From Chloroherpetonaceae bacterium (lineage in GTDB: Bacteria > Bacteroidota > Chlorobiia > Chlorobiales > Thermochlorobacteraceae), in assembly GCA_033763895.1 (NCBI GenBank), contig JANRJQ010000010.1, positions 686,146 to 750,145 on the forward strand: a DNA stretch of 64,000 bases, given 5' to 3'. Shown here piece by piece: positions 1 through 64,000 of the stretch. The translations under genes and the position numbers were made by a program. Under the pieces are notes generated by a model. That model made no database searches. It saw nothing but the letters and a program-made list of their open reading frames with translations, and was not told the origin of the DNA. How positions within the stretch are numbered: the first letter of the stretch is position 1; the number at the start of each line of letters is the position of its first letter.

Positions 1-700
1 CGGCTTTGTCCTTTGTTTATTAACACTTGGTCTCGGTTTTACCGGTTATTTGCTCCCTTGGAATGAACTCGCATTTTTTGCAACAAAAGTTGGTGTAGAA
101 ACGGCTTCTTACACTGGCCCGCCCGGACAATTTGCAGCTTCAATCTTAAAAGGTGGCGACGAAGTTACCGGCGAAACGCTTACAAGAATGTTCGGATTTC
201 ATGTGGTCCTATTGCCCGGTTTAACGTTATTAGTTCTCTCCGCCCATCTTATTTTGATGCAAACTCTTGGAACTTCAATTCCAATTGGGTATCAAGAAAG
301 AGGGTTAGTTAAAGGTCATGAGCCATTTTTCCCCAATTTCCTATTGAAAGATTTCATTGGTTGGATGCTTGGCTTTGCACTGCTTATTTTCCTTGCAGTA
401 ATGTACCCGTGGGAAATTGGTGTGAAAGCTGATCCACTTGCCGTGACTCCGGTGAATATCAAGCCTGAATGGTATTTTTGGGCTCAGTTTCAACTTCTCA
501 AACAAGTTCCGGGGATAGTCGCTATAGCGTTAATGAGTATCGCTATTCTTGCTTGGGCGTTGATTCCCTTTATCGATAGAAAAGCTTCTCGCGAAGAGAA
601 AAGCCCTGCATTTACCATTTTTGGTGTCCTTACAATTGCATTTTTCTTGGTAGAGTGTTTTATTGTGTATTACGATTATTATCTCAAAGGCTCACATTAA
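1..700 (+). CDS. petB: Cytochrome b of the quinol:cytochrome c oxidoreductase (3' part, 5' end outside window)
   Basis: Membrane subunit of a cytochrome bc/b6f-type complex that oxidises (mena)quinol and carries the two b hemes. The reading frame is open from base 2, so the true start lies upstream; the first visible residues contain [11 protein letters not shown], the end of the helix B/cd1 region. Two heme-ligand histidines occur in FHVVLLP and LSAHLIL, 15 positions apart as in cytochrome b6 rather than 14 as in mitochondrial cytochrome b. The same chain continues into a subunit-IV-like part with the Qo-site motif PEWYFW and further hydrophobic segments, so b6 and subunit IV are one polypeptide, as in Chlorobiota. 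A hairpin terminator follows directly. Family assignment is secure; the N-terminal half cannot be judged. Confidence 0.93.
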
Positions 701-717
701 AGAAACTGTTTGATTCT

Positions 718-745
718 AAGCCCGAAGCAATTCGGGCTTTTTTTA
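718..745 (+). terminator. Rho-independent terminator after cytochrome b
   Basis: A 9-bp perfect stem (AAGCCCGAA / TTCGGGCTT) with a GCAA loop is followed by a run of T. It lies between the cytochrome b stop and the start of the phosphatase gene, ending only 5 bases before that ATG, so the phosphatase probably depends on readthrough or on a promoter overlapping the end of the cytochrome gene. Confidence 0.85.
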
Positions 746-750
746 TTGAC

Positions 751-1230
751 ATGACTAAAATATTGTTTGTTTGCCTTGGCAATATTTGCCGCTCTCCCTC
801 GGCTGAGGGCGTTTTCCGAAAGAAAGTGCAAAATCGGAGATTAGAGAATCGTTATGTAATCGATAGTGCCGGCACTGCCAATTATCATGAAGGCGAGATG
901 GCTGACCCCAGAAGCATAAATCATGCGGCTCAGAGAGGGTATAATCTTTCTTCGCACCGAGCAAGACAAATCACACCAGAAGATTTTATGAACTTTGATT
1001 GGGTGATTGCAATGGATAAAAATAATTACGAAGGTTTGAAGGCAATCGCCCCTACCCATTTGAAGGGGAAGATTCATCTGATGTGCAGTTTTGTAAAAGA
1101 CTGGAATCCATTACCCGTTTATCAAGAAATTCCTGATCCTTACTATGGGGGAAAGCAAGAATTTGAACTTGTTCTAGATTTATTAGAGGTTAGTACTGAA
1201 AAGTTATTAGACTATTTAGAAGGCAGCTAA
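751..1230 (+). CDS. Low-molecular-weight protein tyrosine phosphatase
   Basis: Cytoplasmic phosphatase that removes phosphate from phosphotyrosine (or is arsenate-reductase-like). The 159-residue chain starts MTKILFVCLGNICRSPSAEG: the CX5R active-site loop (CLGNICRS) sits at residues 8-15, and the general-acid Asp lies in IPDPYYGG near the C terminus, followed by the usual final helix. Length is normal for the family. I chose the ATG at 751 because the open frame extends upstream through the terminator into the cytochrome b gene, which cannot be coding, and because the family begins with this beta strand. No kinase or capsule genes are adjacent, so the substrate is unknown. Confidence 0.9.
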   Translation: MTKILFVCLGNICRSPSAEGVFRKKVQNRRLENRYVIDSAGTANYHEGEMADPRSINHAAQRGYNLSSHRARQITPEDFMNFDWVIAMDKNNYEGLKAIAPTHLKGKIHLMCSFVKDWNPLPVYQEIPDPYYGGKQEFELVLDLLEVSTEKLLDYLEGS

Positions 1231-1307
1231 GACAGTGTTTAGGTTTGGACAAATTCTAATCTTTCTGAAATTAAGTGTTAGGAAAAGAATAAGTGCTACA
1301 TTGAAGC

Positions 1308-1658
1308 ATGAAAAGAAATTCACCAAATACGTATTCTTCGTTCTTGCTTGCAATCTTATTCTTGATGTCAAGCCTCTGTGCAATACTTGATGACACAGGG
1401 TTTGATCATTCCATAAATCAATTCAAAAAGGTTGAGCGCTGTGAATTAACAAACTGCCCGGTTTGTGGAACGCTTTCTGCCTCATCAGAAAATAGTATTG
1501 TTTTCAAAGTAAATCAGGATGGAGAGTATCACTTTGACCCACTTTTCGCGAATACAAAGTACCATTCATTAGAACTTATAAATAATTCCCAATCTTTTCA
1601 CTTTACTTCCAAACAGCCTTCTCTCAATAATCCACAATTTTCTATTCTAAGGGTATAG
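1308..1658 (+). CDS. Small exported Cys/His protein, first gene of the metal efflux operon
   Basis: A 116-residue protein I do not recognise. It starts with a positively charged tip and a hydrophobic segment (about residues 11-26) that looks like a signal peptide. The mature part holds a compact cysteine cluster, CELTNCPVC, plus several histidines in the C-terminal half (YHFD, YHSLE, FHFTS). It lies 42 bases before the outer-membrane channel gene of a CzcCBA-type exporter and in the same direction, so co-transcription is likely. A periplasmic metal-binding or sensing role is inferred from this context and from the Cys/His content only. Small lipoprotein-like proteins in this position are common in Bacteroidota efflux operons. 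Confidence 0.6.
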   Translation: MKRNSPNTYSSFLLAILFLMSSLCAILDDTGFDHSINQFKKVERCELTNCPVCGTLSASSENSIVFKVNQDGEYHFDPLFANTKYHSLELINNSQSFHFTSKQPSLNNPQFSILRV

Positions 1659-1700
1659 TGCATTGATTTTTTTGACTTTACAAACCAAAAAAATCTTACA

Positions 1701-2945
1701 ATGCTCATTATTTATTTCTTCTTTCTACAATTTTTTATTCCTCAACCGCAGGAGGATTCGATATCGGTATCGCAAGCCGTATCGCAGGCGATTTCGCGAA
1801 GCTTATCATTAAAGCAGCAGACGGCATACTTAAAAGCAGGCTTTTATCAATCGCTTCAAGATGTCAGTCCCGATAAACCTACCGTATCATTTTATACAGA
1901 GGAAATGCTGAACGGGCCAAACGAGATTCAAAGTGTGAATCGTTGGCAGATTTCTCAAAAGTTTGAATTTCCGTTGGTATATCTCGCAAAAATCAATCGA
2001 CTTGACCATCTTTCGAATGCAATGGATTATGAGTTGGAAGAAATGAAGGTGGGGTTAGCCTTTCAAGTCAGAGTTTTGTATTGGGAGGTAAAGTTAAGGG
2101 AGAGTTTGCTTCAAATTTCTCGTGAAGGTTTAGAAATGGCTGAGTCATTTCAGAAAAGTACAGAAAAGCTATTCGAATTTGGAGAAGTAAGCAAACTTCA
2201 GGCTCTGCGAGCAAAGATAGAGGTTGAGAAAGCCAAGAGTAAATTGTTTGATGCACAAAAGTCTTTGGAAAGCATTCAATTTCAGTTTTTAATTGTTGTA
2301 GGCGATTCCTTAAAAAAACAATTGACTGATAGTTTTCAAAATGCAATCCCGAACCTAAAGCTAACGGACCTTTTGAGATTTGGAGAAACTTTTCATCCAA
2401 AAAGTAAAAAGTTAGAATCGAAAAAACTCGCTGCTTCTGAATTAAAGTCGGCAGCGGTTTTCTCTCTTTTCCCTTCAATTTCATTTTCATATTTCAGTCA
2501 AAAATTTACGCCTTCCGATAATACGTCGCAGCGATTTGCTGGTGGCGAAGTATCCCTTTCATTTCCGCTTTGGGCTTGGCTTGGGGATAGAGGTTCGATA
2601 GGTGAAAAAAGTAATGTAGAAGATGCATTAAGGTACGAGTATGAGTATTGGAGAGAGATTCAGCAAAAACAAATTACTAGCTCATTTAAGCAGTATGAGA
2701 TTAATCGAACTCAGCTTCTTGAAATGCAAAGCTTATTGATTCCGGCTTCGGAGGAAGGGTTTCGCTTGGCCATCAGTAAATATGAAAAGGGTGAAATTGG
2801 ATACTTAGAGTTGCTCGATTCACGAAGTGTTGTGTTGGAATCGAAAGAGTTACTCGTGACTAAGCAATTTGAGGTAATGAAATCTTATGCAGAGTTATTG
2901 AAATCCATAGGAAAAATTGAGGAGGAGATCAATGAGAACAAGTAA
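1701..2945 (+). CDS. czcC: TolC-family outer membrane efflux channel (CzcC/CusC-like)
   Basis: Outer-membrane exit duct of a tripartite heavy-metal RND exporter. The 414-residue protein has a short hydrophobic signal sequence, then two outer-membrane-efflux repeats: long alpha-helical stretches rich in Glu, Lys and Gln (about 100-215 and 300-410) and barrel-like strands with aromatic residues. It resembles the CzcC/CusC branch in length and in its position before the adaptor. The N-terminal mature region is oddly repetitive (SVSQAVSQAISRS). Its last 14 bases overlap the start of the adaptor gene, showing tight translational coupling. The gene symbol is by analogy. Confidence 0.85.
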   Translation: MLIIYFFFLQFFIPQPQEDSISVSQAVSQAISRSLSLKQQTAYLKAGFYQSLQDVSPDKPTVSFYTEEMLNGPNEIQSVNRWQISQKFEFPLVYLAKINRLDHLSNAMDYELEEMKVGLAFQVRVLYWEVKLRESLLQISREGLEMAESFQKSTEKLFEFGEVSKLQALRAKIEVEKAKSKLFDAQKSLESIQFQFLIVVGDSLKKQLTDSFQNAIPNLKLTDLLRFGETFHPKSKKLESKKLAASELKSAAVFSLFPSISFSYFSQKFTPSDNTSQRFAGGEVSLSFPLWAWLGDRGSIGEKSNVEDALRYEYEYWREIQQKQITSSFKQYEINRTQLLEMQSLLIPASEEGFRLAISKYEKGEIGYLELLDSRSVVLESKELLVTKQFEVMKSYAELLKSIGKIEEEINENK

Positions 2946-4110
2946 AATAGCGGGGTTGATGCTCATCATTATCGCAACTTCATGCGGTAAAAATTCTGAG
3001 CAGAAGTTGGTTCGAGAGAGTAATGGCCGGGGAAAAAATGAAAGCAGTGCAATTACCGTGGTTTATCCGATTCATCAACAGAAAGTGAATCCAATAGAAC
3101 TGAAATCAATCGAAAAGTTTATTCCCAGTTTTGAGATAACCATTCCTTGCGATCTTATTGCTGCTCCAAATCAAGAAGCAATGGTGGGTTCTCTTGTAAA
3201 TGGTAGAGTGAAATCGGTAATGGTCAATGAAAATGATTTTGTAAGGGCAGGTCAAATTTTGGCATATATCGAAGGAGCTGAAATTGGGGAAGTTGTTGCT
3301 GAGTATTTGCAAAGAGCGGCAGAAATCAAGGTGGCAAAGATTGAAAAGGAGAGAAGCATTGCGTTGTTTAAGGAAAAAATTATCTCCGAAAAATTGTATT
3401 TGGAAAGTGAGAAAACCTTTGCGATTGCTGAAGCAAAAATGAAAGCGAGTAAAAGCAGATGTTTATCGATAGGCTTTACAGAAGAGGATTTGGAGGGGTT
3501 TGTTACTGACAAAACCAACACTGTATTTCACCTGCCGATTCGAAGCAAAATTACTGGACTTGTTGCAAAAAGAAATGCGGTTCTTGGTCAGGCGTTGGAT
3601 AGCAAAGAAACACTTTTTCAGATAATCAATCTTTCAACATTAGTTGCAAAGGGATATGTCTATGAACCTGATTTTGGAAAAGTGAAAGTGGGTCAAGCGG
3701 TGAAAGTAAAATTAGGGGCTTATCATCAAGAAGATTTTAGTTCCTCGATAGATGCCATTGGAACGGTTGTTGATGAATCGATTCACGCGCTTCCTATTCG
3801 AGCAACAATTCGAAACCCAAACGCAAAGCTCAAGCCTGCAATGCACGGAGAGATGATCGTTTACGCAAAAGGAGAGCAGCCTGTACTTCAATTACCAAAA
3901 GAATGTTTAGGTATTGAAGGGAAAGAAAGTTTTTGTTTTCTGGCTTTAAATGATAGCACTTTTCAATATCAAAGAGTAAAAGTTATAGGCCAAAACGCTG
4001 AATTTGTATCGATCGAATCTGATATACAGGTTGGTGCGAAAGCAGTAAGTAAAGGAGTATTTCAGCTAAAAGCTGCAATGAAGTCTAAAGATATTCGGGA
4101 GGATGAATAA
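2932..4110 (+). CDS. czcB: RND efflux periplasmic adaptor (CzcB/CusB-like lipoprotein)
   Basis: Membrane-fusion protein linking the inner-membrane pump to the outer-membrane channel. The 392-residue chain starts with a lipoprotein signal (MRTSKIAGLMLIIIATSC; lipobox ATSC). The biotinyl-lipoyl-like halves follow: VNGRVKSVMVNENDFVRAGQ near residue 90 and IRSKITGLVAKRNAVLGQ near 205, separated by an alpha-helical hairpin, with a beta-barrel domain after them. The ATG at 2932 is preferred over an upstream TTG because a purine-rich GAGGAGGA site sits just before it and it gives a clean lipoprotein signal. The stop shares one base with the pump gene (TAATG). Confidence 0.88.
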   Translation: MRTSKIAGLMLIIIATSCGKNSEQKLVRESNGRGKNESSAITVVYPIHQQKVNPIELKSIEKFIPSFEITIPCDLIAAPNQEAMVGSLVNGRVKSVMVNENDFVRAGQILAYIEGAEIGEVVAEYLQRAAEIKVAKIEKERSIALFKEKIISEKLYLESEKTFAIAEAKMKASKSRCLSIGFTEEDLEGFVTDKTNTVFHLPIRSKITGLVAKRNAVLGQALDSKETLFQIINLSTLVAKGYVYEPDFGKVKVGQAVKVKLGAYHQEDFSSSIDAIGTVVDESIHALPIRATIRNPNAKLKPAMHGEMIVYAKGEQPVLQLPKECLGIEGKESFCFLALNDSTFQYQRVKVIGQNAEFVSIESDIQVGAKAVSKGVFQLKAAMKSKDIREDE

Positions 4111-7100
4111 TGCTTGAAAAAATTATTCGATTCTCGTTAACAGAAAGGCTAATGACTTCACTTATCATTCTTGCGCTGAGCGGATATGGCATTTACTCCC
4201 TTAACCATATTCCGATTGATTCGTTACCGGATGTGACGAATAATCAAGTACAGATAATCACACAGGTCAAGGGGCTTTCTCCTGAGGAGGTTGAAAAATT
4301 GGTCACTTTTCCACTTGAGATTAGTTTGAATGGAATGTTGAAAACAGAGGAGATTCGATCGGTATCAAAATTTGGTTTATCGGTTATCACGGTTGTTTTC
4401 AAGGATGAGGTTGATAAGTACTTTGCCCGACAAATGGTATCGGAGCGAATTCTTCATGCAAAATCACTCTTGCCTCCCGAAGCTGACCAACCGATAATGG
4501 GGCCTTTATCTTCTGCACTGGGTGAAATCTATCAATATGAGATAAAGGGCGAAGGTAAAACTTTGTATGAATTGAGAAGCATTCAAGATTACTTCATTAA
4601 ACCGATTCTAAAAAATGTTGAGGGAGTAACCGAGGTCAATTCTTTTGGTGGTTATGTTTTGCAGTTTCAGATTGTTGTCAATCCCGCAAAGTTGAGATCT
4701 TATGGCGTGTCTTTAGATCAGGTTTTTAGGGCAGTTGAAAAGAACAATTCATTTATCTCAGGCAATTTTCTTGATCTCAATGATGAGCAATTTATTATTC
4801 GAGGTTTAGGTCAAACAAAATCTCTTCAAGAATTGGGTTTAATTGCTGTGGGTGAAAATCAGAATGTACCCATTTTGTTAAAAGACATTGCTGAAATAAA
4901 AAATGGTGAAGAACTAAGACAGGGCGCTGTGACCCGAGATTCAAGAGGAGAGGTTGTTACTGGAATTGTTATGATGAGAAGGGGTGAAAATTCGAGAGAA
5001 GTTATTGAAAGACTCCACAAAAAAGTACAAGAATTAAATCAGCAGTTGAAATTACAAGGGATCTTGGTAGAATCATTTTATGACCAAACGAATCTTGTCA
5101 GGCGAACCCTGAAAACGGTAATTACCAATTTAACCGAGGGTGGACTGTTGGTGGTTCTTGTTTTGGTTGCGTTGGTTGGGAATTTAAGAGCGGCACTTAT
5201 TGTAGCCTCAGTGATACCGGTTTCAATGCTCTTTACATTTATTGGTATGAAATGGGCTGGGCTTTCTGCAAATCTGATGTCTCTTGGGGCAATAGACTTT
5301 GGGATGGTGGTTGATGGCTCGGTTGTCGTTATGGAAAATATCGTTCGAAAAGTGCATCACCACCCTAATGATGAAAGAAGACATATCATTTTTGAATCTG
5401 TGAAAGAAGTTGCTCGACCAATCTTTTTTGGGGTGCTGATTATCATCGCGGTTTATATCCCTATACTCTCTCTACAAGGAATGGAAGGAAAACTATTCTC
5501 TCCAATGGCGTATGCAGTTGGGTTTGCTGTTTTTGGGTCGTTATTTCTTGCACTTACCTACATCCCACTTCTTTCAAGCATTTTTTTGAATGGAAAAGTA
5601 AGTGAATTCAGAAATAAAGCACTCGAATCTGTTACAGCTTTTTATGGAATGAGTTTGAAAAAGGTATTTCAGTTTCACAAAGCAACACTCGCCGCTGCGT
5701 TGTTGCTATTGGCTTTTTCAATCTTTTTACTTTCAAGAATGGGTGGGGAGTTCATTCCTGAATTAGACGAAGGTAATTTACTTCTTGAAATAAAGCGTCT
5801 TCCTTCAATCTCACTAAAAGAAAGTGTTGCTCAAGCCGCTCGATTGGAAACAATCATAAAAGAATTCCCTGAAGTGAAAACGGTTGTTAGCAAAACCGGT
5901 AGGCCAGATATAGCCACTGATTTTATGGGTGTTCATGAAACAGACATGTTTGTGATTTTACATCCAATGGAGGAATGGAAATCAAAGTTCAGTAAGGCTC
6001 AGCTTGTAGAGGCAATTTCAACGAGAATAGAGCCATACTCAGGAGGAATGTATATCAATTTTTCCCAACCGATTCAAATGCGTGTTAATGAACTGATTTC
6101 GGGTGCGAAAGGGGATATTGCGATAAAGATTTTTGGAGAAGATTTCGAAAAACTCAAACAAATTTCTTTTCAAATCGAATCTCTTGCAAAAACAATACAA
6201 GGAACTGAGAACATCCTCATCGAACAAGTTTCGGGGCAACCTTATATGAATATTACATTCAATCGAGATGAAATGGCACGCTTTGGTGTAACGATTGAAG
6301 AACTCCAACGGCTTATTGAAACAGGCGTTGCAGGAAAGAGTGCAACGGAAGTTATTGATGGCCCAAAACGCATTGGCGTATTCGTAAGATTGACTGAGAA
6401 TGCTCGAAATAGTTCAGAAACCATTGGAAACATAATGGTTCCACTTGGAAAGGAAGGGAAATCGCTCCCGCTGAAGCAATTTGTGAATTTCCAATTCATT
6501 GAAGGCCCGGCACAAATAAGTCATGAAACCGCAATGCGCCGGATGATGCTGGAGATCAATCTCAAAGACCGTGATATTGTCAGTTATGTGGCTGAATTGG
6601 AAAAAAAGATTGCTGAGAATGTTCCTTTAGAGACAGGCTATTTTATTTCTTATGGAGGACAATTTGAAAATCAGGCACGGGCAACCTCGCGGCTTATGAT
6701 TGTCGTACCCCTTTCAATACTCTTAATCATGATTTTACTCTACTTTAACTTTAAGAATTTAGGGTATGTTTTTTTGGTTCTTGCAAATCTTCCTTTTGCA
6801 ATCATAGGGGGTGTTTTTGCTTTATGGATTAGGTCATATCCCATCTCGGTTACAGCAATAATTGGATTTATCGCTTTATTTGGTGTCGCGGTTCTAAACG
6901 GAGTGGTTTTGGTTTCTTACCTGATACAAAAAAATGAACATCGCGATGAACCGTTAGATCGGGTAATTATCAATGCTTGTAAAGTAAGGTTGAGACCTGT
7001 ATTAACCACTGCCCTTGTTGCAAGTTTAGGGTTTATACCGATGGCGGTTTCAAATGGTGCAGGGGCGGAAGTTCAAAAGCCTTTGGCGACCGTTGTTATT

Positions 7101-7211
7101 GGCGGATTAATCAGTTCAACGCTATTAACACTCTATGTTCTTCCAATCTTTTACCGATGGTATGAAAACAAAAAAGGTTCTGCCAATTCACCGGAGCTTA
7201 CATTGGAATGA
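4110..7211 (+). CDS. czcA: Heavy-metal efflux RND permease (CzcA family)
   Basis: Inner-membrane proton-driven pump that exports divalent metal ions. At 1033 residues it has full family length. It starts with the canonical first transmembrane helix and the IDSLPDVTNNQVQI porter-domain strand, and has the second permease half at about 540-1020. The transmembrane helix IV motif DFGMVVDGSVVVMEN carries D396, D402 and E409, the charged pattern of the Zn/Co/Cd/Ni (CzcA-type) branch; the monovalent Cu/Ag CusA branch has fewer acidic residues there. Divalent substrate specificity is therefore inferred. It is last in the operon, and its stop lies only 5 bases from the convergent pstA stop with no hairpin between. 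Confidence 0.93.
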   Translation: MLEKIIRFSLTERLMTSLIILALSGYGIYSLNHIPIDSLPDVTNNQVQIITQVKGLSPEEVEKLVTFPLEISLNGMLKTEEIRSVSKFGLSVITVVFKDEVDKYFARQMVSERILHAKSLLPPEADQPIMGPLSSALGEIYQYEIKGEGKTLYELRSIQDYFIKPILKNVEGVTEVNSFGGYVLQFQIVVNPAKLRSYGVSLDQVFRAVEKNNSFISGNFLDLNDEQFIIRGLGQTKSLQELGLIAVGENQNVPILLKDIAEIKNGEELRQGAVTRDSRGEVVTGIVMMRRGENSREVIERLHKKVQELNQQLKLQGILVESFYDQTNLVRRTLKTVITNLTEGGLLVVLVLVALVGNLRAALIVASVIPVSMLFTFIGMKWAGLSANLMSLGAIDFGMVVDGSVVVMENIVRKVHHHPNDERRHIIFESVKEVARPIFFGVLIIIAVYIPILSLQGMEGKLFSPMAYAVGFAVFGSLFLALTYIPLLSSIFLNGKVSEFRNKALESVTAFYGMSLKKVFQFHKATLAAALLLLAFSIFLLSRMGGEFIPELDEGNLLLEIKRLPSISLKESVAQAARLETIIKEFPEVKTVVSKTGRPDIATDFMGVHETDMFVILHPMEEWKSKFSKAQLVEAISTRIEPYSGGMYINFSQPIQMRVNELISGAKGDIAIKIFGEDFEKLKQISFQIESLAKTIQGTENILIEQVSGQPYMNITFNRDEMARFGVTIEELQRLIETGVAGKSATEVIDGPKRIGVFVRLTENARNSSETIGNIMVPLGKEGKSLPLKQFVNFQFIEGPAQISHETAMRRMMLEINLKDRDIVSYVAELEKKIAENVPLETGYFISYGGQFENQARATSRLMIVVPLSILLIMILLYFNFKNLGYVFLVLANLPFAIIGGVFALWIRSYPISVTAIIGFIALFGVAVLNGVVLVSYLIQKNEHRDEPLDRVIINACKVRLRPVLTTALVASLGFIPMAVSNGAGAEVQKPLATVVIGGLISSTLLTLYVLPIFYRWYENKKGSANSPELTLE

Positions 7212-7216
7212 ATAGC

Positions 7217-8122
7217 TTATGCGCGAATCAATTTCTTTCTGAATTGATATCGTATAAAGATTGCTGAAATATTGAGTGTAAAAGTTATGGCGAGTAAGAC
7301 GAGAGTGGTTGCATATTGCAATGGCAATGTTGCAGCTACATCAACCGATTGAGTGGAAAGAACATACAGATGATATCCTAAGTGCATAAACTGATCATCC
7401 AAAGAGTTTGGTAGTTTTGGCAAAAAGAAAGCGGCCCCAGTGAACAATAACGGTGCGACTTCGCCCGCACCTCGGCTAACGGCTAAAATGGCACCGGTGA
7501 GAATTCCGCCGGTTGCATTAGGAAGCACTGCGTTTTTTACAGTTTGCCATTTTGTTGCTCCTAATGCAAGTGAGGCTTCACGATATTCCCGTGGCACATT
7601 CCGCAACGCTTCTTCAACAGAAACAATAACGACAGGTAAGGTCAATACGGCAAGTGTCATTGCTGCCCAAAGTATGGAAGGACGACCGTAAATTGGACTT
7701 TCTGAATTACCTGTGACTGAGTCAATTCCCGTCCCTAAAAATTGAACGAAAAAACCTAATCCGAAAAGACCAAAAACTATCGAAGGAACACTTGCGAGAT
7801 TGTTCACAGCAAATCGAATAATTCGAGCAAGTTTGGATGATTGTGAAGTGTATTCAGAAAGATAAATGGCTGTGACAGTTCCAATGGGAACACCAACAAG
7901 TGTCATGATGATAACCAAGTAAACCGTTCCAACAATGGCTGGAAAAATACCTCCGGCAGTCATACCGTTTTTGGGTGGCATAGTAAGAAATTCCCAAGTT
8001 ACTTTACCAATCCCGCCAAGTGTGATATCGATGGTCATCACAATCATCATGAGTAAAATCAAAATGATTGAAAACCCCGTGGAACCCGTATATAGAATCC
8101 CTTTAAACTGTTTTGAAGTCAT
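7217..8122 (-). CDS. pstA: Phosphate ABC transporter permease PstA
   Basis: Inner-membrane permease subunit of the high-affinity phosphate importer. The 301-residue protein has six hydrophobic helices and the typical permease EAA loop (about residues 180-200, EALRNVPREYREASLALGA) that contacts the ATPase, followed by TKWQTVKNAVLPNATGGI. It begins 5 bases after the pstC stop, so the two are translated together. In most genomes pstB and phoU follow; here the next gene is the convergent czcA, so the ATPase must be encoded elsewhere. Family identity is very secure. Confidence 0.95.
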   Translation of the reverse strand: MTSKQFKGILYTGSTGFSIILILLMMIVMTIDITLGGIGKVTWEFLTMPPKNGMTAGGIFPAIVGTVYLVIIMTLVGVPIGTVTAIYLSEYTSQSSKLARIIRFAVNNLASVPSIVFGLFGLGFFVQFLGTGIDSVTGNSESPIYGRPSILWAAMTLAVLTLPVVIVSVEEALRNVPREYREASLALGATKWQTVKNAVLPNATGGILTGAILAVSRGAGEVAPLLFTGAAFFLPKLPNSLDDQFMHLGYHLYVLSTQSVDVAATLPLQYATTLVLLAITFTLNISAIFIRYQFRKKLIRA

Positions 8123-8127
8123 GACGA

Positions 8128-9048
8128 TTAATCACCCTTTAAGCGTTTCATCAACCGTTCTTTAACATAAAACTCGGCAACGAGATTGATGATGAACGCA
8201 AATACAAAAAGAAAAGTACCGATGAGGAAGAGCACATTATAATGAGGATCACCGAAGACAACCTCTGCCATTTCCGCGCCAATAGTTGCTGTCAAGGTTC
8301 TTGTTGAATCGAAAAAACTAAATGAACTGATTGTCGCGTTACCTGTCGCCATTAACACAATAAGCGTTTCGCCAAAAGCTCTTCCGAGACCTAACAAACC
8401 GCCTGCAAAAATTCCGGGATAAGCTGCTGGAAGAACCACATAAAATGTGGTTTCCCAACTTGTTGCCCCAAGCCCGTAGCTGGCTTCTTTCATTGAATGT
8501 GGGATTGCCGATAGGGCTTCTTCTGAAATGGTGAAAATTATGGGTATAGCGGTAAGTGAAATGGCGATTCCGCCAACAAATGCGTTTAATCGAGATTGGG
8601 CTCCAAAAACACTTTGCACCCAAGAAGCTATTGTGACCAAAGCAAAGAACCCAATAACAACAGAAGGAAAACCAGCAAGCAATTCTACAACAGGTTTAAC
8701 CACTTCTCGAACATTATTGGGAGCAAAACATGAGGTATAAATTGCCGCAAGGATTCCAATTGGCAATGCAATAAACATTGCAATGATGGTGGTTTTTATA
8801 GTTCCTATGAAAAGTGGGAGCAGTCCATATTTGGGTTGGTCGGAGACGGGTTGCCAATTGAAACCTAACAATGTTGGCCAAACATCGTTTCGAACCTCTT
8901 CTGAAAATAATACATCCTTTGCCTCACGGAAAGTGAAGAATAGGATTAAGAAGATAATGGCGATAGCAAAAGCGGAAACCGCGGTGATAAGTCCGGTCGC
9001 AGTTTTATCAACCAAAAAGGCACCGGTTGGTCGATTACCTGAAATCAT
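8128..9048 (-). CDS. pstC: Phosphate ABC transporter permease PstC
   Basis: Second permease subunit of the phosphate importer, forming a heterodimer with PstA. It has 306 residues, a first transmembrane helix at about 17-41, a periplasmic segment, and the EAA loop SEEALSAIPHSMKEASYGLGA in the second half, followed by TSWETTFYVVLPAAYPGI. Sequence and length agree with PstC. It lies 28 bases after pstS and 5 before pstA in one minus-strand operon. Confidence 0.95.
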   Translation of the reverse strand: MISGNRPTGAFLVDKTATGLITAVSAFAIAIIFLILFFTFREAKDVLFSEEVRNDVWPTLLGFNWQPVSDQPKYGLLPLFIGTIKTTIIAMFIALPIGILAAIYTSCFAPNNVREVVKPVVELLAGFPSVVIGFFALVTIASWVQSVFGAQSRLNAFVGGIAISLTAIPIIFTISEEALSAIPHSMKEASYGLGATSWETTFYVVLPAAYPGIFAGGLLGLGRAFGETLIVLMATGNATISSFSFFDSTRTLTATIGAEMAEVVFGDPHYNVLFLIGTFLFVFAFIINLVAEFYVKERLMKRLKGD

Positions 9049-9076
9049 TGATCTATATAGCGTTAAAGAAAAACTA

Positions 9077-10006
9077 TCAATTCTTTTCGCTCAAAACCTG
9101 AGTATAGTTTTGAGTCGAATTTGAGGAACTCACCGTTCGAACAGGAAAGTAACCCTGTGAGATACAAATGGATTGACCTTCGTTGCTAAGTACCCAAGCA
9201 ATAAAATTTTCTGAAAGAGAAGCCGGCTTTTTTGCGAGATAAAAATATAAGTCGCGTGAAAGAGGGTAAGTACCATCAGAAATTGATTCGGCACTTGCCG
9301 TAATTGCTGAATCAAGGTCACCTTTTCTCAGCGCCAGAAGTTTAATTCCTGATGAATAAGCATTCCCACCATAACCAATTGCATTCTCTTCATGACTAAC
9401 GGCATTGGCAACAGCACCAGTACCGGGGAGGGTTTGAATTTGAGTTGCAAAGTCATCGCCTTTCAAAACAGCTTTCTTGAAGAATTCGTAAGTTCCAGAA
9501 CTGTTTTCTCGGCTATAAACAATGATGGGTTTGTCATCACCGCCCAATTCTTTCCAGTTCGATACTTTTCCGGTATAAATGTCTTTAAGTTGAGAAATCG
9601 AAATAGAATTGATGGGATTTGTTTGATGGACATAAATGACAATGCCATCTTTTGCCACAGGGATTTCAATGACATCGTTTCCGAAGCGCTCTTTAATGAG
9701 GCGTTTTTCGCGCTCCTTCATTGGGCGTGAGGATTGACAAATATCAGCGATTCGATTAATCAATGAAGCAATGCCCGTACCACTCCCACCGCCATTCACT
9801 TGAATTGTCGATTGCGGATTTTTTATCATGTATTCTTCTGCCCAAGCTTGCCCTAAGGCAACCATTGTATCTGACCCTCTTACACTAACCGATTCTTCAC
9901 TGGTATTTGCGCAGCCTGAAATCATGATGAAAAAAAAGATTGCACAAAAGCGTAAAATCTGATCTTTTGAAAAGGGATAGAATAGGCGGTTCAACAATGA
10001 AATCAT
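9077..10006 (-). CDS. pstS: Phosphate-binding lipoprotein PstS
   Basis: Periplasmic receptor of the phosphate importer, anchored as a lipoprotein: the signal ends in the lipobox MISGC near residue 32. The ligand-binding elements are intact: VRGSDTM at the start of the mature domain, VNGGGSGTGIASL, and SRENSSGTYEFF, which together coordinate phosphate in known PstS structures. 309 residues is normal. First gene of pstSCA; a set of three 11-bp-spaced TTAA-core repeats lies about 95-125 bases upstream of the start and is a plausible PhoB/PhoP-type operator. Confidence 0.94.
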   Translation of the reverse strand: MISLLNRLFYPFSKDQILRFCAIFFFIMISGCANTSEESVSVRGSDTMVALGQAWAEEYMIKNPQSTIQVNGGGSGTGIASLINRIADICQSSRPMKEREKRLIKERFGNDVIEIPVAKDGIVIYVHQTNPINSISISQLKDIYTGKVSNWKELGGDDKPIIVYSRENSSGTYEFFKKAVLKGDDFATQIQTLPGTGAVANAVSHEENAIGYGGNAYSSGIKLLALRKGDLDSAITASAESISDGTYPLSRDLYFYLAKKPASLSENFIAWVLSNEGQSICISQGYFPVRTVSSSNSTQNYTQVLSEKN

Positions 10007-10100
10007 GTGAAATAGAATGAATGATTCATTTCAATAAGAACAAACTAAAAATGATACTGTTCATTATTTGAAGATAAGGAAAGTGAATCGCTCCCGAATA

Positions 10101-10129
10101 GGTTAATGATTTCTTAATCTCCTGTTAAA
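10101..10129 (-). promoter_or_regulatory. Candidate Pho box upstream of pstS
   Basis: Three 7-base units with a TTAA core start at 10101, 10112 and 10123 (GGTTAAT, TCTTAAT, TGTTAAA on the plus strand; on the coding strand TTTAACA, ATTAAGA, ATTAACC). The period is exactly 11 bases, about one helical turn. Known response-regulator sites of the PhoB/PhoP family have the same design, for example TTAACA-type repeats in Bacillus and TTAACCT-type repeats in cyanobacteria. The position upstream of pstS fits phosphate-starvation control. Regulator identity is inferred. Confidence 0.5.
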
Positions 10130-10141
10130 TAGACTTACTTG

Positions 10142-11008
10142 TTAGACCGAGCTCGAGTGAATGAACTTCAAAATGAGCTGATTGACGCGTTCCGGTTGCT
10201 CATGATGTGGACAATGAGCAGCCTGATCAACTACGTGAATTGTTGAATTTGGAAATAGATTTTGGAAGAATGGCATTGTTTCATAGGGTGGGAATGCTTT
10301 ATCATGTTTGCCCCAAATCAATTGGGTAGGTAGTGCTTTTGAAACAGGAGGAGTCAATGCAGTTAATTGAAAGAGGTCAGGATTTTTTGATGGGGCCAAA
10401 TATGCGAATTTTGAATTTGGGTTCTTAAATGATTCTGAGAAAGCATTTACCAAATTTTCTGTGACGAAAGCGGGGTCGTAATACGTTTGAAGCAAACTCA
10501 TTTTGGATCCATACTCATTTCCAAAAACGGAAAAAAGCGCATCTCCAATGAAAGGGCTTCCAACCAATTGATACAATGATTTTTCAAATAGGGAAAGCGG
10601 TTTGGGGAAATGACCGGAGCAGTCGATTAAAACCAATCTCGAAAGTTTATGTTCAAAATGGCGGACATACATTACTGATGAAGCAGCCCCCATTGATTGA
10701 CCGATTAAAACAAAATTTTGAAGTGAAAAATAATGTGCAAGCAATTCGATTTCTTCACCCCAAAGCTTTAAAGAGTAAAGGATATCCGGTTTATCGGATT
10801 TTCCGAACCCAAGAAGATCAGCCGCTATGACTCGATAATTTTCGTTAAAGAAAGGAAGATTGTGTTCCCAATGTTCAATCATTGCGCCGTAACCGTGAAG
10901 AAATAAAAGGGTCAGTGGAGCGTTTTTTTCATTATCCCATATTCGAACGCGATGTTGACCGCATTGAAAAGGAAGTGACACAAATTTGAAGCCTGAAGAG
11001 TCAATCAT
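10142..11008 (-). CDS. Alpha/beta hydrolase
   Basis: A 288-residue soluble alpha/beta-hydrolase. The oxyanion region LLFLHGYGAMIEHWEHN is near residue 35. The nucleophile elbow is GQSMG (Ser about residue 105), the acid is probably the Asp in WGKHDKAFP, and the catalytic His is in AAHCPHHEQPE. This is the layout of esterases, epoxide hydrolases and C-C hydrolases; the substrate cannot be told. Its ATG overlaps the TGA of the upstream 5'-nucleotidase gene (ATGA), so the two are translationally coupled, but no shared pathway is obvious. No signal peptide is seen. Confidence 0.85.
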   Translation of the reverse strand: MIDSSGFKFVSLPFQCGQHRVRIWDNEKNAPLTLLFLHGYGAMIEHWEHNLPFFNENYRVIAADLLGFGKSDKPDILYSLKLWGEEIELLAHYFSLQNFVLIGQSMGAASSVMYVRHFEHKLSRLVLIDCSGHFPKPLSLFEKSLYQLVGSPFIGDALFSVFGNEYGSKMSLLQTYYDPAFVTENLVNAFSESFKNPNSKFAYLAPSKNPDLFQLTALTPPVSKALPTQLIWGKHDKAFPPYETMPFFQNLFPNSTIHVVDQAAHCPHHEQPERVNQLILKFIHSSSV

Positions 11009-12621
11009 TTTTTAAGATTTTTTTTAGGGGTTAAAATGGGAAGAGGTTTTGTTACTCTTTGAATTCCCCAAAAAGAAACTTGTGCATCCACCATCGGGTT
11101 TTTTCGAACGAAATCAACGATAAAATCAGTATCAACGAATGGGGTTGATTGGAACTCAGGTTTTGCATCCAATCCGAATAGCGATTTATGTTGGGTATGA
11201 ACATAGGCATTTGTTGCAATGCTATATGTAGCGGTTTCAGAAAATGGCTTTCCATTAACGGATACAATGTAAACGTCGCTCTTGTTTCCTATGGTATCAA
11301 TTTCGCAAATAAGTCCTTCAAAGTCGCAATATGAGCCTTTGCCTTGAAGTTGCCATTGCAACATTGAAACAAGTTCCTTTCCTGTGACCAACATTTTAAC
11401 AACATCATTTCCAAAAGGAACAAGCTCATAAATATCTTTAAGTCGGATATCTCCAGATACTAAATCGCGCCTGATTCCCCCCGCGTTTTGTACACCAAGA
11501 TCAGCATTTGTTCCCTTTCGGTAAACCATTGCGAGCCAATTTCCAACATTTGAAGGACCATTTCCTCTTCGGGTAAAATCGGTTTTGAGAATACCGATTT
11601 TTTCTGAAAGTTTTAATTCAATTGGCGCTTCAAGTGAATCAATAAATTTTGAAAGCGTTGGGTGTGGATTTAAACTATCGGTTAAAATTGGAATTAACTT
11701 TCCTTCAAAACCCAAGAGTGAGTCGTTCTTCAAATCTATTTTCAAGTCAAGTTGACCTAAATATTTTCCTTTGCTTCCAGCTTGAACAACAGGGCTGTGA
11801 TTCTCGCCTATGGGTTTGAAAATTGGTGTATGTGAATGCCCACCAATAAAAGCAGTGATTTGCGGGTATTTTTTCGCAAGTTTAATATCCTCGGTAACGC
11901 CAATATGGCTAAGAATGATAATTGCATCAGGCTTGTGGACTGATTGAATTTCAGGAAGTAATTCATCAAGTGCTTTTTCATACGGTAAGACACCTAAACC
12001 AACGATATTGTATGGCATTGAAACAGTAGGTAAATCTGTTGTAATTAATCCGATAATCGCTACTTTGATTCCGCCCAAATCATGAACAGAATAAGGTGGA
12101 AAAACAGGTTCTCCGGTGAAAGCAAAAACAAGATTTGCACAAACGGTTGAGAAATAACCATAAGTATCTAAAAGATTTCGATAACTCAAGTAACCATAGT
12201 CAAACTCGTGATTTCCTACAGTTACTACATCGGGGATAAGCGCATTTAAAATATAGACCGAAGATAAGCCCTTTGTGAAAGTTGAGATGGGCGTCCCTTG
12301 AAAATTATCACCGGCATTCAGTAGCATTGTTGGGTATGGAGAAAAGCTTCTTAGCGAATCGATTAAAGTTTTCATATAAGCCATTCCACCAACGAGTTCA
12401 GTTTTCCCTGTTTCTCGATTGCGATCTGTGTAAGGTAAATTTTGTGCGTGGAAATCGTTGAAATGTAAGATTCTCAAAGTAGCAATCGTTTCAGTTTCCA
12501 ATTTTATTTGAGCTTTTGAGGGAATTTGATTTGGCATATCACCGACCTTCGTTGAAGAACAGGAGGAAGCCAATGAAATGATATAAAGTAAAAGCAATCG
12601 TATTAGTAGGCTTTTTCGCAT
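11005..12621 (-). CDS. 5'-nucleotidase / UDP-sugar hydrolase family lipoprotein
   Basis: Exported metallophosphatase that hydrolyses nucleotides or UDP-sugars at the cell surface or in the periplasm. The signal peptide ends with a lipobox (SLASSC). The N-terminal calcineurin-like domain shows HFNDFHAQ (usually NDxHG), NAGDNFQGTP, VGNHEFDYGY, LSHIG and GGHSHTP, i.e. all dimetal-ligand motifs. The C-terminal substrate domain has NGPSNVGNWLA, VQNAGGIRRDL and PFGNDVV. 538 residues is normal. It could feed nucleoside and phosphate scavenging; it is close to, but not in the same transcription unit as, the pst operon. It overlaps the hydrolase downstream by 4 bases. Confidence 0.92.
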   Translation of the reverse strand: MRKSLLIRLLLLYIISLASSCSSTKVGDMPNQIPSKAQIKLETETIATLRILHFNDFHAQNLPYTDRNRETGKTELVGGMAYMKTLIDSLRSFSPYPTMLLNAGDNFQGTPISTFTKGLSSVYILNALIPDVVTVGNHEFDYGYLSYRNLLDTYGYFSTVCANLVFAFTGEPVFPPYSVHDLGGIKVAIIGLITTDLPTVSMPYNIVGLGVLPYEKALDELLPEIQSVHKPDAIIILSHIGVTEDIKLAKKYPQITAFIGGHSHTPIFKPIGENHSPVVQAGSKGKYLGQLDLKIDLKNDSLLGFEGKLIPILTDSLNPHPTLSKFIDSLEAPIELKLSEKIGILKTDFTRRGNGPSNVGNWLAMVYRKGTNADLGVQNAGGIRRDLVSGDIRLKDIYELVPFGNDVVKMLVTGKELVSMLQWQLQGKGSYCDFEGLICEIDTIGNKSDVYIVSVNGKPFSETATYSIATNAYVHTQHKSLFGLDAKPEFQSTPFVDTDFIVDFVRKNPMVDAQVSFWGIQRVTKPLPILTPKKNLKK

Positions 12622-12740
12622 TTTATTTTGAAAATTTGGGTTATAATTTCATTGAAATATTTATGATTCCGTAAAGCAGTTTGATTCATGTATTTTAAGA
12701 TACAATTCAATTCTCTTCTCTTTGTGATATAGGAAACGGT

Positions 12741-13265
12741 GTGGTTAAAAATTTCGCGCTCATTCTACTTTTTGTCATCGGTGTTTTAGCTTTTAACAGC
12801 TGTTACTTCAATCCATTTGCCCCAAGACTTTCTGAAGAGGGGTTGGATAACAATGGAAATTTTGATACAAGAAACCTAAATGGAATATTTAATGCACTTG
12901 AATTCGCTTATGCGGTTAAAGATACCGGAATATATGGGCAGCTATTAGGGGAAAACTTTTCATTCATTTACCGCGACTATGAAAGTGGTGTCGATGTCGT
13001 TTGGGCTAGAGATACAGAAATGTTTACTACTTCAGGTTTATTTAGAAATACTGAAATCCTCGATTTAAGATGGAATAGTATAGTCTTTCAAGCCATTGAC
13101 ACCTTAAGCCTAAATGCGCAGGTGGTGAGGTCTTTTCGACTAAGATTGGCATTTAGTGCATCTGATGTCATTGAAGTAACCGGAAATGCTAATCTTTCTT
13201 TTACACGGCGAGATTCAACAGAATCGTGGAAGTTATTGCGGTGGCGAGACGAATCAAATTTTTAA
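12741..13265 (+). CDS. Hypothetical lipoprotein
   Basis: A 174-residue exported lipoprotein: hydrophobic signal then lipobox FNSC near residue 21. The start is GTG, with a purine-rich AGGAAA six bases before. The mature part starts with an acidic/Asn-rich linker and then an alpha+beta domain with alternating strands (FSFIYRD, VVWARDTEMF, VRSFRLRLAF, TWKLL-like end SWKLLRWRDES). The pattern recalls NTF2/SnoaL-like lipoproteins seen in Chlorobiota and Bacteroidota, but I cannot prove this. The methyltransferase gene follows after 7 bases and is probably co-transcribed. Confidence 0.65.
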   Translation: MVKNFALILLFVIGVLAFNSCYFNPFAPRLSEEGLDNNGNFDTRNLNGIFNALEFAYAVKDTGIYGQLLGENFSFIYRDYESGVDVVWARDTEMFTTSGLFRNTEILDLRWNSIVFQAIDTLSLNAQVVRSFRLRLAFSASDVIEVTGNANLSFTRRDSTESWKLLRWRDESNF

Positions 13266-13272
13266 GAAAGCT

Positions 13273-13968
13273 ATGAATGACCAAATTAAAGCGTTGAAGG
13301 AAGAGCTAAACAAAAATTATGATATTTCGGAATCAACACTTGTTATCGCTTCCGAAAAATTTCACCTTGTTTCAGTTGCAGATAGTTATAAACTTTTAGA
13401 TCGAATTACGCCGGAAGAATTTGTTAAAGATGAAGAAATGCCTTATTGGGCAGAGATATGGCCTTCATCGATTCATCTCTCTGAATTCATCCTAAAAAAC
13501 TTACATCTTAAAAATAAGCGACTTATAGAAATTGGCGCTGGGATAGGGCTGTGTGGCGTTGCAGCGGCAAAAATGGGGGCTTCGGTTTTATGTACGGATT
13601 ATTCGAATGAAGCCTTAAAATTTATTACACTGAATGGGTTACTCAATCAATTCACGAATCGTGATACTTTCGATACAACACAATTAGATTGGCGTTGGGT
13701 TCAAATTGAAGAAAAGTTTGATTTTCTCATTGCCGCCGATGTTCTTTATGAACGCAGAAATGTTTTGCCCATCGTAACTGCATTAGAAAAACTATTGAAA
13801 CCAGAAGGAACAGCGTTCATTGCAGACCCGAGACGCTCGATGGCGAATGGATTCTTAGAACTTCTTCATGAAAATGGGTTTCATTTTGAAACTCTATCGG
13901 GAGAATTTAAAACGCCAACAGGAAACTTAACCATCGACATCTTCGGTATTCGAAAAACAAACGATTAA
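13273..13968 (+). CDS. Class I SAM-dependent methyltransferase (lysine-methyltransferase-like)
   Basis: A 231-residue methyltransferase. The SAM-binding motif I is LIEIGAGIGLCGVAAAKMG (about residues 84-102), motif II VLCTDYS, and a later FDFLIAADVLYERRN matches motif IV/V. The preceding PYWAEIWPSSIHLSEFI is characteristic of the METTL21/PF10294-type protein lysine methyltransferases. The ATG at 13273 is chosen because the longer open frame would start inside the lipoprotein gene. The last 4 bases (TTAA region) overlap the stop of folC on the other strand. The target protein is unknown. Confidence 0.83.
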   Translation: MNDQIKALKEELNKNYDISESTLVIASEKFHLVSVADSYKLLDRITPEEFVKDEEMPYWAEIWPSSIHLSEFILKNLHLKNKRLIEIGAGIGLCGVAAAKMGASVLCTDYSNEALKFITLNGLLNQFTNRDTFDTTQLDWRWVQIEEKFDFLIAADVLYERRNVLPIVTALEKLLKPEGTAFIADPRRSMANGFLELLHENGFHFETLSGEFKTPTGNLTIDIFGIRKTND

Positions 13969-15329
13969 TGACTCTTTTCTTCTTCGGTAAATGAATTAAT
14001 CTCTGAGTTTAATTCTGAGTACTCAGGCATTTCAAGAACTTCGCTTGCTACATAGAAAGAACCTGTTATTAAGATTAAGTCATTTTCAATTGCGGCGGCA
14101 GAGGCATTTCGAACAGCGTCTGAAACACCACCAGAAAATTTAATTTTGTCAGGTGAAATAGTTTGTTCTGAAAGCTCGTCTTGGCTAAGCAACGATTTTA
14201 ATTCATCATCCGTAAGGGCGCGTGTTACTTTTGGCACCACAAAATGAATTTCGTTTGCAAAATAGCTTAAGTGTTTAATCATCTTTATGGGTTCTTTATC
14301 TTTCATTGCCCCAAAAATCACTATTACTCGATTAAACTGATGGCGATGGTTATATAATGTTTGAAGTGAATGTTCAATGCCGTGCTCATTGTGTGAAACA
14401 TCAAGCATGATATAAGGATTTTTCCGAAGCAGTTCGAGACGAGCGCGATGACCTGTGTTTTTCTTGACATTCTGAAGCCCAAGGCGAATAGCCGCTTCTT
14501 CAATCTTTAACAGTTCTGCCACAATCACAGAGACCCGTGCATTCTCAGCTTGAAAGTGACCGATAAACGGGACTTCAAGACCATAATATCCACCATCATG
14601 AACACCACCTTTATTCCACGAGATGTGAAAACGAAGCTTTTCAAGAGATTCATGAGAGATTGAAACTCCCGTAACGGCTGAACTTAAAATCGCCTTTGAC
14701 TTTCGTTCTTTTGCTGTTCTGAAAAGAACTTCAAGGGCCTCTAAATTTTGTGTGGAAATCACGACCGGTGTATTGTGTTTAATAATACCCGCTTTCTCAC
14801 TTGCAATTTTTTCCAGTGAATCCCCTAATTGTTCCATATGGTCAAACCCAATCGGGGTAATTACTGAAATAAATGGAGAAACGATATTTGTTGCATCATA
14901 CTTTCCCCCAAGACCCACTTCAATGACAGAAATCTCAACATTTTCTTCTGCAAAATGCTTAAAAGCCATTGCTGTTGTAACTTCAAAAAAAGTTGCTTGT
15001 AATTCAATGGCTTTGTCCTTAAGCTGCTCCGTCAAAAAAGCGACCTTTTCTTCTGAAATTTTTTCTCCATTAATCCGAATCCGTTCTTTGAAATCAGAAA
15101 GATGAGGAGAGGTGTAAAGGCCGGTTTTGAAACCCGCTTCCTGACATATTGAAGCAATCATTGATGCCGTTGAACCTTTTCCATTTGTTCCGGCTATATG
15201 AATCACTTTACCTAATCGGTCTTCAGGCTTTCCGATTTTTTTACAAAGCTGGGTTATGGTTTCTAATCCGGGTTTTATCCCAAAACGATGAAGTGGGAAT
15301 AAGAAATCAAGAGAGTCCTGATATGTCAT
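13965..15329 (-). CDS. folC: Folylpolyglutamate synthase / dihydrofolate synthase
   Basis: Mur-ligase-family enzyme that adds glutamate to dihydropteroate and folates. The P-loop is HIAGTNGKGSTASMI (about residues 43-57), preceded by the family signature region where LGKVIHIAGTNGKG is expected. Further marks are YTSPHL, the Mg-site ISVIEVGLGGKYDATN, and DVSHNEHG near the C-terminal domain. 454 residues is slightly long, with an acidic tail. It stands alone on the minus strand, convergent with and overlapping the methyltransferase stop. Confidence 0.94.
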   Translation of the reverse strand: MTYQDSLDFLFPLHRFGIKPGLETITQLCKKIGKPEDRLGKVIHIAGTNGKGSTASMIASICQEAGFKTGLYTSPHLSDFKERIRINGEKISEEKVAFLTEQLKDKAIELQATFFEVTTAMAFKHFAEENVEISVIEVGLGGKYDATNIVSPFISVITPIGFDHMEQLGDSLEKIASEKAGIIKHNTPVVISTQNLEALEVLFRTAKERKSKAILSSAVTGVSISHESLEKLRFHISWNKGGVHDGGYYGLEVPFIGHFQAENARVSVIVAELLKIEEAAIRLGLQNVKKNTGHRARLELLRKNPYIMLDVSHNEHGIEHSLQTLYNHRHQFNRVIVIFGAMKDKEPIKMIKHLSYFANEIHFVVPKVTRALTDDELKSLLSQDELSEQTISPDKIKFSGGVSDAVRNASAAAIENDLILITGSFYVASEVLEMPEYSELNSEINSFTEEEKSH

Positions 15330-15475
15330 ATACTCAAGGAAATGTGAGTAATAAATTCAACCGTTACAAAAAATTAATCAAAAGATACGCATCAAAAGCA
15401 TGAACTCTGAAATGTTTTTGACCTCTAAAAGTGTTATCTTTACGGTTCTTAAATTCATAATCTTACTTGTTTAAC

Positions 15476-16102
15476 ATGAAATTATACGTTTCAAATAAAG
15501 ACGAAACGCCAAGGATGTTTGAGAATGACTTTATGGAGTTTTTTTCGAGAGTTCATTGGACAGTTCCTCTTTGGGTGTATTCTCCGGTTGTGCTTTATTT
15601 CATTTACTCCGGTTTCTTTGAAAAGAGTATTTCTATGCTGGGTGGTATAGGTCTCTTTATCTTAGGTCTTTTTCTGTGGACAATCGTTGAATATACGCTC
15701 CATCAATTTGTATTTCATTATCATCCCACATCAAAAATCGGAAAACGACTGATTTGGATGTTTCACGGCATTCATCATGATTATCCGAGTGACTCATTAA
15801 GGCTCGTTATGCCGCCTTCAGTCAGTTTACCGCTCGCAATTCTCTTTTTTTATTTCTGGAAGTTTATTTTTGGCATATATGTGGATCTTTTTTTTGCCGG
15901 ATTTATTGTTGGCTATTTATTCTACGATATCGGTCATTATGCCATACATCATTTTCCTATGAAGGGAGCTTATTGGGGTTATATTCGGGAATATCATATG
16001 CGACACCACTTTAAATCTCCTGAGCGTGGCTTCGGTGTAAGTTCACCTTTGTGGGATATCGTATTTCGAACAGGATTTGATATGAAATCGACCAACAAAT
16101 AA
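15476..16102 (+). CDS. Fatty acid hydroxylase / sterol desaturase superfamily membrane protein
   Basis: Integral membrane di-iron oxygenase-fold protein of 208 residues with about four hydrophobic segments. The histidine clusters of the superfamily (PF04116) are complete: HQFVFHYH, HGIHHDYP, HYAIHHF and HMRHHF. The final pattern YHMRHHFKSPERGFGVSSPLWD is close to the Scs7/FA2H fatty acid 2-hydroxylase type. It would use O2 to hydroxylate a lipid acyl chain. The ATG at 15476 is preferred to an upstream TTG. A strong hairpin terminator follows 10 bases after the stop. Exact substrate unknown. Confidence 0.88.
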   Translation: MKLYVSNKDETPRMFENDFMEFFSRVHWTVPLWVYSPVVLYFIYSGFFEKSISMLGGIGLFILGLFLWTIVEYTLHQFVFHYHPTSKIGKRLIWMFHGIHHDYPSDSLRLVMPPSVSLPLAILFFYFWKFIFGIYVDLFFAGFIVGYLFYDIGHYAIHHFPMKGAYWGYIREYHMRHHFKSPERGFGVSSPLWDIVFRTGFDMKSTNK

Positions 16103-16110
16103 GATTGATA

Positions 16111-16145
16111 AGCAAAAAAAGAGCAGGAAATCCTGCTCTTTTGCA
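16111..16145. terminator. Bidirectional hairpin terminator
   Basis: A stem of AAAGAGCAGGA with TCCTGCTCTTT around a two-base AA centre, flanked by A-runs on the left and T-runs on the right, lies between the convergent hydroxylase gene and the adenylate-kinase-like gene. It can end transcription on both strands. Confidence 0.8.
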
Positions 16146-16160
16146 TTATGGATAAAATGA

Positions 16161-16949
16161 TTAAGCCCCGGAATTGGAGATGAAATGGAACATATTCAAA
16201 AACTTCATGATATCGGAAGTGACATCACGAGCAGAAAGCACAACATAATCTCCCCGATCCTCCACAGAAAGTAATTCATGTTTTCTCTTCTCATATTCAA
16301 ATCGATCGATACATGTTTTGAACAGTGTTGCCTTCCCAGTAAAAATAAGCCACTTGATGAGCCCGTGAGATCTTAAGTAATACTCTCCGATTTTACGCTT
16401 TTGAACCTCCGGACGAATGTCAACACTATGCCCGATTCTTGCAACAGTACTCTCTTTCATCCGGCGAATAGATTCAGCCGGTTTAACTTCCAATACAGCA
16501 ATCAAGGCATAAATATGATGCTTCTCAAGGATTGATTGGAAGTGACGAATTTGAGCTTCGGAGTGTGGATAACCGACGACGATAAATGGCCGATTGTAAT
16601 ATTGATCAGGATGTAAGGCTTTTGTAAGAAAAGTATTAAATGCCCACTCAGCGATTTTAATAGCCAGTTGATCTGGTAAATAGTATCCTTCAGATAAGCA
16701 AAGGCGAATAACTTCGGCTTCATGTGCATCTTCAGGATGATACTTTGAAATCCATTCGTTGAATTGAAAGATTTCATTTTCTAATTCATCTTTCATTGCT
16801 AATGCTTGTGTATGCCTTCCTGAATAAGTCATACCGCCTACCACAATACAGCACGCTGAATCCGGAGAAAGATTTTGAAATTCTTCAGCGGTAAGAATAT
16901 TGGGAAGCGAGAGTTGCTCGACTGCGGAAAAAGGACTCGGGTTTGTCAT
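16161..16949 (-). CDS. Adenylate-kinase-like protein with degenerate P-loop
   Basis: A 262-residue protein whose layout follows nucleoside monophosphate kinases but whose key residues are changed. The first strand-loop is CIVVGGMTYSGRHTQA (residues 34-49) in the place of the GGPGSGKGTQ P-loop; the catalytic lysine is replaced by Arg45 and the loop has one extra residue. Next come SEGYYLPDQLAIKIAEWA, matching the GxLVPDExV segment, FIVVGYPHSEAQIRHF, matching LDGFPRTxxQ, and ALIAVLEVKPAESIRRM, matching the strand and DxxxxRM after it. About 33 residues precede the domain. Catalytic activity is doubtful; a regulatory nucleotide sensor is one guess. Confidence 0.6.
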   Translation of the reverse strand: MTNPSPFSAVEQLSLPNILTAEEFQNLSPDSACCIVVGGMTYSGRHTQALAMKDELENEIFQFNEWISKYHPEDAHEAEVIRLCLSEGYYLPDQLAIKIAEWAFNTFLTKALHPDQYYNRPFIVVGYPHSEAQIRHFQSILEKHHIYALIAVLEVKPAESIRRMKESTVARIGHSVDIRPEVQKRKIGEYYLRSHGLIKWLIFTGKATLFKTCIDRFEYEKRKHELLSVEDRGDYVVLSARDVTSDIMKFLNMFHFISNSGA

Positions 16950-17143
16950 AACTGGAAAAAAATGTTGGTTAAAGATGGCTTAAACCGAGAGAAGCTTTTT
17001 CTTCCATCGATTTATTGATTAAAATGTAGTTACGATAATAAGATTAATTTTGATGTTAGAAAAAACTTCTTTGATGACAGCTTACTAATGCTTACTGAAA
17101 TATGATAATTCCAGTCTCGATTGTAAGAAAAAAGATTGACCTA

Positions 17144-18301
17144 ATGTCCTTCAGAAAAATTAAGTGGTGGATTTATATCATCTTTTATTTATTCCTTTTC
17201 ATAGTAACGGCCTGCAACAATAAAAAAGCTACTGATGAAATTGTCATTGGGCTTGTGAGTAGCAGTACCGGAGAAGATAGTTACTATGGGCGATCGATTT
17301 CGGGGGGTGCGTTACTTGCCGTTGAAGAAATAAATTCAAAAGGGGGGATTCGTGGAAAAACAATTCGACTCGTTACTTATGACGACAGTTCTGATTACCG
17401 GGCAACATTATCAGCAGCAGAAGATTTAATCCTAACACATAACCCGATTGCGATCATAGGTGAAGTTGTCAGCAATCGAACATTTGCCCTTATTACTGTT
17501 GCAAATCGGCATCAAATTCCAATTTTAAGCCCAGCCGCCACAGGTTCTTCCTTGATTCAAAAAAGCAATTACTTTTATCGGTTCTCATTTTCGGACAGCG
17601 CTCAAGCAAAGGCACTCGTTGAGATGATGAAATCTTTTCAAGCACAAAGCGGGCAAGAAACGCCTTTAACAGTAACGGTCTTAAAGGATGTTCATAGTAA
17701 TTATTCGGTAGGTTTAACAGAATACTTTAGAAAAGAGTGTGAAGGAAATTTCAGAATCTTGGCTGAAATCGCTCTTGATGATACAGACTCCCCATTTAAG
17801 GAAGAGCTTGATTTGGTTTCCAAATTAAAACCGGATGTTATTTTCTTACCGCTTTATCATAAGGCTTCTAAGGAATTGATTGGTATGATTCGTGAACGCA
17901 AAATAAAATCGTTAATATTTTGCGGTGATGGCATTTTAGGTTCGCACTTATCAGACGAGGAAATACGCCGTTTTGAAGGTGTGGTCTTTTGCTCTCATCA
18001 TTTTGTCGAGGATTCGACAAAAGAACTAAAAGAGTTTTCAGAAAGGTATCGACTTTATAACCGCTCTGCGGCGGATGAACTAAGTACACTTACATACGAT
18101 GCGACAAATTTATTGATTTTAGCTCTCGAAGAATCAATGAAAAAGACTGATACACCAACAACCAAAGTTTTAATTGAAGAACTTAATCTGATTAATTCCT
18201 ATAAAGGTTTAACAGGCGAGCGAAAATTTTCTCAACGAGCCGGTCAATCTGAACCATTTCTTGTGCGTATTAAGTCTCAAAAATTAGAAAAGGTACAATA
18301 A
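17144..18301 (+). CDS. Periplasmic-binding lipoprotein, branched-chain amino acid (LivK-like) type
   Basis: Extracytoplasmic ligand receptor of the Peripla_BP_6 family. From the ATG at 17144 the signal is short and strongly hydrophobic and ends in lipobox VTAC; an ATG 42 bases upstream is possible but adds a charged leader. The mature part begins IVIGLVSSSTGEDSYYGRSI and continues with GGALLAVEEINSKGGIRGK and IAIIGEVVSNRTFAL, the classic fold-type I pattern in LivJ/LivK proteins. About 385 residues is normal. No Liv permease or ATPase genes are nearby; the next gene is an APC-type amino acid permease with its own regulatory region. It may serve an unlinked ABC importer or a sensing role. Confidence 0.82.
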   Translation: MSFRKIKWWIYIIFYLFLFIVTACNNKKATDEIVIGLVSSSTGEDSYYGRSISGGALLAVEEINSKGGIRGKTIRLVTYDDSSDYRATLSAAEDLILTHNPIAIIGEVVSNRTFALITVANRHQIPILSPAATGSSLIQKSNYFYRFSFSDSAQAKALVEMMKSFQAQSGQETPLTVTVLKDVHSNYSVGLTEYFRKECEGNFRILAEIALDDTDSPFKEELDLVSKLKPDVIFLPLYHKASKELIGMIRERKIKSLIFCGDGILGSHLSDEEIRRFEGVVFCSHHFVEDSTKELKEFSERYRLYNRSAADELSTLTYDATNLLILALEESMKKTDTPTTKVLIEELNLINSYKGLTGERKFSQRAGQSEPFLVRIKSQKLEKVQ

Positions 18302-18394
18302 TAAGAATCAGTAGAATTTTGTTTAGGTTTAGAAACTTTGCTATAAAGCAAACTTTGATTGTAGGAAGCAAAACAAAAAATGCATAATCAAAGT

Positions 18395-18412
18395 CATGAA
18401 GTTAACTTCATG
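18395..18412. promoter_or_regulatory. Perfect 18-bp palindrome before the amino acid permease
   Basis: CATGAAGTTAACTTCATG is a perfect palindrome 47 bases upstream of the permease ATG and downstream of the binding-protein gene. Its size fits an operator for a dimeric helix-turn-helix regulator. The regulator is not known. Confidence 0.45.
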
Positions 18413-18459
18413 TACATTTAATAGTATTTCAAAAAACAACAAATCAAAAGGAATTCTGA

Positions 18460-19917
18460 ATGGCTAACTTTTTATTTAAGAGAAAATCTCTTGCAAGTTT
18501 AAGCAACGAAACCGTCGAAGGTGGGGAGAATTCTCTGAAACGTCAGCTTGGCGCTTGGAATCTGACTTCTTTAGGAATTGGTGCCATTATTGGTGCGGGC
18601 TTATTTTCTATCACAGGGTTTGCAGCTGGAGACCACGCCGGACCGGCAGTTACTATTTCGTTTGTTATCGCTGCGGTTGGATGTGCATTTGCAGGGCTTT
18701 GTTATGCAGAGTTTTCATCAATGATTCCCGTTGCAGGAAGTGCATATACATACTCTTATGCGACAATGGGTCAGATGATGGCGTGGATAATTGGTTGGGA
18801 TTTAGTTTTGGAATACGCTGTCGGGGCGGCGACAGTTGCAATAAGCTGGTCACGATATTTGGGGAAATTTTTAGAAAACTTAGGGCTTGGAATTTCACCA
18901 CAATTTTTTATGTCTCCTTTTGAACATGTTACAACTCCGGAGGGTGTTGTCATCAATGGGATTATAAATATTCCGGCTGTTATAATCGTCGTTTTGATTT
19001 CACTCTTATTGATTAAGGGAACGAAGGAATCAGCAACGGTGAATAATATCATTGTTGCAATTAAGGTAACGGTCGTTTTTGTTTTTATCGCTTTGGGTTT
19101 TGCTTATATCAATCCTGCAAATTACACACCGTATATCCCTGAAAATACAGGTGAATTTGGTTATTACGGTTGGAGTGGTATCGTGAGAGCAGCCGGTATC
19201 ATCTTTTTTGCCTATATCGGTTTTGATGCAGTATCAACAGCTGCTCAAGAGGCAAAGAATCCTCAGCGCGATATGCCAATTGGAATTCTTCTGTCACTTG
19301 CTATTTGCACTGTGCTTTACATTCTATTTGCTCATGTCATGACCGGGTTAGCAAACTACACTGAATTCAAAGGCTTTGACGGGATCGCACCGGTCGCTGT
19401 TGCAATTTCTCATACGCCATATGTTTGGCTCAAGCAAGGTATCATTTTTGCAATTCTTGCCGGATATTCTTCGGTTATTATGGTCATGTTGATGGGTCAA
19501 TCACGCGTGTTCTTTTCAATGTCTCGCGATAAACTTTTACCGGCTATTTTTTCTGATGTTCATCCTGTTTATAAAACACCGTGGAAATCGAATGCGCTTT
19601 TCTGTTTATTTGTAAGCTTGTTTGCGGCATTTGTGCCGGCCAAAGTTGTAGGTGAAATGACAAGCATTGGCACCCTTTTAGCGTTTGTGTTAGTTTGTAT
19701 CGGTATCATTGTATTAAGAAAAACCGATCCGGACGCGCCTCGTCCCTTTAAAACCCCATTGGTACCATTGGTTCCAATTCTTGGGGTGCTGGTTTGTTTT
19801 GGTATGATGGCTGGGCTCCCTTGGGATACTTGGCTTCGATTAATCATTTGGTTAGCCTTAGGAATGGCAATCTACTTTGGGTACAGTTATAAAAAAGCGA
19901 ATCAAGTCGAAGCTTAA
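18460..19917 (+). CDS. APC-superfamily amino acid permease (cationic amino acid transporter type)
   Basis: Inner-membrane secondary transporter of 485 residues with about 12 hydrophobic helices. The first helix LTSLGIGAIIGAGLFSITG holds the GAIIGAG substrate-binding turn. Then FAGLCYAEFSSMIPVAGSAYTY and IIFFAYIGFDAVSTAAQEAKNP are diagnostic of the CAT/YfnA-type branch of the APC family. Import of an amino acid with protons is the expected role; the exact substrate is not readable. A perfect palindrome upstream suggests its own regulation and a hairpin terminator follows. Confidence 0.9.
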   Translation: MANFLFKRKSLASLSNETVEGGENSLKRQLGAWNLTSLGIGAIIGAGLFSITGFAAGDHAGPAVTISFVIAAVGCAFAGLCYAEFSSMIPVAGSAYTYSYATMGQMMAWIIGWDLVLEYAVGAATVAISWSRYLGKFLENLGLGISPQFFMSPFEHVTTPEGVVINGIINIPAVIIVVLISLLLIKGTKESATVNNIIVAIKVTVVFVFIALGFAYINPANYTPYIPENTGEFGYYGWSGIVRAAGIIFFAYIGFDAVSTAAQEAKNPQRDMPIGILLSLAICTVLYILFAHVMTGLANYTEFKGFDGIAPVAVAISHTPYVWLKQGIIFAILAGYSSVIMVMLMGQSRVFFSMSRDKLLPAIFSDVHPVYKTPWKSNALFCLFVSLFAAFVPAKVVGEMTSIGTLLAFVLVCIGIIVLRKTDPDAPRPFKTPLVPLVPILGVLVCFGMMAGLPWDTWLRLIIWLALGMAIYFGYSYKKANQVEA

Positions 19918-19931
19918 CAATCGGTTGGCAC

Positions 19932-19959
19932 AAGGGCGAGTTTGACTCGCCCTTTTTAT
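19932..19959 (+). terminator. Terminator after amino acid permease
   Basis: Stem AAGGGCGAGT / ACTCGCCCTT with a TTG loop, followed by T-rich sequence, 15 bases after the permease stop. Confidence 0.85.
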
Positions 19960-19996
19960 TTATTAATGCGTTCTTACTAAGCGAAATAATTTAAGA

Positions 19997-20515
19997 ATGG
20001 AAAATATGTATTCCCCTTGGCGCTCAAGCTACATTGATTCATTTAAGGAGCCAAACAAGAGCTTGTCTAAATCGGGCACACCGGGTAAATCTATTTTTGC
20101 AGATATTAAGCCTGAAGAAGATGAGGAACGTTGGGTCGTTTATCGAGGAAACTTCTCATTTATAATCATGAATCTTTACCCGTATAACGCCGGACACTTA
20201 ATGGTTATTCCTTACAAACAGACCCCAACGCTTTATGAACTGAATGATTCTGAGAAACTTGAGGTCATGAAATTGATTGAAGTTTCAATGAAAGCCCTTG
20301 AAATTGTATTGAAACCGCACGGATTCAATGTCGGGTTGAATCTTGGGCAGGTGGCTGGGGGAAGTGTTTCGGAACATCTTCATTTTCATATCGTTCCGCG
20401 ATGGGGAGGCGATACGAATTTTATGCCAGTGATTGCAGAAACCAAAGTGATTTCAACCGAGATGAAATCGATGTACTACAAACTTCGGGACACCTGCAAA
20501 GAACTTGCGAAATGA
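19997..20515 (+). CDS. HIT-family nucleotide hydrolase/phosphorylase
   Basis: A 172-residue histidine-triad protein of the Ap4A-hydrolase/phosphorylase type. The triad is HLHFHIVPRWGGD in the C-terminal half, and the substrate-pocket segment FSFIIMNLYPYNAGHLMVIPY precedes it. The N-terminal 35 residues are an extension rich in Ser, Lys and Pro before the core. Such proteins remove signalling or toxic dinucleotides such as Ap4A. It is a single gene between terminators. Confidence 0.88.
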   Translation: MENMYSPWRSSYIDSFKEPNKSLSKSGTPGKSIFADIKPEEDEERWVVYRGNFSFIIMNLYPYNAGHLMVIPYKQTPTLYELNDSEKLEVMKLIEVSMKALEIVLKPHGFNVGLNLGQVAGGSVSEHLHFHIVPRWGGDTNFMPVIAETKVISTEMKSMYYKLRDTCKELAK

Positions 20516-20543
20516 AAAACGCCGGTATCCGGCGTTTTTTTTT
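20516..20543 (+). terminator. Terminator after HIT gene
   Basis: Stem AACGCCGG / CCGGCGTT with a TAT loop and a run of nine T, directly after the stop codon. It also separates the gene from the convergent SDR gene. Confidence 0.88.
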
Positions 20544-20568
20544 GAGTCGTTTTCCTGAATCGAATCAA

Positions 20569-21396
20569 TTACCAAGCAGTCCAACCGCCATCCACTACCA
20601 AATTAGAACCGGTCATATACGAAGATGCATCAGAAGCAAGAAATACGATGGCCCCTTTGTAATCGGTATTTTCAGCCATTCTTCCTAAAGGTGTTTTAGC
20701 GGAATAATTTTTCAAAAAATACTCATCTTGAGAATTTTCAACCCCGCCGGGGCTTAAGGAATTGGCTCTCACCCCTTTTTCTCCCCAATAAGTTGCTAGA
20801 AAACGTGTCATCGAGATTACGGCGCCTTTCGTTGCTGGGTAAGCAATGGATTTCCAAAACGTTTGACTTCCATCAGGCTTTTTGTAAATCGATTGGTCAG
20901 GCGCAACAATACCATAAGTAGAGGCTACATTAATAATACTTCCTTTACCTTGTTTTGCCATCTGTGTTCCGATAATCTGAGCACAAATAAAAACGCCGGT
21001 TACATTGACATCAATTGATTTTTGCCAAAGATCTAATGGGTAATTTTCAAATTTTGAAAGATCGGCTGCTGCGGTTGGGTTTTCGAACATATCATTGATG
21101 GCGGCATTATTGACAAGAATATCGATATGCCCAAACTGAGACAGCGCAGCGTCACGAAGTTTTTCAATGGAGTCTTTCGAGGTAATATTTGCTCCAAAAC
21201 CAAGGGAGGGAGCATAACTTTTGGAAAGTTCGTTCGCGAATTCAACGCACTTTTCGTGATTGATGTCTGTCACGACAACTGAGGCACCGGCCTCTGCTAA
21301 AGCCAAACAGTGTTGCTTTCCAAGTAGGCCTAAAGCGCCTGTCACGATAGCAACTTTGTCTTGCAAAGAGAAGAGTGTATTTACCTTTATCGACAT
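20569..21396 (-). CDS. Short-chain dehydrogenase/reductase (classical SDR)
   Basis: NAD(P)-dependent oxidoreductase of 275 residues. The cofactor motif is TGALGLLG (TGxxxGxG; about residues 18-25), an Asp after strand 2 (VVTDIN) favours NAD, NNAA follows, the catalytic Ser is in INVAST and the YxxxK pair is YPATK. The C-terminal ASSYMTGSNLVVDGGWTA is typical. An insertion between Ser and Tyr (about 20 residues) is longer than usual. It follows the extended-SDR gene by 19 bases and may act in the same sugar or lipid pathway. Substrate unknown. Confidence 0.86.
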   Translation of the reverse strand: MSIKVNTLFSLQDKVAIVTGALGLLGKQHCLALAEAGASVVVTDINHEKCVEFANELSKSYAPSLGFGANITSKDSIEKLRDAALSQFGHIDILVNNAAINDMFENPTAAADLSKFENYPLDLWQKSIDVNVTGVFICAQIIGTQMAKQGKGSIINVASTYGIVAPDQSIYKKPDGSQTFWKSIAYPATKGAVISMTRFLATYWGEKGVRANSLSPGGVENSQDEYFLKNYSAKTPLGRMAENTDYKGAIVFLASDASSYMTGSNLVVDGGWTAW

Positions 21397-21415
21397 AATA
21401 ATTATTTGAGAAGCG

Positions 21416-22408
21416 TTACAACCAACCTTTTTCTTTATACCAATTTACGGTTTTGATAAACCCCTTTTCAAGGGAGGTTTTGGGAATAAAGCCAAAATCG
21501 CGTTTGGCTTTGACTGTTGAAAAAGTCCAAAATCGTTGAGCGCCATCTCGTGCCCGGTCACGATTGAGAATCGATATTTTCCCTTGCCAACGATTGAAAT
21601 CTTCAACGACAGCGGCAACACCGTAGCTAACAACATCGGGGAGAGGAAGTGAGATTGTGAATGATTTTCCAAGTACTTTCTTTGCAGTTTCTCCAACTTC
21701 GCGCCAAGAATGTGCGTCTCCGGAAAGAAAATATATCTCACCACTGGTTTTTGAAGACTCAGCTGCAGCGACAATTCCTTCAATCAAATCTTCGACATAG
21801 AGATAGTCATATTTCTTTTCAACCCCGACACCAAAAATCGGCACAAACCCGGCCTTAACGGTTTTGAAATGCTCAAGTAAATCTTTATCGCGTGGGCCGT
21901 ATATAATCGATGGGCGTAATACGGTAATCGGGAGTTCTTTCATCATTTTGATGCAGGCAATTTCTGCATCACGTTTACTTTTTCCATAGAGTGTTACGGG
22001 AAAGCACTCGGCCGTTTCATCGATGGGTCTTTCCGCAGACGACGACGGCCCGGCAGCAGCGCCTGAAGAAATATGGATGAACTTTTTCAAATTCTTGCCC
22101 GAGTTTTTGGCTGCTTTCAGGAGATTTTCGGTTGCAATTACATTGCCTTTATGATACTCCGCTGCGGATAATGCTTTAGTCACGCCTGCGACATGAAAAA
22201 TGTAATGCGCGTCTTCGACAGCTGCTTCAAGTGAGGAGAGATCGTCGTAGTCGGCCTTGACAAACTCCATACTGGTACCCATCAAATTCTCTTTTGAACT
22301 GACAGATCGAATCAGTGCTTTAACCTTAAATCGTTTTGCAAGTAATGCTTCAGCAAGCCAGCTTCCAATGAAACCTGTTGCGCCTGTAATCAATGCTGTT
22401 GTTGGCAT
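21416..22408 (-). CDS. NAD-dependent epimerase/dehydratase family protein (extended SDR)
   Basis: A 330-residue extended SDR. The Rossmann motif is ITGATGFIGSWLAEAL (GxxGxxG; residues 7-22), strand VFHVAG-like IFHVAGVTKAL follows, and the active pair is YGKSK. RPSIIYGPRD is the usual substrate-domain motif. It resembles dihydroflavonol-reductase/3-beta-HSD-like enzymes acting on sugars, isoprenoids or steroids. It is the first gene of a two-gene unit with the classical SDR. Confidence 0.86.
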   Translation of the reverse strand: MPTTALITGATGFIGSWLAEALLAKRFKVKALIRSVSSKENLMGTSMEFVKADYDDLSSLEAAVEDAHYIFHVAGVTKALSAAEYHKGNVIATENLLKAAKNSGKNLKKFIHISSGAAAGPSSSAERPIDETAECFPVTLYGKSKRDAEIACIKMMKELPITVLRPSIIYGPRDKDLLEHFKTVKAGFVPIFGVGVEKKYDYLYVEDLIEGIVAAAESSKTSGEIYFLSGDAHSWREVGETAKKVLGKSFTISLPLPDVVSYGVAAVVEDFNRWQGKISILNRDRARDGAQRFWTFSTVKAKRDFGFIPKTSLEKGFIKTVNWYKEKGWL

Positions 22409-22434
22409 TCAGATATTAAGTTTGTGTGTATGGG

Positions 22435-23238
22435 TTAAATTGATTCGGCTAAGGGAGATTCTACTAAAGCTGAATGTTCTTGATAGAGCACTTCATGATT
22501 TTTTGCTTTTCGAATTTCCATAGATTTACCATTAAATACGGCATAGGTAGGCATTCCACCAATCCAAGTTCCGCAATTCACATAAAATCCGTTACAGGTG
22601 TGAAGCGGATGAAGTTTGACAATATGCCGATGACCGCAAATAAAATAATCGAGTGGCTCTGTTGCCCCGATTTCATTGGCAAAAACAATTAATCGTTCTT
22701 TTTCTCCCTCATCTTTGGGTGAGTAAGTATGTTTACGGGAGAGTTTTGAAAGGTAAGCCATTAATCCTACCCCTAAATTTGGGTGAAGCCCTCGGTACCA
22801 CCAAAGATTAAAGTTATTTCGAACCAATGTTCGAAAAATTTTATAACCTAAATCGCCTTTTCCAACACCATCACCGTGGACGATATAAAAATTTTTCCCG
22901 TCAATAACTTCGCGAATTGCGCCGTAGTGTGTATCTACACCAAGTTCATCTTTGAAATAAGAGCCTAAATAGAAATCGTGATTACCTGCTAAGTAATCAA
23001 CCTTGATTCCTGCATTAACCAAGTCAATCAAGCCATTAAAAAAGCGGGTATGACCTTTAGGTACAGCATGCTTGTATTCCATCCAATAATCCAAAATATC
23101 GCCAACCATAAATAAACGGGAGCCTTCACGCTTGATTTCATCAAAAAGCGAAAGCATCGTTTCTATTTTGACATCTTCTATCGGTTTTTCCTGTAAGCCG
23201 AAGTGGACATCGCTGAAGAAGTAAGTCTTTTTGAACAT
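22435..23238 (-). CDS. lpxH: UDP-2,3-diacylglucosamine diphosphatase-like metallophosphatase (LpxH-like)
   Basis: Calcineurin-like phosphoesterase of 267 residues. Metal-ligand motifs run in order: FFSDVHFGL near the N terminus, MVGDILDYW, AGNHDFYLG, IVHGDGVGKGD and CGHRHIVKLHP. This set and the SDVHxG start place it in the LpxH/YbbF group, which releases UMP from UDP-diacylglucosamine in lipid A synthesis. The ATG at 23238 is chosen because the longer frame starts without any family similarity and crosses the promoter region shared with ruvB. Other lpx genes are not nearby, so the symbol is tentative. Confidence 0.75.
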   Translation of the reverse strand: MFKKTYFFSDVHFGLQEKPIEDVKIETMLSLFDEIKREGSRLFMVGDILDYWMEYKHAVPKGHTRFFNGLIDLVNAGIKVDYLAGNHDFYLGSYFKDELGVDTHYGAIREVIDGKNFYIVHGDGVGKGDLGYKIFRTLVRNNFNLWWYRGLHPNLGVGLMAYLSKLSRKHTYSPKDEGEKERLIVFANEIGATEPLDYFICGHRHIVKLHPLHTCNGFYVNCGTWIGGMPTYAVFNGKSMEIRKAKNHEVLYQEHSALVESPLAESI

Positions 23239-23432
23239 TAAAAGGAAGGATGAAAATTCAGCGGTAAAGATACGCTTTTTATTGAAATTGAGTGTTAGTG
23301 AATCCAAAAGCAACGGCTTTATCAAGATTAGGCTTGAACTTCAAAGAACGGGATCTGATTTTGTTTTCAATTAAAATTGCCTTTAACATCAATTTTGAAT
23401 TCTTACATTTAGCCATTCTAAATCAAAGGGGA

Positions 23433-24464
23433 ATGAGAAACGAAAATTTGAACGATAATAAAAAGGGAAACGAAGTCCAGTTTGAAGAAAATCTTCGACC
23501 ACTCCGATTTGAAGACTTTACAGGACAAAAAAAGATTGTTGATAATCTGAAAGTATTTATTTCTGCTGCAAAATCTCGAGGAGAGGCTTTAGATCACGTG
23601 TTGCTTTCAGGCCCTCCCGGATTGGGCAAAACAACGCTTTCAAAAATCATCGCTTCAGAAATGGGTGTGGGGATTACAACTTCCTCCGGGCCGGTGCTTG
23701 ATAAACCCGGTGATTTAGCCGGTTTGCTTACAAATCTTCAGCCATCTGATGTTTTATTCATTGATGAAATTCATCGTTTGAATCCTGTTGTTGAAGAATA
23801 TCTCTATTCTGCTATGGAGGATTTCAAGCTTGATATTATGATCGATAGTGGCCCTTCGGCAAGAAGCATTCAAATCAAGATTCCACCATTCACCTTGGTG
23901 GGAGCAACAACTCGCGCGGGGCTTTTAACCGCACCATTGAGAGCGCGCTTTGGGATTGCTTCACGGCTTGATTACTATACCGCGGAACTCTTGGAAAAAA
24001 TTGTGGTGAGATCGGCAAAAATTTTAGGAGTTGGAATTGAAACGGATAGCGCATTTGAAATCGCACGGCGTTCACGTGGAACACCCCGAATTGCGAATCG
24101 TCTTTTACGCAGGGCTCGCGATTTTGCACAAGTAGAGGGAGGAAATGAAGTCACTCTGAACATAGCCCGAACAGCACTTTTAGCCTTGGAGATTGATGAA
24201 TACGGGTTGGATGAAATGGATAAACGAATCATGATGGCTTTAATGGAAAAATTTGGAGGTGGCCCAGCGGGACTTTCGACACTCTCGATTGCTGTCGGGG
24301 AAGAACAAGAAACGGTTGAAGAAGTTTATGAACCTTACCTCATTCAAGAAGGTTACCTGATGCGAACCCCCCGAGGAAGAATTGCCACAGAACTGGCGTT
24401 TCAACGGTTCGGAATTTCAAGACCAAACCAATCGAACGGGCTCTTTGACGTCAGTATATCTTAA
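23433..24464 (+). CDS. ruvB: Holliday junction branch migration ATPase RuvB
   Basis: AAA+ motor that drives RuvA-bound Holliday junctions. The 343-residue form starts at 23433, where AAAGGGG gives a good ribosome site; the longer open frame is rejected as it has no family similarity. Signature segments: [14 protein letters not shown] (residues 21-34), Walker [10 protein letters not shown] (60-68), Walker [10 protein letters not shown], sensor/arginine region [30 protein letters not shown] and the C-terminal winged-helix with RTPRGR. ruvA and ruvC are not adjacent. Confidence 0.97.
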
Positions 24465-24621
24465 CGCTAGAATTATTTGTTCTTCCGATTTTCATCGTGT
24501 AGGGAACGAAATAAAGCGTTTCAAAAATTAGCGAATTCGACGAAAACCCTTGTAAATATTGGGAAATTCATTAGCTTTTTGCCTCAGTTTACATTTAAGA
24601 CAATAAACAAGACAACGAGAA

Positions 24622-26427
24622 ATGCCGATTCATTATCTAAATGGACGACGATTGAAAAATGCCATTATTGCCGGTGCAGAGTCAGTCATAACACGGGCGG
24701 AATATCTTAATAAAATCAACGTGTTCCCCGTAGCCGACGGCGATACCGGCACAAATATGGCATTGACATTGAAATCCGTTGCGGAAGGGCTTTATGAATG
24801 CGACGATTCAACCGTTGGCACCGTTGTTACCTGCGCTGCCGATGCCGCGCTTGTTGGATCTCGAGGAAATAGCGGGTCGATTCTTGCTCAATTTTATCAA
24901 GGACTCTCTGAAGGACTTTCCGGTAAAGAACGCATTTCTACAAAAGACTTTGGAGAAGCCATCATGCTCTCAAAGCAACTTGCCTATGAATCGATGATTG
25001 ATCCAAAAGAAGGAACAATTTTAACCGTGATTCGGGATTGGTCTCATAGTGTTCATTCATTAGGAAAAAATCAAGCCTGCTTTCGAGAAGTAATGCATCA
25101 CTCCGTTGAAGAAGCGAAGAGAGCCTTAGCCCGCACGCCCGATCAGCTCACGGTCAATGGTGTGGCCATTTTGAAGAAAGCGGGGGTTGTTGATAGTGGT
25201 GCGCAAGGCTTTGTGGATATGGTTGAAGGCGTCGTGAATTTTATGAATAAGGGTAGTATGAAAGATTTCTTCAAGCGGAAATTTTTTGCAGTAAGCAGTG
25301 AAGAAGGTGCCTCTGTTGATACAAATTCCGAAGCCATTACTTTTCAATTTTGCACTGAGTTTGTGCTTGAAAACGGCTCCTCATTTGATAAAAAGAAATT
25401 GCGCAAAGAACTGCTCGACTTCGGCGATTCCCTCATTATCGGCGGTTCTTCAACCAAGACTAAAGTTCATATTCATACCAATGAGCCTCAATCGGTATTC
25501 ACAATGGCGGGGAAGTATGGAACGGTTGTGAAAACGAAGTATGAGGATATGAAAGCGCAGCATGAAGCCGCCTTTGGTAAAAAGAAAATCGGGATTGTAA
25601 CCGACTCCACCTGCGATCTCTCCGATGAATTCCTCGAAAAGCACGATGTGCGTATGGTTCCGCTTCAAGTCAGATTTGGCACTGAAGAATACCTTGACCG
25701 TGTTACCATTAATTCCGATGAATTTTATGCAAAGCTGAAGGCAGCGAAAGAACTACCGAAATCCTCTCAGCCATCAACAGCCAATTTCAAGCAGGTGTAT
25801 GAAGATGCGCTTCGCCAATATGAAAGCCTCTTGGTGGTTTCGGTGTCTTCGGGTGTTTCGGGCACTTATCAAAATGCGCGCACCACCAGCAAATTTTTCA
25901 AGGATAAGAAATTTGCGATTGTGGATTCAAAGGGCGCTTCGATGATGCTTGGCTTTTTGGTCCGCGAAGCCGTGGCGCTTCGTGATGAAGGCGCACCGAT
26001 TGAGGCCATTGAAAAAAGACTTCATGAGCTATCGAAAAAGATAAAAGCATTTTTGGCTCTTGAAACGATTGATAATTTGGTGCGTGGCGGAAGGCTAAGC
26101 AAATCGCGTGGGCTGATTGCAAAGCTTCTCAAAATCAATCCGGTTCTGACATTTGATTCACACGGGAAGGTTGTTCAGCTTGCGAAGGGAATTGGCAACC
26201 GTGGTGCATTAGATAAGGCCGTTGAACTTGCCCTCAGCGAAATTGAAGGGAAGAAGTATGCGAAGGTGTCTATTGTTTATAGCGATAACCGCGAGCGCGC
26301 CGAATACGCCAAAGAGAAAATGAAAGCCGCTCGCCCGGATGTTGAACCTGAATTGACCGTCATTTCACCCGTTTTGGGAACCTACGGCGGCTCGGGAACA
26401 GTGGTGATTATCACTTGCTCGGAGTAG
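24622..26427 (+). CDS. DAK2/DegV fusion protein (fatty acid kinase FakA-FakB-like)
   Basis: A 601-residue single-chain version of two proteins that are separate in Firmicutes. Residues 1-200 are a DAK2 (DhaL) kinase domain with the Mg/ATP motif VADGDTGTNM (D39, D41, N45) and GSRGNSGS. Residues about 240-315 match the FakA middle domain (FQFCTEFVL, KVHIHTNEPQ). Residues 321-601 are a DegV/FakB lipid-binding domain: IVTDSTCDL, SSQPST, VSSGVSGTYQNA. In the Fak system FakB presents a fatty acid whose carboxylate is phosphorylated by FakA. The fusion suggests an intramolecular acyl-phosphate route, inferred from the architecture. Confidence 0.88.
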   Translation: MPIHYLNGRRLKNAIIAGAESVITRAEYLNKINVFPVADGDTGTNMALTLKSVAEGLYECDDSTVGTVVTCAADAALVGSRGNSGSILAQFYQGLSEGLSGKERISTKDFGEAIMLSKQLAYESMIDPKEGTILTVIRDWSHSVHSLGKNQACFREVMHHSVEEAKRALARTPDQLTVNGVAILKKAGVVDSGAQGFVDMVEGVVNFMNKGSMKDFFKRKFFAVSSEEGASVDTNSEAITFQFCTEFVLENGSSFDKKKLRKELLDFGDSLIIGGSSTKTKVHIHTNEPQSVFTMAGKYGTVVKTKYEDMKAQHEAAFGKKKIGIVTDSTCDLSDEFLEKHDVRMVPLQVRFGTEEYLDRVTINSDEFYAKLKAAKELPKSSQPSTANFKQVYEDALRQYESLLVVSVSSGVSGTYQNARTTSKFFKDKKFAIVDSKGASMMLGFLVREAVALRDEGAPIEAIEKRLHELSKKIKAFLALETIDNLVRGGRLSKSRGLIAKLLKINPVLTFDSHGKVVQLAKGIGNRGALDKAVELALSEIEGKKYAKVSIVYSDNRERAEYAKEKMKAARPDVEPELTVISPVLGTYGGSGTVVIITCSE

Positions 26428-26456
26428 GGTTTTGATTAATACATAATCTTTGAAAT

Positions 26457-27002
26457 GTGTCAAGATATTCCTCACTGGTGAAATGGATTCTCTCCCTTTC
26501 TCTTTCCCCGGGTGTCATGTTTCTTTGGCTCTATCTTGGTGCAGGGTTAATTCAAGAACATCTTCTTCTTCCACATGTCAGTTCTTCATTAAAAAGCCAC
26601 TTTTCATCGAAAACCGTTAAAATCCTTGATCTTGATTTTGACTTTACCGGCCGAACCCTTTTGTGGCAACAGAAGATTCACGTTCGGAAAATGGTTTTAG
26701 CCTGTGATACTGTTAAATTTGCCTCTGAGCCCTTTGAGATCAGACCGCTTTCTTTCCTTGATGTTCTTCAATGCCCAACTTTCCCGATTGCCCTTCCAAA
26801 AGCACCCATTCGCTTTTTACCCGTAACTTCCTTGGATCATCAAGTAAATTTTAAACCTCCGAGAAGCGTTTTAAGAATTGAAGTTGGCTCTAAAGAAGAT
26901 TCATTGCTTTCAGCCGCTTGGCAAGAAGTACTTTTGTGGAATGATGAAAAGCGCTTTTTTGAGTCTAAACTTCGCTTATTAAAATTGAAGGAATCCAACT
27001 GA
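26457..27002 (+). CDS. Hypothetical membrane-anchored protein
   Basis: Unrecognised 181-residue protein with a GTG start, a hydrophobic N-terminal segment (about residues 9-33) and no lipobox. The rest is alpha+beta with many Leu and Phe and a basic C terminus. It lies 29 bases after the DAK2/DegV gene and 8 bases before umuD, so it may share a transcript with the polymerase genes. Nothing in it suggests a DNA-repair role. The GTG start is uncertain; an ATG 20 codons later would remove the first half of the hydrophobic segment. Confidence 0.5.
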   Translation: MSRYSSLVKWILSLSLSPGVMFLWLYLGAGLIQEHLLLPHVSSSLKSHFSSKTVKILDLDFDFTGRTLLWQQKIHVRKMVLACDTVKFASEPFEIRPLSFLDVLQCPTFPIALPKAPIRFLPVTSLDHQVNFKPPRSVLRIEVGSKEDSLLSAAWQEVLLWNDEKRFFESKLRLLKLKESN

Positions 27003-27010
27003 ATGAGCCT

Positions 27011-27502
27011 ATGAAGAAAATGAAATCGCCGATTGAACAGCCGATGCGGGTCGTTGAATTTCTTAATTACAACAGCGATGAAAAGGTCGAAATCCCGCTT
27101 TATGAAGCAAGAATCTCTGCCGGGTTCCCGTCGCCCGCCTATGATGGGGTTGATACGAAACTTGATTTGAATGATTTGCTCATCCGTAACCGCACGGCAA
27201 CGTTTTTCATTCGCGTAGAAGGTGAATCAATGAAAGAAGCGGGAATCGAGAATGGCGATATTCTCATTGTTGATCGCTCAATGCCGGCGATGGACGGCAA
27301 CATCGTGATTGCCGTTGTCAATAATGAATTTTTGGTTAAACGATACCGCAAGATTTCGGGCAAACATTTTCTTGTTCCCGAAAACCCCGACTACGCGCCC
27401 ATTGAGATTACACCTGAAATGGAAGCAGATATATGGGGTGTGGTCACGGCTTCGATACATCAATTTGTAAGAAGAAATGGCAGCAAAAGTCGGGCTGGTT
27501 GA
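27011..27502 (+). CDS. umuD: UmuD-like S24 peptidase, DNA polymerase V subunit
   Basis: Self-cleaving LexA-fold protein that, after RecA-stimulated cleavage, becomes the accessory subunit of DNA polymerase V. The Ala37-Gly38 cleavage site (ISAGFPSPA), nucleophile Ser73 (VEGESM) and general base Lys110 (FLVKRYRK) are spaced exactly as in E. coli UmuD (Gly25, Ser60, Lys97). The N-terminal arm is about 13 residues longer than in E. coli and the protein ends with a basic tail. The last 26 bases overlap the umuC start. No LexA box is recognisable upstream, so SOS control is assumed only from the family. Confidence 0.92.
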   Translation: MKKMKSPIEQPMRVVEFLNYNSDEKVEIPLYEARISAGFPSPAYDGVDTKLDLNDLLIRNRTATFFIRVEGESMKEAGIENGDILIVDRSMPAMDGNIVIAVVNNEFLVKRYRKISGKHFLVPENPDYAPIEITPEMEADIWGVVTASIHQFVRRNGSKSRAG

Positions 27503-28835
27503 TTGCAATAACTTCTATGTTTCGTGTGAGCGTGTTTTTCAGCCGCATTTGCGAAAGAAGCCCGTTGCCGTTCTCTCCAATAATGACGGCGTTGTGATAG
27601 CACGGTCGAATGAATTAAAGAAACTTGGAATCCCCGCGGGCGCCCCATATTTCAAATGGAAAAAGCAAATCGAAGCGCTTAACGCCTACATTCTATCGTC
27701 TAATTATCTTCTTTACGGTGATATGTCGATGCGGGTAATGGAAACCATTCAATACCACGCGGAAGAGGTTGAGATTTACTCTATTGATGAAGCCTTTATT
27801 TCAATTACACCTGAATATGGAAAAACCTATCGAGAGTTTGGATTGAAACTCAAAGATGCAATTCAGCAATGGACGGGGATTCCTGTGAGCATTGGACTCA
27901 GTAGCACAAAAACACTCGCCAAAATCGCCAATCATTTAGCAAAAAAAGAAGAAGTGCACGAGGGCGTGTGTGACCTTGAAGAATATGACCCCGAGCGAAA
28001 ATGTTTTTCTCGTTTACCAATCGATGAAGTGTGGGGTTTTGGCAGGCGAATCACAAAACGGCTTAATGAGCAAGGAATGAATACGATTGCCGATGTGCTC
28101 AAAAAGCCGGAGAGTTGGGTGCGGAAAGAACTGCATGTTACAGGATTAAAAACCGTGAAAGAATTGAAAGGAACGCCTTGCCTAACGCTTGAAGAGGTTG
28201 AACCGGAAAGGAAATCAATGGTGCACTCGCGCTCCTTTGGTCGGCCAATCACATCTTTTGAAGAAATGACAGAGGCTGTAAGTAACTATGCCGAGAGAGG
28301 TGCCATCAAACTTCGCAAAGCAGGCTTAGCCCCGCGGATGCTTACGGTTTTTATTCTCACGAACCGTTTTAATCTGAACAAACCCCAGTACTCGAATCAG
28401 TGCGCTGTGACACTGCCAACGCCAACAAATTTTACCCCAAAATTAATTGACGCTGCACTTTCAGGCCTCAAGAAAATCTTCAAACCCGGTTACGATTACC
28501 AAAAAGCAGGGATTCTTTTTACCGATCTCACCCCTGAAGATACCCTGCAACAAAACCTTTTTGACGATGTGAGCGAAGCTGAATTAGAGAAACGACAAAA
28601 ACTAAGCCAAATGGTTGATGACCTCAACAATCGATTCGGGAGAAATACCATTAGTTTTGCGGCTTCGGGCACAAAGCGCAGTTGGCGAATGAAATCAGAT
28701 TTACTTTCCCCACAGTTTACAACCAGTTGGGATGAACTTCTGGTTGTAAAAACAGCACAGAGCGATGTACAAAGCGAAGAAAATGGACAAGAAAGTGGTG
28801 GAGAAAATAAAGACCCGCTTGTCGGAAAAAAATAA
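27477..28835 (+). CDS. umuC: DNA polymerase V catalytic subunit UmuC
   Basis: Y-family translesion DNA polymerase of 452 residues. Catalytic carboxylates are Asp9 (GLVDCNNFYVSCERVF), Asp104 and Glu105 (YSIDEAF). SNNDGVVIARSNE and GIPAGAPYFK are specific to UmuC rather than DinB. The thumb helix-hairpin-helix region is around VWGFGRRITKRL, and the little-finger domain and a C-terminal segment with ASGTKRSWRMKSDLLSPQFTTSW are present. The tail is acidic and low-complexity. It is translated with umuD by overlap; a hairpin follows. Confidence 0.95.
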   Translation: MAAKVGLVDCNNFYVSCERVFQPHLRKKPVAVLSNNDGVVIARSNELKKLGIPAGAPYFKWKKQIEALNAYILSSNYLLYGDMSMRVMETIQYHAEEVEIYSIDEAFISITPEYGKTYREFGLKLKDAIQQWTGIPVSIGLSSTKTLAKIANHLAKKEEVHEGVCDLEEYDPERKCFSRLPIDEVWGFGRRITKRLNEQGMNTIADVLKKPESWVRKELHVTGLKTVKELKGTPCLTLEEVEPERKSMVHSRSFGRPITSFEEMTEAVSNYAERGAIKLRKAGLAPRMLTVFILTNRFNLNKPQYSNQCAVTLPTPTNFTPKLIDAALSGLKKIFKPGYDYQKAGILFTDLTPEDTLQQNLFDDVSEAELEKRQKLSQMVDDLNNRFGRNTISFAASGTKRSWRMKSDLLSPQFTTSWDELLVVKTAQSDVQSEENGQESGGENKDPLVGKK

Positions 28836-28840
28836 AGAAA

Positions 28841-28869
28841 AAAAAGTGCTACTTGCATAGCACTTTAAG
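28841..28869 (+). terminator. Hairpin after umuC
   Basis: Stem AAAGTGCTA / TAGCACTTT with a six-base loop, five bases after the umuC stop, flanked by an A-run on the left. The T-tract on the plus strand is short, so it may be a weak terminator or act mainly for the minus strand. Confidence 0.55.
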
Positions 28870-28966
28870 GTTCTTAGGAAAGGTGATTTTGAATCGTTGA
28901 AAACGTGATTTGAACAAATAGCGCACAAGTTCAAAAAAATTTCCTTGATTCGCCTTTTAGAAAAAA

Positions 28967-29452
28967 TTATGCCGCGTTTGAGGGAGTCCTTTTGAGATTA
29001 AGTGAAATCGCTTGGGTTTTTAACAATTCCTTGCACCGTGAAATTTGCTCTTTTGTGACTGTACTAAACATGCTTCCAACCGCTGAACTCGCCAACTGTT
29101 TTGCAACATACTGATTCAATGAAAGTCCGGAAGCGTCTGCCAAGCGAATCAGCGCGGAGTACAACGGTTTCGGGATGCGAAGTGGAACGCGAGCAAAATT
29201 TTCATCGATGGTTTCATTCATCGGTTCGGGAATTAAACCGCCGACTTCTAATTGTCGTTTGAAGAAATCAATTTTCATCATTTGAACAATAGAAACGGCA
29301 TGTTCAATTGAATCGCCATCCAAAATGTGGACATGCTTTCCTAATTGGGTAATTCCGATTAAAAACCCGCCCCCTTCACTTTGTGGAATAGGTTTAATTT
29401 CAATTGGATAATGAAGACCAAGGTAGTATTCAAGCGTTTTCATATCAGTCAT
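28967..29452 (-). CDS. HicB-like protein with ribbon-helix-helix domain
   Basis: A 161-residue protein. The N-terminal half is a HicB-type fold (YPIEIKPIPQSEGGGFLIGI...LDGDSIEHAVSIV...LEVGGLIPEP), the partial RNase-H-like domain of HicB antitoxins. The C-terminal half has VPLRIPKPLYSALIRLADA and SLNQYVAKQLAS, a ribbon-helix-helix DNA-binding motif. No HicA toxin gene is seen within 300 bases on either side, so this is an orphan antitoxin-like regulator. ATG at 29452 is used; an ATG three codons later is equally good. Confidence 0.75.
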   Translation of the reverse strand: MTDMKTLEYYLGLHYPIEIKPIPQSEGGGFLIGITQLGKHVHILDGDSIEHAVSIVQMMKIDFFKRQLEVGGLIPEPMNETIDENFARVPLRIPKPLYSALIRLADASGLSLNQYVAKQLASSAVGSMFSTVTKEQISRCKELLKTQAISLNLKRTPSNAA

Positions 29453-29692
29453 GTTTACAAATTAAAAAAAACTGTTAGTCAGAATTCTCATAAATTTCGT
29501 TGCAGTAGTGGATTAACTTAACTGCTTTGCAAAGATGACATCACGACCTTTGAAATGAATAATCAAAAGCTAAGTTTCAAATAAGTCTAATCAGTGTTTT
29601 TGGAAAAGTTCGGTGATTATCAAGCTTCATTGAACGCCTTGATACTGAGCGTAAAAACTTCCAACTGCTTTTTTGTATTTTCACAAGTTGTT

Positions 29693-29711
29693 GTTACATC
29701 ACGGGTGTAAC
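29693..29711. promoter_or_regulatory. Inverted repeat upstream of the PGI/PMI gene
   Basis: GTTACA, seven bases, TGTAAC: a perfect inverted repeat 32 bases before the ATG of the isomerase gene. It fits an operator of a dimeric regulator. The function is inferred from position only. Confidence 0.35.
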
Positions 29712-29743
29712 CGCTTTAAATTTAGAAACCAATTCAGCTCAAC

Positions 29744-30823
29744 ATGCCAACTAAAAAAACCTCGTCAAAGCTTACCGAAAAACAGCTCCAATCGGTTGAT
29801 AAAGCAAATATGAAAAAACGAATTGCTGAGTTATGCGATCAATTTGAAACCGAGTATGAAGTACTTCATGCAAAAAATAAGATTAAGAAAAGTTCGGTAA
29901 CTGCGGTGGTCATTAGTGGTCTTGGTGGCTCAGCGATAGGTGGAGATCTTGTACGAACTTACTTGGGCGGGGAAGTTACTGTTCCAATTCTTGTAAACCG
30001 TAATTACACACTTCCTGAGTTTGTCGGGAAAAATACTTTGGTCGTGATTTCATCTTATTCAGGAAATACTGAAGAAACACTTTCAGTTTATCATGAGGCA
30101 ATTAAACGCGGCGCAAAAATTGCTTGTGTGACTTCCGGCGGTCAGGTCGAAAAATTAGCCAATAAACACGGGCACTTTACCGTAAAAATTCCGGGCGGTT
30201 CACCACCTCGCGCTGCGCTTGGTTTATCATTCACGGCGTTAATTCGAATTTTCACCGAGTTTGCTTTCTGTAAAAGTAAACTGAATGAGATACAAGAAAC
30301 TGCCGCGGTTTTGAGAGGGTTATCCTTTGTGTACAGCGATCCTCAAAACCCCAAAAATATTGCCCTTAAACTTGCGAACTTGATGAAAGGAACGCTTCCC
30401 GTGATTTACACAAGCGATGATTACACCGCCGCAATTGGTGTGCGCTGGAAAGGGCAAATTTGTGAAAACGCAAAAATGCTCGCTTATAGCAATGTTTTTC
30501 CGGAGTTAAATCATAACGAACTCGTAGGCTGGAAAGAAAATAAAGATATCTTGAAAAAGTGCACGGTTGTCATGATTCATGATGAAACTGACCACCCGCG
30601 TACCTCCTATCGAATGGATGTGACCGAAGGATTGATTGGTAAACTTGCGGCGAATATAATTCATGTTTCTAGTGTGGATGCCGGTTTGATGGCACGCCTC
30701 TTTTCGCTGATTATCCTTGGCGATTGGGTCAGTTATTACCTTGCAATACTCAATAAGGTTGACCCTTCGCCCGTGACAGCCATTGACTATTTGAAAAAAT
30801 CTCTTGAAGGTTATAAAGGTTAA
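29744..30823 (+). CDS. Bifunctional phosphoglucose/phosphomannose isomerase
   Basis: Cytoplasmic SIS-domain isomerase of 359 residues that interconverts glucose-6-P or mannose-6-P and fructose-6-P. The first SIS domain has SGLGGSAIGGDL and VISSYSGNTEETLS (sugar-phosphate loop), and PGGSPPRAALGLSF and FPELNHNELVGW are typical of the PGI/PMI family found in archaea and some bacteria. The sequence and length match that family rather than classical GPI. A likely use is glycolysis and supply of GDP-mannose or UDP-sugars. It is followed by two PstS-like lipoprotein genes on the same strand. Confidence 0.9.
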   Translation: MPTKKTSSKLTEKQLQSVDKANMKKRIAELCDQFETEYEVLHAKNKIKKSSVTAVVISGLGGSAIGGDLVRTYLGGEVTVPILVNRNYTLPEFVGKNTLVVISSYSGNTEETLSVYHEAIKRGAKIACVTSGGQVEKLANKHGHFTVKIPGGSPPRAALGLSFTALIRIFTEFAFCKSKLNEIQETAAVLRGLSFVYSDPQNPKNIALKLANLMKGTLPVIYTSDDYTAAIGVRWKGQICENAKMLAYSNVFPELNHNELVGWKENKDILKKCTVVMIHDETDHPRTSYRMDVTEGLIGKLAANIIHVSSVDAGLMARLFSLIILGDWVSYYLAILNKVDPSPVTAIDYLKKSLEGYKG

Positions 30824-30864
30824 TGGTCTGAGTCTTCATTTTGAGAAATAATTCAATTGATGAA

Positions 30865-32016
30865 ATGAAAACCAAATTATCTTATTGGGTTCATGTTGCT
30901 GCATTGTCTTTGATGATGTTGATTTCTTCGTGCGGTTCAGAAGTATCATATAAACTAAGCACAATGCCTGAAGGCGTTTCGTTTACAGGCGAGCTATCGA
31001 AAGTTAGATATGATGAGGCATCGAAATCGCTTGTGGTGAAAGGGGAATTAACAACAAGTGAATTTAATGCGCTGATTGCCCTTTCAAATGATGCTGAATA
31101 CCAAAACGCCGTGATGCGGCTTTTTGAGTGGACGAATCGGGAAGAGGATTCTCGAATTGGGTTGCTTCGAGTTACCGTAGAGCCACTTTATGAATCGCTC
31201 TTTTCTTCGATTACTGCGGCATTCACAACGGCTTATCCAAAGGCCGATATTCGGCTTTCACCACTTCAAACCGACAGTGCGCTTGAACGAATCTTTTCAG
31301 GTGATTGTCGTTTTGCCCTCACAGTAAGAAGATTAACTGCGTCAGATAGTTTGCGAATTCAGGAAGCTAAAATCGCTGTTAATCAAATTGGATACTTGAA
31401 AGATGCCGTTTGTTTGGCGATTCATCCCACAAATCCTGTAAATGCCACTGATCTTTCAACGCTTCGTGAATCATTAAAAGGAAACTTGAAAACTTGGAAA
31501 GAGATTGCCTCGTTCGGAAGCTCGGAATCGCCGCGATTTTATGTGCCAAATGATTTTAGAAAAGCTTTCTTAAAAGATTCCTTGCTGGGCGGTGCGGAAT
31601 TTGGAAGCTCAGTCATTTTTCTTGATACCGATGAAGCGATTCTCGATTCTACTCAAACCAATAAACACGCGGTTGGATTTGTATCGATGCTCAAGATAGG
31701 TAATGCATTGGATGTTCGGGCAGCAACACGAGATACCACACGGTTCAAGATAATGGGACTAACAGAATCCAAGGTTATTCCGGCTGCAAGGCCGTTTCAA
31801 GCCAATGTTTTGCTAAAGAAGTATCCTTTAGCATATACAATTTATGCGGTGTTTAGAACTGATCTTGGGATGTTGCCCGCCGGCTACTCGCAGCACTTAA
31901 AAGGAACGCGTGAAGGTGAAGGACAAACCTTGGGTTTCAGGGCTGGTCTTGTACCGCTTGCTGCTCGAATCGAACTCAAAGATCCGGAAGCAGAAAAAAA
32001 TGCGCAAGAGCAATAA
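30865..32016 (+). CDS. Diverged PstS-like periplasmic lipoprotein
   Basis: A 383-residue exported lipoprotein (lipobox LISSC) with a PstS/ModA-type binding fold: LLRVTVEPLYESLFSSITAAF for strand 1/helix 1, then YLKDAVCLAIHPTNPVN and a TWKEI equivalent of the NWKEL segment. However the phosphate-coordinating loops of PstS are gone: GGGSGTG corresponds to a segment with LQTDSAL, and SRENSSGT to VPNDFRKAF. About 100 residues precede the core. Start at 30865 (ATG, good signal) is preferred over an upstream TTG. No ABC permease is linked; in Bacteroidota such genes often lie near TonB/ExbBD genes, not seen here. Confidence 0.75.
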   Translation: MKTKLSYWVHVAALSLMMLISSCGSEVSYKLSTMPEGVSFTGELSKVRYDEASKSLVVKGELTTSEFNALIALSNDAEYQNAVMRLFEWTNREEDSRIGLLRVTVEPLYESLFSSITAAFTTAYPKADIRLSPLQTDSALERIFSGDCRFALTVRRLTASDSLRIQEAKIAVNQIGYLKDAVCLAIHPTNPVNATDLSTLRESLKGNLKTWKEIASFGSSESPRFYVPNDFRKAFLKDSLLGGAEFGSSVIFLDTDEAILDSTQTNKHAVGFVSMLKIGNALDVRAATRDTTRFKIMGLTESKVIPAARPFQANVLLKKYPLAYTIYAVFRTDLGMLPAGYSQHLKGTREGEGQTLGFRAGLVPLAARIELKDPEAEKNAQEQ

Positions 32017-32086
32017 GTATTATATCTCGATTAACGACAAGAAAATTTTTATAACGGTGATACAACAAAAAACCCCTTTATTAAAA

Positions 32087-33001
32087 ATGACAACGGTTCA
32101 ATCAAGAATCGTCATGTTGCTTTTTCTCATTTTTCCTTTGCTTTCGTGTAATCGAGAGCAAGAACAAACCACCACGAGTGGCACATTAAATGTTGTCTCT
32201 GATGAAGCGGTTGGTAAAATGACCGACTTGCAAATTGCAGATTTTATGCGAAGTTGGGATCAAGCAAAAATCACCAATGAATCTGCACGGACGAGAATTG
32301 CCGTCGAAAAACTCTTGAATAAAGAAACGGATTTTATTGTCATCTCACGCGAATTAAAGCCTGATGAACAAGCCGCTGCTAAAAAAGAAGGGCTTGAGTT
32401 GGTGTCGAGGCCGCTTGCTATGGATGCGCTTTGTTTTATCGTTCACCCCAAAAATCCGGTAACAAAAATTACCTTAAAGCAGGCAAAAGAAATTTATTCG
32501 GGAAAGATAAAGAACTGGAATGAGCTTGGAGGGCCGAATCTCCCGATTCGTCTTTTTGCCACAAGTCCGAATGACGGGCAACGAGACTATTTGATTGATT
32601 CTTTGCTTCGAGGGGAAGCATTAGATACAACCGCTTACCCTGCAAAATATGCAACAGATGTATTGGATTATGTTTCGCAATTTGAAGGCGCGTTGGGCTA
32701 TACAAGTACTGCTTTGGCAAGGCCGGCATTGAATGTACGTGCTTTGGATACATCAAAGTTTAAGGTAATGGCACTAGCCAAAAACGATAGTTCCGCTTTT
32801 ATCAAACCTTTTCAACAGAATATTTACGATCGTGAATATCCTCTTTGGTATTTCGTTTATTACTATTATATGTACTACGGCAGATTGGCTCGAGGGCTCT
32901 CGGCGTATGTTTCAAAAGAGGGTCAAAAAATTTTGGAGAGAAACGGACTCACTCCGTTTCAACAACATATTACCGTTGTTAACTTTACGGAGGAGCAGTA
33001 A
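32087..33001 (+). CDS. Second diverged PstS-like periplasmic lipoprotein
   Basis: A 304-residue lipoprotein (signal from ATG 32087, lipobox PLLSC) with the same fold as the gene before it. DFIVISRELKPDEQAAAKKEGLEL, DALCFIVHPKNPVTKITLKQ and the very PstS-like EIYSGKIKNWNELGGPNLPIRLF are visible, but the second phosphate loop reads SPNDGQRDYL instead of SRENSSGTYEF. The C terminus YPLWYFVYYYYMYYG has an unusual Tyr run. It lies 70 bases after its paralogue. Start uncertain: an ATG at 32000 would give a longer basic leader. Phosphate binding is doubtful. Confidence 0.78.
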   Translation: MTTVQSRIVMLLFLIFPLLSCNREQEQTTTSGTLNVVSDEAVGKMTDLQIADFMRSWDQAKITNESARTRIAVEKLLNKETDFIVISRELKPDEQAAAKKEGLELVSRPLAMDALCFIVHPKNPVTKITLKQAKEIYSGKIKNWNELGGPNLPIRLFATSPNDGQRDYLIDSLLRGEALDTTAYPAKYATDVLDYVSQFEGALGYTSTALARPALNVRALDTSKFKVMALAKNDSSAFIKPFQQNIYDREYPLWYFVYYYYMYYGRLARGLSAYVSKEGQKILERNGLTPFQQHITVVNFTEEQ

Positions 33002-33020
33002 TAGGAGTTCATGAGATATG

Positions 33021-33058
33021 AAATCAAAAGAGGCGCTTCAAGCGCCTCTTTTGATTTT
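33021..33058. terminator. Strong bidirectional terminator
   Basis: A 17-bp perfect stem (AAATCAAAAGAGGCGCT and its complement) around a TCA loop, with A-rich and T-rich flanks, between the lipoprotein gene and the convergent rpmG gene. Confidence 0.88.
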
Positions 33059-33079
33059 AGAAAAAATTCTTGATTGCCG

Positions 33080-33262
33080 TTACTTAACTTCTTTATGAAG
33101 TGTACGGCGGCGGAGATAAGGATTATATTTCATCAACTCCAAACGCTCCGTGTTGTTGCGCTTATTTTTTTGGGTGGTATAGCGTGAAGGTGTTTTGCCT
33201 TCCTTTTTAGCTTCTGTACATTCCAGCGTAATCACGAGTCTATTGCCCTTCTTGACAGCCAT
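33080..33262 (-). CDS. rpmG: 50S ribosomal protein bL33
   Basis: A 60-residue ribosomal protein starting [19 protein letters not shown] and continuing [23 protein letters not shown], the typical bL33 sequence. The zinc-binding CxxC pairs are missing (the zinc-free type). The ATG at 33262 is chosen because bL33 begins there. A TATATTTG box (Bacteroidota -7 type) on the minus strand at 33302-33309 may be its promoter. Confidence 0.95.
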
Positions 33263-33344
33263 TTCTTCGGTAAAAAAGTTTTGGTTTATTAAAATTGAGC
33301 GCAAATATACAAGTTCTCTTGTGAGAAAAAAAGAATTTTGATTG

Positions 33345-33746
33345 TTATCGAAGAGAAATCAACTCTACTTCAAAAATTAAAGTGCTGTTCGCCGGGATTA
33401 AACCTACCGGAGAAGAACCATACCCCAGTTCCGGGGGAATGGTAAGTCGCCGAGTTCCGCCAACCCGTAAGCCCCGAAGTCCCAGATCCCATCCACGAAT
33501 CACGCTTCTTGCGCCTAAAGTAAATTGAAATGGTCTTCCGGAATCTCTTGAGTTATCAAAAACCTGTCCGTTCAATAGCTTACCGTTGTAATGGACAGTA
33601 AGCGAATTTCCATCTTGCGCTTCGGCGCCTGTACCTACAACCAAATCTTCAATAATCAAATCATCTTCTGGGTTTGTACCACAAGAAGAAATGAAGAGCA
33701 GGCAAGCAATGATTAAAAAATAAAACTTGTTTTTATTTACATTCAT
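33345..33746 (-). CDS. FKBP-type peptidyl-prolyl isomerase lipoprotein
   Basis: Periplasmic proline cis-trans isomerase anchored by a lipid. The signal ends with lipobox FISSC near residue 22. The FKBP domain is complete: [52 protein letters not shown] and [15 protein letters not shown]. 133 residues, one domain. Single gene between rpmG and the divergent AAA+ gene. It assists folding of exported proteins. Confidence 0.93.
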
Positions 33747-33823
33747 AGGATGATTCTTTACAGAAAAAAAAATTCCGATTTCGATGTATTTTTGTATAAG
33801 TGTGTAAGTAAACGGTAATCAGT

Positions 33824-35038
33824 GTGAATCCATTCTTTTCAAAGGGCAAAAAAACAGAATCGTGTCCATTTCACAAAATTCCACTTGAACTTTCCTATCA
33901 GGGCGTCAAAGAATATAAGGATTGGAATGTTCGTGTGGAAGGATTGCCAATTCTGTATTGCCCGGCTTGCCTAAGTAACGGTAAAGATTATTCAAGAGAA
34001 TTACAGACGGAAGAAAGTGAAGCCTTCTTAAAAAATCTCTTCAAACTCCTTGAAAAATCTCGTTTAGGGCAAAATGAGAAAAGTCATCTGAATTCTCCGT
34101 CCATTACACTCAATTTTAATCCGATAAAATATTCCCTTGAAAGGGATTCAACACTTAAAGCCAGACGCAATAAGGGCGGTGAGACCGGTGGAAAGGAACT
34201 CGACCCCGATATTCTTTCAAGAGTTGATAACTTTTCGCCGATAGAACCGAGATATGGTTTCGAGAGGCTGATTTTACCTGATGAAACCAAGGAGGAGTTG
34301 ATTTCAGCACTTGCACTTTTAGAAAAGCAAACCTTGATTTACGAGACTTGGAATTTAAGGTCGATTGATCGGGCAGGAAGAAAAGTTGCCTTAAACTTTT
34401 TTGGACCCCCGGGCACCGGAAAAACACTTGCTGCTGAAGCAATCGCAGAGAAGCTTGGGAAAAAATTACTAACCATCAGTTACGCGGAGTTGGAGTCTAA
34501 ATATGTTGGAGAAACACCTAAAAACATTAAGGCTGCATTTGAAAAGGCCGCTTTAAGCAACTCGGTTCTTTTCTTTGATGAAGCCGATTCAATTCTTGGA
34601 AAGCGATTAACCTCGATTACTCAATCAGCCGACCACGGTGTAAACCTGACGCGAAGCACAACCCTCATTGAACTTGATGAGTATGACGGTATCGTGATCT
34701 TTGCATCCAATTTAATTCAAAATTATGATTCAGCTTTTTTAAGACGAATGCTTGCCCATATTGAATTCAAACTCCCAACCGCAGAAATGCGCTCAACCAT
34801 TTGGAAAACTCATTTACCGCCGCAATTGCCAATTGATGGAACGCTAAACTTCGACGCGTTGGCTTATCACTCCGAAAATGCATCAGGTGCTGATATAAAA
34901 ACGGCAATCTTAATGGCTGCATCGCAAGCCTCAATGCGAGCTTTAGGCATGCAACGTGTGAATCAAGAAGATTTTGAAAAAGCAATAAGATTGATTTTGG
35001 AAAAAAAGTCGCTGATCGCCACAAAGATGCTTGAGTAA
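33824..35038 (+). CDS. AAA+ ATPase with N-terminal zinc ribbon
   Basis: A 404-residue protein with a GTG start. Residues 14-49 hold C14, H17, C46 and C49 (CPFH ... LYCPAC) in a pattern like YgiT/MqsA zinc ribbons. The AAA+ core of the FtsH/Cdc48/spastin class spans about 165-380: Walker A GPPGTGKT (194-201), pore-loop-like YAELESKYVGETPKN, Walker B VLFFDEADSILG (DEAD 252-255), then ASNLIQNYDSAFLRRM and a C-terminal lid. This fits an unfoldase or remodelling factor with a zinc module to pick targets. It lacks a protease domain but is convergent with an M48 protease gene. Confidence 0.78.
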   Translation: MNPFFSKGKKTESCPFHKIPLELSYQGVKEYKDWNVRVEGLPILYCPACLSNGKDYSRELQTEESEAFLKNLFKLLEKSRLGQNEKSHLNSPSITLNFNPIKYSLERDSTLKARRNKGGETGGKELDPDILSRVDNFSPIEPRYGFERLILPDETKEELISALALLEKQTLIYETWNLRSIDRAGRKVALNFFGPPGTGKTLAAEAIAEKLGKKLLTISYAELESKYVGETPKNIKAAFEKAALSNSVLFFDEADSILGKRLTSITQSADHGVNLTRSTTLIELDEYDGIVIFASNLIQNYDSAFLRRMLAHIEFKLPTAEMRSTIWKTHLPPQLPIDGTLNFDALAYHSENASGADIKTAILMAASQASMRALGMQRVNQEDFEKAIRLILEKKSLIATKMLE

Positions 35039-35077
35039 AGGGGCGGAAATTTCTATGAAGAGTTGGCTTGAAGCAAT

Positions 35078-36169
35078 TTATTTCACCAACAATTGCCATT
35101 CTTCTTCTGTCAACACGCGTTTACCTGAAACATTCTGAAGCGAGGCTTCTTTTTCAAAGTAAGCGATTCGTGCTTCGGGTGAAGGGTGTGTCGAGAGGAA
35201 TGACCCCCAATCAAGGGCATTTTCAGTATTCTTAATTTTTTTGAAAAGGGTTGCTAAGCCGGAGATATCGTAACCGATTGATTTCAAGGTCGTAACCGCA
35301 AATTCATCCGCCTCGGTTTCGTCAGCCCTGCTGTAGCTAAGATCAAGCAAACCGCCTGCTTGTTGGATTAAGATTGCAGAGAGGCCTGTGACATCGCCGA
35401 AAATCAACGCGTATAGAATTAAAAAAAGTGAAGCACGAGCGACTTTTTTTAGGCTATGTTTTTTATAAATGTGGCCGGCTTCATGCGCAAGAAGTCCTAA
35501 TAATTCAGGCTCCCGTTCCATCTCTTTAAGAATTCCGCGATAAACAACAATTGTGCCACCCGGAAGTGCAAACGCGTTTTTTATATTCTTTTCAGCGATA
35601 ACAATCTTAAAATGCCTTGAGCTATCCGGAGAAAGTGAACCCACAAAGGCTTCGCATTTTGACATTAGCGTTTTTGTTGCGAAGGAGGTATCAATCTCAA
35701 ATTCACTTGAAACCTGCTCATATGCTGCTTTGCCCAAGGCTTCTTCTGCTTCTTGCGGAATCAATTCCGCTACGCCGAGAGAAATCCAATCAATTCCAAG
35801 CGTAAAAAATAGTACAATAAAAAGAATGATACTGATACCTATTGCAATAGCAGGTTTGAACCCTAAATCGATGTAATCGCCTTTTCGGGTATAGCCGTAA
35901 GTGTTAAGGAGATTGAGAAGTTCACTGTCGTTACAGCGAGCAATCGGGAGCGTTCCATACTCTCGCTTTAGGATTGGAAAATCAAAGAGAATGTCGCCAT
36001 TAGGGTGGGTTTCGCGAATTCTAAATTCGCCGATAAAAAACTCTCGCTCGAATGTGTTGGATTTAACCCAAAGTCCTGAGCGGCTAAGCCTTGCCGAGAC
36101 ACGCTCAACAGGGCTGCTTTCACTGACTTGAAAATAAAGCGACGATTCCCAAATCCCTTCTCGAATCAT
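35078..36169 (-). CDS. M48-family membrane metalloprotease
   Basis: A 363-residue zinc protease. One transmembrane helix at about 106-124 follows a 100-residue N-terminal domain of unknown type. The catalytic motif is LLAHEAGHIYKKHS (H229, E230, H233), with the third ligand in ADETEADEFA. It resembles BepA/LoiP and HtpX-related proteases that work on envelope proteins. Last gene of a minus-strand unit behind the corrinoid adenosyltransferase (9-base gap), so it is transcribed with B12 genes although a role in B12 use is not apparent. Confidence 0.85.
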   Translation of the reverse strand: MIREGIWESSLYFQVSESSPVERVSARLSRSGLWVKSNTFEREFFIGEFRIRETHPNGDILFDFPILKREYGTLPIARCNDSELLNLLNTYGYTRKGDYIDLGFKPAIAIGISIILFIVLFFTLGIDWISLGVAELIPQEAEEALGKAAYEQVSSEFEIDTSFATKTLMSKCEAFVGSLSPDSSRHFKIVIAEKNIKNAFALPGGTIVVYRGILKEMEREPELLGLLAHEAGHIYKKHSLKKVARASLFLILYALIFGDVTGLSAILIQQAGGLLDLSYSRADETEADEFAVTTLKSIGYDISGLATLFKKIKNTENALDWGSFLSTHPSPEARIAYFEKEASLQNVSGKRVLTEEEWQLLVK

Positions 36170-36178
36170 ATCCTTCTC

Positions 36179-36739
36179 TTAAAATTCGATGCCAAGCCGT
36201 GCTGGAACTCCTTTATCGAAGTAGTGCTTGACTTTTCGCATTTCGGTAATGAGGTCAGCTTTTTCTTCAATTTCCGGCCAAACCTTATGGCCAGAGATCA
36301 CCAATTCGCAGGGACGCCCTTTCGCTTCATAAAGGGAGATGATTTCCATCAATTCCTCTTCTTTAATCAAATGATAAGCCACGGCTGCAAGACCTTCATC
36401 CATAATCAAAAGATCGATTGTGGATTCGCTTAGCAGGCGCTTCGCTTCGGCAAGCCCTCGTTTTGCTTCACGAAAATCTTCATCTTGATTCTTAAATCGA
36501 AAAGTACCATCAGGCATCATGCGTTCGCAGCCTGTTGGATAAAGCTCAATTGGATATCCGTCTGTCTTTAATTTTCGAAGAATGAAACGCTCGGAGTAGT
36601 GTTCATTTTCGCCGTCAAACCCTTTGTCGAATTGGATAATTGCCACTTTTTTTCCGGCGCCAAGTGCGCGTATGGCAAGGCCCATCACCGAAGTGGTTTT
36701 TCCTTTTCCAAAGCCGTAATAAAGATGAATAAAACTCAT
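36179..36739 (-). CDS. cobO: Cob(I)yrinic acid a,c-diamide adenosyltransferase (CobO/BtuR)
   Basis: Transfers the adenosyl group of ATP to cob(I)alamin or cob(I)inamide to give the coenzyme form. The 186-residue protein begins with the unusual P-loop YYGFGKGKTTSVMGLAIRALG (the order is like BtuR/CobA), has LLIMDEGLAAV in place of the common LDEINYA motif, VISGHKVWPEIEEKADLITEMR, and the family C terminus KGVPARLGIEF. It follows the TonB receptor gene by 9 bases, linking uptake of corrinoids with adenosylation. Confidence 0.9.
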   Translation of the reverse strand: MSFIHLYYGFGKGKTTSVMGLAIRALGAGKKVAIIQFDKGFDGENEHYSERFILRKLKTDGYPIELYPTGCERMMPDGTFRFKNQDEDFREAKRGLAEAKRLLSESTIDLLIMDEGLAAVAYHLIKEEELMEIISLYEAKGRPCELVISGHKVWPEIEEKADLITEMRKVKHYFDKGVPARLGIEF

Positions 36740-36748
36740 ATGACTGTA

Positions 36749-38785
36749 TTAAAACGATAGTTCATAAATGATTCTTGCATTTCGAGGAGGCATTGGGAAT
36801 GAGCGAATGATGACATAATTCTCTGAGAAAACGTTTCGAATGTCAGTAATAAGCTTGTGTTTTAGAAACTCGGTCACAAATTCATACGAGAGTGTGATAT
36901 CAAAAAGAGAATAGGATGGAAGAAAATTTGATTGTGAATTTTCAGGAAGTGAAAATCGATAACCGCTTTGGGACACTGATGAATGCAATGAAAAATTTTG
37001 ATACTTGAGAAACAAACGCAAATTAAATGAATGAAAAGGAATATAGGGTAGTTGAGAATTAAAAGTAGGGGAATTCTCGGTTTTGTCTTTGACCGATTGA
37101 TACGAGTAATTGATCTCGATTTCCGATTCAAAAAGTTCAAGTGGAAACACGCGTAAACGGATGCCGGTTTCGATGCCAGTAGAAAGTGATTGCCCGACAT
37201 TTTGTACCGACCAATTAAACGCATCTCGAGGAATAGATATGATTTTATCATCGGAATTAATAAGATACCCGTCAATATAAGTTTCAAAGTCAAGCTTTGC
37301 CGGTTGATAAGCCAAGGCATAGCGAATCCCAAGATTTAATTGGCCAGCAATCTCAGGGCGAAGATTGGGATTGCCGACTCTCGTGAAATAGCGTTCGTTG
37401 ATACTGGGTAACCTTAAGTTTCGACTGTAAGTCGCGCTGATTTTTAATGTGGTGGTTGGAATCGTATATCCAAGCGATAGAGAATAGGCAAACGCTTGAA
37501 AAAGACTTGTATGAGAAGCTGTGATTTCAGTTTCCGTTCGACGGTCACTTAAACTTTGAAATGATAAACTTGTGATGAAGTCAAGGCGATCGAATCGGCT
37601 CTGCACGATTATTCCGAGCGTAGCTTGTGAGCGATTGATTTGATCAAATTCCGGAAGCGTGGTAGAAAGAAAATTTTCTAACCAATCGGCACTTAACGAA
37701 GCTTCCACCGCTGAAATACCGTTCATAGAGAAAAGGGTTTTGGAGAGCGAACCGCCCCCATACAATCCAATAAGGTTGTACCGATCATCGACACCCCCTG
37801 TGACCAATGCATTCGGATCACGAAAAAGCGTTTGATGAAACTCTGCTTTCCCGGAGAGTTTTAGTAGTGCGTCTGTAAATACATCATGTGAATAGTTGAA
37901 TTGAAGAAATGAATCGATGTTTTTTAACCTTTGAGCCGAATTTTCTTCATTTCCAATAATGGCGGCATTTGGAAGGCCTCGGTCTGAAAGGAATGTAAAT
38001 GCAGTAAGAGCATAATCGCTTTTGCCCTCGGAAAGAAGGCGATTCTTAAAAAGTTTTGCTTCTATTCGTAGTGATTGAAGATCGGAATTCTGCCGTTCAA
38101 AGAGGGTTTGATTTTCAGAAAGGTAAGTGTAGCGGCCACTGGCCGAAATATACTCTGAGGAGAAATTTATTTGCCCAATGTCATTCAAAGACTTTCTGAT
38201 TTCTCCTCCGAGTCTTTTTTCTCCGAAAGCACCAACAAGCAGTTGAATTTTGCCGGTTGAAAATAGCGTTTTCTTTGGTAAAGGAGAAGATTCTAAATTG
38301 AGCACACTGCTTACCGGAAGGGCTATAGCAGGGGAATTAAGAGATTCATTTCCCGCTTGTGAAAGGGAAATTTTTGAAATCGATTGAATCGAAAGTCTTC
38401 CCAAATCAATTTGACCCGTTTGGTTATCCGTGAATGGAATTCCATCGTAAAGAACCATTGTGTGATTTGAGGAAAGTCCACGCAGCGATAGGGTTTTGAA
38501 TCCACCGATTCCCCCATAGTCTCGGAGAAAAGCCCCACGAAAAAAACGAACCGCGTCTGAAACGGATTGAGGTGAAAAGCGCATAAAGTCTTTCGCGGAA
38601 AGTTCTTGAAATGGAAGCAGTGATGAAATTTCTTGAGAAAGCCTTGTTTCTTCAACTAACTTTTCCTTTGATTCAAAAGCTTTAAGTGTATCAACCGGTT
38701 TCTTAGGCTCACCCACTTGAGCATCAAGGGGGATGTTTAACATCAAGACAAGAAGGAAAAGAGGAACTGTATTTTTCAAAATCAC
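36749..38785 (-). CDS. btuB: TonB-dependent outer membrane receptor, BtuB-like
   Basis: Outer-membrane receptor of 678 residues with a signal peptide (residues 1-22). The plug domain includes FSPQSVSDAVRFFRGAFLRDYGG and LSLRGLSSNHTMVLYDGIPFTDNQTGQ (VxxRGLxxxxxxVLxDGIP). The barrel has the TonB-receptor pattern INERYF and RVGNPNLRPE, and ends in an aromatic residue (YELSF). The cobalamin substrate is inferred from the adenosyltransferase gene 9 bases downstream. No B12 riboswitch is visible in the short gap before it. Only a 47-base gap separates it from the large barrel gene, so both may be in one operon. Confidence 0.82.
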   Translation of the reverse strand: MILKNTVPLFLLVLMLNIPLDAQVGEPKKPVDTLKAFESKEKLVEETRLSQEISSLLPFQELSAKDFMRFSPQSVSDAVRFFRGAFLRDYGGIGGFKTLSLRGLSSNHTMVLYDGIPFTDNQTGQIDLGRLSIQSISKISLSQAGNESLNSPAIALPVSSVLNLESSPLPKKTLFSTGKIQLLVGAFGEKRLGGEIRKSLNDIGQINFSSEYISASGRYTYLSENQTLFERQNSDLQSLRIEAKLFKNRLLSEGKSDYALTAFTFLSDRGLPNAAIIGNEENSAQRLKNIDSFLQFNYSHDVFTDALLKLSGKAEFHQTLFRDPNALVTGGVDDRYNLIGLYGGGSLSKTLFSMNGISAVEASLSADWLENFLSTTLPEFDQINRSQATLGIIVQSRFDRLDFITSLSFQSLSDRRTETEITASHTSLFQAFAYSLSLGYTIPTTTLKISATYSRNLRLPSINERYFTRVGNPNLRPEIAGQLNLGIRYALAYQPAKLDFETYIDGYLINSDDKIISIPRDAFNWSVQNVGQSLSTGIETGIRLRVFPLELFESEIEINYSYQSVKDKTENSPTFNSQLPYIPFHSFNLRLFLKYQNFSLHSSVSQSGYRFSLPENSQSNFLPSYSLFDITLSYEFVTEFLKHKLITDIRNVFSENYVIIRSFPMPPRNARIIYELSF

Positions 38786-38832
38786 TTTTATTGGTTGTCA
38801 AATTTTTAGAGGTAAGTGTGAAAACTTTTTGC

Positions 38833-41448
38833 TTAAAAGGTAAAACCAATTGCGGAGTAGAATCCTACAAACTCTCTTGAACCGCCAAGTGTAAAACTTA
38901 GAACAGAGTTAGCGTCAACAAAAGCAAGCCAGAAACCACCGCCAAAACCGGGATGCCATAAAGACGAGGTTTCATTCTCAAGATAAACACGCCCGGTTTC
39001 AGCAAAAGAAATTAGCCCAAAATCGGTAGGAACAATAAAAGCAAATCGAAAAAGCTTTTGCCGCCACTCTGCTGCAAATACTAGAGATTCATTTCCCAAA
39101 AAGCGTTGCTGGTCGAACCCTCGAATGCTTCGCTTTCCCCCTACGGAAGCGAGTTCAAAAAACGGCGCATCGCCAATCACCTTTTCATGAGTTGCCCGCA
39201 TTGCAAAAACATCTCCGCTATTAAACATCGAAAAATAAATTCTCAAATCCGTACGAAACTTTGAAACCCAAGTCCTTGCTCCAAAAATGTTTGGAATCGA
39301 TGAAAAGGAACTCTCAAATAAAATCCCATTTGTTGGGTTGAGCGTTTGATTTCGGCTATCATAAATCATCGTGGCGTTCGCTTTAAGAAGAAAAAGATCG
39401 CGAGAGCCATAAGTATTGGAAATGAAAAGAAGCTTGGTTGTTGCATCGTCCTCGTCCGGTTCTGAGAACACAAATTTACTTTCAAGCCCAATCTTTAACC
39501 GAAGTTGATCAAAAAGTTTGAAATAACATCCGTTGTATAAACTATAATGAGTTTGGCGAGCTAAGTAATGCCGTGATTCATCAAGTGAATCAGAAAAAAC
39601 CGTTTCATTTCCTACGCCATAAAAGCGGATCACTTCAAGCTGAGATGCACGCGCAATGCTTTCAAAGCCGAGGTTTCCCTTTTCACCAAATGCAAAGGGT
39701 GAGTCAAAAGTAACATCAAGCACGCCGCGCGTTGTTGATGGTGAATAGGCAGCGGAGATTGAAAGTGAGGATTGGTACGGGATTTTTTGAAACCCATAGG
39801 TGATGAGATTGGGCTTATATCCCAAGATGATTCCATATTCAGAAGCATATCGAAACACCAAATCGAACCACCACTGTGAACCGAAATCTCTTGGAGGATT
39901 TTTAAAGTTCAAACTATCGAGCGGAAAATCAATAACCTTAATATTGCTTCGGTTCAAATATCTTTTTTCTGACCCAGTGAGAATATCATTTTTTCCTGCG
40001 TGGCAAATGGTTTCAACTTTTGCATTGCATTGTATGGAATCCTTTCCACCTTCGGTTAATACTCGAATGCGAATTGGAGTTTGAAACCCGTTGATGCTCA
40101 CGATATCATCACCTTCTCCTAAATGAATTCGCACTTCGCTCGTTTCTTTTGGATAAAACTGGCGGTAGAAAATAATAGAAGAATCGATGCTGCCATTTTT
40201 TTTGAGTCGATACCCCTTAACACGTATGCTGCCGTCGCTTTCGACAAAGATATCAAAGCGTTCTTTTTTTTGGCTTCCGTACACTTCCGCTTCTTCAGCC
40301 ATCAAGAGGTAATAATCGTCGCTTAAAGACTTTAATTTTTTTCGACGTTCTAATAGCGATGTCAAAATCCATTCCCCTGATTGCTTGTAGATTGTATTGG
40401 GTAACATTTTAACAGCAATTCGAATAGAATCTTCTTTAAGGGTTTCAAGGAAGGAGGCCGTTACAGAATCCCACTTCGCTCGAGATAAACTGCCATATAA
40501 CCGCCGATCCATATATCTGCCCGACCAAGTGGCAAAATTTGCGGAAGGAAAATCAGAACCAAAGCTTTTGATTTGAGGCAAAATCTGGGTGCCAACCCAA
40601 GGGAGAATGCCGTCGTATCTTGCAAAGGCTTGATCACGATCTTGGGGAATCGCTTGCCAAGTTTTAATCCCGGTACTCGTTGTAATTCGAGAAAACTTCC
40701 ATTGCCCCACATGCCGATCCCAGTCCCCCATAAAAACATCAAGAAGCCTTACCCTGAGAAGTGCTGCAGCATCGACCTGATCCTCAGAATCCTTTTCGAG
40801 CTTTTTCAAAAGACCAATGGTGTCTTCGATTTTTTCAATTGTTTCAAAATCCTCGCCTTCTCCTTCAAGACCTTTTGGATTCAATTCCAATGTTCCCAAA
40901 AGCCCAGCGAACATTGTGCGATACTCTCCAAGGATAGAATCATCGGGCATCACATATAGCTCCGGCGGAGAGGAAAGAATACCCAGCTGTTTTTGAAACG
41001 ACGATGAAATAAAAATTGAATATGGAAATGAAGCGCTGATTTGATCCTGTACCACATCGGCAGCAAGCCCGAGTCGAAGCTCTTCTGACAAGACTTTTTT
41101 CGGATCTTTATTCAACGAGCGAAATTTGTATCGAAGACCGTTTGCTCCAATAAAATGAAGGGTTTTGGTTTGTAAACCACCACCAAGCTTAAGTGGTCTT
41201 AATCCTCCGGAAAGGGTATCAAGGCGAAGAACTTTTACCCACAAAGGGGTTCCCCAAGCCAAACGCCAATGGCTTCCTAAGAAAAACTCTCCAAACCCAG
41301 AAATGGAATAATCAGGCGAAGCCGCAAGATACAAGGAGTCAACGCGTGACTGAGCCTTCGTGACGCCTAAAACAGGAATTAGAAAATGCGTAATGCAAAG
41401 TAAAAAGATGAAACGAACTGCGGTTCGAAAGGCGGTTGTTTTTTTCAC
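38833..41448 (-). CDS. Kinase-like domain fused to BamA/TamA-type outer membrane barrel
   Basis: An 871-residue exported protein with a GTG start and signal peptide (about 1-32). Residues 85-290 look like a Fam20/HipA-class kinase: glycine-rich GGGLQT followed by LRYKFRS (K108), a hinge-like PPELYVMPDD, catalytic GDWDRHVGQW (D244) and metal-site IPQDRDQAF (D270). The middle (about 405-510) is a beta-rich region with GEGDDIVSI. From about 530 the chain reads as a beta-barrel of the bacterial surface antigen (D15) family, with GGKRSIRGFDQQRFLGNES as its signature and a final aromatic. It may phosphorylate a surface or periplasmic target; activity is inference. Related Bacteroidota proteins exist, often with extra domains. 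Confidence 0.7.
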   Translation of the reverse strand: MKKTTAFRTAVRFIFLLCITHFLIPVLGVTKAQSRVDSLYLAASPDYSISGFGEFFLGSHWRLAWGTPLWVKVLRLDTLSGGLRPLKLGGGLQTKTLHFIGANGLRYKFRSLNKDPKKVLSEELRLGLAADVVQDQISASFPYSIFISSSFQKQLGILSSPPELYVMPDDSILGEYRTMFAGLLGTLELNPKGLEGEGEDFETIEKIEDTIGLLKKLEKDSEDQVDAAALLRVRLLDVFMGDWDRHVGQWKFSRITTSTGIKTWQAIPQDRDQAFARYDGILPWVGTQILPQIKSFGSDFPSANFATWSGRYMDRRLYGSLSRAKWDSVTASFLETLKEDSIRIAVKMLPNTIYKQSGEWILTSLLERRKKLKSLSDDYYLLMAEEAEVYGSQKKERFDIFVESDGSIRVKGYRLKKNGSIDSSIIFYRQFYPKETSEVRIHLGEGDDIVSINGFQTPIRIRVLTEGGKDSIQCNAKVETICHAGKNDILTGSEKRYLNRSNIKVIDFPLDSLNFKNPPRDFGSQWWFDLVFRYASEYGIILGYKPNLITYGFQKIPYQSSLSISAAYSPSTTRGVLDVTFDSPFAFGEKGNLGFESIARASQLEVIRFYGVGNETVFSDSLDESRHYLARQTHYSLYNGCYFKLFDQLRLKIGLESKFVFSEPDEDDATTKLLFISNTYGSRDLFLLKANATMIYDSRNQTLNPTNGILFESSFSSIPNIFGARTWVSKFRTDLRIYFSMFNSGDVFAMRATHEKVIGDAPFFELASVGGKRSIRGFDQQRFLGNESLVFAAEWRQKLFRFAFIVPTDFGLISFAETGRVYLENETSSLWHPGFGGGFWLAFVDANSVLSFTLGGSREFVGFYSAIGFTF

Positions 41449-41458
41449 GTGAAATTGT

Positions 41459-41480
41459 ATTCAATTCACATCAATTGAAT
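41459..41480. promoter_or_regulatory. Inverted repeat between divergent genes
   Basis: ATTCAATT, six bases, AATTGAAT in the gap between the divergent kinase/barrel gene and the VWA gene, 11 bases before the former's start. It could be an operator or part of an AT-rich promoter. Low confidence. Confidence 0.25.
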
Positions 41481-41592
41481 TTGATATGTATAGACAAATT
41501 TATGACATTTCTTTTACTCCTTCCCGACAACTTCAAATCCCTTTATCCGCAAATTGGATTGTCTTTCAATAACAATCTAAACCAAAGAAAAA

Positions 41593-43464
41593 ATGAGAAA
41601 TCCAATGAGTTCATCGAAAAGGAAACAAGTTTTCCATTCTTTATTCGCCAGTTTTGCACTTGCCTTAATTCTTGGCAGCCTTTCTGCCTTATGGTTAAGT
41701 TCCTGTGAATCAAAAGAAGAAGAACCGATCGTAACAAGAAAGGCTGTAGAAATTGAAGGTACGGCAACTGTTCCTCCCCCCCCGATTCTGACGGAAATTC
41801 CTCCGGCACCTCCATCCGGAAGTCAGGTTCAAGAAACACAATCGATGGGCATTGCAGAAGGTGAAGAAGATTTAGGTTTTTCATCTGTTGATGGCATATC
41901 AAGTCAACCCGCAATGGGAATGGGCGGCTTAAGTACCACTATTGGCTTAGGGGGGGCAAAAGGTTCAGGCCAAATAGGATATTCCCGAAAAATGGCAATG
42001 CAACAAGGGCAAAAGTTTAATACTGAAAATTATTCACCTATTGCAGAAAATGGATTTAAGGAGACGATAAATGATCCGCTTTCTACTTTTAGCATCGATG
42101 TCGATCGCGCTTCATACAGCAACATTCGCCGCTTTATCGAGATGGGTTCAAAACCACCGAAGGATGCCGTGAGAATTGAGGAAATGGTCAATTACTTTTC
42201 TTATGATTACCCTCAACCAAAAGAACATGACCCGTTTAGCATTTCAACAGAGATCTCTGACTGTCCTTGGAACAAAGAGCACAAGTTGCTTCACATCGGT
42301 TTGCAGGGGAAGAAAATTCCAACACAATCCTTACCTCCTTCAAATTTGGTTTTTCTCTTGGATGTGTCAGGCTCAATGGAAGATGAAAACAAATTGCCTT
42401 TAGTAAGATCATCAATAAAAATGCTGGTTGAAAATCTGAGGGAGGAAGATTTGGTCTCGATTGTTGTCTATGCCGGGAGTGCCGGCGTTGTACTTGAACC
42501 AACTTCAGGAAGTCAGAAGCGTAAAATCACGGAATCCCTTGATCGCTTGCAAGCCGGCGGGTCAACAGCCGGAGGCGAAGGAATTCAATTGGCATATAAA
42601 CTTGCCAAACGAAATTTCAAACCTAACGGGAATAATCGAGTCATACTAGCGACCGATGGTGATTTTAATGTCGGTGTATCAAGCGATGGCGATCTTGTTC
42701 AAATGATTGAGGCAAAAAGAAAGGAAGGCATCTTTCTAACCGTTCTCGGTTTTGGAATGGGAAATTATAAAGATTCAAAACTTGAACTTTTGGCAAATAA
42801 AGGCAATGGAAATTATGGCTACATCGATCGGCTCTCGGAGGCTAAAAAAATGCTTGTTTCTGAATTTGGTGGTACACTATTCACGATAGCGAAGGATGTG
42901 AAGATTCAAATTGAGTTTAATCCTGCAAAAGTGGCCTCCTATCGATTAATCGGATATGAAAATCGCCTTTTGAATAAAGAAGATTTTAATGATGATCGTA
43001 AAGATGCCGGGGAAATCGGTGCAGGACATACCGTAACAGCACTTTATGAGATTGTTCCTCTAACAGGAAAACGTGAAGGGACTTCCCCGAAAGTTGATCC
43101 TTTGAAGTATCAAACGAATGGGGTTGTGAAGAATGAGAATATCAGTGTGGAATGGGCAACCGTGAAATTTCGCTACAAAGCACCTAATGGGGAAGTCAGT
43201 CAACTAATTGCTAGGTCAGTCACCGGAAAACCCGTTGAGTTTGAGGCGGCATCTGAAAATCTTCGGTTTGCGTCAGCAGTTGTAATGTTTGGAATGCAAT
43301 TAAGAGACTCCGAATTCCTTGGAACCACGAGCTCAGAATCGATTGTTCGAATTGCAAAAAATGCAACAGGCGTTGATCGCGAAGGGTATCGAAAAGAGTT
43401 TTTACGACTCGTTAATTTGGCTCACAGCTTTAGGGTTCAATCGGTATCAAGAGGAGAAGAATAA
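41593..43464 (+). CDS. VWA-domain lipoprotein (YfbK family)
   Basis: A 623-residue exported protein: signal with lipobox LSSC near residue 38, then a low-complexity Pro-rich linker (VPPPPILTEIPPAPP) and a Gly/Met-rich segment. The N-terminal VWF-associated region DPLSTFSIDVDRASYSNIRRF leads to a VWA domain with a complete MIDAS: DVSGSM, the GGSTAGG threonine and ATDGDFN. The C-terminal part matches the YfbK/DUF3520 type. Members of this family are Mg-dependent adhesion or scaffolding proteins of the periplasm; partner unknown. A strong hairpin follows. Confidence 0.88.
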   Translation: MRNPMSSSKRKQVFHSLFASFALALILGSLSALWLSSCESKEEEPIVTRKAVEIEGTATVPPPPILTEIPPAPPSGSQVQETQSMGIAEGEEDLGFSSVDGISSQPAMGMGGLSTTIGLGGAKGSGQIGYSRKMAMQQGQKFNTENYSPIAENGFKETINDPLSTFSIDVDRASYSNIRRFIEMGSKPPKDAVRIEEMVNYFSYDYPQPKEHDPFSISTEISDCPWNKEHKLLHIGLQGKKIPTQSLPPSNLVFLLDVSGSMEDENKLPLVRSSIKMLVENLREEDLVSIVVYAGSAGVVLEPTSGSQKRKITESLDRLQAGGSTAGGEGIQLAYKLAKRNFKPNGNNRVILATDGDFNVGVSSDGDLVQMIEAKRKEGIFLTVLGFGMGNYKDSKLELLANKGNGNYGYIDRLSEAKKMLVSEFGGTLFTIAKDVKIQIEFNPAKVASYRLIGYENRLLNKEDFNDDRKDAGEIGAGHTVTALYEIVPLTGKREGTSPKVDPLKYQTNGVVKNENISVEWATVKFRYKAPNGEVSQLIARSVTGKPVEFEAASENLRFASAVVMFGMQLRDSEFLGTTSSESIVRIAKNATGVDREGYRKEFLRLVNLAHSFRVQSVSRGEE

Positions 43465-43479
43465 ATGGATTAAGAAACT

Positions 43480-43506
43480 AAAAAAGCCCGTTATTCGGGC
43501 TTTTTC
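43480..43506. terminator. Bidirectional terminator
   Basis: Stem AAAAAGCCCG / CGGGCTTTTT with a TTATT loop between the VWA gene and the convergent hydrolase gene. Confidence 0.88.
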
Positions 43507-43523
43507 AGTTGATGACATTTTTC

Positions 43524-44423
43524 TTAATAATTTGAAATTGAATTGTAGAATTTAGCGAGTTCGGCTGCGAAGCCCTTTGTATCCTCAAGCATTGGTAAAT
43601 GGCCAAGATTTGAAAATCGGCTAAAAGCAGTTCTTGCGGAGCTTTTTGTTGAACGTACTTGAAAGAGTGTTGTCATCCCTTCGGGTGGAATCGTTTTATC
43701 TTCATCACCAACACATAAATGCATTGGTGCCTCATATTGAATCAGATGTGATTCATATAAAGCAAGAATTTTAGGGTCAAGCGATGCCATTCCGACAGCA
43801 ACAGTTGTATCGCTATCGGTATTCATAAAATCATTTACTACAATCCGCTCATATTGTTGTGGAATTGGTTGAGAGGTCGCTTTGCGAATAAAAGACTTTT
43901 GGAAGAACTCAAGATTAAAGAGCCATTTGAGCGAAATGCTTGTATTAATAAATGCACTAAGAATGCTCATTTGGATTGGGCTATACTTAAAAATGCCGCA
44001 AGCTATGATGGTTAAGGAATCTGTTTTAGACTTTAACCTTCGTTGCTGAAGCGCATAAGGAATTCCCGCTGCAATTATCGAACCCATTGAATGACCTACA
44101 ATATGAAGTGGCGTGGATACTCCCAATTGTAATGATTCGATTAAATCGCACGATTCATCGATGAAATCAGAAATTTGAATTTTTTTATCTGAGTTCTGTA
44201 CCGATTTTCGTCGCGTGGAACCGGTTCCACTATGGTCATGCGTAATAAAGCGGAATGGTGCCTTGAGAAAATTTGGTAGCTCTTGACATAAAGGTTGCCA
44301 ATACTGAGAGGATAACGCCCATCCGTTAACAAATAATATGGTCGGCTGAGAGGTCGAACCGGCCTTATCGGAAAGTGAATCGGAGTAATAGAGCTCCGTT
44401 CCGTTTAGCGATAAGAAGCTCAT
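43524..44423 (-). CDS. Alpha/beta hydrolase
   Basis: A 299-residue soluble alpha/beta hydrolase with the oxyanion strand ILFVNGWALSSQYW near residue 30, nucleophile elbow GHSMGSII (Ser about residue 112), acid in GDEDKTIPPEG and histidine in NLGHLPMLED. No signal peptide is seen. The substrate is unknown. It is transcribed away from the desaturase and probably stands alone. Confidence 0.83.
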   Translation of the reverse strand: MSFLSLNGTELYYSDSLSDKAGSTSQPTILFVNGWALSSQYWQPLCQELPNFLKAPFRFITHDHSGTGSTRRKSVQNSDKKIQISDFIDESCDLIESLQLGVSTPLHIVGHSMGSIIAAGIPYALQQRRLKSKTDSLTIIACGIFKYSPIQMSILSAFINTSISLKWLFNLEFFQKSFIRKATSQPIPQQYERIVVNDFMNTDSDTTVAVGMASLDPKILALYESHLIQYEAPMHLCVGDEDKTIPPEGMTTLFQVRSTKSSARTAFSRFSNLGHLPMLEDTKGFAAELAKFYNSISNY

Positions 44424-44504
44424 CGTAATTTTTTTATTTCAAACGCGCTTCCAAAGAGCGTTGAAAATCAAGAAAAAGAAATTGATATAGTACAAGCGGA
44501 GTGC

Positions 44505-44542
44505 TTTTGAATCAAATGCTTTTGATTCCATTGAATCAAAAA
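44505..44542. repeat. Short repeats of a GAATCAAA motif
   Basis: Within 38 bases, TTTTGAATCAAA, TTTTGATTC and TTGAATCAAAA appear: two direct copies with an inverted copy between them. They lie in the 289-base gap between the alpha/beta hydrolase start and the desaturase stop, 82 bases upstream of the hydrolase ATG. This could be an operator array for the hydrolase. The rest of the gap shows no gene. Confidence 0.3.
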
Positions 44543-44712
44543 TACCTTTCCAACGCCAGTACCAAAAGTCAGTGATGTAAAAGAGGAAACCCATCGTGTT
44601 GTTCAATTTGGTTTAACGAAAGAGTACTATTTTGATCGCAATTGAAAAAACTCGACCTAGATAAAATTATAATTCAATTTAACCTTTCAAACGGGAAAAA
44701 TGGGGGAAAAGA

Positions 44713-45687
44713 TTATGCTGAAATCCAACGAAAGTGGTAAGCGTCTGTAGGCACTTTAATTCTTTCTGAAATTTTTTCTAATCTCAGTGGCAAATTCATC
44801 ACAAAGTCTCGTGCTTTTTCAGCTTCCGCATCCAAGCCGGTAATTGCGTCGATCTTCCAGCGTTCTAAATGATATTTGAGGATATCAATGTAATCGGTTG
44901 AAGTGTAAACCCCAAGGCGCTGCGCAGAGTCGCTAAAATGTTTGAAGGTTTCGCCAGCACCGCCGCCCAATTCGCGCATAAAGTGTGCAGGCATAACAAT
45001 CTTCTTTCGCATCATATCCGCAAATGCCAACATCATTTCATTAGGGTCAACCTCAAAGATTTTATCGGCAAAAAAACTATAAGCTCTTGCATGTCGATTT
45101 TCGTCTGAAGCAATCATTCCACAAATCTTTGCAAGCAATTCATCACCTTCTTGTTTGGCTAAAGAAGCAACTCTTCGATGCGAGATATTTGTGGCCATTT
45201 CTTGAAAGGAGGTATAGACAAAATTGCGATATGGGTCTTGCCCGGTTTGAATATTAAAGCCATCTGCAATTAAGTATTGTGTGGTCGTTTCAACCTCACG
45301 CATATTAATTCTGCCGCAATAGGTTAAATATTTATTCAAAGCATCTCCGTGGCGATTTTCTTCTGCTGTCCAAGAGCGAGTCCATTTAAGCCAAGGGCTT
45401 TCATAATCATTTTCACGAGGTGAAATACCTTCTGCAGCGTAAAGCCAAGATTCGTAAGTAGGTAAAGCCTCTTCAGTGATTGTATCCCCAATTAAAACGG
45501 CTAAGAAGTCGTTCGAAAAAGACTTTGCTTTGTCTTGAATATCTTTGATCGATTCAAAAAAGTTGCCTGAGGTAGAGTCGGGTAATAACTCGGAGGGTTG
45601 CCAGTTGCTGTCAATGGGACGAAGATACTCACCAAGAACGCCCTCAACGGTCTTCTCCAAATGTTTCATTACTTCTAATCTACTCAT
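44713..45687 (-). CDS. Acyl-ACP desaturase, soluble plant (stearoyl-ACP delta-9) type
   Basis: Soluble di-iron enzyme that uses O2 and ferredoxin to put a double bond into acyl-ACP. All six iron ligands of the castor enzyme are found with the same spacing: E72, E110 and H113 (EENRHGD), E163 (FQEMATNISHRR), E196 and H199 (DENRHARAY). The length, 324 residues, is normal for bacterial members. It lies alone, with the start in a 255-base gap before the divergent peptidase-barrel gene. The enzyme shows the host makes unsaturated fatty acids aerobically, either instead of or next to FabA/FabZ routes. Confidence 0.93.
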   Translation of the reverse strand: MSRLEVMKHLEKTVEGVLGEYLRPIDSNWQPSELLPDSTSGNFFESIKDIQDKAKSFSNDFLAVLIGDTITEEALPTYESWLYAAEGISPRENDYESPWLKWTRSWTAEENRHGDALNKYLTYCGRINMREVETTTQYLIADGFNIQTGQDPYRNFVYTSFQEMATNISHRRVASLAKQEGDELLAKICGMIASDENRHARAYSFFADKIFEVDPNEMMLAFADMMRKKIVMPAHFMRELGGGAGETFKHFSDSAQRLGVYTSTDYIDILKYHLERWKIDAITGLDAEAEKARDFVMNLPLRLEKISERIKVPTDAYHFRWISA

Positions 45688-45885
45688 ACTGCAAAAGTTT
45701 AAGATATTTATTCAGGTAAACTCAAATATAAAGAACTTTTCAATGAATTTTTTAACACTTCCTTAATCTTTGCCACCTTTCCCTTAAAAGAGTGATTTGA
45801 AGAATTAGGATGGGCATAATAAGGTCTTGATTCATAACAAGAAAAAGGAAATTTTCAATTTTATATAATGTTGAAGCGGCTTTCT

Positions 45886-45893
45886 TATCTTTG
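45886..45893 (+). promoter_or_regulatory. Candidate Bacteroidota -7 promoter box
   Basis: TATCTTTG matches the TAnnTTTG -7 element of Bacteroidota housekeeping promoters, 49 bases before the ATG of the peptidase-barrel gene. A TTTT stretch 23 bases upstream could serve as a poor -33 element. Sequence match only. Confidence 0.35.
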
Positions 45894-45942
45894 GCGCTTC
45901 TTAGTTTAATAACCCGCGGTTACAAGCGTTTCAAGTAATGAT

Positions 45943-48900
45943 ATGATTAGAGCCCTTTTAGGGATTTTATCCTTTTTGATTGTTTACTTCAATTTTGCTG
46001 CACCAAGTTTCGCTCAACCCGAGTCTTACAGTCATCCTGAACTAAAATGGAAAACCATTACCACGAAGCACTTCACCGTTAGCTTTCATGAGGGTTCGGA
46101 AAGAAGTGCACAACTCACGGCGAAAATCGCGGAAGAAATTTATGGACCGATTACTTCTTTATATGGTTTTGCGCCACAACGCGTGGATATCATCATAAAA
46201 GACACCGATGATTACTCAAACGGGGGCGCATATTTTTTTGAAAATAAAATTGAATTATGGGCACCGGCATTGGAGTTTCATCTAAGGGGTCAACATGATT
46301 GGTTAAGAAATGTGATCACTCACGAATTCACGCATATCGTCACACTCAATGTCGCATTTAAGTATGGGCGATTAATTCCCGCTTTCTACTTTCAAGTTTT
46401 CGGTTACGAAACCGTACGCCGCCCCGATGTGCTGTATGGTTTTCCAAATATTCTCGTTTCTTATCCAATTGCTGGGCTTAATGTTCCTTTTTGGCTTGCA
46501 GAGGGCGTTGCACAATATCAAAGAAGTGAACTTTCTTATGAAACTTGGGATAGCCACCGGGATATGATTCTCCGTACTGCAACGCTTGAAGGAAATTTTT
46601 GGAATCTCGATGAGATTTCGAATTTCATTGTCAAATCAGGGTTTGGAGGAGAATACGGATACAATTTTGGTTTTGCGTTCACGCGTTTTTTAGCAGAGCG
46701 ATATGGCGAGTCTAAGTTAAAAGTTCTACTTAAAAATTTCAGCTCCGTTGCCACTCTGAATGTTCATCGAGCGCTCGAGGAAACGTATGGGAAAAGCTCT
46801 GATCTGATTTATCGGGAGTGGAAAGAGTACACCGAAAGAAATTACCGCGCTTCTGTTTCTGAAATTTTGAAAAAAGAAGTAAAAGGAAAACAATTAGAAT
46901 TGGATGGAACATTTCTTTCCCCTGTTTATTCACACAATCGCGATACCCTGTTTTATATCTCCAATAATGGCGCTGACTTTGGGGGTTACGGTCTCTATGC
47001 ACTTCCAATAGATACGCTTTCAAAAGTAAGAAGCGAAACAAGTTTATCACCCACAACGCTTCACCAATTGGTCAATATTTGGGGGTCCACAGAGGGTCAT
47101 GAAAAGCAAACACATGCGGCTTCTTGCAGATTTTGCGGATATCATTATTCTGAATCTCAATTGGCTATTGGCGTAGATTCAAGAATTACATTAAGCCCCG
47201 ACGGAAGAAAATTGTATTACTCAAAGTATGTCGGGACTGACTTTGAAATTCAACGCTTCAACGATCTCTTTGAATTCGACTTAGCAACTAAAGAAGAAAA
47301 GCGACTTTCAAAACAAATTCGCGTTGAAACACCTTTTCCCTCAAAGGATGGGAAGCGATTACTCGGCATTCATCAAAGTGATGGCACAATGAATTTGGTG
47401 GAAGTCGAGTTACCAACGAGCGATACACTTGTTACGCCCCGTGGTGTGAAGTTTTTAACTTCAATGAAATCGGGCGAGCAGCTTTATCAGCCGATTTATG
47501 CACCGAATGGCAGTGATGTCATTGTCGCACTTGGAAAAAGAAATAGGCGGCAATTAGTGATGTGGAATCGCGAAACGGGAACAATGATGCCACTCGTGAA
47601 ACCGTTCACACCTACCGATCCAACGGATGAAAACTTAGATGAACGTGATCCAAATCTCACGACGGATGGATTGAATTTGATTTTCTCATCGAATCGGGGA
47701 GGGATATTTAATCTGTATGAATATGAATTTTCAACCGGCAACACGCGACAATTGACAAACGTTACAAGCGGTGCTTTTATGCCGTCTTACGGTGAAACTG
47801 GAAAAGTGGCATATTCACATTTTACATCAAAGGGTTATAAACTTGCTTTTTTAGAACAGAAAAAAACCGATGCCGGATCACCATCGCTTTTTGATTCAAG
47901 ATACATCGTCAATCCTATCCGAATTATTCCCGATTCAGGCGCATCCCCTTTGGGTTTGAGCGATGTTATAGTTCGAGACTTGAATCAGTATAACGATTCT
48001 ATTCCACCCTCTTTCGAATCAAAAGAGTATTCAAAAATTTTTACACCACCGATGATTTTGCCTTTGGTTCGTTTTGATGCTTATGCCAAAACAAAAGGAA
48101 CATTGGCTGCCGATGCTTGGAGAGCCGCGAAGTTCGGGATTGCATTTAACTCAGCCGAAGCATTGGGAAATCTGAATTTGAGTGGATTAATTACTATTGC
48201 TCCCGGTTCATCAGTTAGTGGCGGTTCAGAGGGAATTGCCGGACTTTTAGAATTGGAGCGAGACGCATTCTTTTCTTTGGAATACAGTGATAAAAACTTT
48301 CTACCTGCGTCGATGTTGCCTAAGTTCAATTTGGATATTTTTCATCTTACCCGAAATATTCAAGACGGAGCGAAAATTGGCGGTTATCTCTCAGACTCAA
48401 GTCCGCTTGATAGTGCAAACGCAAATGTGTTTTTTGGATTAACTCAATATGAACTATCAACCCGTTTTAGAATTCCAATACAAAACGCGCTCTTTCAAGC
48501 AAGTAACTTTAGACTCTCATTTGCACTGAGTCCTTATAATTCAAAAATCGGTTCGTTCTTTTGGGAGCCATTGGGGCAACGGATTACAGCAAGTTCGGAA
48601 ACATACTTTATAGGAAGAACAGCGTCGTTTATTTGGAACTTGGATTGGAGAATTCGCTCGCTCACATCAACCATAAATCCAATTGGGTTTCTATCAAGAA
48701 TTCGTGTGGATTATGAAGACAGTAAACTTCAACGAGATATTACCTTCAATGAATCAACCGGAACTTTTACACCGGTCTATCAAAATTATCAATTCTTTCG
48801 GGTAACCGCTGATTGGAATTTTCACTTTCCATTACCAACTTGGTCAAATGAATTCAATCATTCATTAACCATAAGGCTTTTTTCAGCAGCAAATTTTACA

Positions 48901-49380
48901 GCCCCTACCGATTTCTTTTTTCAAAATTTCATCTCGGGCCTTTTAGGAATGAGGGGCTATGAGTTTTATGCCATTGGAGGTGATAAAGCTGCATTCCTGC
49001 ATGCCGAATACCGAATTCCGCTGGCGCAGCATCTTGATATGCAGTTCTTCCAGTTTTATTTCGATCGGCTTTATCTCTCTACTTTTTTTGATATTGGGAA
49101 TGCTTGGAATGGAAATACGATACCATCTCCAAATACTTGGAAAAAAGACATTGGATTTGAATTGAGACTTGAAGCACCCTCATTTTACTTATTCCCAACG
49201 CGCATCTTTATAAGTGGTACTTATGGCATCGACCGATTCACCGAACCCGTCAGACAAGGCTTCTTTACTCAAGATGGCAGCACGGTGATTATCTATGGCG
49301 GCGAGTGGCGGTTTCATTTAGGAATACTATTTGATTTCGATTTCCTCGCAGAGCGAACAGGAATATTCAGAAATCCTTAA
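45943..49380 (+). CDS. Peptidase MA-like / TolB-type propeller / outer membrane barrel fusion
   Basis: An 1145-residue exported protein with a signal peptide (to about residue 24). Residues 35-300 are a gluzincin metalloprotease domain: HEFTH (H127, E128, H131) and the third ligand E187 in WLAEGVAQY. Residues about 300-660 contain WD40/TolB-like blades (LSPDGRKLYYSKY, LTTDGLNLIFSSNRGGIFNLYEYE), interrupted by a cysteine pair CRFC. From about 700 to the end the chain reads as beta-barrel strands with a D15-like GLLGMRGYEFYAIGGDKA and ends near an aromatic residue. This would be a surface-exposed or periplasmic peptidase tethered to its own barrel. Family members occur in Bacteroidota/Chlorobiota. 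Confidence 0.8.
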   Translation: MIRALLGILSFLIVYFNFAAPSFAQPESYSHPELKWKTITTKHFTVSFHEGSERSAQLTAKIAEEIYGPITSLYGFAPQRVDIIIKDTDDYSNGGAYFFENKIELWAPALEFHLRGQHDWLRNVITHEFTHIVTLNVAFKYGRLIPAFYFQVFGYETVRRPDVLYGFPNILVSYPIAGLNVPFWLAEGVAQYQRSELSYETWDSHRDMILRTATLEGNFWNLDEISNFIVKSGFGGEYGYNFGFAFTRFLAERYGESKLKVLLKNFSSVATLNVHRALEETYGKSSDLIYREWKEYTERNYRASVSEILKKEVKGKQLELDGTFLSPVYSHNRDTLFYISNNGADFGGYGLYALPIDTLSKVRSETSLSPTTLHQLVNIWGSTEGHEKQTHAASCRFCGYHYSESQLAIGVDSRITLSPDGRKLYYSKYVGTDFEIQRFNDLFEFDLATKEEKRLSKQIRVETPFPSKDGKRLLGIHQSDGTMNLVEVELPTSDTLVTPRGVKFLTSMKSGEQLYQPIYAPNGSDVIVALGKRNRRQLVMWNRETGTMMPLVKPFTPTDPTDENLDERDPNLTTDGLNLIFSSNRGGIFNLYEYEFSTGNTRQLTNVTSGAFMPSYGETGKVAYSHFTSKGYKLAFLEQKKTDAGSPSLFDSRYIVNPIRIIPDSGASPLGLSDVIVRDLNQYNDSIPPSFESKEYSKIFTPPMILPLVRFDAYAKTKGTLAADAWRAAKFGIAFNSAEALGNLNLSGLITIAPGSSVSGGSEGIAGLLELERDAFFSLEYSDKNFLPASMLPKFNLDIFHLTRNIQDGAKIGGYLSDSSPLDSANANVFFGLTQYELSTRFRIPIQNALFQASNFRLSFALSPYNSKIGSFFWEPLGQRITASSETYFIGRTASFIWNLDWRIRSLTSTINPIGFLSRIRVDYEDSKLQRDITFNESTGTFTPVYQNYQFFRVTADWNFHFPLPTWSNEFNHSLTIRLFSAANFTAPTDFFFQNFISGLLGMRGYEFYAIGGDKAAFLHAEYRIPLAQHLDMQFFQFYFDRLYLSTFFDIGNAWNGNTIPSPNTWKKDIGFELRLEAPSFYLFPTRIFISGTYGIDRFTEPVRQGFFTQDGSTVIIYGGEWRFHLGILFDFDFLAERTGIFRNP

Positions 49381-49486
49381 TTGAAATCATTTGATAAGAT
49401 TCAATTAAATCATGTTCTACTTCGGTGAAAAGGCTTATATTTACTGCTTAATGCCAAGTTTTAAATGATACCACAATTCATATTTC

Positions 49487-51190
49487 ATGATACAAAACGC
49501 GAAGCAGTTGTTAATTAGAAATAAGCTTTTTTATTCGTTCTCTCTATTCATTATTGGGGTATTTTTTTCAGCGATTTTAGTCGGTTTTATAGATTCACTT
49601 CTCGCCCAATCAACATTGAAGACTGGAACAAAACCAGATACGAGTTTCACGGCAACTGCGGTTCCATATAGTGATTATATAGCCTTTGATTCATTATTTG
49701 TAACCGGTCAACTTGAACGACTTATTGCGAAGGATACTTCAAAAACGGAAGAGGAAATTTTTGTTGATAATGAAGAAATCTCGGCTGAACAATTTGCAGA
49801 CCGGTTAGAACACTTGCGAGATCTTTATGATTTTGTTTCGAATTCAACCTATTCTCATCAATCAATTCGAGATTCTTTAATTCTCTCCGTTAGCATCATT
49901 TCAGAAATGATGGAAACAGAAGGGGTTGAGGAAGATTTTGAATTTTCAAGAGTTGCCTATTTCTTACTTCAATCTTATTACGAACGCGTAAAAAAATTAG
50001 AATTTCTTGATAGCGATAACCCCGTCCTTTCAATCCACGAAAAGCTTTTCGGGACACCCAATAATGAGATAAATGTAGATGAAAAACTTTTTCAAGGTAT
50101 TTTTCTTCCAAAAACAAAAATCCCCATTACGCTCAATGCAGAAGTAAAACGGTTTATCATTTATTTTTCTACCGTTCATCGAAAGCACTTTGAACGCTAC
50201 CTCTCAAGAGCCTCCTATTATTTCCCTACCGTCGGAAAATATATCAAGGAAGTTGGTGCACCTCAGGAACTTTTGTATTTAAGTTTGGTTGAAAGTGGTG
50301 TAAATCCGCATGCCAAAAGCCGCGCTAGCGCTGTCGGAATGTGGCAGTTTATGAAGGGGACGGGAAGGCTCTACGGGCTTTCAGGGAATCAGTGGTTTGA
50401 TGAACGGAGAAATCTTGAAAAATCAACACGCGCCAGTGCAAAACACTTAATCGATCTCTACAACATTTATGACGATTGGTATCTCGCGCTTGCTGCTTAC
50501 AATGCGGGACCCGGAAAGATTAATCGTGCAATAAAACGTGCAAAAGAAAAAAACTTTTGGGCAATCAAAAAATATATTCGCCGCGAAACCCGCGAATATG
50601 TGCCTCGCTTTATCGCCGCTTCAATTATTGCGCTTAACCCGGAGCGCTTTGGATTTCAACCGATGAATTATGCAGAACCAATGAAGTATGACGAGGTTGA
50701 AGTCAATGCATGCTTGAGTTTTGAAGTCATTTCAACTTTTACCGGAATTAGTGTCGATAGTCTTGAGTTTTTTAATCCTGAACTTACCAAAAAAATGACC
50801 CCTCCAGCGCTGAAAGGGTATAAGCTGAAAGTCCCATTCGGTAAGGGGAAAGAAGCCAAGGAAATGATTGCCGCCATTCCCGAAACCGAACGAAGTTACC
50901 ATATCCCGTTTAAGGCAAAACGTGAAGAAAGCATTAAAACCATCGCAAAAAAATATGGGGTTTCAGTTCCATATCTGATGTCGTTTAATTCGCTCAAGAC
51001 TGATAAAATCAAGAAAGGGGCGGTAATAATGATTCCTGCAAACGAAATCACGTTTACTTCATTAAATGTTACGCCAAAAGATCTCTCTGACGATAGCCGT
51101 GAAAGAAGAAGCACAAGGCGTTATCGCAAACGAAAAACAAGAACTACGAAAACTTCACCCTCGGTCATCAAAAAAGTAAGTTTGAGATAA
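49487..51190 (+). CDS. mltD: Membrane-bound lytic murein transglycosylase D (SLT plus LysM)
   Basis: Cuts glycan strands of peptidoglycan, giving 1,6-anhydro ends. The 567-residue protein has an N-terminal hydrophobic signal/anchor (about 17-40), an N-terminal helical region, then the SLT domain with catalytic E269-S270 in LSLVESGVNPHAKSRASAVG, MWQFMKGTGRLYGL and YNAGPGKINRA. LysM repeats follow (around 400-460, and HIPFKAKREESIKTIAKKYGV with the end near residue 527). The C terminus is highly basic (RRSTRRYRKRKTRTTK). Order and length match MltD. Confidence 0.93.
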   Translation: MIQNAKQLLIRNKLFYSFSLFIIGVFFSAILVGFIDSLLAQSTLKTGTKPDTSFTATAVPYSDYIAFDSLFVTGQLERLIAKDTSKTEEEIFVDNEEISAEQFADRLEHLRDLYDFVSNSTYSHQSIRDSLILSVSIISEMMETEGVEEDFEFSRVAYFLLQSYYERVKKLEFLDSDNPVLSIHEKLFGTPNNEINVDEKLFQGIFLPKTKIPITLNAEVKRFIIYFSTVHRKHFERYLSRASYYFPTVGKYIKEVGAPQELLYLSLVESGVNPHAKSRASAVGMWQFMKGTGRLYGLSGNQWFDERRNLEKSTRASAKHLIDLYNIYDDWYLALAAYNAGPGKINRAIKRAKEKNFWAIKKYIRRETREYVPRFIAASIIALNPERFGFQPMNYAEPMKYDEVEVNACLSFEVISTFTGISVDSLEFFNPELTKKMTPPALKGYKLKVPFGKGKEAKEMIAAIPETERSYHIPFKAKREESIKTIAKKYGVSVPYLMSFNSLKTDKIKKGAVIMIPANEITFTSLNVTPKDLSDDSRERRSTRRYRKRKTRTTKTSPSVIKKVSLR

Positions 51191-51203
51191 CAATCATTCA
51201 TTG

Positions 51204-51238
51204 TTCAAAAGGGCACTACAAGTGCCCTTTTGAATTTT
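51204..51238 (+). terminator. Terminator after mltD
   Basis: Stem TTCAAAAGGGCACT / AGTGCCCTTTTGAA with an ACA loop, followed by TTTTT, 14 bases after the stop. Confidence 0.88.
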
Positions 51239-51262
51239 TAGAAATTTCAATATGAATTTTCA

Positions 51263-53758
51263 ATGACTAAACCATCGCGAACAATGAAATGTACTTTAAC
51301 CTTCGTGCTTTTTTTCACTGCAATTCTTCTTCATGCCCAACCGAAACAAGAGAATGAATCGATTGCCGCGAAGACTGCGCAAATGACTAAACTTCCGGGT
51401 CTTTTCAATTTGTATTGGGAGTCAAAGCAAGGAAAACTTTGGATGGAAATCGAACATTTTGAAAAAGATATTCTTTACTATTCATCTTTACCGGTAGGTG
51501 TCGGGTCAAATGACTTGGGCTTAGATCGAGGTCAGTTGGGAAGCGAACTTGTTGTGCGATTTCAAAGAATCGGGAATAAAGTGTTATTGATTCAACAGAA
51601 TTTGGAGTACCGTGCAATTACCAAAGACTCCTTAGAATTAAAAGCAGTTGAGGAATCGTTCGCGAAATCAGTCATTTGGGGTTTCGAAGTTGCCTTAGAA
51701 GAAAAAGGTAGAATTCTTGTAGATGCCACGCAATTTTTTATGCGCGATGTACACGGGGTCGCTCAAGCAATGCGCCGTTCAAGACAAGGCGCATATCAAA
51801 TCGATATCTCAAAATCGGCTTTTTACTTGCCAAATACGAAGTCGTTTCCAAATAACACAGAGGTAGAAACCATTTTAACTTTTGTCGGCTCAGAACCGGG
51901 GGGATATCTCAGAGAAGTTGTTCCAACACCCGAAAATGTGACGGTGCGAATGCATCACTCGTTAGTTCTACTCCCAGATATCAACGCGTCAAATGCATAT
52001 AAACCAAGAGCGTTTGATCCTAGGGCAGGGTATTTTCCGATGTCTTATATGGATTTTGCGACACCAATTGATCAATCAATTCGAAAGAGATTCATCACGC
52101 GTCATCGCTTAGAAAAGAAAAACCCAACAGAGGCAAAAAGCGAAGCCCTCAAACCCATTATTTATTACTTGGATTCCGGAACACCTGAACCAGTTCGTAG
52201 TGCCTTGTTGGAGGGTGCACGATGGTGGAATGAAGCATTTGAAGCCGCAGGATTTATCAATGCATTTCGAGTTGAGTTACTCCCTACCGATGCCGACCCA
52301 ATGGATGTTCGGTATAACGTGATTCAGTGGGTTCACCGGTCTTCACGAGGCTGGTCTTATGGCGCAAGCATTACCGACCCACGTACCGGTGAAATTCTAA
52401 AAGGAAAAGTAACCTTAGGTTCGTTGAGGGTTCGACAAGATTATCTGATTGCTGAGGCTTTTTTATCACCTTACTCAACTTCCAACACCATCTCGTCTGA
52501 AATGAAGCAAATGGCTCTTGCGAGGCTTCGCCAACTCTCCGCTCACGAAGTCGGTCATACTTTAGGATTGGCTCATAATTACTTTTCAAGCATAAGAAAT
52601 AGATCTTCTGTAATGGATTATCCGCACCCTTATATCACGCTTAAAGATGGGAAAATTCGATTTGATAGTGCTTATTCAATTGGGATTGGAGAATGGGACA
52701 AAATTTCAATCCGATATGGATACGAATCCATTCCATCATCAAAAGATGAAAAAAGTGAACTCAAAAAAATTATAACGGAGGGAATCAAGGCAGGTCAACT
52801 ATTCCTCACCGACCAAGATGCAAGGCCATTTTCCAGTTCACACCCGCTAGCACATTTGTGGGATAATGGTTCAAACCCTGCCGACGAATTAAAACGATTG
52901 CTTCAAGTTAGAGAAGTTGCTCTTCGTCAGTTTTCAGAATCTGCAATCCAAATGGGTGAACCGCTCAGCAGACTTGAAGAACCGCTTGTTCCGCTTTTTT
53001 TAGCCCATCGTTATCAAGTTGAAGCTTGTGCAAAATTAATTGCAGGTGAATCTTATTCATTTAAGCTAAGAGGCGATGACTCCCACGAGTTAAAAATTGT
53101 TCCGAGAAAAGAGCAACTCGCGGCTTTGGAGTCACTGCTTTTGTCTCTTGAACCAAAAGCATTAACGATTTCAGAATCAATCTTAAAATTGCTTCCCCCG
53201 CAAGCCTTTGGATATAACCGAACAAGGGAATATTTCCCAAGAAAAACCGGCGACTCCTTCGATCCCGTTTCAGCTGCCGAGGTATCTGTCAATCATGTTT
53301 TCGCTCTGCTTTTGAATGAAGAGCGGCTGACACGACTCGTGCAGTTTCATGCTCGAAATAATGAGAACCCTTCTCTTCTTGAAGTTTTGAATCTCACCCA
53401 AAAGTTTATCTGGGATAGGGAGTTGAAAGAAGGGCTTGAAGCAGAAATCGGAAAAATGATTCAATCCAATTACATCATTCATTTAGGAAAAATCCTTTCG
53501 AATGAAACGGTTTCTACTCAAGTAAAGGCTGAAATTCGATTTCATTTACTTGGTCTTAAGGCGAGTATCTCGAAAAAAAACAAACGAAATGGAAAGTTTG
53601 AAAGCCATCAACAGTATGCACTGTTCATGATTGAACAGTCGTTAAAAGGTGAATTGAAAACAGGGTCACAGGTTTTACCTCAAATTCCACCCGGTCAGCC
53701 TATCGGAATTTTTGATTATCAAGAGGGTTTCGGATGTCACTTAAGCGAGAGAAACTAA
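51263..53758 (+). CDS. Zinc-dependent metalloprotease (DUF5117/DUF4953 type)
   Basis: An 831-residue exported protease with a signal peptide (about 8-25, ending LLHAQ). The metzincin motif is HEVGHTLGLAHN (H428, E429, H432, H438), with a Met-turn in SVMDYP (M451). The N-terminal part (GLFNLYWESKQGKLWMEI, FLMRDVHG-like FFMRDVHGVAQAM) and the C-terminal helical part are those of a family common in Bacteroidota and Chlorobiota and annotated as zinc-dependent metalloprotease. Substrate unknown. It stands downstream of the mltD terminator. Confidence 0.88.
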   Translation: MTKPSRTMKCTLTFVLFFTAILLHAQPKQENESIAAKTAQMTKLPGLFNLYWESKQGKLWMEIEHFEKDILYYSSLPVGVGSNDLGLDRGQLGSELVVRFQRIGNKVLLIQQNLEYRAITKDSLELKAVEESFAKSVIWGFEVALEEKGRILVDATQFFMRDVHGVAQAMRRSRQGAYQIDISKSAFYLPNTKSFPNNTEVETILTFVGSEPGGYLREVVPTPENVTVRMHHSLVLLPDINASNAYKPRAFDPRAGYFPMSYMDFATPIDQSIRKRFITRHRLEKKNPTEAKSEALKPIIYYLDSGTPEPVRSALLEGARWWNEAFEAAGFINAFRVELLPTDADPMDVRYNVIQWVHRSSRGWSYGASITDPRTGEILKGKVTLGSLRVRQDYLIAEAFLSPYSTSNTISSEMKQMALARLRQLSAHEVGHTLGLAHNYFSSIRNRSSVMDYPHPYITLKDGKIRFDSAYSIGIGEWDKISIRYGYESIPSSKDEKSELKKIITEGIKAGQLFLTDQDARPFSSSHPLAHLWDNGSNPADELKRLLQVREVALRQFSESAIQMGEPLSRLEEPLVPLFLAHRYQVEACAKLIAGESYSFKLRGDDSHELKIVPRKEQLAALESLLLSLEPKALTISESILKLLPPQAFGYNRTREYFPRKTGDSFDPVSAAEVSVNHVFALLLNEERLTRLVQFHARNNENPSLLEVLNLTQKFIWDRELKEGLEAEIGKMIQSNYIIHLGKILSNETVSTQVKAEIRFHLLGLKASISKKNKRNGKFESHQQYALFMIEQSLKGELKTGSQVLPQIPPGQPIGIFDYQEGFGCHLSERN

Positions 53759-53822
53759 TTGGAACGAAATTTCAAAGGGAAGGATTTTATACAGTGCCGT
53801 TTTGGTCGTTTCCAAAATAGCG

Positions 53823-54032
53823 ATGTTGTTGTCTTCACTAACAAAAATGAATGAAACTATGTCAGAAATCAGAGGCGGAGTAATCACACAGGTTCTTTAC
53901 AGTATTGGCGTTGTTGTTGATAGTTCACTTGATGCCGTTACTTCAGGTGTTGAAAAGGTTTTCAATGGTACGGGGGAAACGATCAATAAAGTCGTTGATT
54001 CCATCACAAAACCTTCAACCCCTTCAAAATAA
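53823..54032 (+). CDS. Small amphipathic protein of unknown function
   Basis: A 69-residue protein (ATG at 53823; later ATGs at 53847 and 53859 are possible, the last giving a 57-residue form starting MSEIRGGVITQV). It has a hydrophobic/amphipathic helix ITQVLYSIGVVVDSSLDAV, then VEKVFNGTGETINKVVDSI, and a Pro/Ser tail. The pattern suggests a membrane-surface or oligomeric helix. A hairpin terminator follows 24 bases later, supporting a real short gene. I do not recognise a family. Confidence 0.5.
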   Translation: MLLSSLTKMNETMSEIRGGVITQVLYSIGVVVDSSLDAVTSGVEKVFNGTGETINKVVDSITKPSTPSK

Positions 54033-54055
54033 TTTCAAGTGTTAATTCGGTTATG

Positions 54056-54083
54056 AATCCCGCTCAAGGCGGGATTTTTTTTT
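54056..54083 (+). terminator. Terminator after the small protein gene
   Basis: Stem AATCCCGC / GCGGGATT with a TCAAG loop, then nine T. Confidence 0.9.
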
Positions 54084-54164
54084 GGATTATTTTTGCGTTC
54101 TTAGAGTTGCTCTTGGAATGAAAGAAGTTTTTGTAACTTAAAATCAATTTATAATCTCATTGAA

Positions 54165-54614
54165 ATGTCAGAAGTTGAACTTCGAAAAATAATTGATTTA
54201 GCTATTGAAGAGCTTGGGGATAAAGCCACCAAAGAAAATGTTGCTGCGGTAGTCACAGAAGTGATAGAATCTTATAAACGTGGGGCGCCTCAAGTGGCTC
54301 TTTCGGTTGAAAGAGAATCATCAGTATTTCATAACCCCTCTTCAGGGCGAATGATTGTGACAGCATTTGGCAAAAATTCACCGGGAATTGTGAGTGTGAT
54401 AACCACCGAACTCGCTAAATACCAATGTGATTTGCAAGATGTCTCTCAAAAAATTATGCAAGATCTTTTCACTCTCATTATGCTTGTTGATATTTCAAAA
54501 TCAACGACAGACTTTCAGACACTCAAAAAAAACTTAAACGAAAAAGGTGCTGCAATCGGTGTTCAGGTATTTGTTCAACATGAAGATATTTTCCGCGCAA
54601 TGCACCGCGTCTAA
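54165..54614 (+). CDS. ACT-domain regulatory protein
   Basis: A 149-residue protein. About 60 N-terminal helical residues (EVELRKIIDLAIEELG, AAVVTEVIESY) precede an ACT domain: RMIVTAFGKNSPGIVSVITTELAKYQCDLQDVSQKIMQDLFTL is split into strand, Gly-turn, helix and strand as in UPF0237/GcvR-like proteins. ACT domains bind amino acids or other small ligands and control enzymes; the target is unknown. First gene of a compact run (spacing 3, 12, 8 and 3 bases) with thioesterase, aroQ, aldehyde dehydrogenase and a lipoprotein. Confidence 0.85.
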   Translation: MSEVELRKIIDLAIEELGDKATKENVAAVVTEVIESYKRGAPQVALSVERESSVFHNPSSGRMIVTAFGKNSPGIVSVITTELAKYQCDLQDVSQKIMQDLFTLIMLVDISKSTTDFQTLKKNLNEKGAAIGVQVFVQHEDIFRAMHRV

Positions 54615-54617
54615 CCA

Positions 54618-55040
54618 ATGAAAAAACACGAAACACGATTAAGGGTTCGCAGTTACGAACTCGATTTTTTTGGGCATGTCAATAATGCTGTTTTTCTCAA
54701 TTATTTGGAATTCTCAAGGGTTGAATTTATGCGCTCTTTGGGAGTAACGTTTGAAGAGTTTTACAGAATCAAGCAATTGCCTGTGGTGGTTAATGTAACT
54801 ATCAATTACAAACGCCCCTGCCTTCTTGATGATGAGATACTTGTTACTACCGCCGTTTCAAAAGTTGGAAATTCTTCTTTTACCATTCATAGTGAAGGGT
54901 ATAATGTGACCGATGGGAACCAACTTGCTTTTGACGCCGATGTCACATTGGCGATGATGGATACCGAAAAAGGATCATCTTCGCCGTTGCCCGATATGTT
55001 ACGAGAAAAATTGAATTCTGTAACGTGGTCTCAAAGTTAA
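54618..55040 (+). CDS. Acyl-CoA thioesterase, hotdog fold (4HBT/YbgC-like)
   Basis: A 140-residue hotdog-fold thioesterase. The active-site region is YELDFFGHVNNAVFLNYLEFSR cut as YELDFFGHVNN and LNYLEFSR, with the catalytic Asp and His-Val-Asn pattern of 4-hydroxybenzoyl-CoA thioesterases. VNVTINYKRPCLLDDEI follows. It hydrolyses an acyl-CoA; the chain length is unknown. It starts 3 bases after the ACT gene stop. Confidence 0.87.
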   Translation: MKKHETRLRVRSYELDFFGHVNNAVFLNYLEFSRVEFMRSLGVTFEEFYRIKQLPVVVNVTINYKRPCLLDDEILVTTAVSKVGNSSFTIHSEGYNVTDGNQLAFDADVTLAMMDTEKGSSSPLPDMLREKLNSVTWSQS

Positions 55041-55052
55041 GCAAGGAAGCAA

Positions 55053-55514
55053 ATGAAGATTTTTGTTCTCAATGGGCCAAACTTAGGGCGGCTTGGGCAT
55101 CGCGAGCCGGAAATTTACGGTACTGAAACACTTTTAGATATTGAGAAATCGCTTCGTGATTCATTTCCGCAAGTGGACATACTTTTTTTTCAAAGCGAAT
55201 ATGAAGGAGCATTGATTGAAAAAATATACGAAGCCGTAGATAAAGATAAGGTCGATGCCATAATTTTGAATCCCGGAGCACTGACGCATTATAGCATTGC
55301 TTTGAGAGATGCCATTTCATCAATAAAAGCGCCGCTCATCGAAGTACATCTTTCAAATGTTTTTGCAAGGGAATCGTTCAGGGCGCATTCAGTGATTTCT
55401 CCGGTTGCGAATGGTGTTATTTCAGGATTCGGTTCCTATAGTTATCATTTAGGTGTTTTGGCCGCTATGAAAGCGGCTTTAAAAGTGACTAAACCTTCGA
55501 GATTAACCAATTAA
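55053..55514 (+). CDS. aroQ: 3-dehydroquinate dehydratase, type II
   Basis: Third step of the shikimate pathway: dehydrates 3-dehydroquinate to 3-dehydroshikimate. The 153-residue chain starts MKIFVLNGPNLGRLGHREPE; the catalytic Tyr is in EIYGTETL, QSEYEGALIEKI and NPGALTHYSIALRDA follow, then EVHLSNVFARESFRAHSV and GFGSYSYHLGV. All type II signature residues are there. Lies in the same close-packed gene run. Confidence 0.96.
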   Translation: MKIFVLNGPNLGRLGHREPEIYGTETLLDIEKSLRDSFPQVDILFFQSEYEGALIEKIYEAVDKDKVDAIILNPGALTHYSIALRDAISSIKAPLIEVHLSNVFARESFRAHSVISPVANGVISGFGSYSYHLGVLAAMKAALKVTKPSRLTN

Positions 55515-55522
55515 GTGATTCT

Positions 55523-57187
55523 ATGACAATGGAATTATCATCTGACTTAAGATCAATTCAAGAAACCCGTTCCTTACTCCTTCGGGCGAAAGAGGCGCAA
55601 AAAATCTATAAAGAGTTTTCACAAGTCGATGTGGATAGAATTGTGAGTAAAATGGCGGAGCGAGGTTATGAAGCACGGGAAAAATTGGCAAAGTTGGCCG
55701 TTGAAGAAACAGGTTTCGGTAGAGTAGAGCATAAAGTATTAAAGAATATTGTCGGTACAAAGCGACTTCATGACTACATCAAAGACATGAAAACTTGCGG
55801 TATTATTCGCAAAACGCACAACGAAAAAATTTGGGAAGTGGCAACGCCTATGGGTGTAGTTGCAGCGTTGATACCTACGACCAACCCAACAAGCACAATG
55901 ATGTATAAGGCTATCATTGCTCTAAAATCAAGGAATGCAATCGTTGCGTCTCCCCATCCGCGCTCGATTCGCTGCACGCTCGAAGCCGCTCAAATTATGA
56001 GCCAAGCCGCTAAAGAGGCAGGAGCTCCAGATGGATTGGTAAACTGTATCTCTCTACCTACCCAAGAAGGAACAAGTGAATTAATCAGGCATGAAATCAC
56101 AAGCGTCATATTAGCCACCGGCGGCTCAGCGATGGTTCGTGCCGCTTATTCTTCCGGTAAACCGGCTTATGGTGTCGGTCCCGGAAATGTGCCTGCATTT
56201 ATTGAACGAACAGCCAATGTGGCAAAAGCAGTCGCCGATATACTTTTTGGGAAAACATTTGATAACGGCACACTGTGTTCCTCAGAGCAATCCATTGTGT
56301 GCGATTTGCCCATAAAATCAAAAGTGATTGCGGAACTAAAAAAACGTGGAGCCTATTTTGTATCGAATGAGGAAAGAGAACGACTCGAACGCTATATGTT
56401 TCCAAAGGGTCTTAATCCTGAAGTAGTGGGCAAGCCCGCAACATTCATCGCTGAACGAGCCGGCATAGCGGTTCCATCAGAAACCACAGTTCTGATTGCA
56501 GAGATTGGCGGAGTCGGAAAAAAACATCCACTCTCTTCTGAAAAGCTTTCGCCTGTACTTTCATTTTTCACGGAAGATGGTTGGGAAGCAGGATGTAAAA
56601 GAAGTATCGAGATTTTAGAGTTTGGTGGAATCGGTCATTCACTTGCCGTGCATACCGAAAACCCAATGGTAATCGAGCAATTTGCTTTACACAAACCGGC
56701 GCATCGCATCCTTATCAATACGGTTTCAGCCGTTGGTGCTGTGGGTTACACCACCGATCTCCCACCTGCAATGACGCTTGGTCCCGGAACCATTGGCGGT
56801 TCAATTACTACTGATAATATTACCCCGATGCATCTCCTAAATATTAAGCGCGTTGCATTCGAAACTCACCCTGTCAATGACACTAACGGGAATTTTATTC
56901 CTCAAGATGGCGAGTCTTCTTCAAAGAAAAATGAGTCTGAACCAATAGTGAAACGCTATGATTTTGCTGCCAAAGAAGGGCACTCGTTTATGGCGGAAAT
57001 CGAAGCAAGAATTCGCGAAAAAGCAGGAAACAAAGCGTCGCCAATGATGAGCGGTTATAAAAGCTCAAAGCCAAATGGAAAGCAGGAATCAAAAGATTTA
57101 TCAAAAGCAAAAAATGATTCTATGAAATCAGCGGTTCTCTCTGATGCTGAGATAAATGACTTAATCAATCAATTCAAAAAGAAGTAG
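55523..57187 (+). CDS. Acylating aldehyde dehydrogenase (EutE/PduP-like) with C-terminal helix tail
   Basis: CoA-dependent aldehyde dehydrogenase that converts an aldehyde to acyl-CoA with NAD. The core (about 1-480) shows PMGVVAALIPTTNPTSTMMYKA, GGSAMVRAAYSSGKPAYGVGPGN cut in two, the catalytic Cys in TFDNGTLCSSEQ, and LGPGTIGGSITTDNI, as in AdhE-N, EutE and PduP enzymes. Residues about 485-554 are a low-complexity linker rich in Ser/Lys followed by an amphipathic helix (LSDAEINDLINQFKKK), a layout typical of microcompartment-targeting peptides. No shell-protein genes are in the window. Start ATG 55523 fits the close spacing to aroQ. Confidence 0.88.
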   Translation: MTMELSSDLRSIQETRSLLLRAKEAQKIYKEFSQVDVDRIVSKMAERGYEAREKLAKLAVEETGFGRVEHKVLKNIVGTKRLHDYIKDMKTCGIIRKTHNEKIWEVATPMGVVAALIPTTNPTSTMMYKAIIALKSRNAIVASPHPRSIRCTLEAAQIMSQAAKEAGAPDGLVNCISLPTQEGTSELIRHEITSVILATGGSAMVRAAYSSGKPAYGVGPGNVPAFIERTANVAKAVADILFGKTFDNGTLCSSEQSIVCDLPIKSKVIAELKKRGAYFVSNEERERLERYMFPKGLNPEVVGKPATFIAERAGIAVPSETTVLIAEIGGVGKKHPLSSEKLSPVLSFFTEDGWEAGCKRSIEILEFGGIGHSLAVHTENPMVIEQFALHKPAHRILINTVSAVGAVGYTTDLPPAMTLGPGTIGGSITTDNITPMHLLNIKRVAFETHPVNDTNGNFIPQDGESSSKKNESEPIVKRYDFAAKEGHSFMAEIEARIREKAGNKASPMMSGYKSSKPNGKQESKDLSKAKNDSMKSAVLSDAEINDLINQFKKK

Positions 57188-57190
57188 TTT

Positions 57191-57658
57191 ATGAAATCAA
57201 TTTTCTTTCGTGGGTTTTTCGCATTAATCATTGCATTTACACTTGTCTCTTGCAATAAAAAAATTGATCGTACTGAAACTCAAAAGGGAGTTCATGAGGG
57301 CACACGAAATGGCACTGAAGGGGGAGCATCCATTTCAGGAAGTGTAAACGACGCCGCCGGAATTGACCCTATTACACAAGCGGCGCTTGATCAGGATTCG
57401 ACAGCGCGGATTTTCTATGCGCAAATTGCAGCAAAAAAGGAGAGGGGAACAAAGGCAGAACAGGTTTCTTCGTTGATGGAATTTGCAGATTATATGATGT
57501 TTCAAGCACAGGTCCCTCCGAGAATTAAATACAGACCTGCTCTGAAAGCATATCGAGAAGTATTGGCATTAGACCCCTCAAATTCAGATGCCGCTAAAAA
57601 CAAAAAGCAAATCGAAGATATTTATGCACAAATGGGTATTCCGATTCCACAAGATTAA
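57191..57658 (+). CDS. Lipoprotein with TPR-like C terminus
   Basis: A 155-residue lipoprotein (lipobox LVSC near residue 21). A low-complexity linker rich in Gly, Thr and Glu is followed by a helical region ending with KYRPALKAYREVLALDPSNSD cut as one TPR-like helix pair, AKNKKQIEDIYAQMG. It begins 3 bases after the aldehyde dehydrogenase gene and ends 7 bases from the convergent kinase. Function unknown; likely protein binding in the periplasm. Confidence 0.72.
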   Translation: MKSIFFRGFFALIIAFTLVSCNKKIDRTETQKGVHEGTRNGTEGGASISGSVNDAAGIDPITQAALDQDSTARIFYAQIAAKKERGTKAEQVSSLMEFADYMMFQAQVPPRIKYRPALKAYREVLALDPSNSDAAKNKKQIEDIYAQMGIPIPQD

Positions 57659-57665
57659 CTTCTAA

Positions 57666-59861
57666 TTATGAAATCGGTGCGGCGGGGAGGATCAACACAA
57701 AAGTACTCCCTTTGTTCTTCCCGTCGCTTTGCGCAAAGATACTGCCCCCGTGAAGTTCAACCAGTTGCTTTACAATCGCAAGTCCCAAACCGGTCGAGCT
57801 TTCTCCTCCTGTTGGTCTTGCAGAAAGTTTTGAAAATTTTCCGAAAAGCCTTTTCGTGTCTTCCTCCGTAAGCCCAAGTCCCTCATCTTTTACTTTGATA
57901 ACGATTTTTCCTTCTAGACGCTCGGCAGAGACCCAGATTGATTTTTGAGGGTTTGAATACTTGATTGCATTTGAAATGAGGTTATCTAAAACTTCATGCA
58001 TACGCTCGAGATCAATATCTGCAAAGAGATTGCCTTGAAATGAAGAAGTTGAAAGCGTAAGGTTTAATTTTTGTCCCTTTTTTTCAGCATTTGGAAGATT
58101 CTGTTCAATGACTTGTGAAAGGAGTAAACCCAAGTCTGTGTTTACTTTATAAAGCTCGAAGGTTGGGGATTCGATGTTGGCAAGGTTAAGGACCTCGTCA
58201 ATGATTCTGATCATACGTACAGTTGATGACTGAACAACTCGGCTCATTCGGTTAATATCTTCATTCGCAGATTTGTGTTCTCCAATTAAACTTGAAAATC
58301 CTAAAACGGTTTGTAATGGGTTCTTTAAATCATGCGCTGCAATATTCAGAAACTCTGTTTTCATGATACTCGCCTCTTCAGCACGCAAGCGTTCGCGTTC
58401 TGCAAACACAACGGCTTCATTGAGTTGGGCATTTTTTTCTGAGAGTGTTAATTCTGATCGCTTTTTGATTACAAATTGTCTGTAAATCAAAATCACAACA
58501 ACAATGGTAAGAATAATTATTCCGATCAGTGCATTGCGCAAAAGTTTATTTTGTTCGGCTTCAGAGGCTTTCAGCGCATTTTCGGTTCGTAGCAATTCAA
58601 TTTCGCGGTCTTTGAGTTGATTTCTTAAACGTAGTTCAAGAGAGGAAATTTTCTCATTCGATTCCATCATTTTGGTCGAATCTGCTAATTCAGCAAAGCG
58701 TTTATGGTAGGCCAAAGCCGTTGAGAAATCTTTTTTCTTTTCATATAAGGAAGATAGGTACTCGTAAATTTCAGTTTGAAGCCCTATTTCTCCGGCTTCT
58801 TGTGTAAATCGAAGGCTGCTTTTTCCAAAATCAATTGCACTGACCAAGTCACCAGTACCTAACGATATCTTTGATAATTCTCGATAGGCAAAAGCAGCGT
58901 TGGTTTTATCTGACGATTTCCCAAGTTCGGTATAATTTTTTATAGCAAGTTTAAAGTAAGAAACAGCGTTGGTCAACCGAGTTGCAGCAACATTCATTTC
59001 CGCAAGCCCATAATAACTATCGGCAATTTTACGCTTGTCACCAATTTTTTCTGCAAGTTTTATCGCCTTCCATAAGAAAACCTCGCCTTCTTCGTATTGT
59101 TTATTCCTTGCCAATGCTCTCCCTAAAAAAGAATAATAAAGTGATAATCGATTTGGAAAATCTAACTTCTCCAGCATATTTACAGCAGTACGATAAAGTG
59201 AAATTTTCTCAGTTAAATCGTCGGTATAAATTGCTTTTGACACATGTATTCGCGCTTTGATTTCGTCGTACAGAGGGTTTTGGGTTAAAGTAATCGCTTC
59301 TTGATAATACTTTTCTCTAAGCTGGCTGTTTTCGCTTTCTCCAAACAAAGACACAAGACGATTGTAAGTCGTAAGAATCTTAGCGGTATCTTGAAGTTCA
59401 TATTCAATAGAAAGTGCTTTGAGATAATTCTCAATTGCATTCTGAAAATTCCCTTTATTATCGGCTGCATATGCTAGATTAAAAAGTGCTTCAGCCTCGC
59501 CTTTCTTAAACTTTACTTTTTCTGCGAGTTCAATGGAAAGCCTTGATAGTGATATGGCCGAGTCAGGTAAAATATTTTCAAAATAAATAGAGGCACGATT
59601 GAGTGCGAGTATTGAATTGGAATCTGCGATGCCTTCCTGAAACCAGCGCTTTAACGGCTTTGAAAGTGAATCGGGAAGGGCAATTTCAGGTGAAGAATTT
59701 TCTTGAGAGAAAAGTGATGTAGCAATAAAGACAATAGAGAAAAGAAAGCGGGAAAATTGTTTAATGGAAATAAAATGGAAACTGCCAATGATGCAAAATT
59801 GAAAGTTGATATAGGTACAATGCATAGAAACGGCAGCGAATGATTGTTTCAAGAAAAGCAA
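57666..59861 (-). CDS. TPR-containing sensor histidine kinase
   Basis: A 731-residue orphan two-component sensor. Signal/anchor at about 30-52; periplasmic TPR repeats from about 85 to 400 (AEALFNLAYAADNKGNFQNAI, DSYYGLAEMNVA and more); coiled coil; one transmembrane helix at 442-462; HisKA domain with H510 (NIAAHDLKNPLQ); and HATPase domain with N-box (ISNAIKYSNPQ), G1 (VKDEGLGLTEEDTK) and G2 (STGLGLAIVKQL). No response regulator gene is adjacent. The start at 59861 and an ATG 12 codons later are both possible. It follows ispD by 13 bases. Confidence 0.9.
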   Translation of the reverse strand: MLFLKQSFAAVSMHCTYINFQFCIIGSFHFISIKQFSRFLFSIVFIATSLFSQENSSPEIALPDSLSKPLKRWFQEGIADSNSILALNRASIYFENILPDSAISLSRLSIELAEKVKFKKGEAEALFNLAYAADNKGNFQNAIENYLKALSIEYELQDTAKILTTYNRLVSLFGESENSQLREKYYQEAITLTQNPLYDEIKARIHVSKAIYTDDLTEKISLYRTAVNMLEKLDFPNRLSLYYSFLGRALARNKQYEEGEVFLWKAIKLAEKIGDKRKIADSYYGLAEMNVAATRLTNAVSYFKLAIKNYTELGKSSDKTNAAFAYRELSKISLGTGDLVSAIDFGKSSLRFTQEAGEIGLQTEIYEYLSSLYEKKKDFSTALAYHKRFAELADSTKMMESNEKISSLELRLRNQLKDREIELLRTENALKASEAEQNKLLRNALIGIIILTIVVVILIYRQFVIKKRSELTLSEKNAQLNEAVVFAERERLRAEEASIMKTEFLNIAAHDLKNPLQTVLGFSSLIGEHKSANEDINRMSRVVQSSTVRMIRIIDEVLNLANIESPTFELYKVNTDLGLLLSQVIEQNLPNAEKKGQKLNLTLSTSSFQGNLFADIDLERMHEVLDNLISNAIKYSNPQKSIWVSAERLEGKIVIKVKDEGLGLTEEDTKRLFGKFSKLSARPTGGESSTGLGLAIVKQLVELHGGSIFAQSDGKNKGSTFVLILPAAPIS

Positions 59862-59874
59862 TCATTGAATCTTT

Positions 59875-60606
59875 TCAAAATAACAGATTTTTATGGTTTT
59901 GCCTTCGTTTGTAAATGGCTTGGGCAAAATCTAGGTCTTCGGGGGTTGTGATTTTTATGTTAAAGTAATCGGTTTCAACAATTGAAATCAATGCTGAGGG
60001 GAAATACTTTTCAACCAAAGTGGCGTCATCGGTTCCGTAAAATCCCTCACTTTGCGCTTTTTCATGCGCTTCTAAAATCAATTCTGCTCTGAAAGCTTGA
60101 GGGGTTTGAACTTGCCGAATCCTTGAACGGTCTAAGGTTTCTGAAAAGAATAATCCTTCTTTCTGAATGGTTTTAAGGGTGTCTTTTGGTTTTGTTGCGG
60201 GAACCGCTGCGCCAGATTTGATAGCGGCGTTGTTTATTCGCTCGATATCACTTGGAAGTATGAATGGTCTCGCACCGTCGTGAATATGAATAATGTCATT
60301 TTCCTTCAGTTTTGGGCGCAGCGCTTGAAGGGCGTTATTAATTGAATCTTGCCGTTCGTTACCTCCAAGAACCGTAACTGTTACCTTTTTGAGGTCATAT
60401 TTTTTAATAAATGATTTGAGAGAACTCATACCTTCGTTACTAATCCCAACGGCAATTTCAGAAATAAATGGGCATACTTCAAAAGCTCGAAGGGTATGGA
60501 TCACGACGGGAGTTCGATTGATTTTCAGGAACTGTTTGCTTAACCCGGGTTTCAATTGCATGCGAGTTCCCAAACCGCCTGCGGCTATAATGGCGTAACT
60601 GGCCAT
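59875..60606 (-). CDS. ispD: 2-C-methyl-D-erythritol 4-phosphate cytidylyltransferase
   Basis: Third enzyme of the MEP isoprenoid pathway: forms CDP-methylerythritol from MEP and CTP. The 243-residue protein starts MASYAIIAAGGLGTRMQ (CTP-binding glycine loop), then PGLSKQFLKI, VLGGNERQDSINNAL, IHIHDGARPF (catalytic Asp/Arg region), PATKPKDTLK and QTPQAFR. The Lys and Arg expected for the catalysis are present. It is the only MEP gene in the window. Confidence 0.95.
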   Translation of the reverse strand: MASYAIIAAGGLGTRMQLKPGLSKQFLKINRTPVVIHTLRAFEVCPFISEIAVGISNEGMSSLKSFIKKYDLKKVTVTVLGGNERQDSINNALQALRPKLKENDIIHIHDGARPFILPSDIERINNAAIKSGAAVPATKPKDTLKTIQKEGLFFSETLDRSRIRQVQTPQAFRAELILEAHEKAQSEGFYGTDDATLVEKYFPSALISIVETDYFNIKITTPEDLDFAQAIYKRRQNHKNLLF

Positions 60607-60623
60607 CGGTTGAATTTTAATGT

Positions 60624-60656
60624 GAAAAAAAAAGGCGCTTCTTTCAAAGCGCCAAA
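60624..60656 (-). terminator. Terminator after queA (minus strand)
   Basis: Stem GGCGCTT / AAGCGCC with a six-base loop and a run of eight T on the minus strand. It lies between queA and ispD, so the two are separate transcripts. Confidence 0.8.
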
Positions 60657-60677
60657 ATAAATCAAAAATCAGAACAC

Positions 60678-61718
60678 TTACATCACCAGCATTGCATCGC
60701 CATAAGCGAAGAACTTGTAGTTATTTTTCAGTGCAGTCTTGTATGATTTCATCATGAATTCATGCCCCATAAATGCACTTGTTAGCATTAATAAGGTTGA
60801 TTCCGGCTGATGGAAATTGGTGATCAATGCATCTACCACTTTGAATTCATAAGGTGGGAAAATGAATTTATCCGTCCACCCTTCTCCGAAACGGATACGA
60901 CCCTCAACGGTTGCATTCGCTTCTAAGGCGCGGCAAACGGTTGTGCCAACAGCAAATACCCGCCCGCTTCGGCTTTGCTTCAATTTGTTAATTCGATCGG
61001 CTGTTGAAAATGGAACATTGTAATACTCTGAGTCCATCTTGTGTTTCGAGACATCTTCAACCTCAACAGGCTTAAAAGTATTCAAGCCCGGATGCAAGGT
61101 GATTTGAACAATATCAACCCCCATCTTTTTAATCTTTTGAAGCAGTTCCATCGAGAAATGAAGTCCAGCAGCCGGAGCGACAACAGCACCGGGTACAGAT
61201 GCGAATACGGTTTGGTATCGGACTTTATCTTTTTCGTCGGGTTCACGCTTCAGGTAAGGTGGGATCGGCATCATCCCGATTTTTTCAACCAATTGGAAAA
61301 TATCAATCTCCGGGTTTAGAAATCGAATAGTTCTTCCTCGAGAGGTAGTGTTATCAACCACTTCCGCTACAAGATCATTTGGAAAGTAAATTTTATTGCC
61401 CACACGAACTTTTCTCGCAGGCTCAACCAAAACATCCCAAAGCCCCATTTGTTTGTTCAACTCACGCAGTAAAAAGACTTCAATTTTAGCGGATGTTTTT
61501 TCCTTATGACCGTAGAGCCGAGCCGGAAAAACTTTGGTATTGTTTAACACAATTACATCGCCTTTTTTAAGAAAATCAGTGATGTCTGTGAATTTGTAAT
61601 CTTCAATTGTTTTATCACGGCGATGAGCAACCATCAATTTGCATTTTTCGCGTGGCTCTTTAGGATATAATGCGATTGCCGTTTTCGGAACTACATAGCG
61701 AAATTCCGTGAGCCGCAT
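60678..61718 (-). CDS. queA: S-adenosylmethionine:tRNA ribosyltransferase-isomerase
   Basis: Penultimate step of queuosine synthesis: transfers and isomerises the ribosyl group of SAM to make epoxyqueuosine in tRNA. The 346-residue sequence has the family starting segment YPKEPREKCKLMVAHR, VLNNTKVFPARLYG, PPYLKREPDEKDKVRYQTVF, PGAVVAPAAGLHFS, VGTTVCRALEA and NFHQPESTLLMLTSAFMG. Fully typical. A clear Bacteroidota-type promoter lies upstream. Confidence 0.97.
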   Translation of the reverse strand: MRLTEFRYVVPKTAIALYPKEPREKCKLMVAHRRDKTIEDYKFTDITDFLKKGDVIVLNNTKVFPARLYGHKEKTSAKIEVFLLRELNKQMGLWDVLVEPARKVRVGNKIYFPNDLVAEVVDNTTSRGRTIRFLNPEIDIFQLVEKIGMMPIPPYLKREPDEKDKVRYQTVFASVPGAVVAPAAGLHFSMELLQKIKKMGVDIVQITLHPGLNTFKPVEVEDVSKHKMDSEYYNVPFSTADRINKLKQSRSGRVFAVGTTVCRALEANATVEGRIRFGEGWTDKFIFPPYEFKVVDALITNFHQPESTLLMLTSAFMGHEFMMKSYKTALKNNYKFFAYGDAMLVM

Positions 61719-62023
61719 ATCATTAAGTTGGTGATTAATGGCTGTGCGCGGTTAAAGGTTAGAAAATATAAAACACATAAAGCGAAGAACACCCCAAAAA
61801 AGGTTGTTTTTGCGCTCAATAATAAAAAGGTTGCAAAGATACAAAATTTTTTTTGGGAATGCAACCGATAAGAGGACAATAAACAATTGCACTTGGTTTT
61901 TTTTGAAGTTCTTTTCGACTTTTTGGTGTGTGAAAAAACGATTGAAATCATTTTTTATCACATTCCCCTTGACATGCTTATTTTTACCGCTTAACGATTA
62001 TAATGATTTGATATCATCTAAAC
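61719..62023. other. 305-base intergenic region between divergent queA and the HEAT/cyclophilin gene
   Basis: AT-rich. It holds the queA promoter described separately. Short open frames that cross it (for example 61804-62094 plus) have no family likeness, start in the promoter region and overlap the ends of the flanking genes, so I take them as noise. No RNA gene or riboswitch is recognisable. Confidence 0.5.
61834..61864 (-). promoter_or_regulatory. Bacteroidota-type promoter of queA
   Basis: On the minus strand a TTG (-33 element core, plus coordinates 61862-61864) is followed after exactly 20 bases by TATCTTTG (61834-61841), matching the Bacteroidota consensus TTTG, 19-21 bases, TAnnTTTG. 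Transcription would start about 110 bases before the queA ATG. This is the best promoter match in the window and supports placement in Bacteroidota/Chlorobiota. Confidence 0.6.
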
Positions 62024-64000
62024 ATGAGGGTTTATCAGCAATTTTTTCGCAGTTCACTGCGCTTATTTTTTATTTTATTCACAGGGTGGACTAATGCAAT
62101 TTCAACCAATGCTCAACCAACCGAAAAAGCTACCTCGAAAAGTTCACCACTTCTTGAGATCATCAGAAAAACAGATCAGCGCGACGCTTTAGCCTTACAA
62201 AAGCTCTTGGGAAAAAACGCTGAGCTTGATGAAGCGATCTTCCTTGGTTTAGGAAGCATTCAAGCGGACACGGCCTATGCTGCAATCATGAAAGGGCTAC
62301 AACACTCGGCTAAGAAAGTCAGGCTTGCTGCGGCCTTTGCTTTAGGTCAATCGCTATCCGATAATTCCTATACCGATGGGCGTATGAAGGAAATCATAGC
62401 TAAGTTTCAAGCTGAAAGGGATGAAGATGTGAAATCTTCGATTCTCATTGCCCTCGGAAAAGTTGGGAGAGAAAAGGAATTAGAATGGCTTTCACAATTA
62501 CGTTTTTCTAAGTCTCAGATTAAACTTGTTAGAGCCCAAGCCGAAAGTTTTGCTCGCTTTGCGATTCGAGGTGTTTCTTCCGAAGTTGCAGTACGAGTTA
62601 TTGGCGGCATTTTAGCAGCGGCACCTGTGACGGATACCACCAAGCTCGATTTTGCGGCGTATGCGCTTGCACGAACACCCGACCCGCTTATAGCACCGGC
62701 AGAGTCTTTACTTTTCGTGGCCTCGCGATTTCGTAACCCAAATACAAGGATGTATGCGGTGAACGCACTTTCGAAAATTCAAACCCAACTTTCACTAATT
62801 GCAATCTTTGAGCGAACTGCCGATTCGGATTGGCGTGTTCAGGTCAATGCCTTTCGTGCGTTAGTGCCTTTTATTAAAAGAATAGATTCGGTAGGGCTTT
62901 CCACACTATCAAATCGATATTCGTCTATTCTCAAAACGGCAAATTATCATGTTAAAAAGTCGATTCTTGAAAGTTTTCAAACGGCTAAAATTCAAAGCCC
63001 TGAAATCTATGATGCCGTAGCTCTGCTTCTTTCCGACCCTTCCGTTGATATACAGCGTACAACTTTGCAAACATTGGCTTCGCTTGATCGAGATCGGGCG
63101 ATTTCGTTGCTTAAAGATTTAATGGAGCAAAAAAAACCTTCCGTTGGGGCTTTTCAAGGCATTGATGTTTTGATAAAAACCCCGCAAGGCGTGCCGACCG
63201 AATTAGTGGTTTGGGCACAACGAAACGTGACTCATCCCCAAAAAGATATCGGTGTTGCAGCACTTCGAGCATTCGGTTCTGCGTGGATTTCAAATGCCAA
63301 AACAAGCCGCTATGCACCGCTGACCAACGATGTGTTTCAAACCAATATGCTGGCGTGGCTAAGCGAATTCTCAAATGCCAACCCGCAAAATGCCGGCGCG
63401 GTTCAGGAGATTTTATCAGTTCTCTCTATACCTGAGATGAAAAATGTCAAATACGCTGCGCCCGTTGCTAAAGCAATGACTCTCTTCAAATCAAATGATA
63501 ACTCAGAAACTTTGATTGAGTTCTTTAAAACCTTAGAATTGATTGGTGGTCAAGATGAAATTCCAAAACTTGCTCAGTACTTAAATGACGAAAATCCACA
63601 AGTTAGACGCAAAGCAGGCGAAGCTTACCAAAAAATAACCGGAGCACTCGCCGAGATTCAATTGAAGCCTTACCCTGAGCCATCGATAAAACTTTCGGAA
63701 GTATTTTTGAAATCAAAACCGGTGATTGTCCTTAAAACCACACGCGGCGAAATTGAGGCAGAGCTATTTCCGAAGGTTGCACCTTACACGGTGGCATCAA
63801 TATTAAATTTGGTTGAAGAGCGATTTTTTGATGGGTTGTTATTTCACCGCGTGGTTTCAAATTTTGTGGTTCAAGGCGGTGACCCAAAAGGCGATGGAAC
63901 AGGTGGGCCGCCTTATACCATTCGCTCCGAATTTTCGCCACTTTCGTATGAACGCGGGACACTTGGTATGGCCTCGGCAGGGAAGGATACTGAGGGCTCG
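62024..64000 (+). CDS. HEAT-repeat protein with C-terminal cyclophilin domain (3' end outside window)
   Basis: The frame is open from the ATG at 62024 to the last base (659 codons, no stop), so the gene continues beyond the window. Residues 1-28 are a basic tip and hydrophobic signal segment. From about 35 to 550 the chain is alpha-solenoid with HEAT-like units (KKVRLAAAFALGQSL, DVKSSILIALGKVGREKELEWL, DWRVQVNAFRALVPF, PQVRRKAGEAYQKI). From residue 566 a cyclophilin begins: VIVLKTTRGEIEAELFP, LFHRVVSNFVVQGGDPKGDG and GTLGMASAGKDTEGS. The catalytic Arg (FHRVV) and the FVVQGGD segment are there. It is an exported prolyl isomerase on a protein-binding scaffold. Confidence 0.85.
   Translation, partial: MRVYQQFFRSSLRLFFILFTGWTNAISTNAQPTEKATSKSSPLLEIIRKTDQRDALALQKLLGKNAELDEAIFLGLGSIQADTAYAAIMKGLQHSAKKVRLAAAFALGQSLSDNSYTDGRMKEIIAKFQAERDEDVKSSILIALGKVGREKELEWLSQLRFSKSQIKLVRAQAESFARFAIRGVSSEVAVRVIGGILAAAPVTDTTKLDFAAYALARTPDPLIAPAESLLFVASRFRNPNTRMYAVNALSKIQTQLSLIAIFERTADSDWRVQVNAFRALVPFIKRIDSVGLSTLSNRYSSILKTANYHVKKSILESFQTAKIQSPEIYDAVALLLSDPSVDIQRTTLQTLASLDRDRAISLLKDLMEQKKPSVGAFQGIDVLIKTPQGVPTELVVWAQRNVTHPQKDIGVAALRAFGSAWISNAKTSRYAPLTNDVFQTNMLAWLSEFSNANPQNAGAVQEILSVLSIPEMKNVKYAAPVAKAMTLFKSNDNSETLIEFFKTLELIGGQDEIPKLAQYLNDENPQVRRKAGEAYQKITGALAEIQLKPYPEPSIKLSEVFLKSKPVIVLKTTRGEIEAELFPKVAPYTVASILNLVEERFFDGLLFHRVVSNFVVQGGDPKGDGTGGPPYTIRSEFSPLSYERGTLGMASAGKDTEGS

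Follow-up and report, generated by a model that had tools for sequence, protein, structure and literature searches.

A conserved adenylate kinase paralogue without the P-loop lysine in Chloroherpetonaceae and Thermochlorobacter relatives, a likely pseudoenzyme

We describe here a lineage-specific paralogue of adenylate kinase (ADK), called pseudo-ADK in what follows, which occurs in some relatives of green sulfur bacteria and which selection has probably preserved for a binding role, most likely toward a protein partner. Its gene is the open reading frame at 16161..16949 on the (-) strand of the window, that is, of the whole 64,000-nucleotide stretch of DNA that was analysed, and it encodes 262 aa from an ATG start. 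The protein is arranged as an N-terminal tail (~residues 1-30), an ADK-like domain (~33-253), and a short C-terminal tail. By descent, as read from profiles and alignments, and by its predicted fold, it belongs to the ADK family. The residues that were lost make it likely that the protein is without kinase activity, and an action through protein binding is plausible. Among the matches listed in searches of open-access literature there was no account of this family, and in the passages of PMC9318685 adenylate kinase was not mentioned.

Homology to Adenylate Kinases and Predicted Structure

The similarity to ADK claimed in the first-pass annotation of this DNA was significant in profile (HMM) searches. 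The window protein matched TIGR01351 at residues 39-169 with an E value of 1e-5 and 25.3 bits, below the curated cut-off of 168, and the Pfam ADK profile at residues 42-198 with an E value of 9.5e-4 and 19.7 bits, below the cut-off of 26.8. Both profiles hit all nine aligned members of the family, the best values being 3.4e-14 for TIGR01351 and 2.7e-10 for Pfam ADK. With a profile of the pseudo-ADK family the solved ADK 4ntz was recovered (E 2.4e-6); phmmer with the window protein alone gave no match among the PDB sequences at E values up to 10. The alignment with ADKs comprised 9 full-length pseudo-ADK proteins (8 genomes and the window) and 27 ADKs, and in it the named ADK segments followed one another in the order that had been claimed. 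The E. coli residue numbers and offsets given for pseudo-ADK positions, those of the LID included, are the ones we take to be correct.

The AlphaFold2 model of the window protein, obtained with a 9-row alignment, had a pLDDT of 79.8 and a pTM of 0.81, with residues 167-178 below 50. On this predicted model the ADK fold was present: the top matches of Foldseek were ADKs and UMP-CMP kinases (best 3cm0, 1.7e-8), and the best alignment given by VIA-align was with 2cdn (Z 15.7, rmsd 3.4, 184 residues aligned). For a control we modelled the true ADK encoded in this genome from an 8-row alignment (pLDDT 91.4); its first helix started from Lys13. The helix that follows strand 1 in the pseudo-ADK model begins at Y42, the Gly10 position, three residues earlier than in the control, and the model thus suggests that the anion/phosphate-binding loop is shortened.

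The P-Loop

The altered P-loop was placed by alignment at residues G39-A49 (GMTYSGRHTQA; 16803..16835 on the (-) strand, counted from the ORF start at 16949), with Arg45 at the lysine position. In the profile and multiple alignments, G39-M-T-Y-S-G-R45-H-T-Q was paired without gaps with G7-x-P-G-x-G-K13-G-T-Q. The inserted residue that had been described in this loop is therefore absent and was rejected as a misalignment; it appeared because the count had begun at G38, a position where all 8 other aligned members have Glu, the first P-loop glycine being G39. The replacement of the lysine by Arg45 stood, and homologues do share the changed loop: Arg was found in each of the 9 full-length members, and the incomplete copies of G233 and G133 have it too, so that it is present in all 11 genomes carrying the gene. 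Among these 11 genomes there was no close homologue with an intact GKGT loop, and a sporadic mutation was rejected given the presence of Arg in every one of them. The GxPGxGKGT loop with its lysine, a feature of active ADKs, is thus not found in pseudo-ADK.

The P-loop is defined as Gly7-Lys13 in PMC12548092, and the Lys13Gln form of ADK is inactive according to PMC4325324. In PMC3019153, the K14A form of CoaE, altered at the P-loop lysine, had lost only 19% of kcat; as most of kcat was retained, the loss of this lysine is not always fatal to activity.

Other Residues of the Active Site

Considering the 35 columns that were invariant across the 27 ADKs, the same residue was kept in all nine pseudo-ADK members at 8 of them, and in at least eight members at 12. 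In the P-loop, the P9 position is T in seven members and P in two, G10 is replaced in all nine (Y or R), and the G14 position is H or Y. The NMP-binding segment appeared remodelled in the alignment (~residues 60-75; 16725..16772, (-) strand): the T31 position is Phe in every member (F63 in the window protein), the R36 position is S, A, T or E and Arg in none (S68 in the window protein), and E65-W66 and K69-Y70 are invariant among the nine. The next segment, VGYPHSE (V125-E131; 16557..16577, (-) strand, by alignment), has V125 for Asp84 and H129 for Arg88. Asp84 of DGFPR is missing throughout, being Val in eight members and Ala in one, and R88 is kept in eight, His being found in the window protein; indeed VGYPHS is confined to this protein and the other 8 read GYPRT. 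The pair of arginines that marks the AMP site of an active ADK, Arg36 and Arg88, was consequently not complete in the family (0/9 and 8/9, respectively).

The segment equivalent to the LID (~residues 167-178; 16416..16451, (-) strand) was delimited by alignment and model, with low model confidence, and R171, G173, H174 and D177 are invariant in it among the 9 aligned members. The R156 position is His, in a region where the LID alignment is unsure, and R171 lies nearby; since that alignment is uncertain, with the pLDDT below 50, R171 could replace R156. The position of E. coli R123 is Ser, Ala or Lys, and that of R167 is Arg in six members and Lys in three. On the other hand, the equivalents of R119 (R163) and D159 (D177) were kept in all nine, and G7, G12, P60, G85 and P87 were also retained. 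In ADK, R88 binds AMP and R119 orients ATP, as stated in PMC4325324. A family-specific insert was seen in the alignment toward the C-terminus (~residues 211-238, KTC..EYExRKHE..DRGDYVV; 16236..16319, (-) strand). The 9 full-length proteins, which come from two families, have 88 invariant residues.

By comparison with bacterial adk (TIGR01351/Pfam ADK), pseudo-ADK has the same predicted fold and segment order, GYPRT for DGFPRT, LPD for VPD, and the R119 and D159 equivalents, but differs from it in the lack of the P-loop lysine, D84, R36, T31 and R123, in the aromatic-rich NMP segment, in the C-terminal insert, and in a score far under the TIGR01351 cut-off. Like the short-LID bacterial ADK and UMP-CMP kinases (NF001381, TIGR01359), it is without the long zinc-type LID, and the matches to these run to residue ~202; their LID motif GRxDD, however, is RIGHxxD in pseudo-ADK, and the same catalytic losses separate them.

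Selection and Conservation

The dN/dS was calculated over 9 pairs, dS being saturated or not computable in 5 of them, both pairs with the window gene included. In three pairs, all from genus g2, dS was below 1.5 and dN/dS was 0.030, 0.054 and 0.055; a pair from genus g3, with a dS of 2.6, gave 0.029. For true adk, pairs from the same g2 genomes at comparable dS gave 0.029 and 0.067. Purifying selection despite the loss of catalytic residues, which is expected of a pseudoenzyme, was thus measured within g2.

The distribution of this constraint was examined over the 187 columns shared with ADK, separating 34 positions, which we take to be those lining the ligands in ADK, from the remaining 153; for both proteins the sequences came from the same 7 genomes of family f1 (the family of the window). 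The identity of true adk was 0.975 at the ligand-lining positions and 0.631 elsewhere. For pseudo-ADK the corresponding values were 0.822 and 0.692 (permutation p 0.008), and with all 9 members 0.739 and 0.658 (p 0.077). By these comparisons the constraint is now largely distributed over the protein as a whole and no longer strongly concentrated in the cleft, the cleft not being free of it. Such a pattern agrees with a function in binding, and a ligand is possible.

Distribution and Origin

At an E value of 0.001, pseudo-ADK was found in 11 of the 98 genomes of the order: in 9/9 of f1, 2/2 of f2, 0/86 of f3 and 0/1 of f4. When the family profile was run on 394 genomes drawn from the phylum, there were matches in 110, of which 10 were at or below 6.3e-128 and the broken copy of G133 at 4.9e-85; after a gap, the other 99 were at 1.8e-9 or weaker. 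Each of the 19 weaker loci that were read had an ADK ORF in which the P-loop lysine was intact. In L068 and L084, from family f15 of the phylum, the ADK matches were observed inside open frames of ~370-385 aa, longer than ADK; these may be phosphoribosyltransferase-ADK fusions, which are known in Bacteroidota.

An alignment-based search of contigs, which relied on two short patterns and may miss distant relatives, gave 7 loci from 6 isolates, all titled as Chlorobiales, Chloroherpetonaceae or Thermochlorobacter relatives; the gene-bearing records are named Chloroherpetonaceae, Ca. Thermochlorobacteriaceae, Ca. Thermochlorobacter aerophilum and uncultured Chlorobiales. With the same number of short patterns (two only) no relative was found in viral contigs, and the contig search with the single window protein gave no match. 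True adk, counted within f1 as TIGR01351 matches over the cut-off, was present in 8 of its 9 genomes, the miss being G233, an assembly of 150 contigs.

A link with phototrophy was considered and rejected. The FMO protein family PF02327 had matches in 95 of the 98 genomes of the order, and so its members are probably phototrophs; as most of the genomes with this family have no pseudo-ADK, phototrophy does not explain the distribution. In the tree, which carried a long-branch warning, the 9 members were separated from the 27 ADKs by branches of 5.0 and 2.2 on either side of the midpoint, and because of these very long branches the parent ADK lineage is not readable from it. The branch of the window protein was longer (0.63). 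The copy in G133 (L012, G133:C33:38366-39132) has two frame breaks, due either to an assembly error or to real decay or loss.

Genomic Context

The neighbours of pseudo-ADK in the window are a convergent fatty-acid-hydroxylase gene and a divergent gene for a periplasmic binding protein. That the gene stands alone, as had been noted before, was borne out in the window, and no adjacent gene is common to the genera. A terminator-like hairpin with a T run, nearly symmetric, lies between the convergent genes just past the stop codon (16117..16142, (-) strand, by consensus match only); in 15900-17300 there were 3 terminator-like sites against a shuffle mean of 1.0, and the region immediately upstream of the ORF gave no promoter-like site.

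ORFs of at least 80 aa were clustered from 11 stretches of 10 other genomes together with the first 40 kb of the window. Among these stretches there was no adjacent gene shared across genera, and therefore the context yields no function. Pseudo-ADK itself was set aside, as was cluster C1, an artefact made up of ORFs antisense to it. The widest of the others, C2, covered 4 stretches, and the two C2 proteins scanned were class A penicillin-binding proteins with BiPBP_C; it was rejected as an operon partner because it is directly downstream only in three genomes of g3, lying ~3.4 kb off in G133 (genus g4). Most clusters present in 3 stretches were confined to g2. It was observed that in the three g3 loci (L043, L044 and L049) the C2 gene follows downstream in the same orientation after ~50-100 bases, so that the two may form a local operon; the copy in L044 encodes a class A penicillin-binding protein that has a BiPBP_C domain, whereas the L043 and L049 copies were placed in the cluster purely by similarity to it.

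Two further observations concern other parts of the window. At 27011-28835 there is an overlapping pair of UmuD-like (Peptidase S24) and UmuC-like (IMS, IMS_C, DUF4113) genes, which looks like an SOS-type translesion polymerase operon. For the ORF at 28967-29452 (161 aa) Pfam gave no hit at 1e-3, and the ORFs listed nearby included no obvious partner of HicA size; by eye it resembles HicB-type antitoxins.

Possible Functions

In the explanation that we favour, a paralogue of ADK would have retained the fold of the family without its phosphate-binding loop and without most of the residues that bind AMP, ATP and Mg, and would have gained the C-terminal insert and the conserved aromatic-rich segments, and selection would keep it for binding, most likely of a protein, with or without a weakly bound nucleotide. 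The pseudo-kinase proposed in the first-pass annotation fits, apart from its inserted residue, because many other catalytic positions are gone and the dN/dS, within g2, is about as low as that of true adk. A ligand may still bind, considering the kept R119 and D159, the R88 of eight members and the residual conservation of the cleft. Mammalian AK4, which PMC4793738 presents as reported inactive, with this inactivity disputed, and as binding the ADP/ATP translocase, is likewise an ADK-family protein proposed to act by binding, although it is mitochondrial and eukaryotic and is likened here by description. Also by description, and in a different family, the dynein light intermediate chain, a P-loop pseudoenzyme with a Ras-like fold (PMC4359372), has a nucleotide-binding fold turned to partner binding. 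As partner of pseudo-ADK, ADK itself or a protein of energy metabolism are only guesses. A dedicated regulator of energy metabolism in the Chloroherpeton/Thermochlorobacter branch of the green sulfur bacteria and related organisms, binding for example the true ADK or an ATP-linked complex, is conceivable but rather doubtful.

A pseudoenzyme that senses nucleotides, binding AMP or ADP without turnover and reporting the energy charge to a partner through a change of shape, would agree with R88 in eight members, with a low-confidence and possibly mobile LID segment, and with a fold that binds AMP and ATP in ADK; nevertheless, R36, T31 and other residues of the AMP site are changed, and with His for R88 in the window protein a sensing through R88 would not be family-wide, so that we consider it unlikely. 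It is more improbable still that the protein is an active kinase or phosphotransferase whose chemistry is altered, with a different phosphate substrate handled by Arg45 together with the remaining basic residues (equivalents of R119, R167 and, in most members, R88). The invariant R163 and D177, the R88 of eight members, the Arg or Lys at the R167 position, the excess conservation of the cleft and the tolerance of CoaE to the loss of its lysine would be explained by it, but Gly10 is replaced in all members and Pro9 in 7/9, Asp84, Arg36 and Arg123 are gone, the window protein is also without R88, and the place where the helix begins in the model points to a shortened loop. As for a decaying paralogue that drifts like a pseudogene toward loss, to which the broken copy in G133, the longer branch of the window protein and catalytic positions less conserved than in true adk could be attributed, the dN/dS (0.03-0.055 in three pairs, those whose dS is under 1.5) and the retention of the gene are strongly against it: it is full-length in 8 genomes and the window, with its 88 invariant residues in two families, and was found in 11/11 genomes of f1 and f2. 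This reading is thus very improbable.

Conclusions

The annotation of pseudo-ADK as an adenylate kinase on the basis of similarity would probably mislead. Since true adk accompanies it and the lineages that carry it are well bounded, the change can be located on a tree and its function is testable. A core metabolic enzyme with conserved relatives that are probably inactive, as in this case, shows how enzyme folds turn into regulators or scaffolds.

Follow-up and report, generated by a model that had tools for sequence, protein, structure and literature searches.

An Omp85 barrel protein with an N-terminal kinase fold: a new family of candidate exported phosphotransferases

Analysis of a 64,000-nucleotide stretch of DNA (hereafter the window) revealed a gene whose product combines a predicted signal peptide, a domain with a kinase fold, a linking β region and a C-terminal Omp85 barrel, a new family of known fold in a new architecture. 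Genes for phosphatases and for polyphosphate metabolism adjoin members of the family and the gene may therefore encode a phosphate-transferring enzyme that acts outside the cytoplasm. Our favored reading, held with some reserve, is that of a phosphotransferase which is exported, held at the outer membrane by its barrel, and works with a phosphoesterase. The reading frame and the motifs given in a preliminary description of this DNA were all found at the residues named there, including the glycine-rich turn, GDWDRHVGQW from residue 241, IPQDRDQAF from 267 and RGFDQQRFLG from 776. The export proposed there also agrees with a signal visible on inspection of the sequence. The full-length protein occurs as a single copy in its genome and is laid out as follows.

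38833..41448, minus strand: whole gene (871 amino acids, GTG start), comprising a putatively exported kinase-fold domain, a β region and an Omp85 barrel
41350..41448, minus strand: predicted signal peptide, residues 1–33, Sec type by inspection, with AQS near residues 32–34
40294..41349, minus strand: kinase-fold domain, residues 34–385, from the AlphaFold2 model and structural matches
39973..40293, minus strand: ten-strand β region, residues 386–492, linking the kinase fold to the barrel, from the models
38833..39879, minus strand: 16-strand Omp85 barrel, residues 524–871, from the model, the TamA match and Pfam Omp85
39094..39123, minus strand: RGFDQQRFLG, residues 776–785, the Omp85 loop-6 RGF motif, from conservation in 64 sequences

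The barrel is the sole part of the protein recognized by Pfam, and likewise by NCBIfam, with a match to Omp85 (PF01103) over residues 562–828 at an E-value of 2.7e-9. A model of residues 386–871 (pLDDT 87.1) consists of approximately ten short strands followed by 16 barrel strands, and the barrel matches that of TamA with a Z-score of 26.2 over 295 residues. Within the loop-6 motif, Arg782 and Gly785 are invariant and Arg776 and Gly777 near-invariant across the 64 sequences. These results bear out the BamA-type (D15/surface-antigen) barrel with an RGF motif that had been proposed from the sequence. The β region at residues 386–492 is not covered by the structural matches listed, and no POTRA domain was found in the protein, either by profile match or in the model. 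A second chain of enzyme-then-barrel type may lie nearby in the window, at 45943–49380, where a protein of 1145 residues matches Peptidase MA and PD40 in Pfam and, by eye, has an apparent C-terminal outer-membrane barrel (MRGYEFYAIGG).

Residues 34–515 gave only scattered chance matches in Pfam, NCBIfam and PHROGs, also when 88 relatives were scanned singly; the window protein itself had no match in the defence-system library, nor the kinase domain in a sequence search of the PDB. The AlphaFold2 model of residues 34–515, built with 88 relatives, has a mean pLDDT of 89.9 and a pTM of 0.89, and comparison with Foldseek and VIA-align showed it to have a two-lobed kinase fold of the protein-kinase-like type (Pfam clan CL0016). 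The best Foldseek hit in the PDB was CtkA (3akk, E 1e-6), with Fam20C at approximately 1e-4, followed by Fam20, Rio2, PI4K-II and HipA. VIA-align, run on the candidates supplied by Foldseek, gave Z-scores of 15.0 for CotH (r.m.s. deviation 3.9, 254 residues aligned), 14.4 for PI4K-II beta (4.0, 255 residues) and 13.7 for the HipA-type kinase CtkA (4.6, 241 residues), with Fam20C at 11.1 and PI3K, HipT and Fam20 near 11. CotH, PI4K-II and CtkA are thus close to tied as structural neighbors of the model, and these scores place residues 34–385, as modeled, in the atypical bacterial/PI4K branch of the kinase fold, with CotH or PI4K-II, rather than Fam20, as the nearest named family.

Profile comparisons were made with the same families. 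CotH (PF08757) was absent among the 25 of 36 matched families listed for the 88 relatives, all of which were at chance level; hhalign to CotH gave a score of 26.2, compared with 13–20 for seven unrelated families, in the correct register and with a probability of 1.2%. The window protein had no match to HipA_C (PF07804) or to Fam20C (PF06702) at E-values up to 10, and hhalign to HipA found nothing. A search for Fam20C in bacterial genomes returned no match, and its controls likewise returned none. The Fam20 kinase domain has conserved disulfides; residues 34–385 of the window protein contain no cysteine, so disulfides of that type are not present. Consequently, of the Fam20/HipA-like kinase put forward in the preliminary description, a kinase fold from that structural neighborhood was recovered in the model, whereas a specific Fam20 identity was not, given the higher scores of CotH and PI4K-II, the lack of cysteine and the lack of a Fam20C profile match.

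Conservation was assessed in 105 domains from loci found by whole-protein search and drawn without selection for any motif. Only 31 of the 340 columns of the kinase domain are at least 90% conserved, and among them are Asp237, Asp242, Asp244, Arg245, Gln249, Trp250, Asp270, Asp272, Arg110, and Lys114, a concentration of key motif residues greater than expected by chance. Asp237 is found in all 105 domains and Pro268 in 100. The elements of the putative active site are as follows.

41167..41184, minus strand: glycine-rich turn GGGLQT, residues 89–94, between two N-lobe strands (Gly90 in 98/105, Gln93 in 94/105)
41107..41121, minus strand: R110-S-L-N-K114 (Arg110 in 96/105, Lys114 in 101/105), role inferred
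41044..41046, minus strand: Asp135, in the helix that follows strand three, a possible αC acid pairing with Arg110 (Asp in 99/105), role inferred
40699..40728, minus strand: catalytic loop GDWDRHVGQW, residues 241–250, from conservation and alignment with the CotH catalytic loop
40624..40647, minus strand: metal-binding loop PQDRDQAF, residues 268–275 (Asp270 in 97/105, Asp272 in 96/105), aligning with WDFN of CotH

The catalytic loop contains both Asp242 and Asp244, conserved in 102 and 96 of the 105 domains, together with Arg245 (101), His246 (92), Gln249 (97), and Trp250 (102), and IPQDRDQAF holds both Asp270 and Asp272. The expectation that Asp244 and Asp270 would be conserved in homologues was therefore borne out. 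We propose, from these alignments, that Asp244 is the catalytic aspartate, that Gln249 occupies the position of the metal-binding asparagine, and that Asp270 (and Asp272) are metal ligands. The assignment of Lys108 as the catalytic lysine did not hold. Lys108 and Arg110 both lie within YKFR, and no conserved lysine was found on the third N-lobe strand, position 108 being Lys in only 16 of the 105 relatives and Val in 51; Arg110 and Lys114 are conserved instead. Arg110 probably stands where the ATP-binding lysine is normally found and, judged from sequence, Arg110 or Lys114 probably takes the place of Lys108. The placement of Arg110 at the lysine position and Gln249 at that of the metal-binding asparagine is suggested by the PI4K-II motifs DRGNDNW, IDNGLAF, and FKPKNEEP, the first two of which resemble DRHVGQW and QDRDQAF of the window protein.

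The whole nine-residue signature is intact in 88 of the 105 domains. Approximately one in seven of this unselected sample departs from it, with 15 clearly degenerate or altered, and degenerate members that retain the barrel were found at loci L014–L016, L035, and L046. In one genus of Chlorobiales, all four sampled members (L215–L218; also L014–L016) have changes at Arg110, Asp135, His246, Asp270, and Asp272 and keep the barrel. Such degenerate domains on a retained barrel suggest that pseudokinases have probably arisen within the family and that some members live without the signature. It is conceivable, if rather unlikely, that this applies to the family as a whole and that the fold is kept as a docking or phosphate/nucleotide-sensing module that replaces POTRA in an Omp85 assembly factor. 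The arginine at the lysine position, the altered domains on intact barrels and the absence of POTRA from the model would all fit such a module, whereas the full signature persists in most of the sample, the joint loss of five residues in one genus is the pattern expected when an active site is lost, and the phosphoesterase fusions and synteny described below suggest phosphate chemistry.

When 296 genomes from the phylum were searched with the whole protein, 201 gave matches, some of them to the barrel only, and a profile scan of GTDB yielded at least 585 loci; the 80 loci kept belong to Ignavibacteria, Chlorobiota, Bacteroidota, Gemmatimonadetes, and a few others. The GTDB scan was baited with the motif D[WG]DR[HMG]x[DG]QW and conservation within it is biased because the loci were picked by that motif, and conclusions were drawn from the 105-domain sample instead. 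Relatives borne on plasmids are annotated "hypothetical protein", and phages gave no match to the family. Architectures, judged from the length before and after the kinase domain in 192 domains, were phosphoesterase-kinase-barrel in 91, kinase-barrel in 78, kinase alone in 22, and phosphoesterase-kinase in one. An N-terminal extension of phosphoesterase length is thus present in approximately half of the relatives (91/192), and in the examples tested it is a calcineurin-type phosphoesterase (PF00149), a domain that Pfam did not find in the window protein. A stand-alone phosphoesterase gene adjoins the kinase gene at L048, L060, and L076, and at L138 (8129–12094) a kinase lipoprotein, a phosphoesterase lipoprotein and an Omp85 barrel are encoded by three adjacent genes separated by gaps of 16 and 20 bp. 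Lipoboxes seen by eye at the N terminus of some phosphoesterase-kinase-barrel and stand-alone forms, for which the start codons are uncertain, are consistent with a location on the periplasmic face.

These architectures bear on a second alternative, type Vd-like secretion, in which the kinase domain would reach the cell surface by way of the barrel, a route that has been proposed for PlpD and its patatin domain. The order of enzyme and then Omp85 barrel is the same, and a type Vd-like option was raised for the Omp85 "Metallo" class by Heinz and Lithgow (PMC4104836). We regard it as improbable for the window protein, which has no POTRA; moreover, the separate kinase and phosphoesterase lipoproteins beside a separate barrel gene at L138 imply that the barrel need not carry the enzymes, and the lipoboxes, inspected by eye, have no obvious acidic export signal. 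Kinase folds can also catalyze nucleotidyl transfer (SelO) or glutamylation (SidJ), and a reaction of this sort, to which the altered nucleotide-contact residues Arg110, Lys114, and Gln249 might point, is more doubtful still, since the DRH and metal loops stand in kinase order and spacing and the nearest folds, PI4K-II and CotH, are both phosphotransferases.

Gene neighborhoods were surveyed at 100 loci (up to 20 kb each, 21 families) alongside 20 control regions from the same genomes. An HD and/or PycTM protein was found at 57 loci (16 families), an SdiA-regulated-type propeller at 26 (13 families; immediately upstream and in the same orientation in 23 of the 26), PPK1 at 19 (10 families), a SixA-type phosphatase at 11 (6 families), a class III cyclase at 22 (5 families), and a family of ∼790 residues at 25 (5 families; L166:6016–8418 and 24 more), a tested member of which has no Pfam match. 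None of the six occurred in the 20 control regions; the loci are related to one another, which inflates plain probabilities and makes the family counts the better measure. At L166, L168, L179, L184, and L189 the HD/PycTM, PPK1, SdiA-regulated and kinase genes follow in this order on one strand, and at L129, L130, L132, L135, and L180 the PPK1 gene abuts the kinase gene convergently. CotH genes were also considered as neighbors and are not enriched (10/100 regions versus 2/20 controls). In one family (L152–L163 and L171, for example L153:11221–13839) the next gene after that of the kinase encodes a class III cyclase with TPRs, often accompanied by a stand-alone PycTM gene, a cyclase and PycTM combination resembling a Pycsar pair (PADLOC PycC E 2e-6, and PycTM).

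Downstream of the kinase-barrel gene in the window lie three genes on the same strand, with successive gaps of 47, 9, and 9 bp.

36749..38785, minus strand: BtuB-like TonB-dependent receptor (Pfam; weak TonB-B12 match), 47 bp downstream
36179..36739, minus strand: CobA/BtuR corrinoid adenosyltransferase (Pfam)
35078..36169, minus strand: M48 peptidase (Pfam)

The BtuB-like receptor had been suspected of forming one unit with the kinase-barrel gene. Its position and strand are as described, but a functional unit is not borne out because no BtuB-like gene was found beside the genes of relatives: BLAST with the three downstream genes against those of the relatives' loci returned no BtuB, two distant CobA hits at a remove of several kb, and a single distant M48 hit. 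The order seen in the window was not met with elsewhere. The association with phosphoesterase and polyphosphate genes is the better lead. The window gene has none of the recurrent neighbors of its relatives, PPK1 is encoded in this genome on contigs other than that of the window, and a search of the genome with the phosphoesterase of one relative as query, run without a positive control, found none. Approximately 6 kb from the kinase gene, at 30841–33001, two overlapping reading frames both encode PstS-like periplasmic binding proteins (PBP_like_2).

Taken together, the kinase fold, the intact signature in most domains, the barrel, the fusion or adjacency of a phosphoesterase, and the recurrence of neighbors argue for an exported phosphotransferase; the arginine at the lysine position, the altered domains, the lack of a profile link to known kinase families, and the lack of both a phosphoesterase and PPK1 near the gene in the window argue against it. 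Such a protein would be exported by Sec and inserted with its N-terminal part facing the periplasm, like other Omp85 proteins. Asp244 would activate the acceptor hydroxyl, Asp270 and Asp272, with Gln249, would hold the metal, and Arg110/Lys114, paired with Asp135, would hold the donor phosphates. The calcineurin-type phosphoesterase may be the working partner of the kinase domain and, as it is fused in approximately half of the relatives, the two probably add and remove phosphate on one envelope substrate, or recycle phosphate; the recurrent PPK1, SixA, and HD/PycTM neighbors point to polyphosphate or phosphate metabolism. ATP is not known to be present in the periplasm, which makes the phosphate donor the main puzzle. 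A speculative answer, to which we give little credence, is that the enzyme takes its phosphate in the envelope from polyphosphate, or from some other phosphate compound that is exported, in place of ATP, and has its own phosphoesterase. It draws on the PPK1/SixA synteny and the altered nucleotide-contact residues and, if true, would solve how a kinase works in an ATP-poor periplasm. If the enzyme is active, a kinase/phosphoesterase pair is tethered to the outer membrane, phosphorylation of protein, lipid or glycan in the envelope of Bacteroidota and Chlorobiota becomes testable, and the question of an extracytoplasmic donor is raised.

Among known kinases, CotH (PF08757; Bacillus cereus 5jd9) is the best structural match. 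In the profile alignment, which is statistically weak, Asp244 falls on the catalytic-loop Asp of CotH and Asp270 on that of WDFN; the CotH mutants D228Q and D251A are inactive (PMC7821199). Identity to CotH is only 13%, and the window protein is anchored by a barrel and is no spore protein. PI4K-II (4wtv, 4yc4) matches in fold, yet at 9–10% identity, and the likeness does not imply that the substrate is a lipid. CtkA and HipA share the fold, whereas the window protein is predicted to be exported and membrane-anchored, and no HipB antitoxin gene is adjacent, the flanking genes in the window encoding a VWA protein and the TonB receptor. With Fam20C the protein has in common the DRH catalytic motif and, by prediction, an extracytoplasmic location. 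The 16-strand barrel and loop-6 RGF motif are features of the Omp85 superfamily, but TamA and BamA have POTRA domains where the window protein has a kinase fold and β region. In the literature, mainly open access, no description was found of a kinase domain fused to Omp85. Heinz and Lithgow (2014) defined an Omp85 "Metallo" class with PF00149, which they called metalloprotease, and the word kinase is absent from their paper (PMC4104836). The relatives described here and that class very probably make up one protein family, the class carrying PF00149 in front as do many relatives, although not the window protein. The kinase fold, which current libraries miss despite its presence in many genomes of several phyla, would thereby explain the unassigned middle of the "Metallo" proteins.
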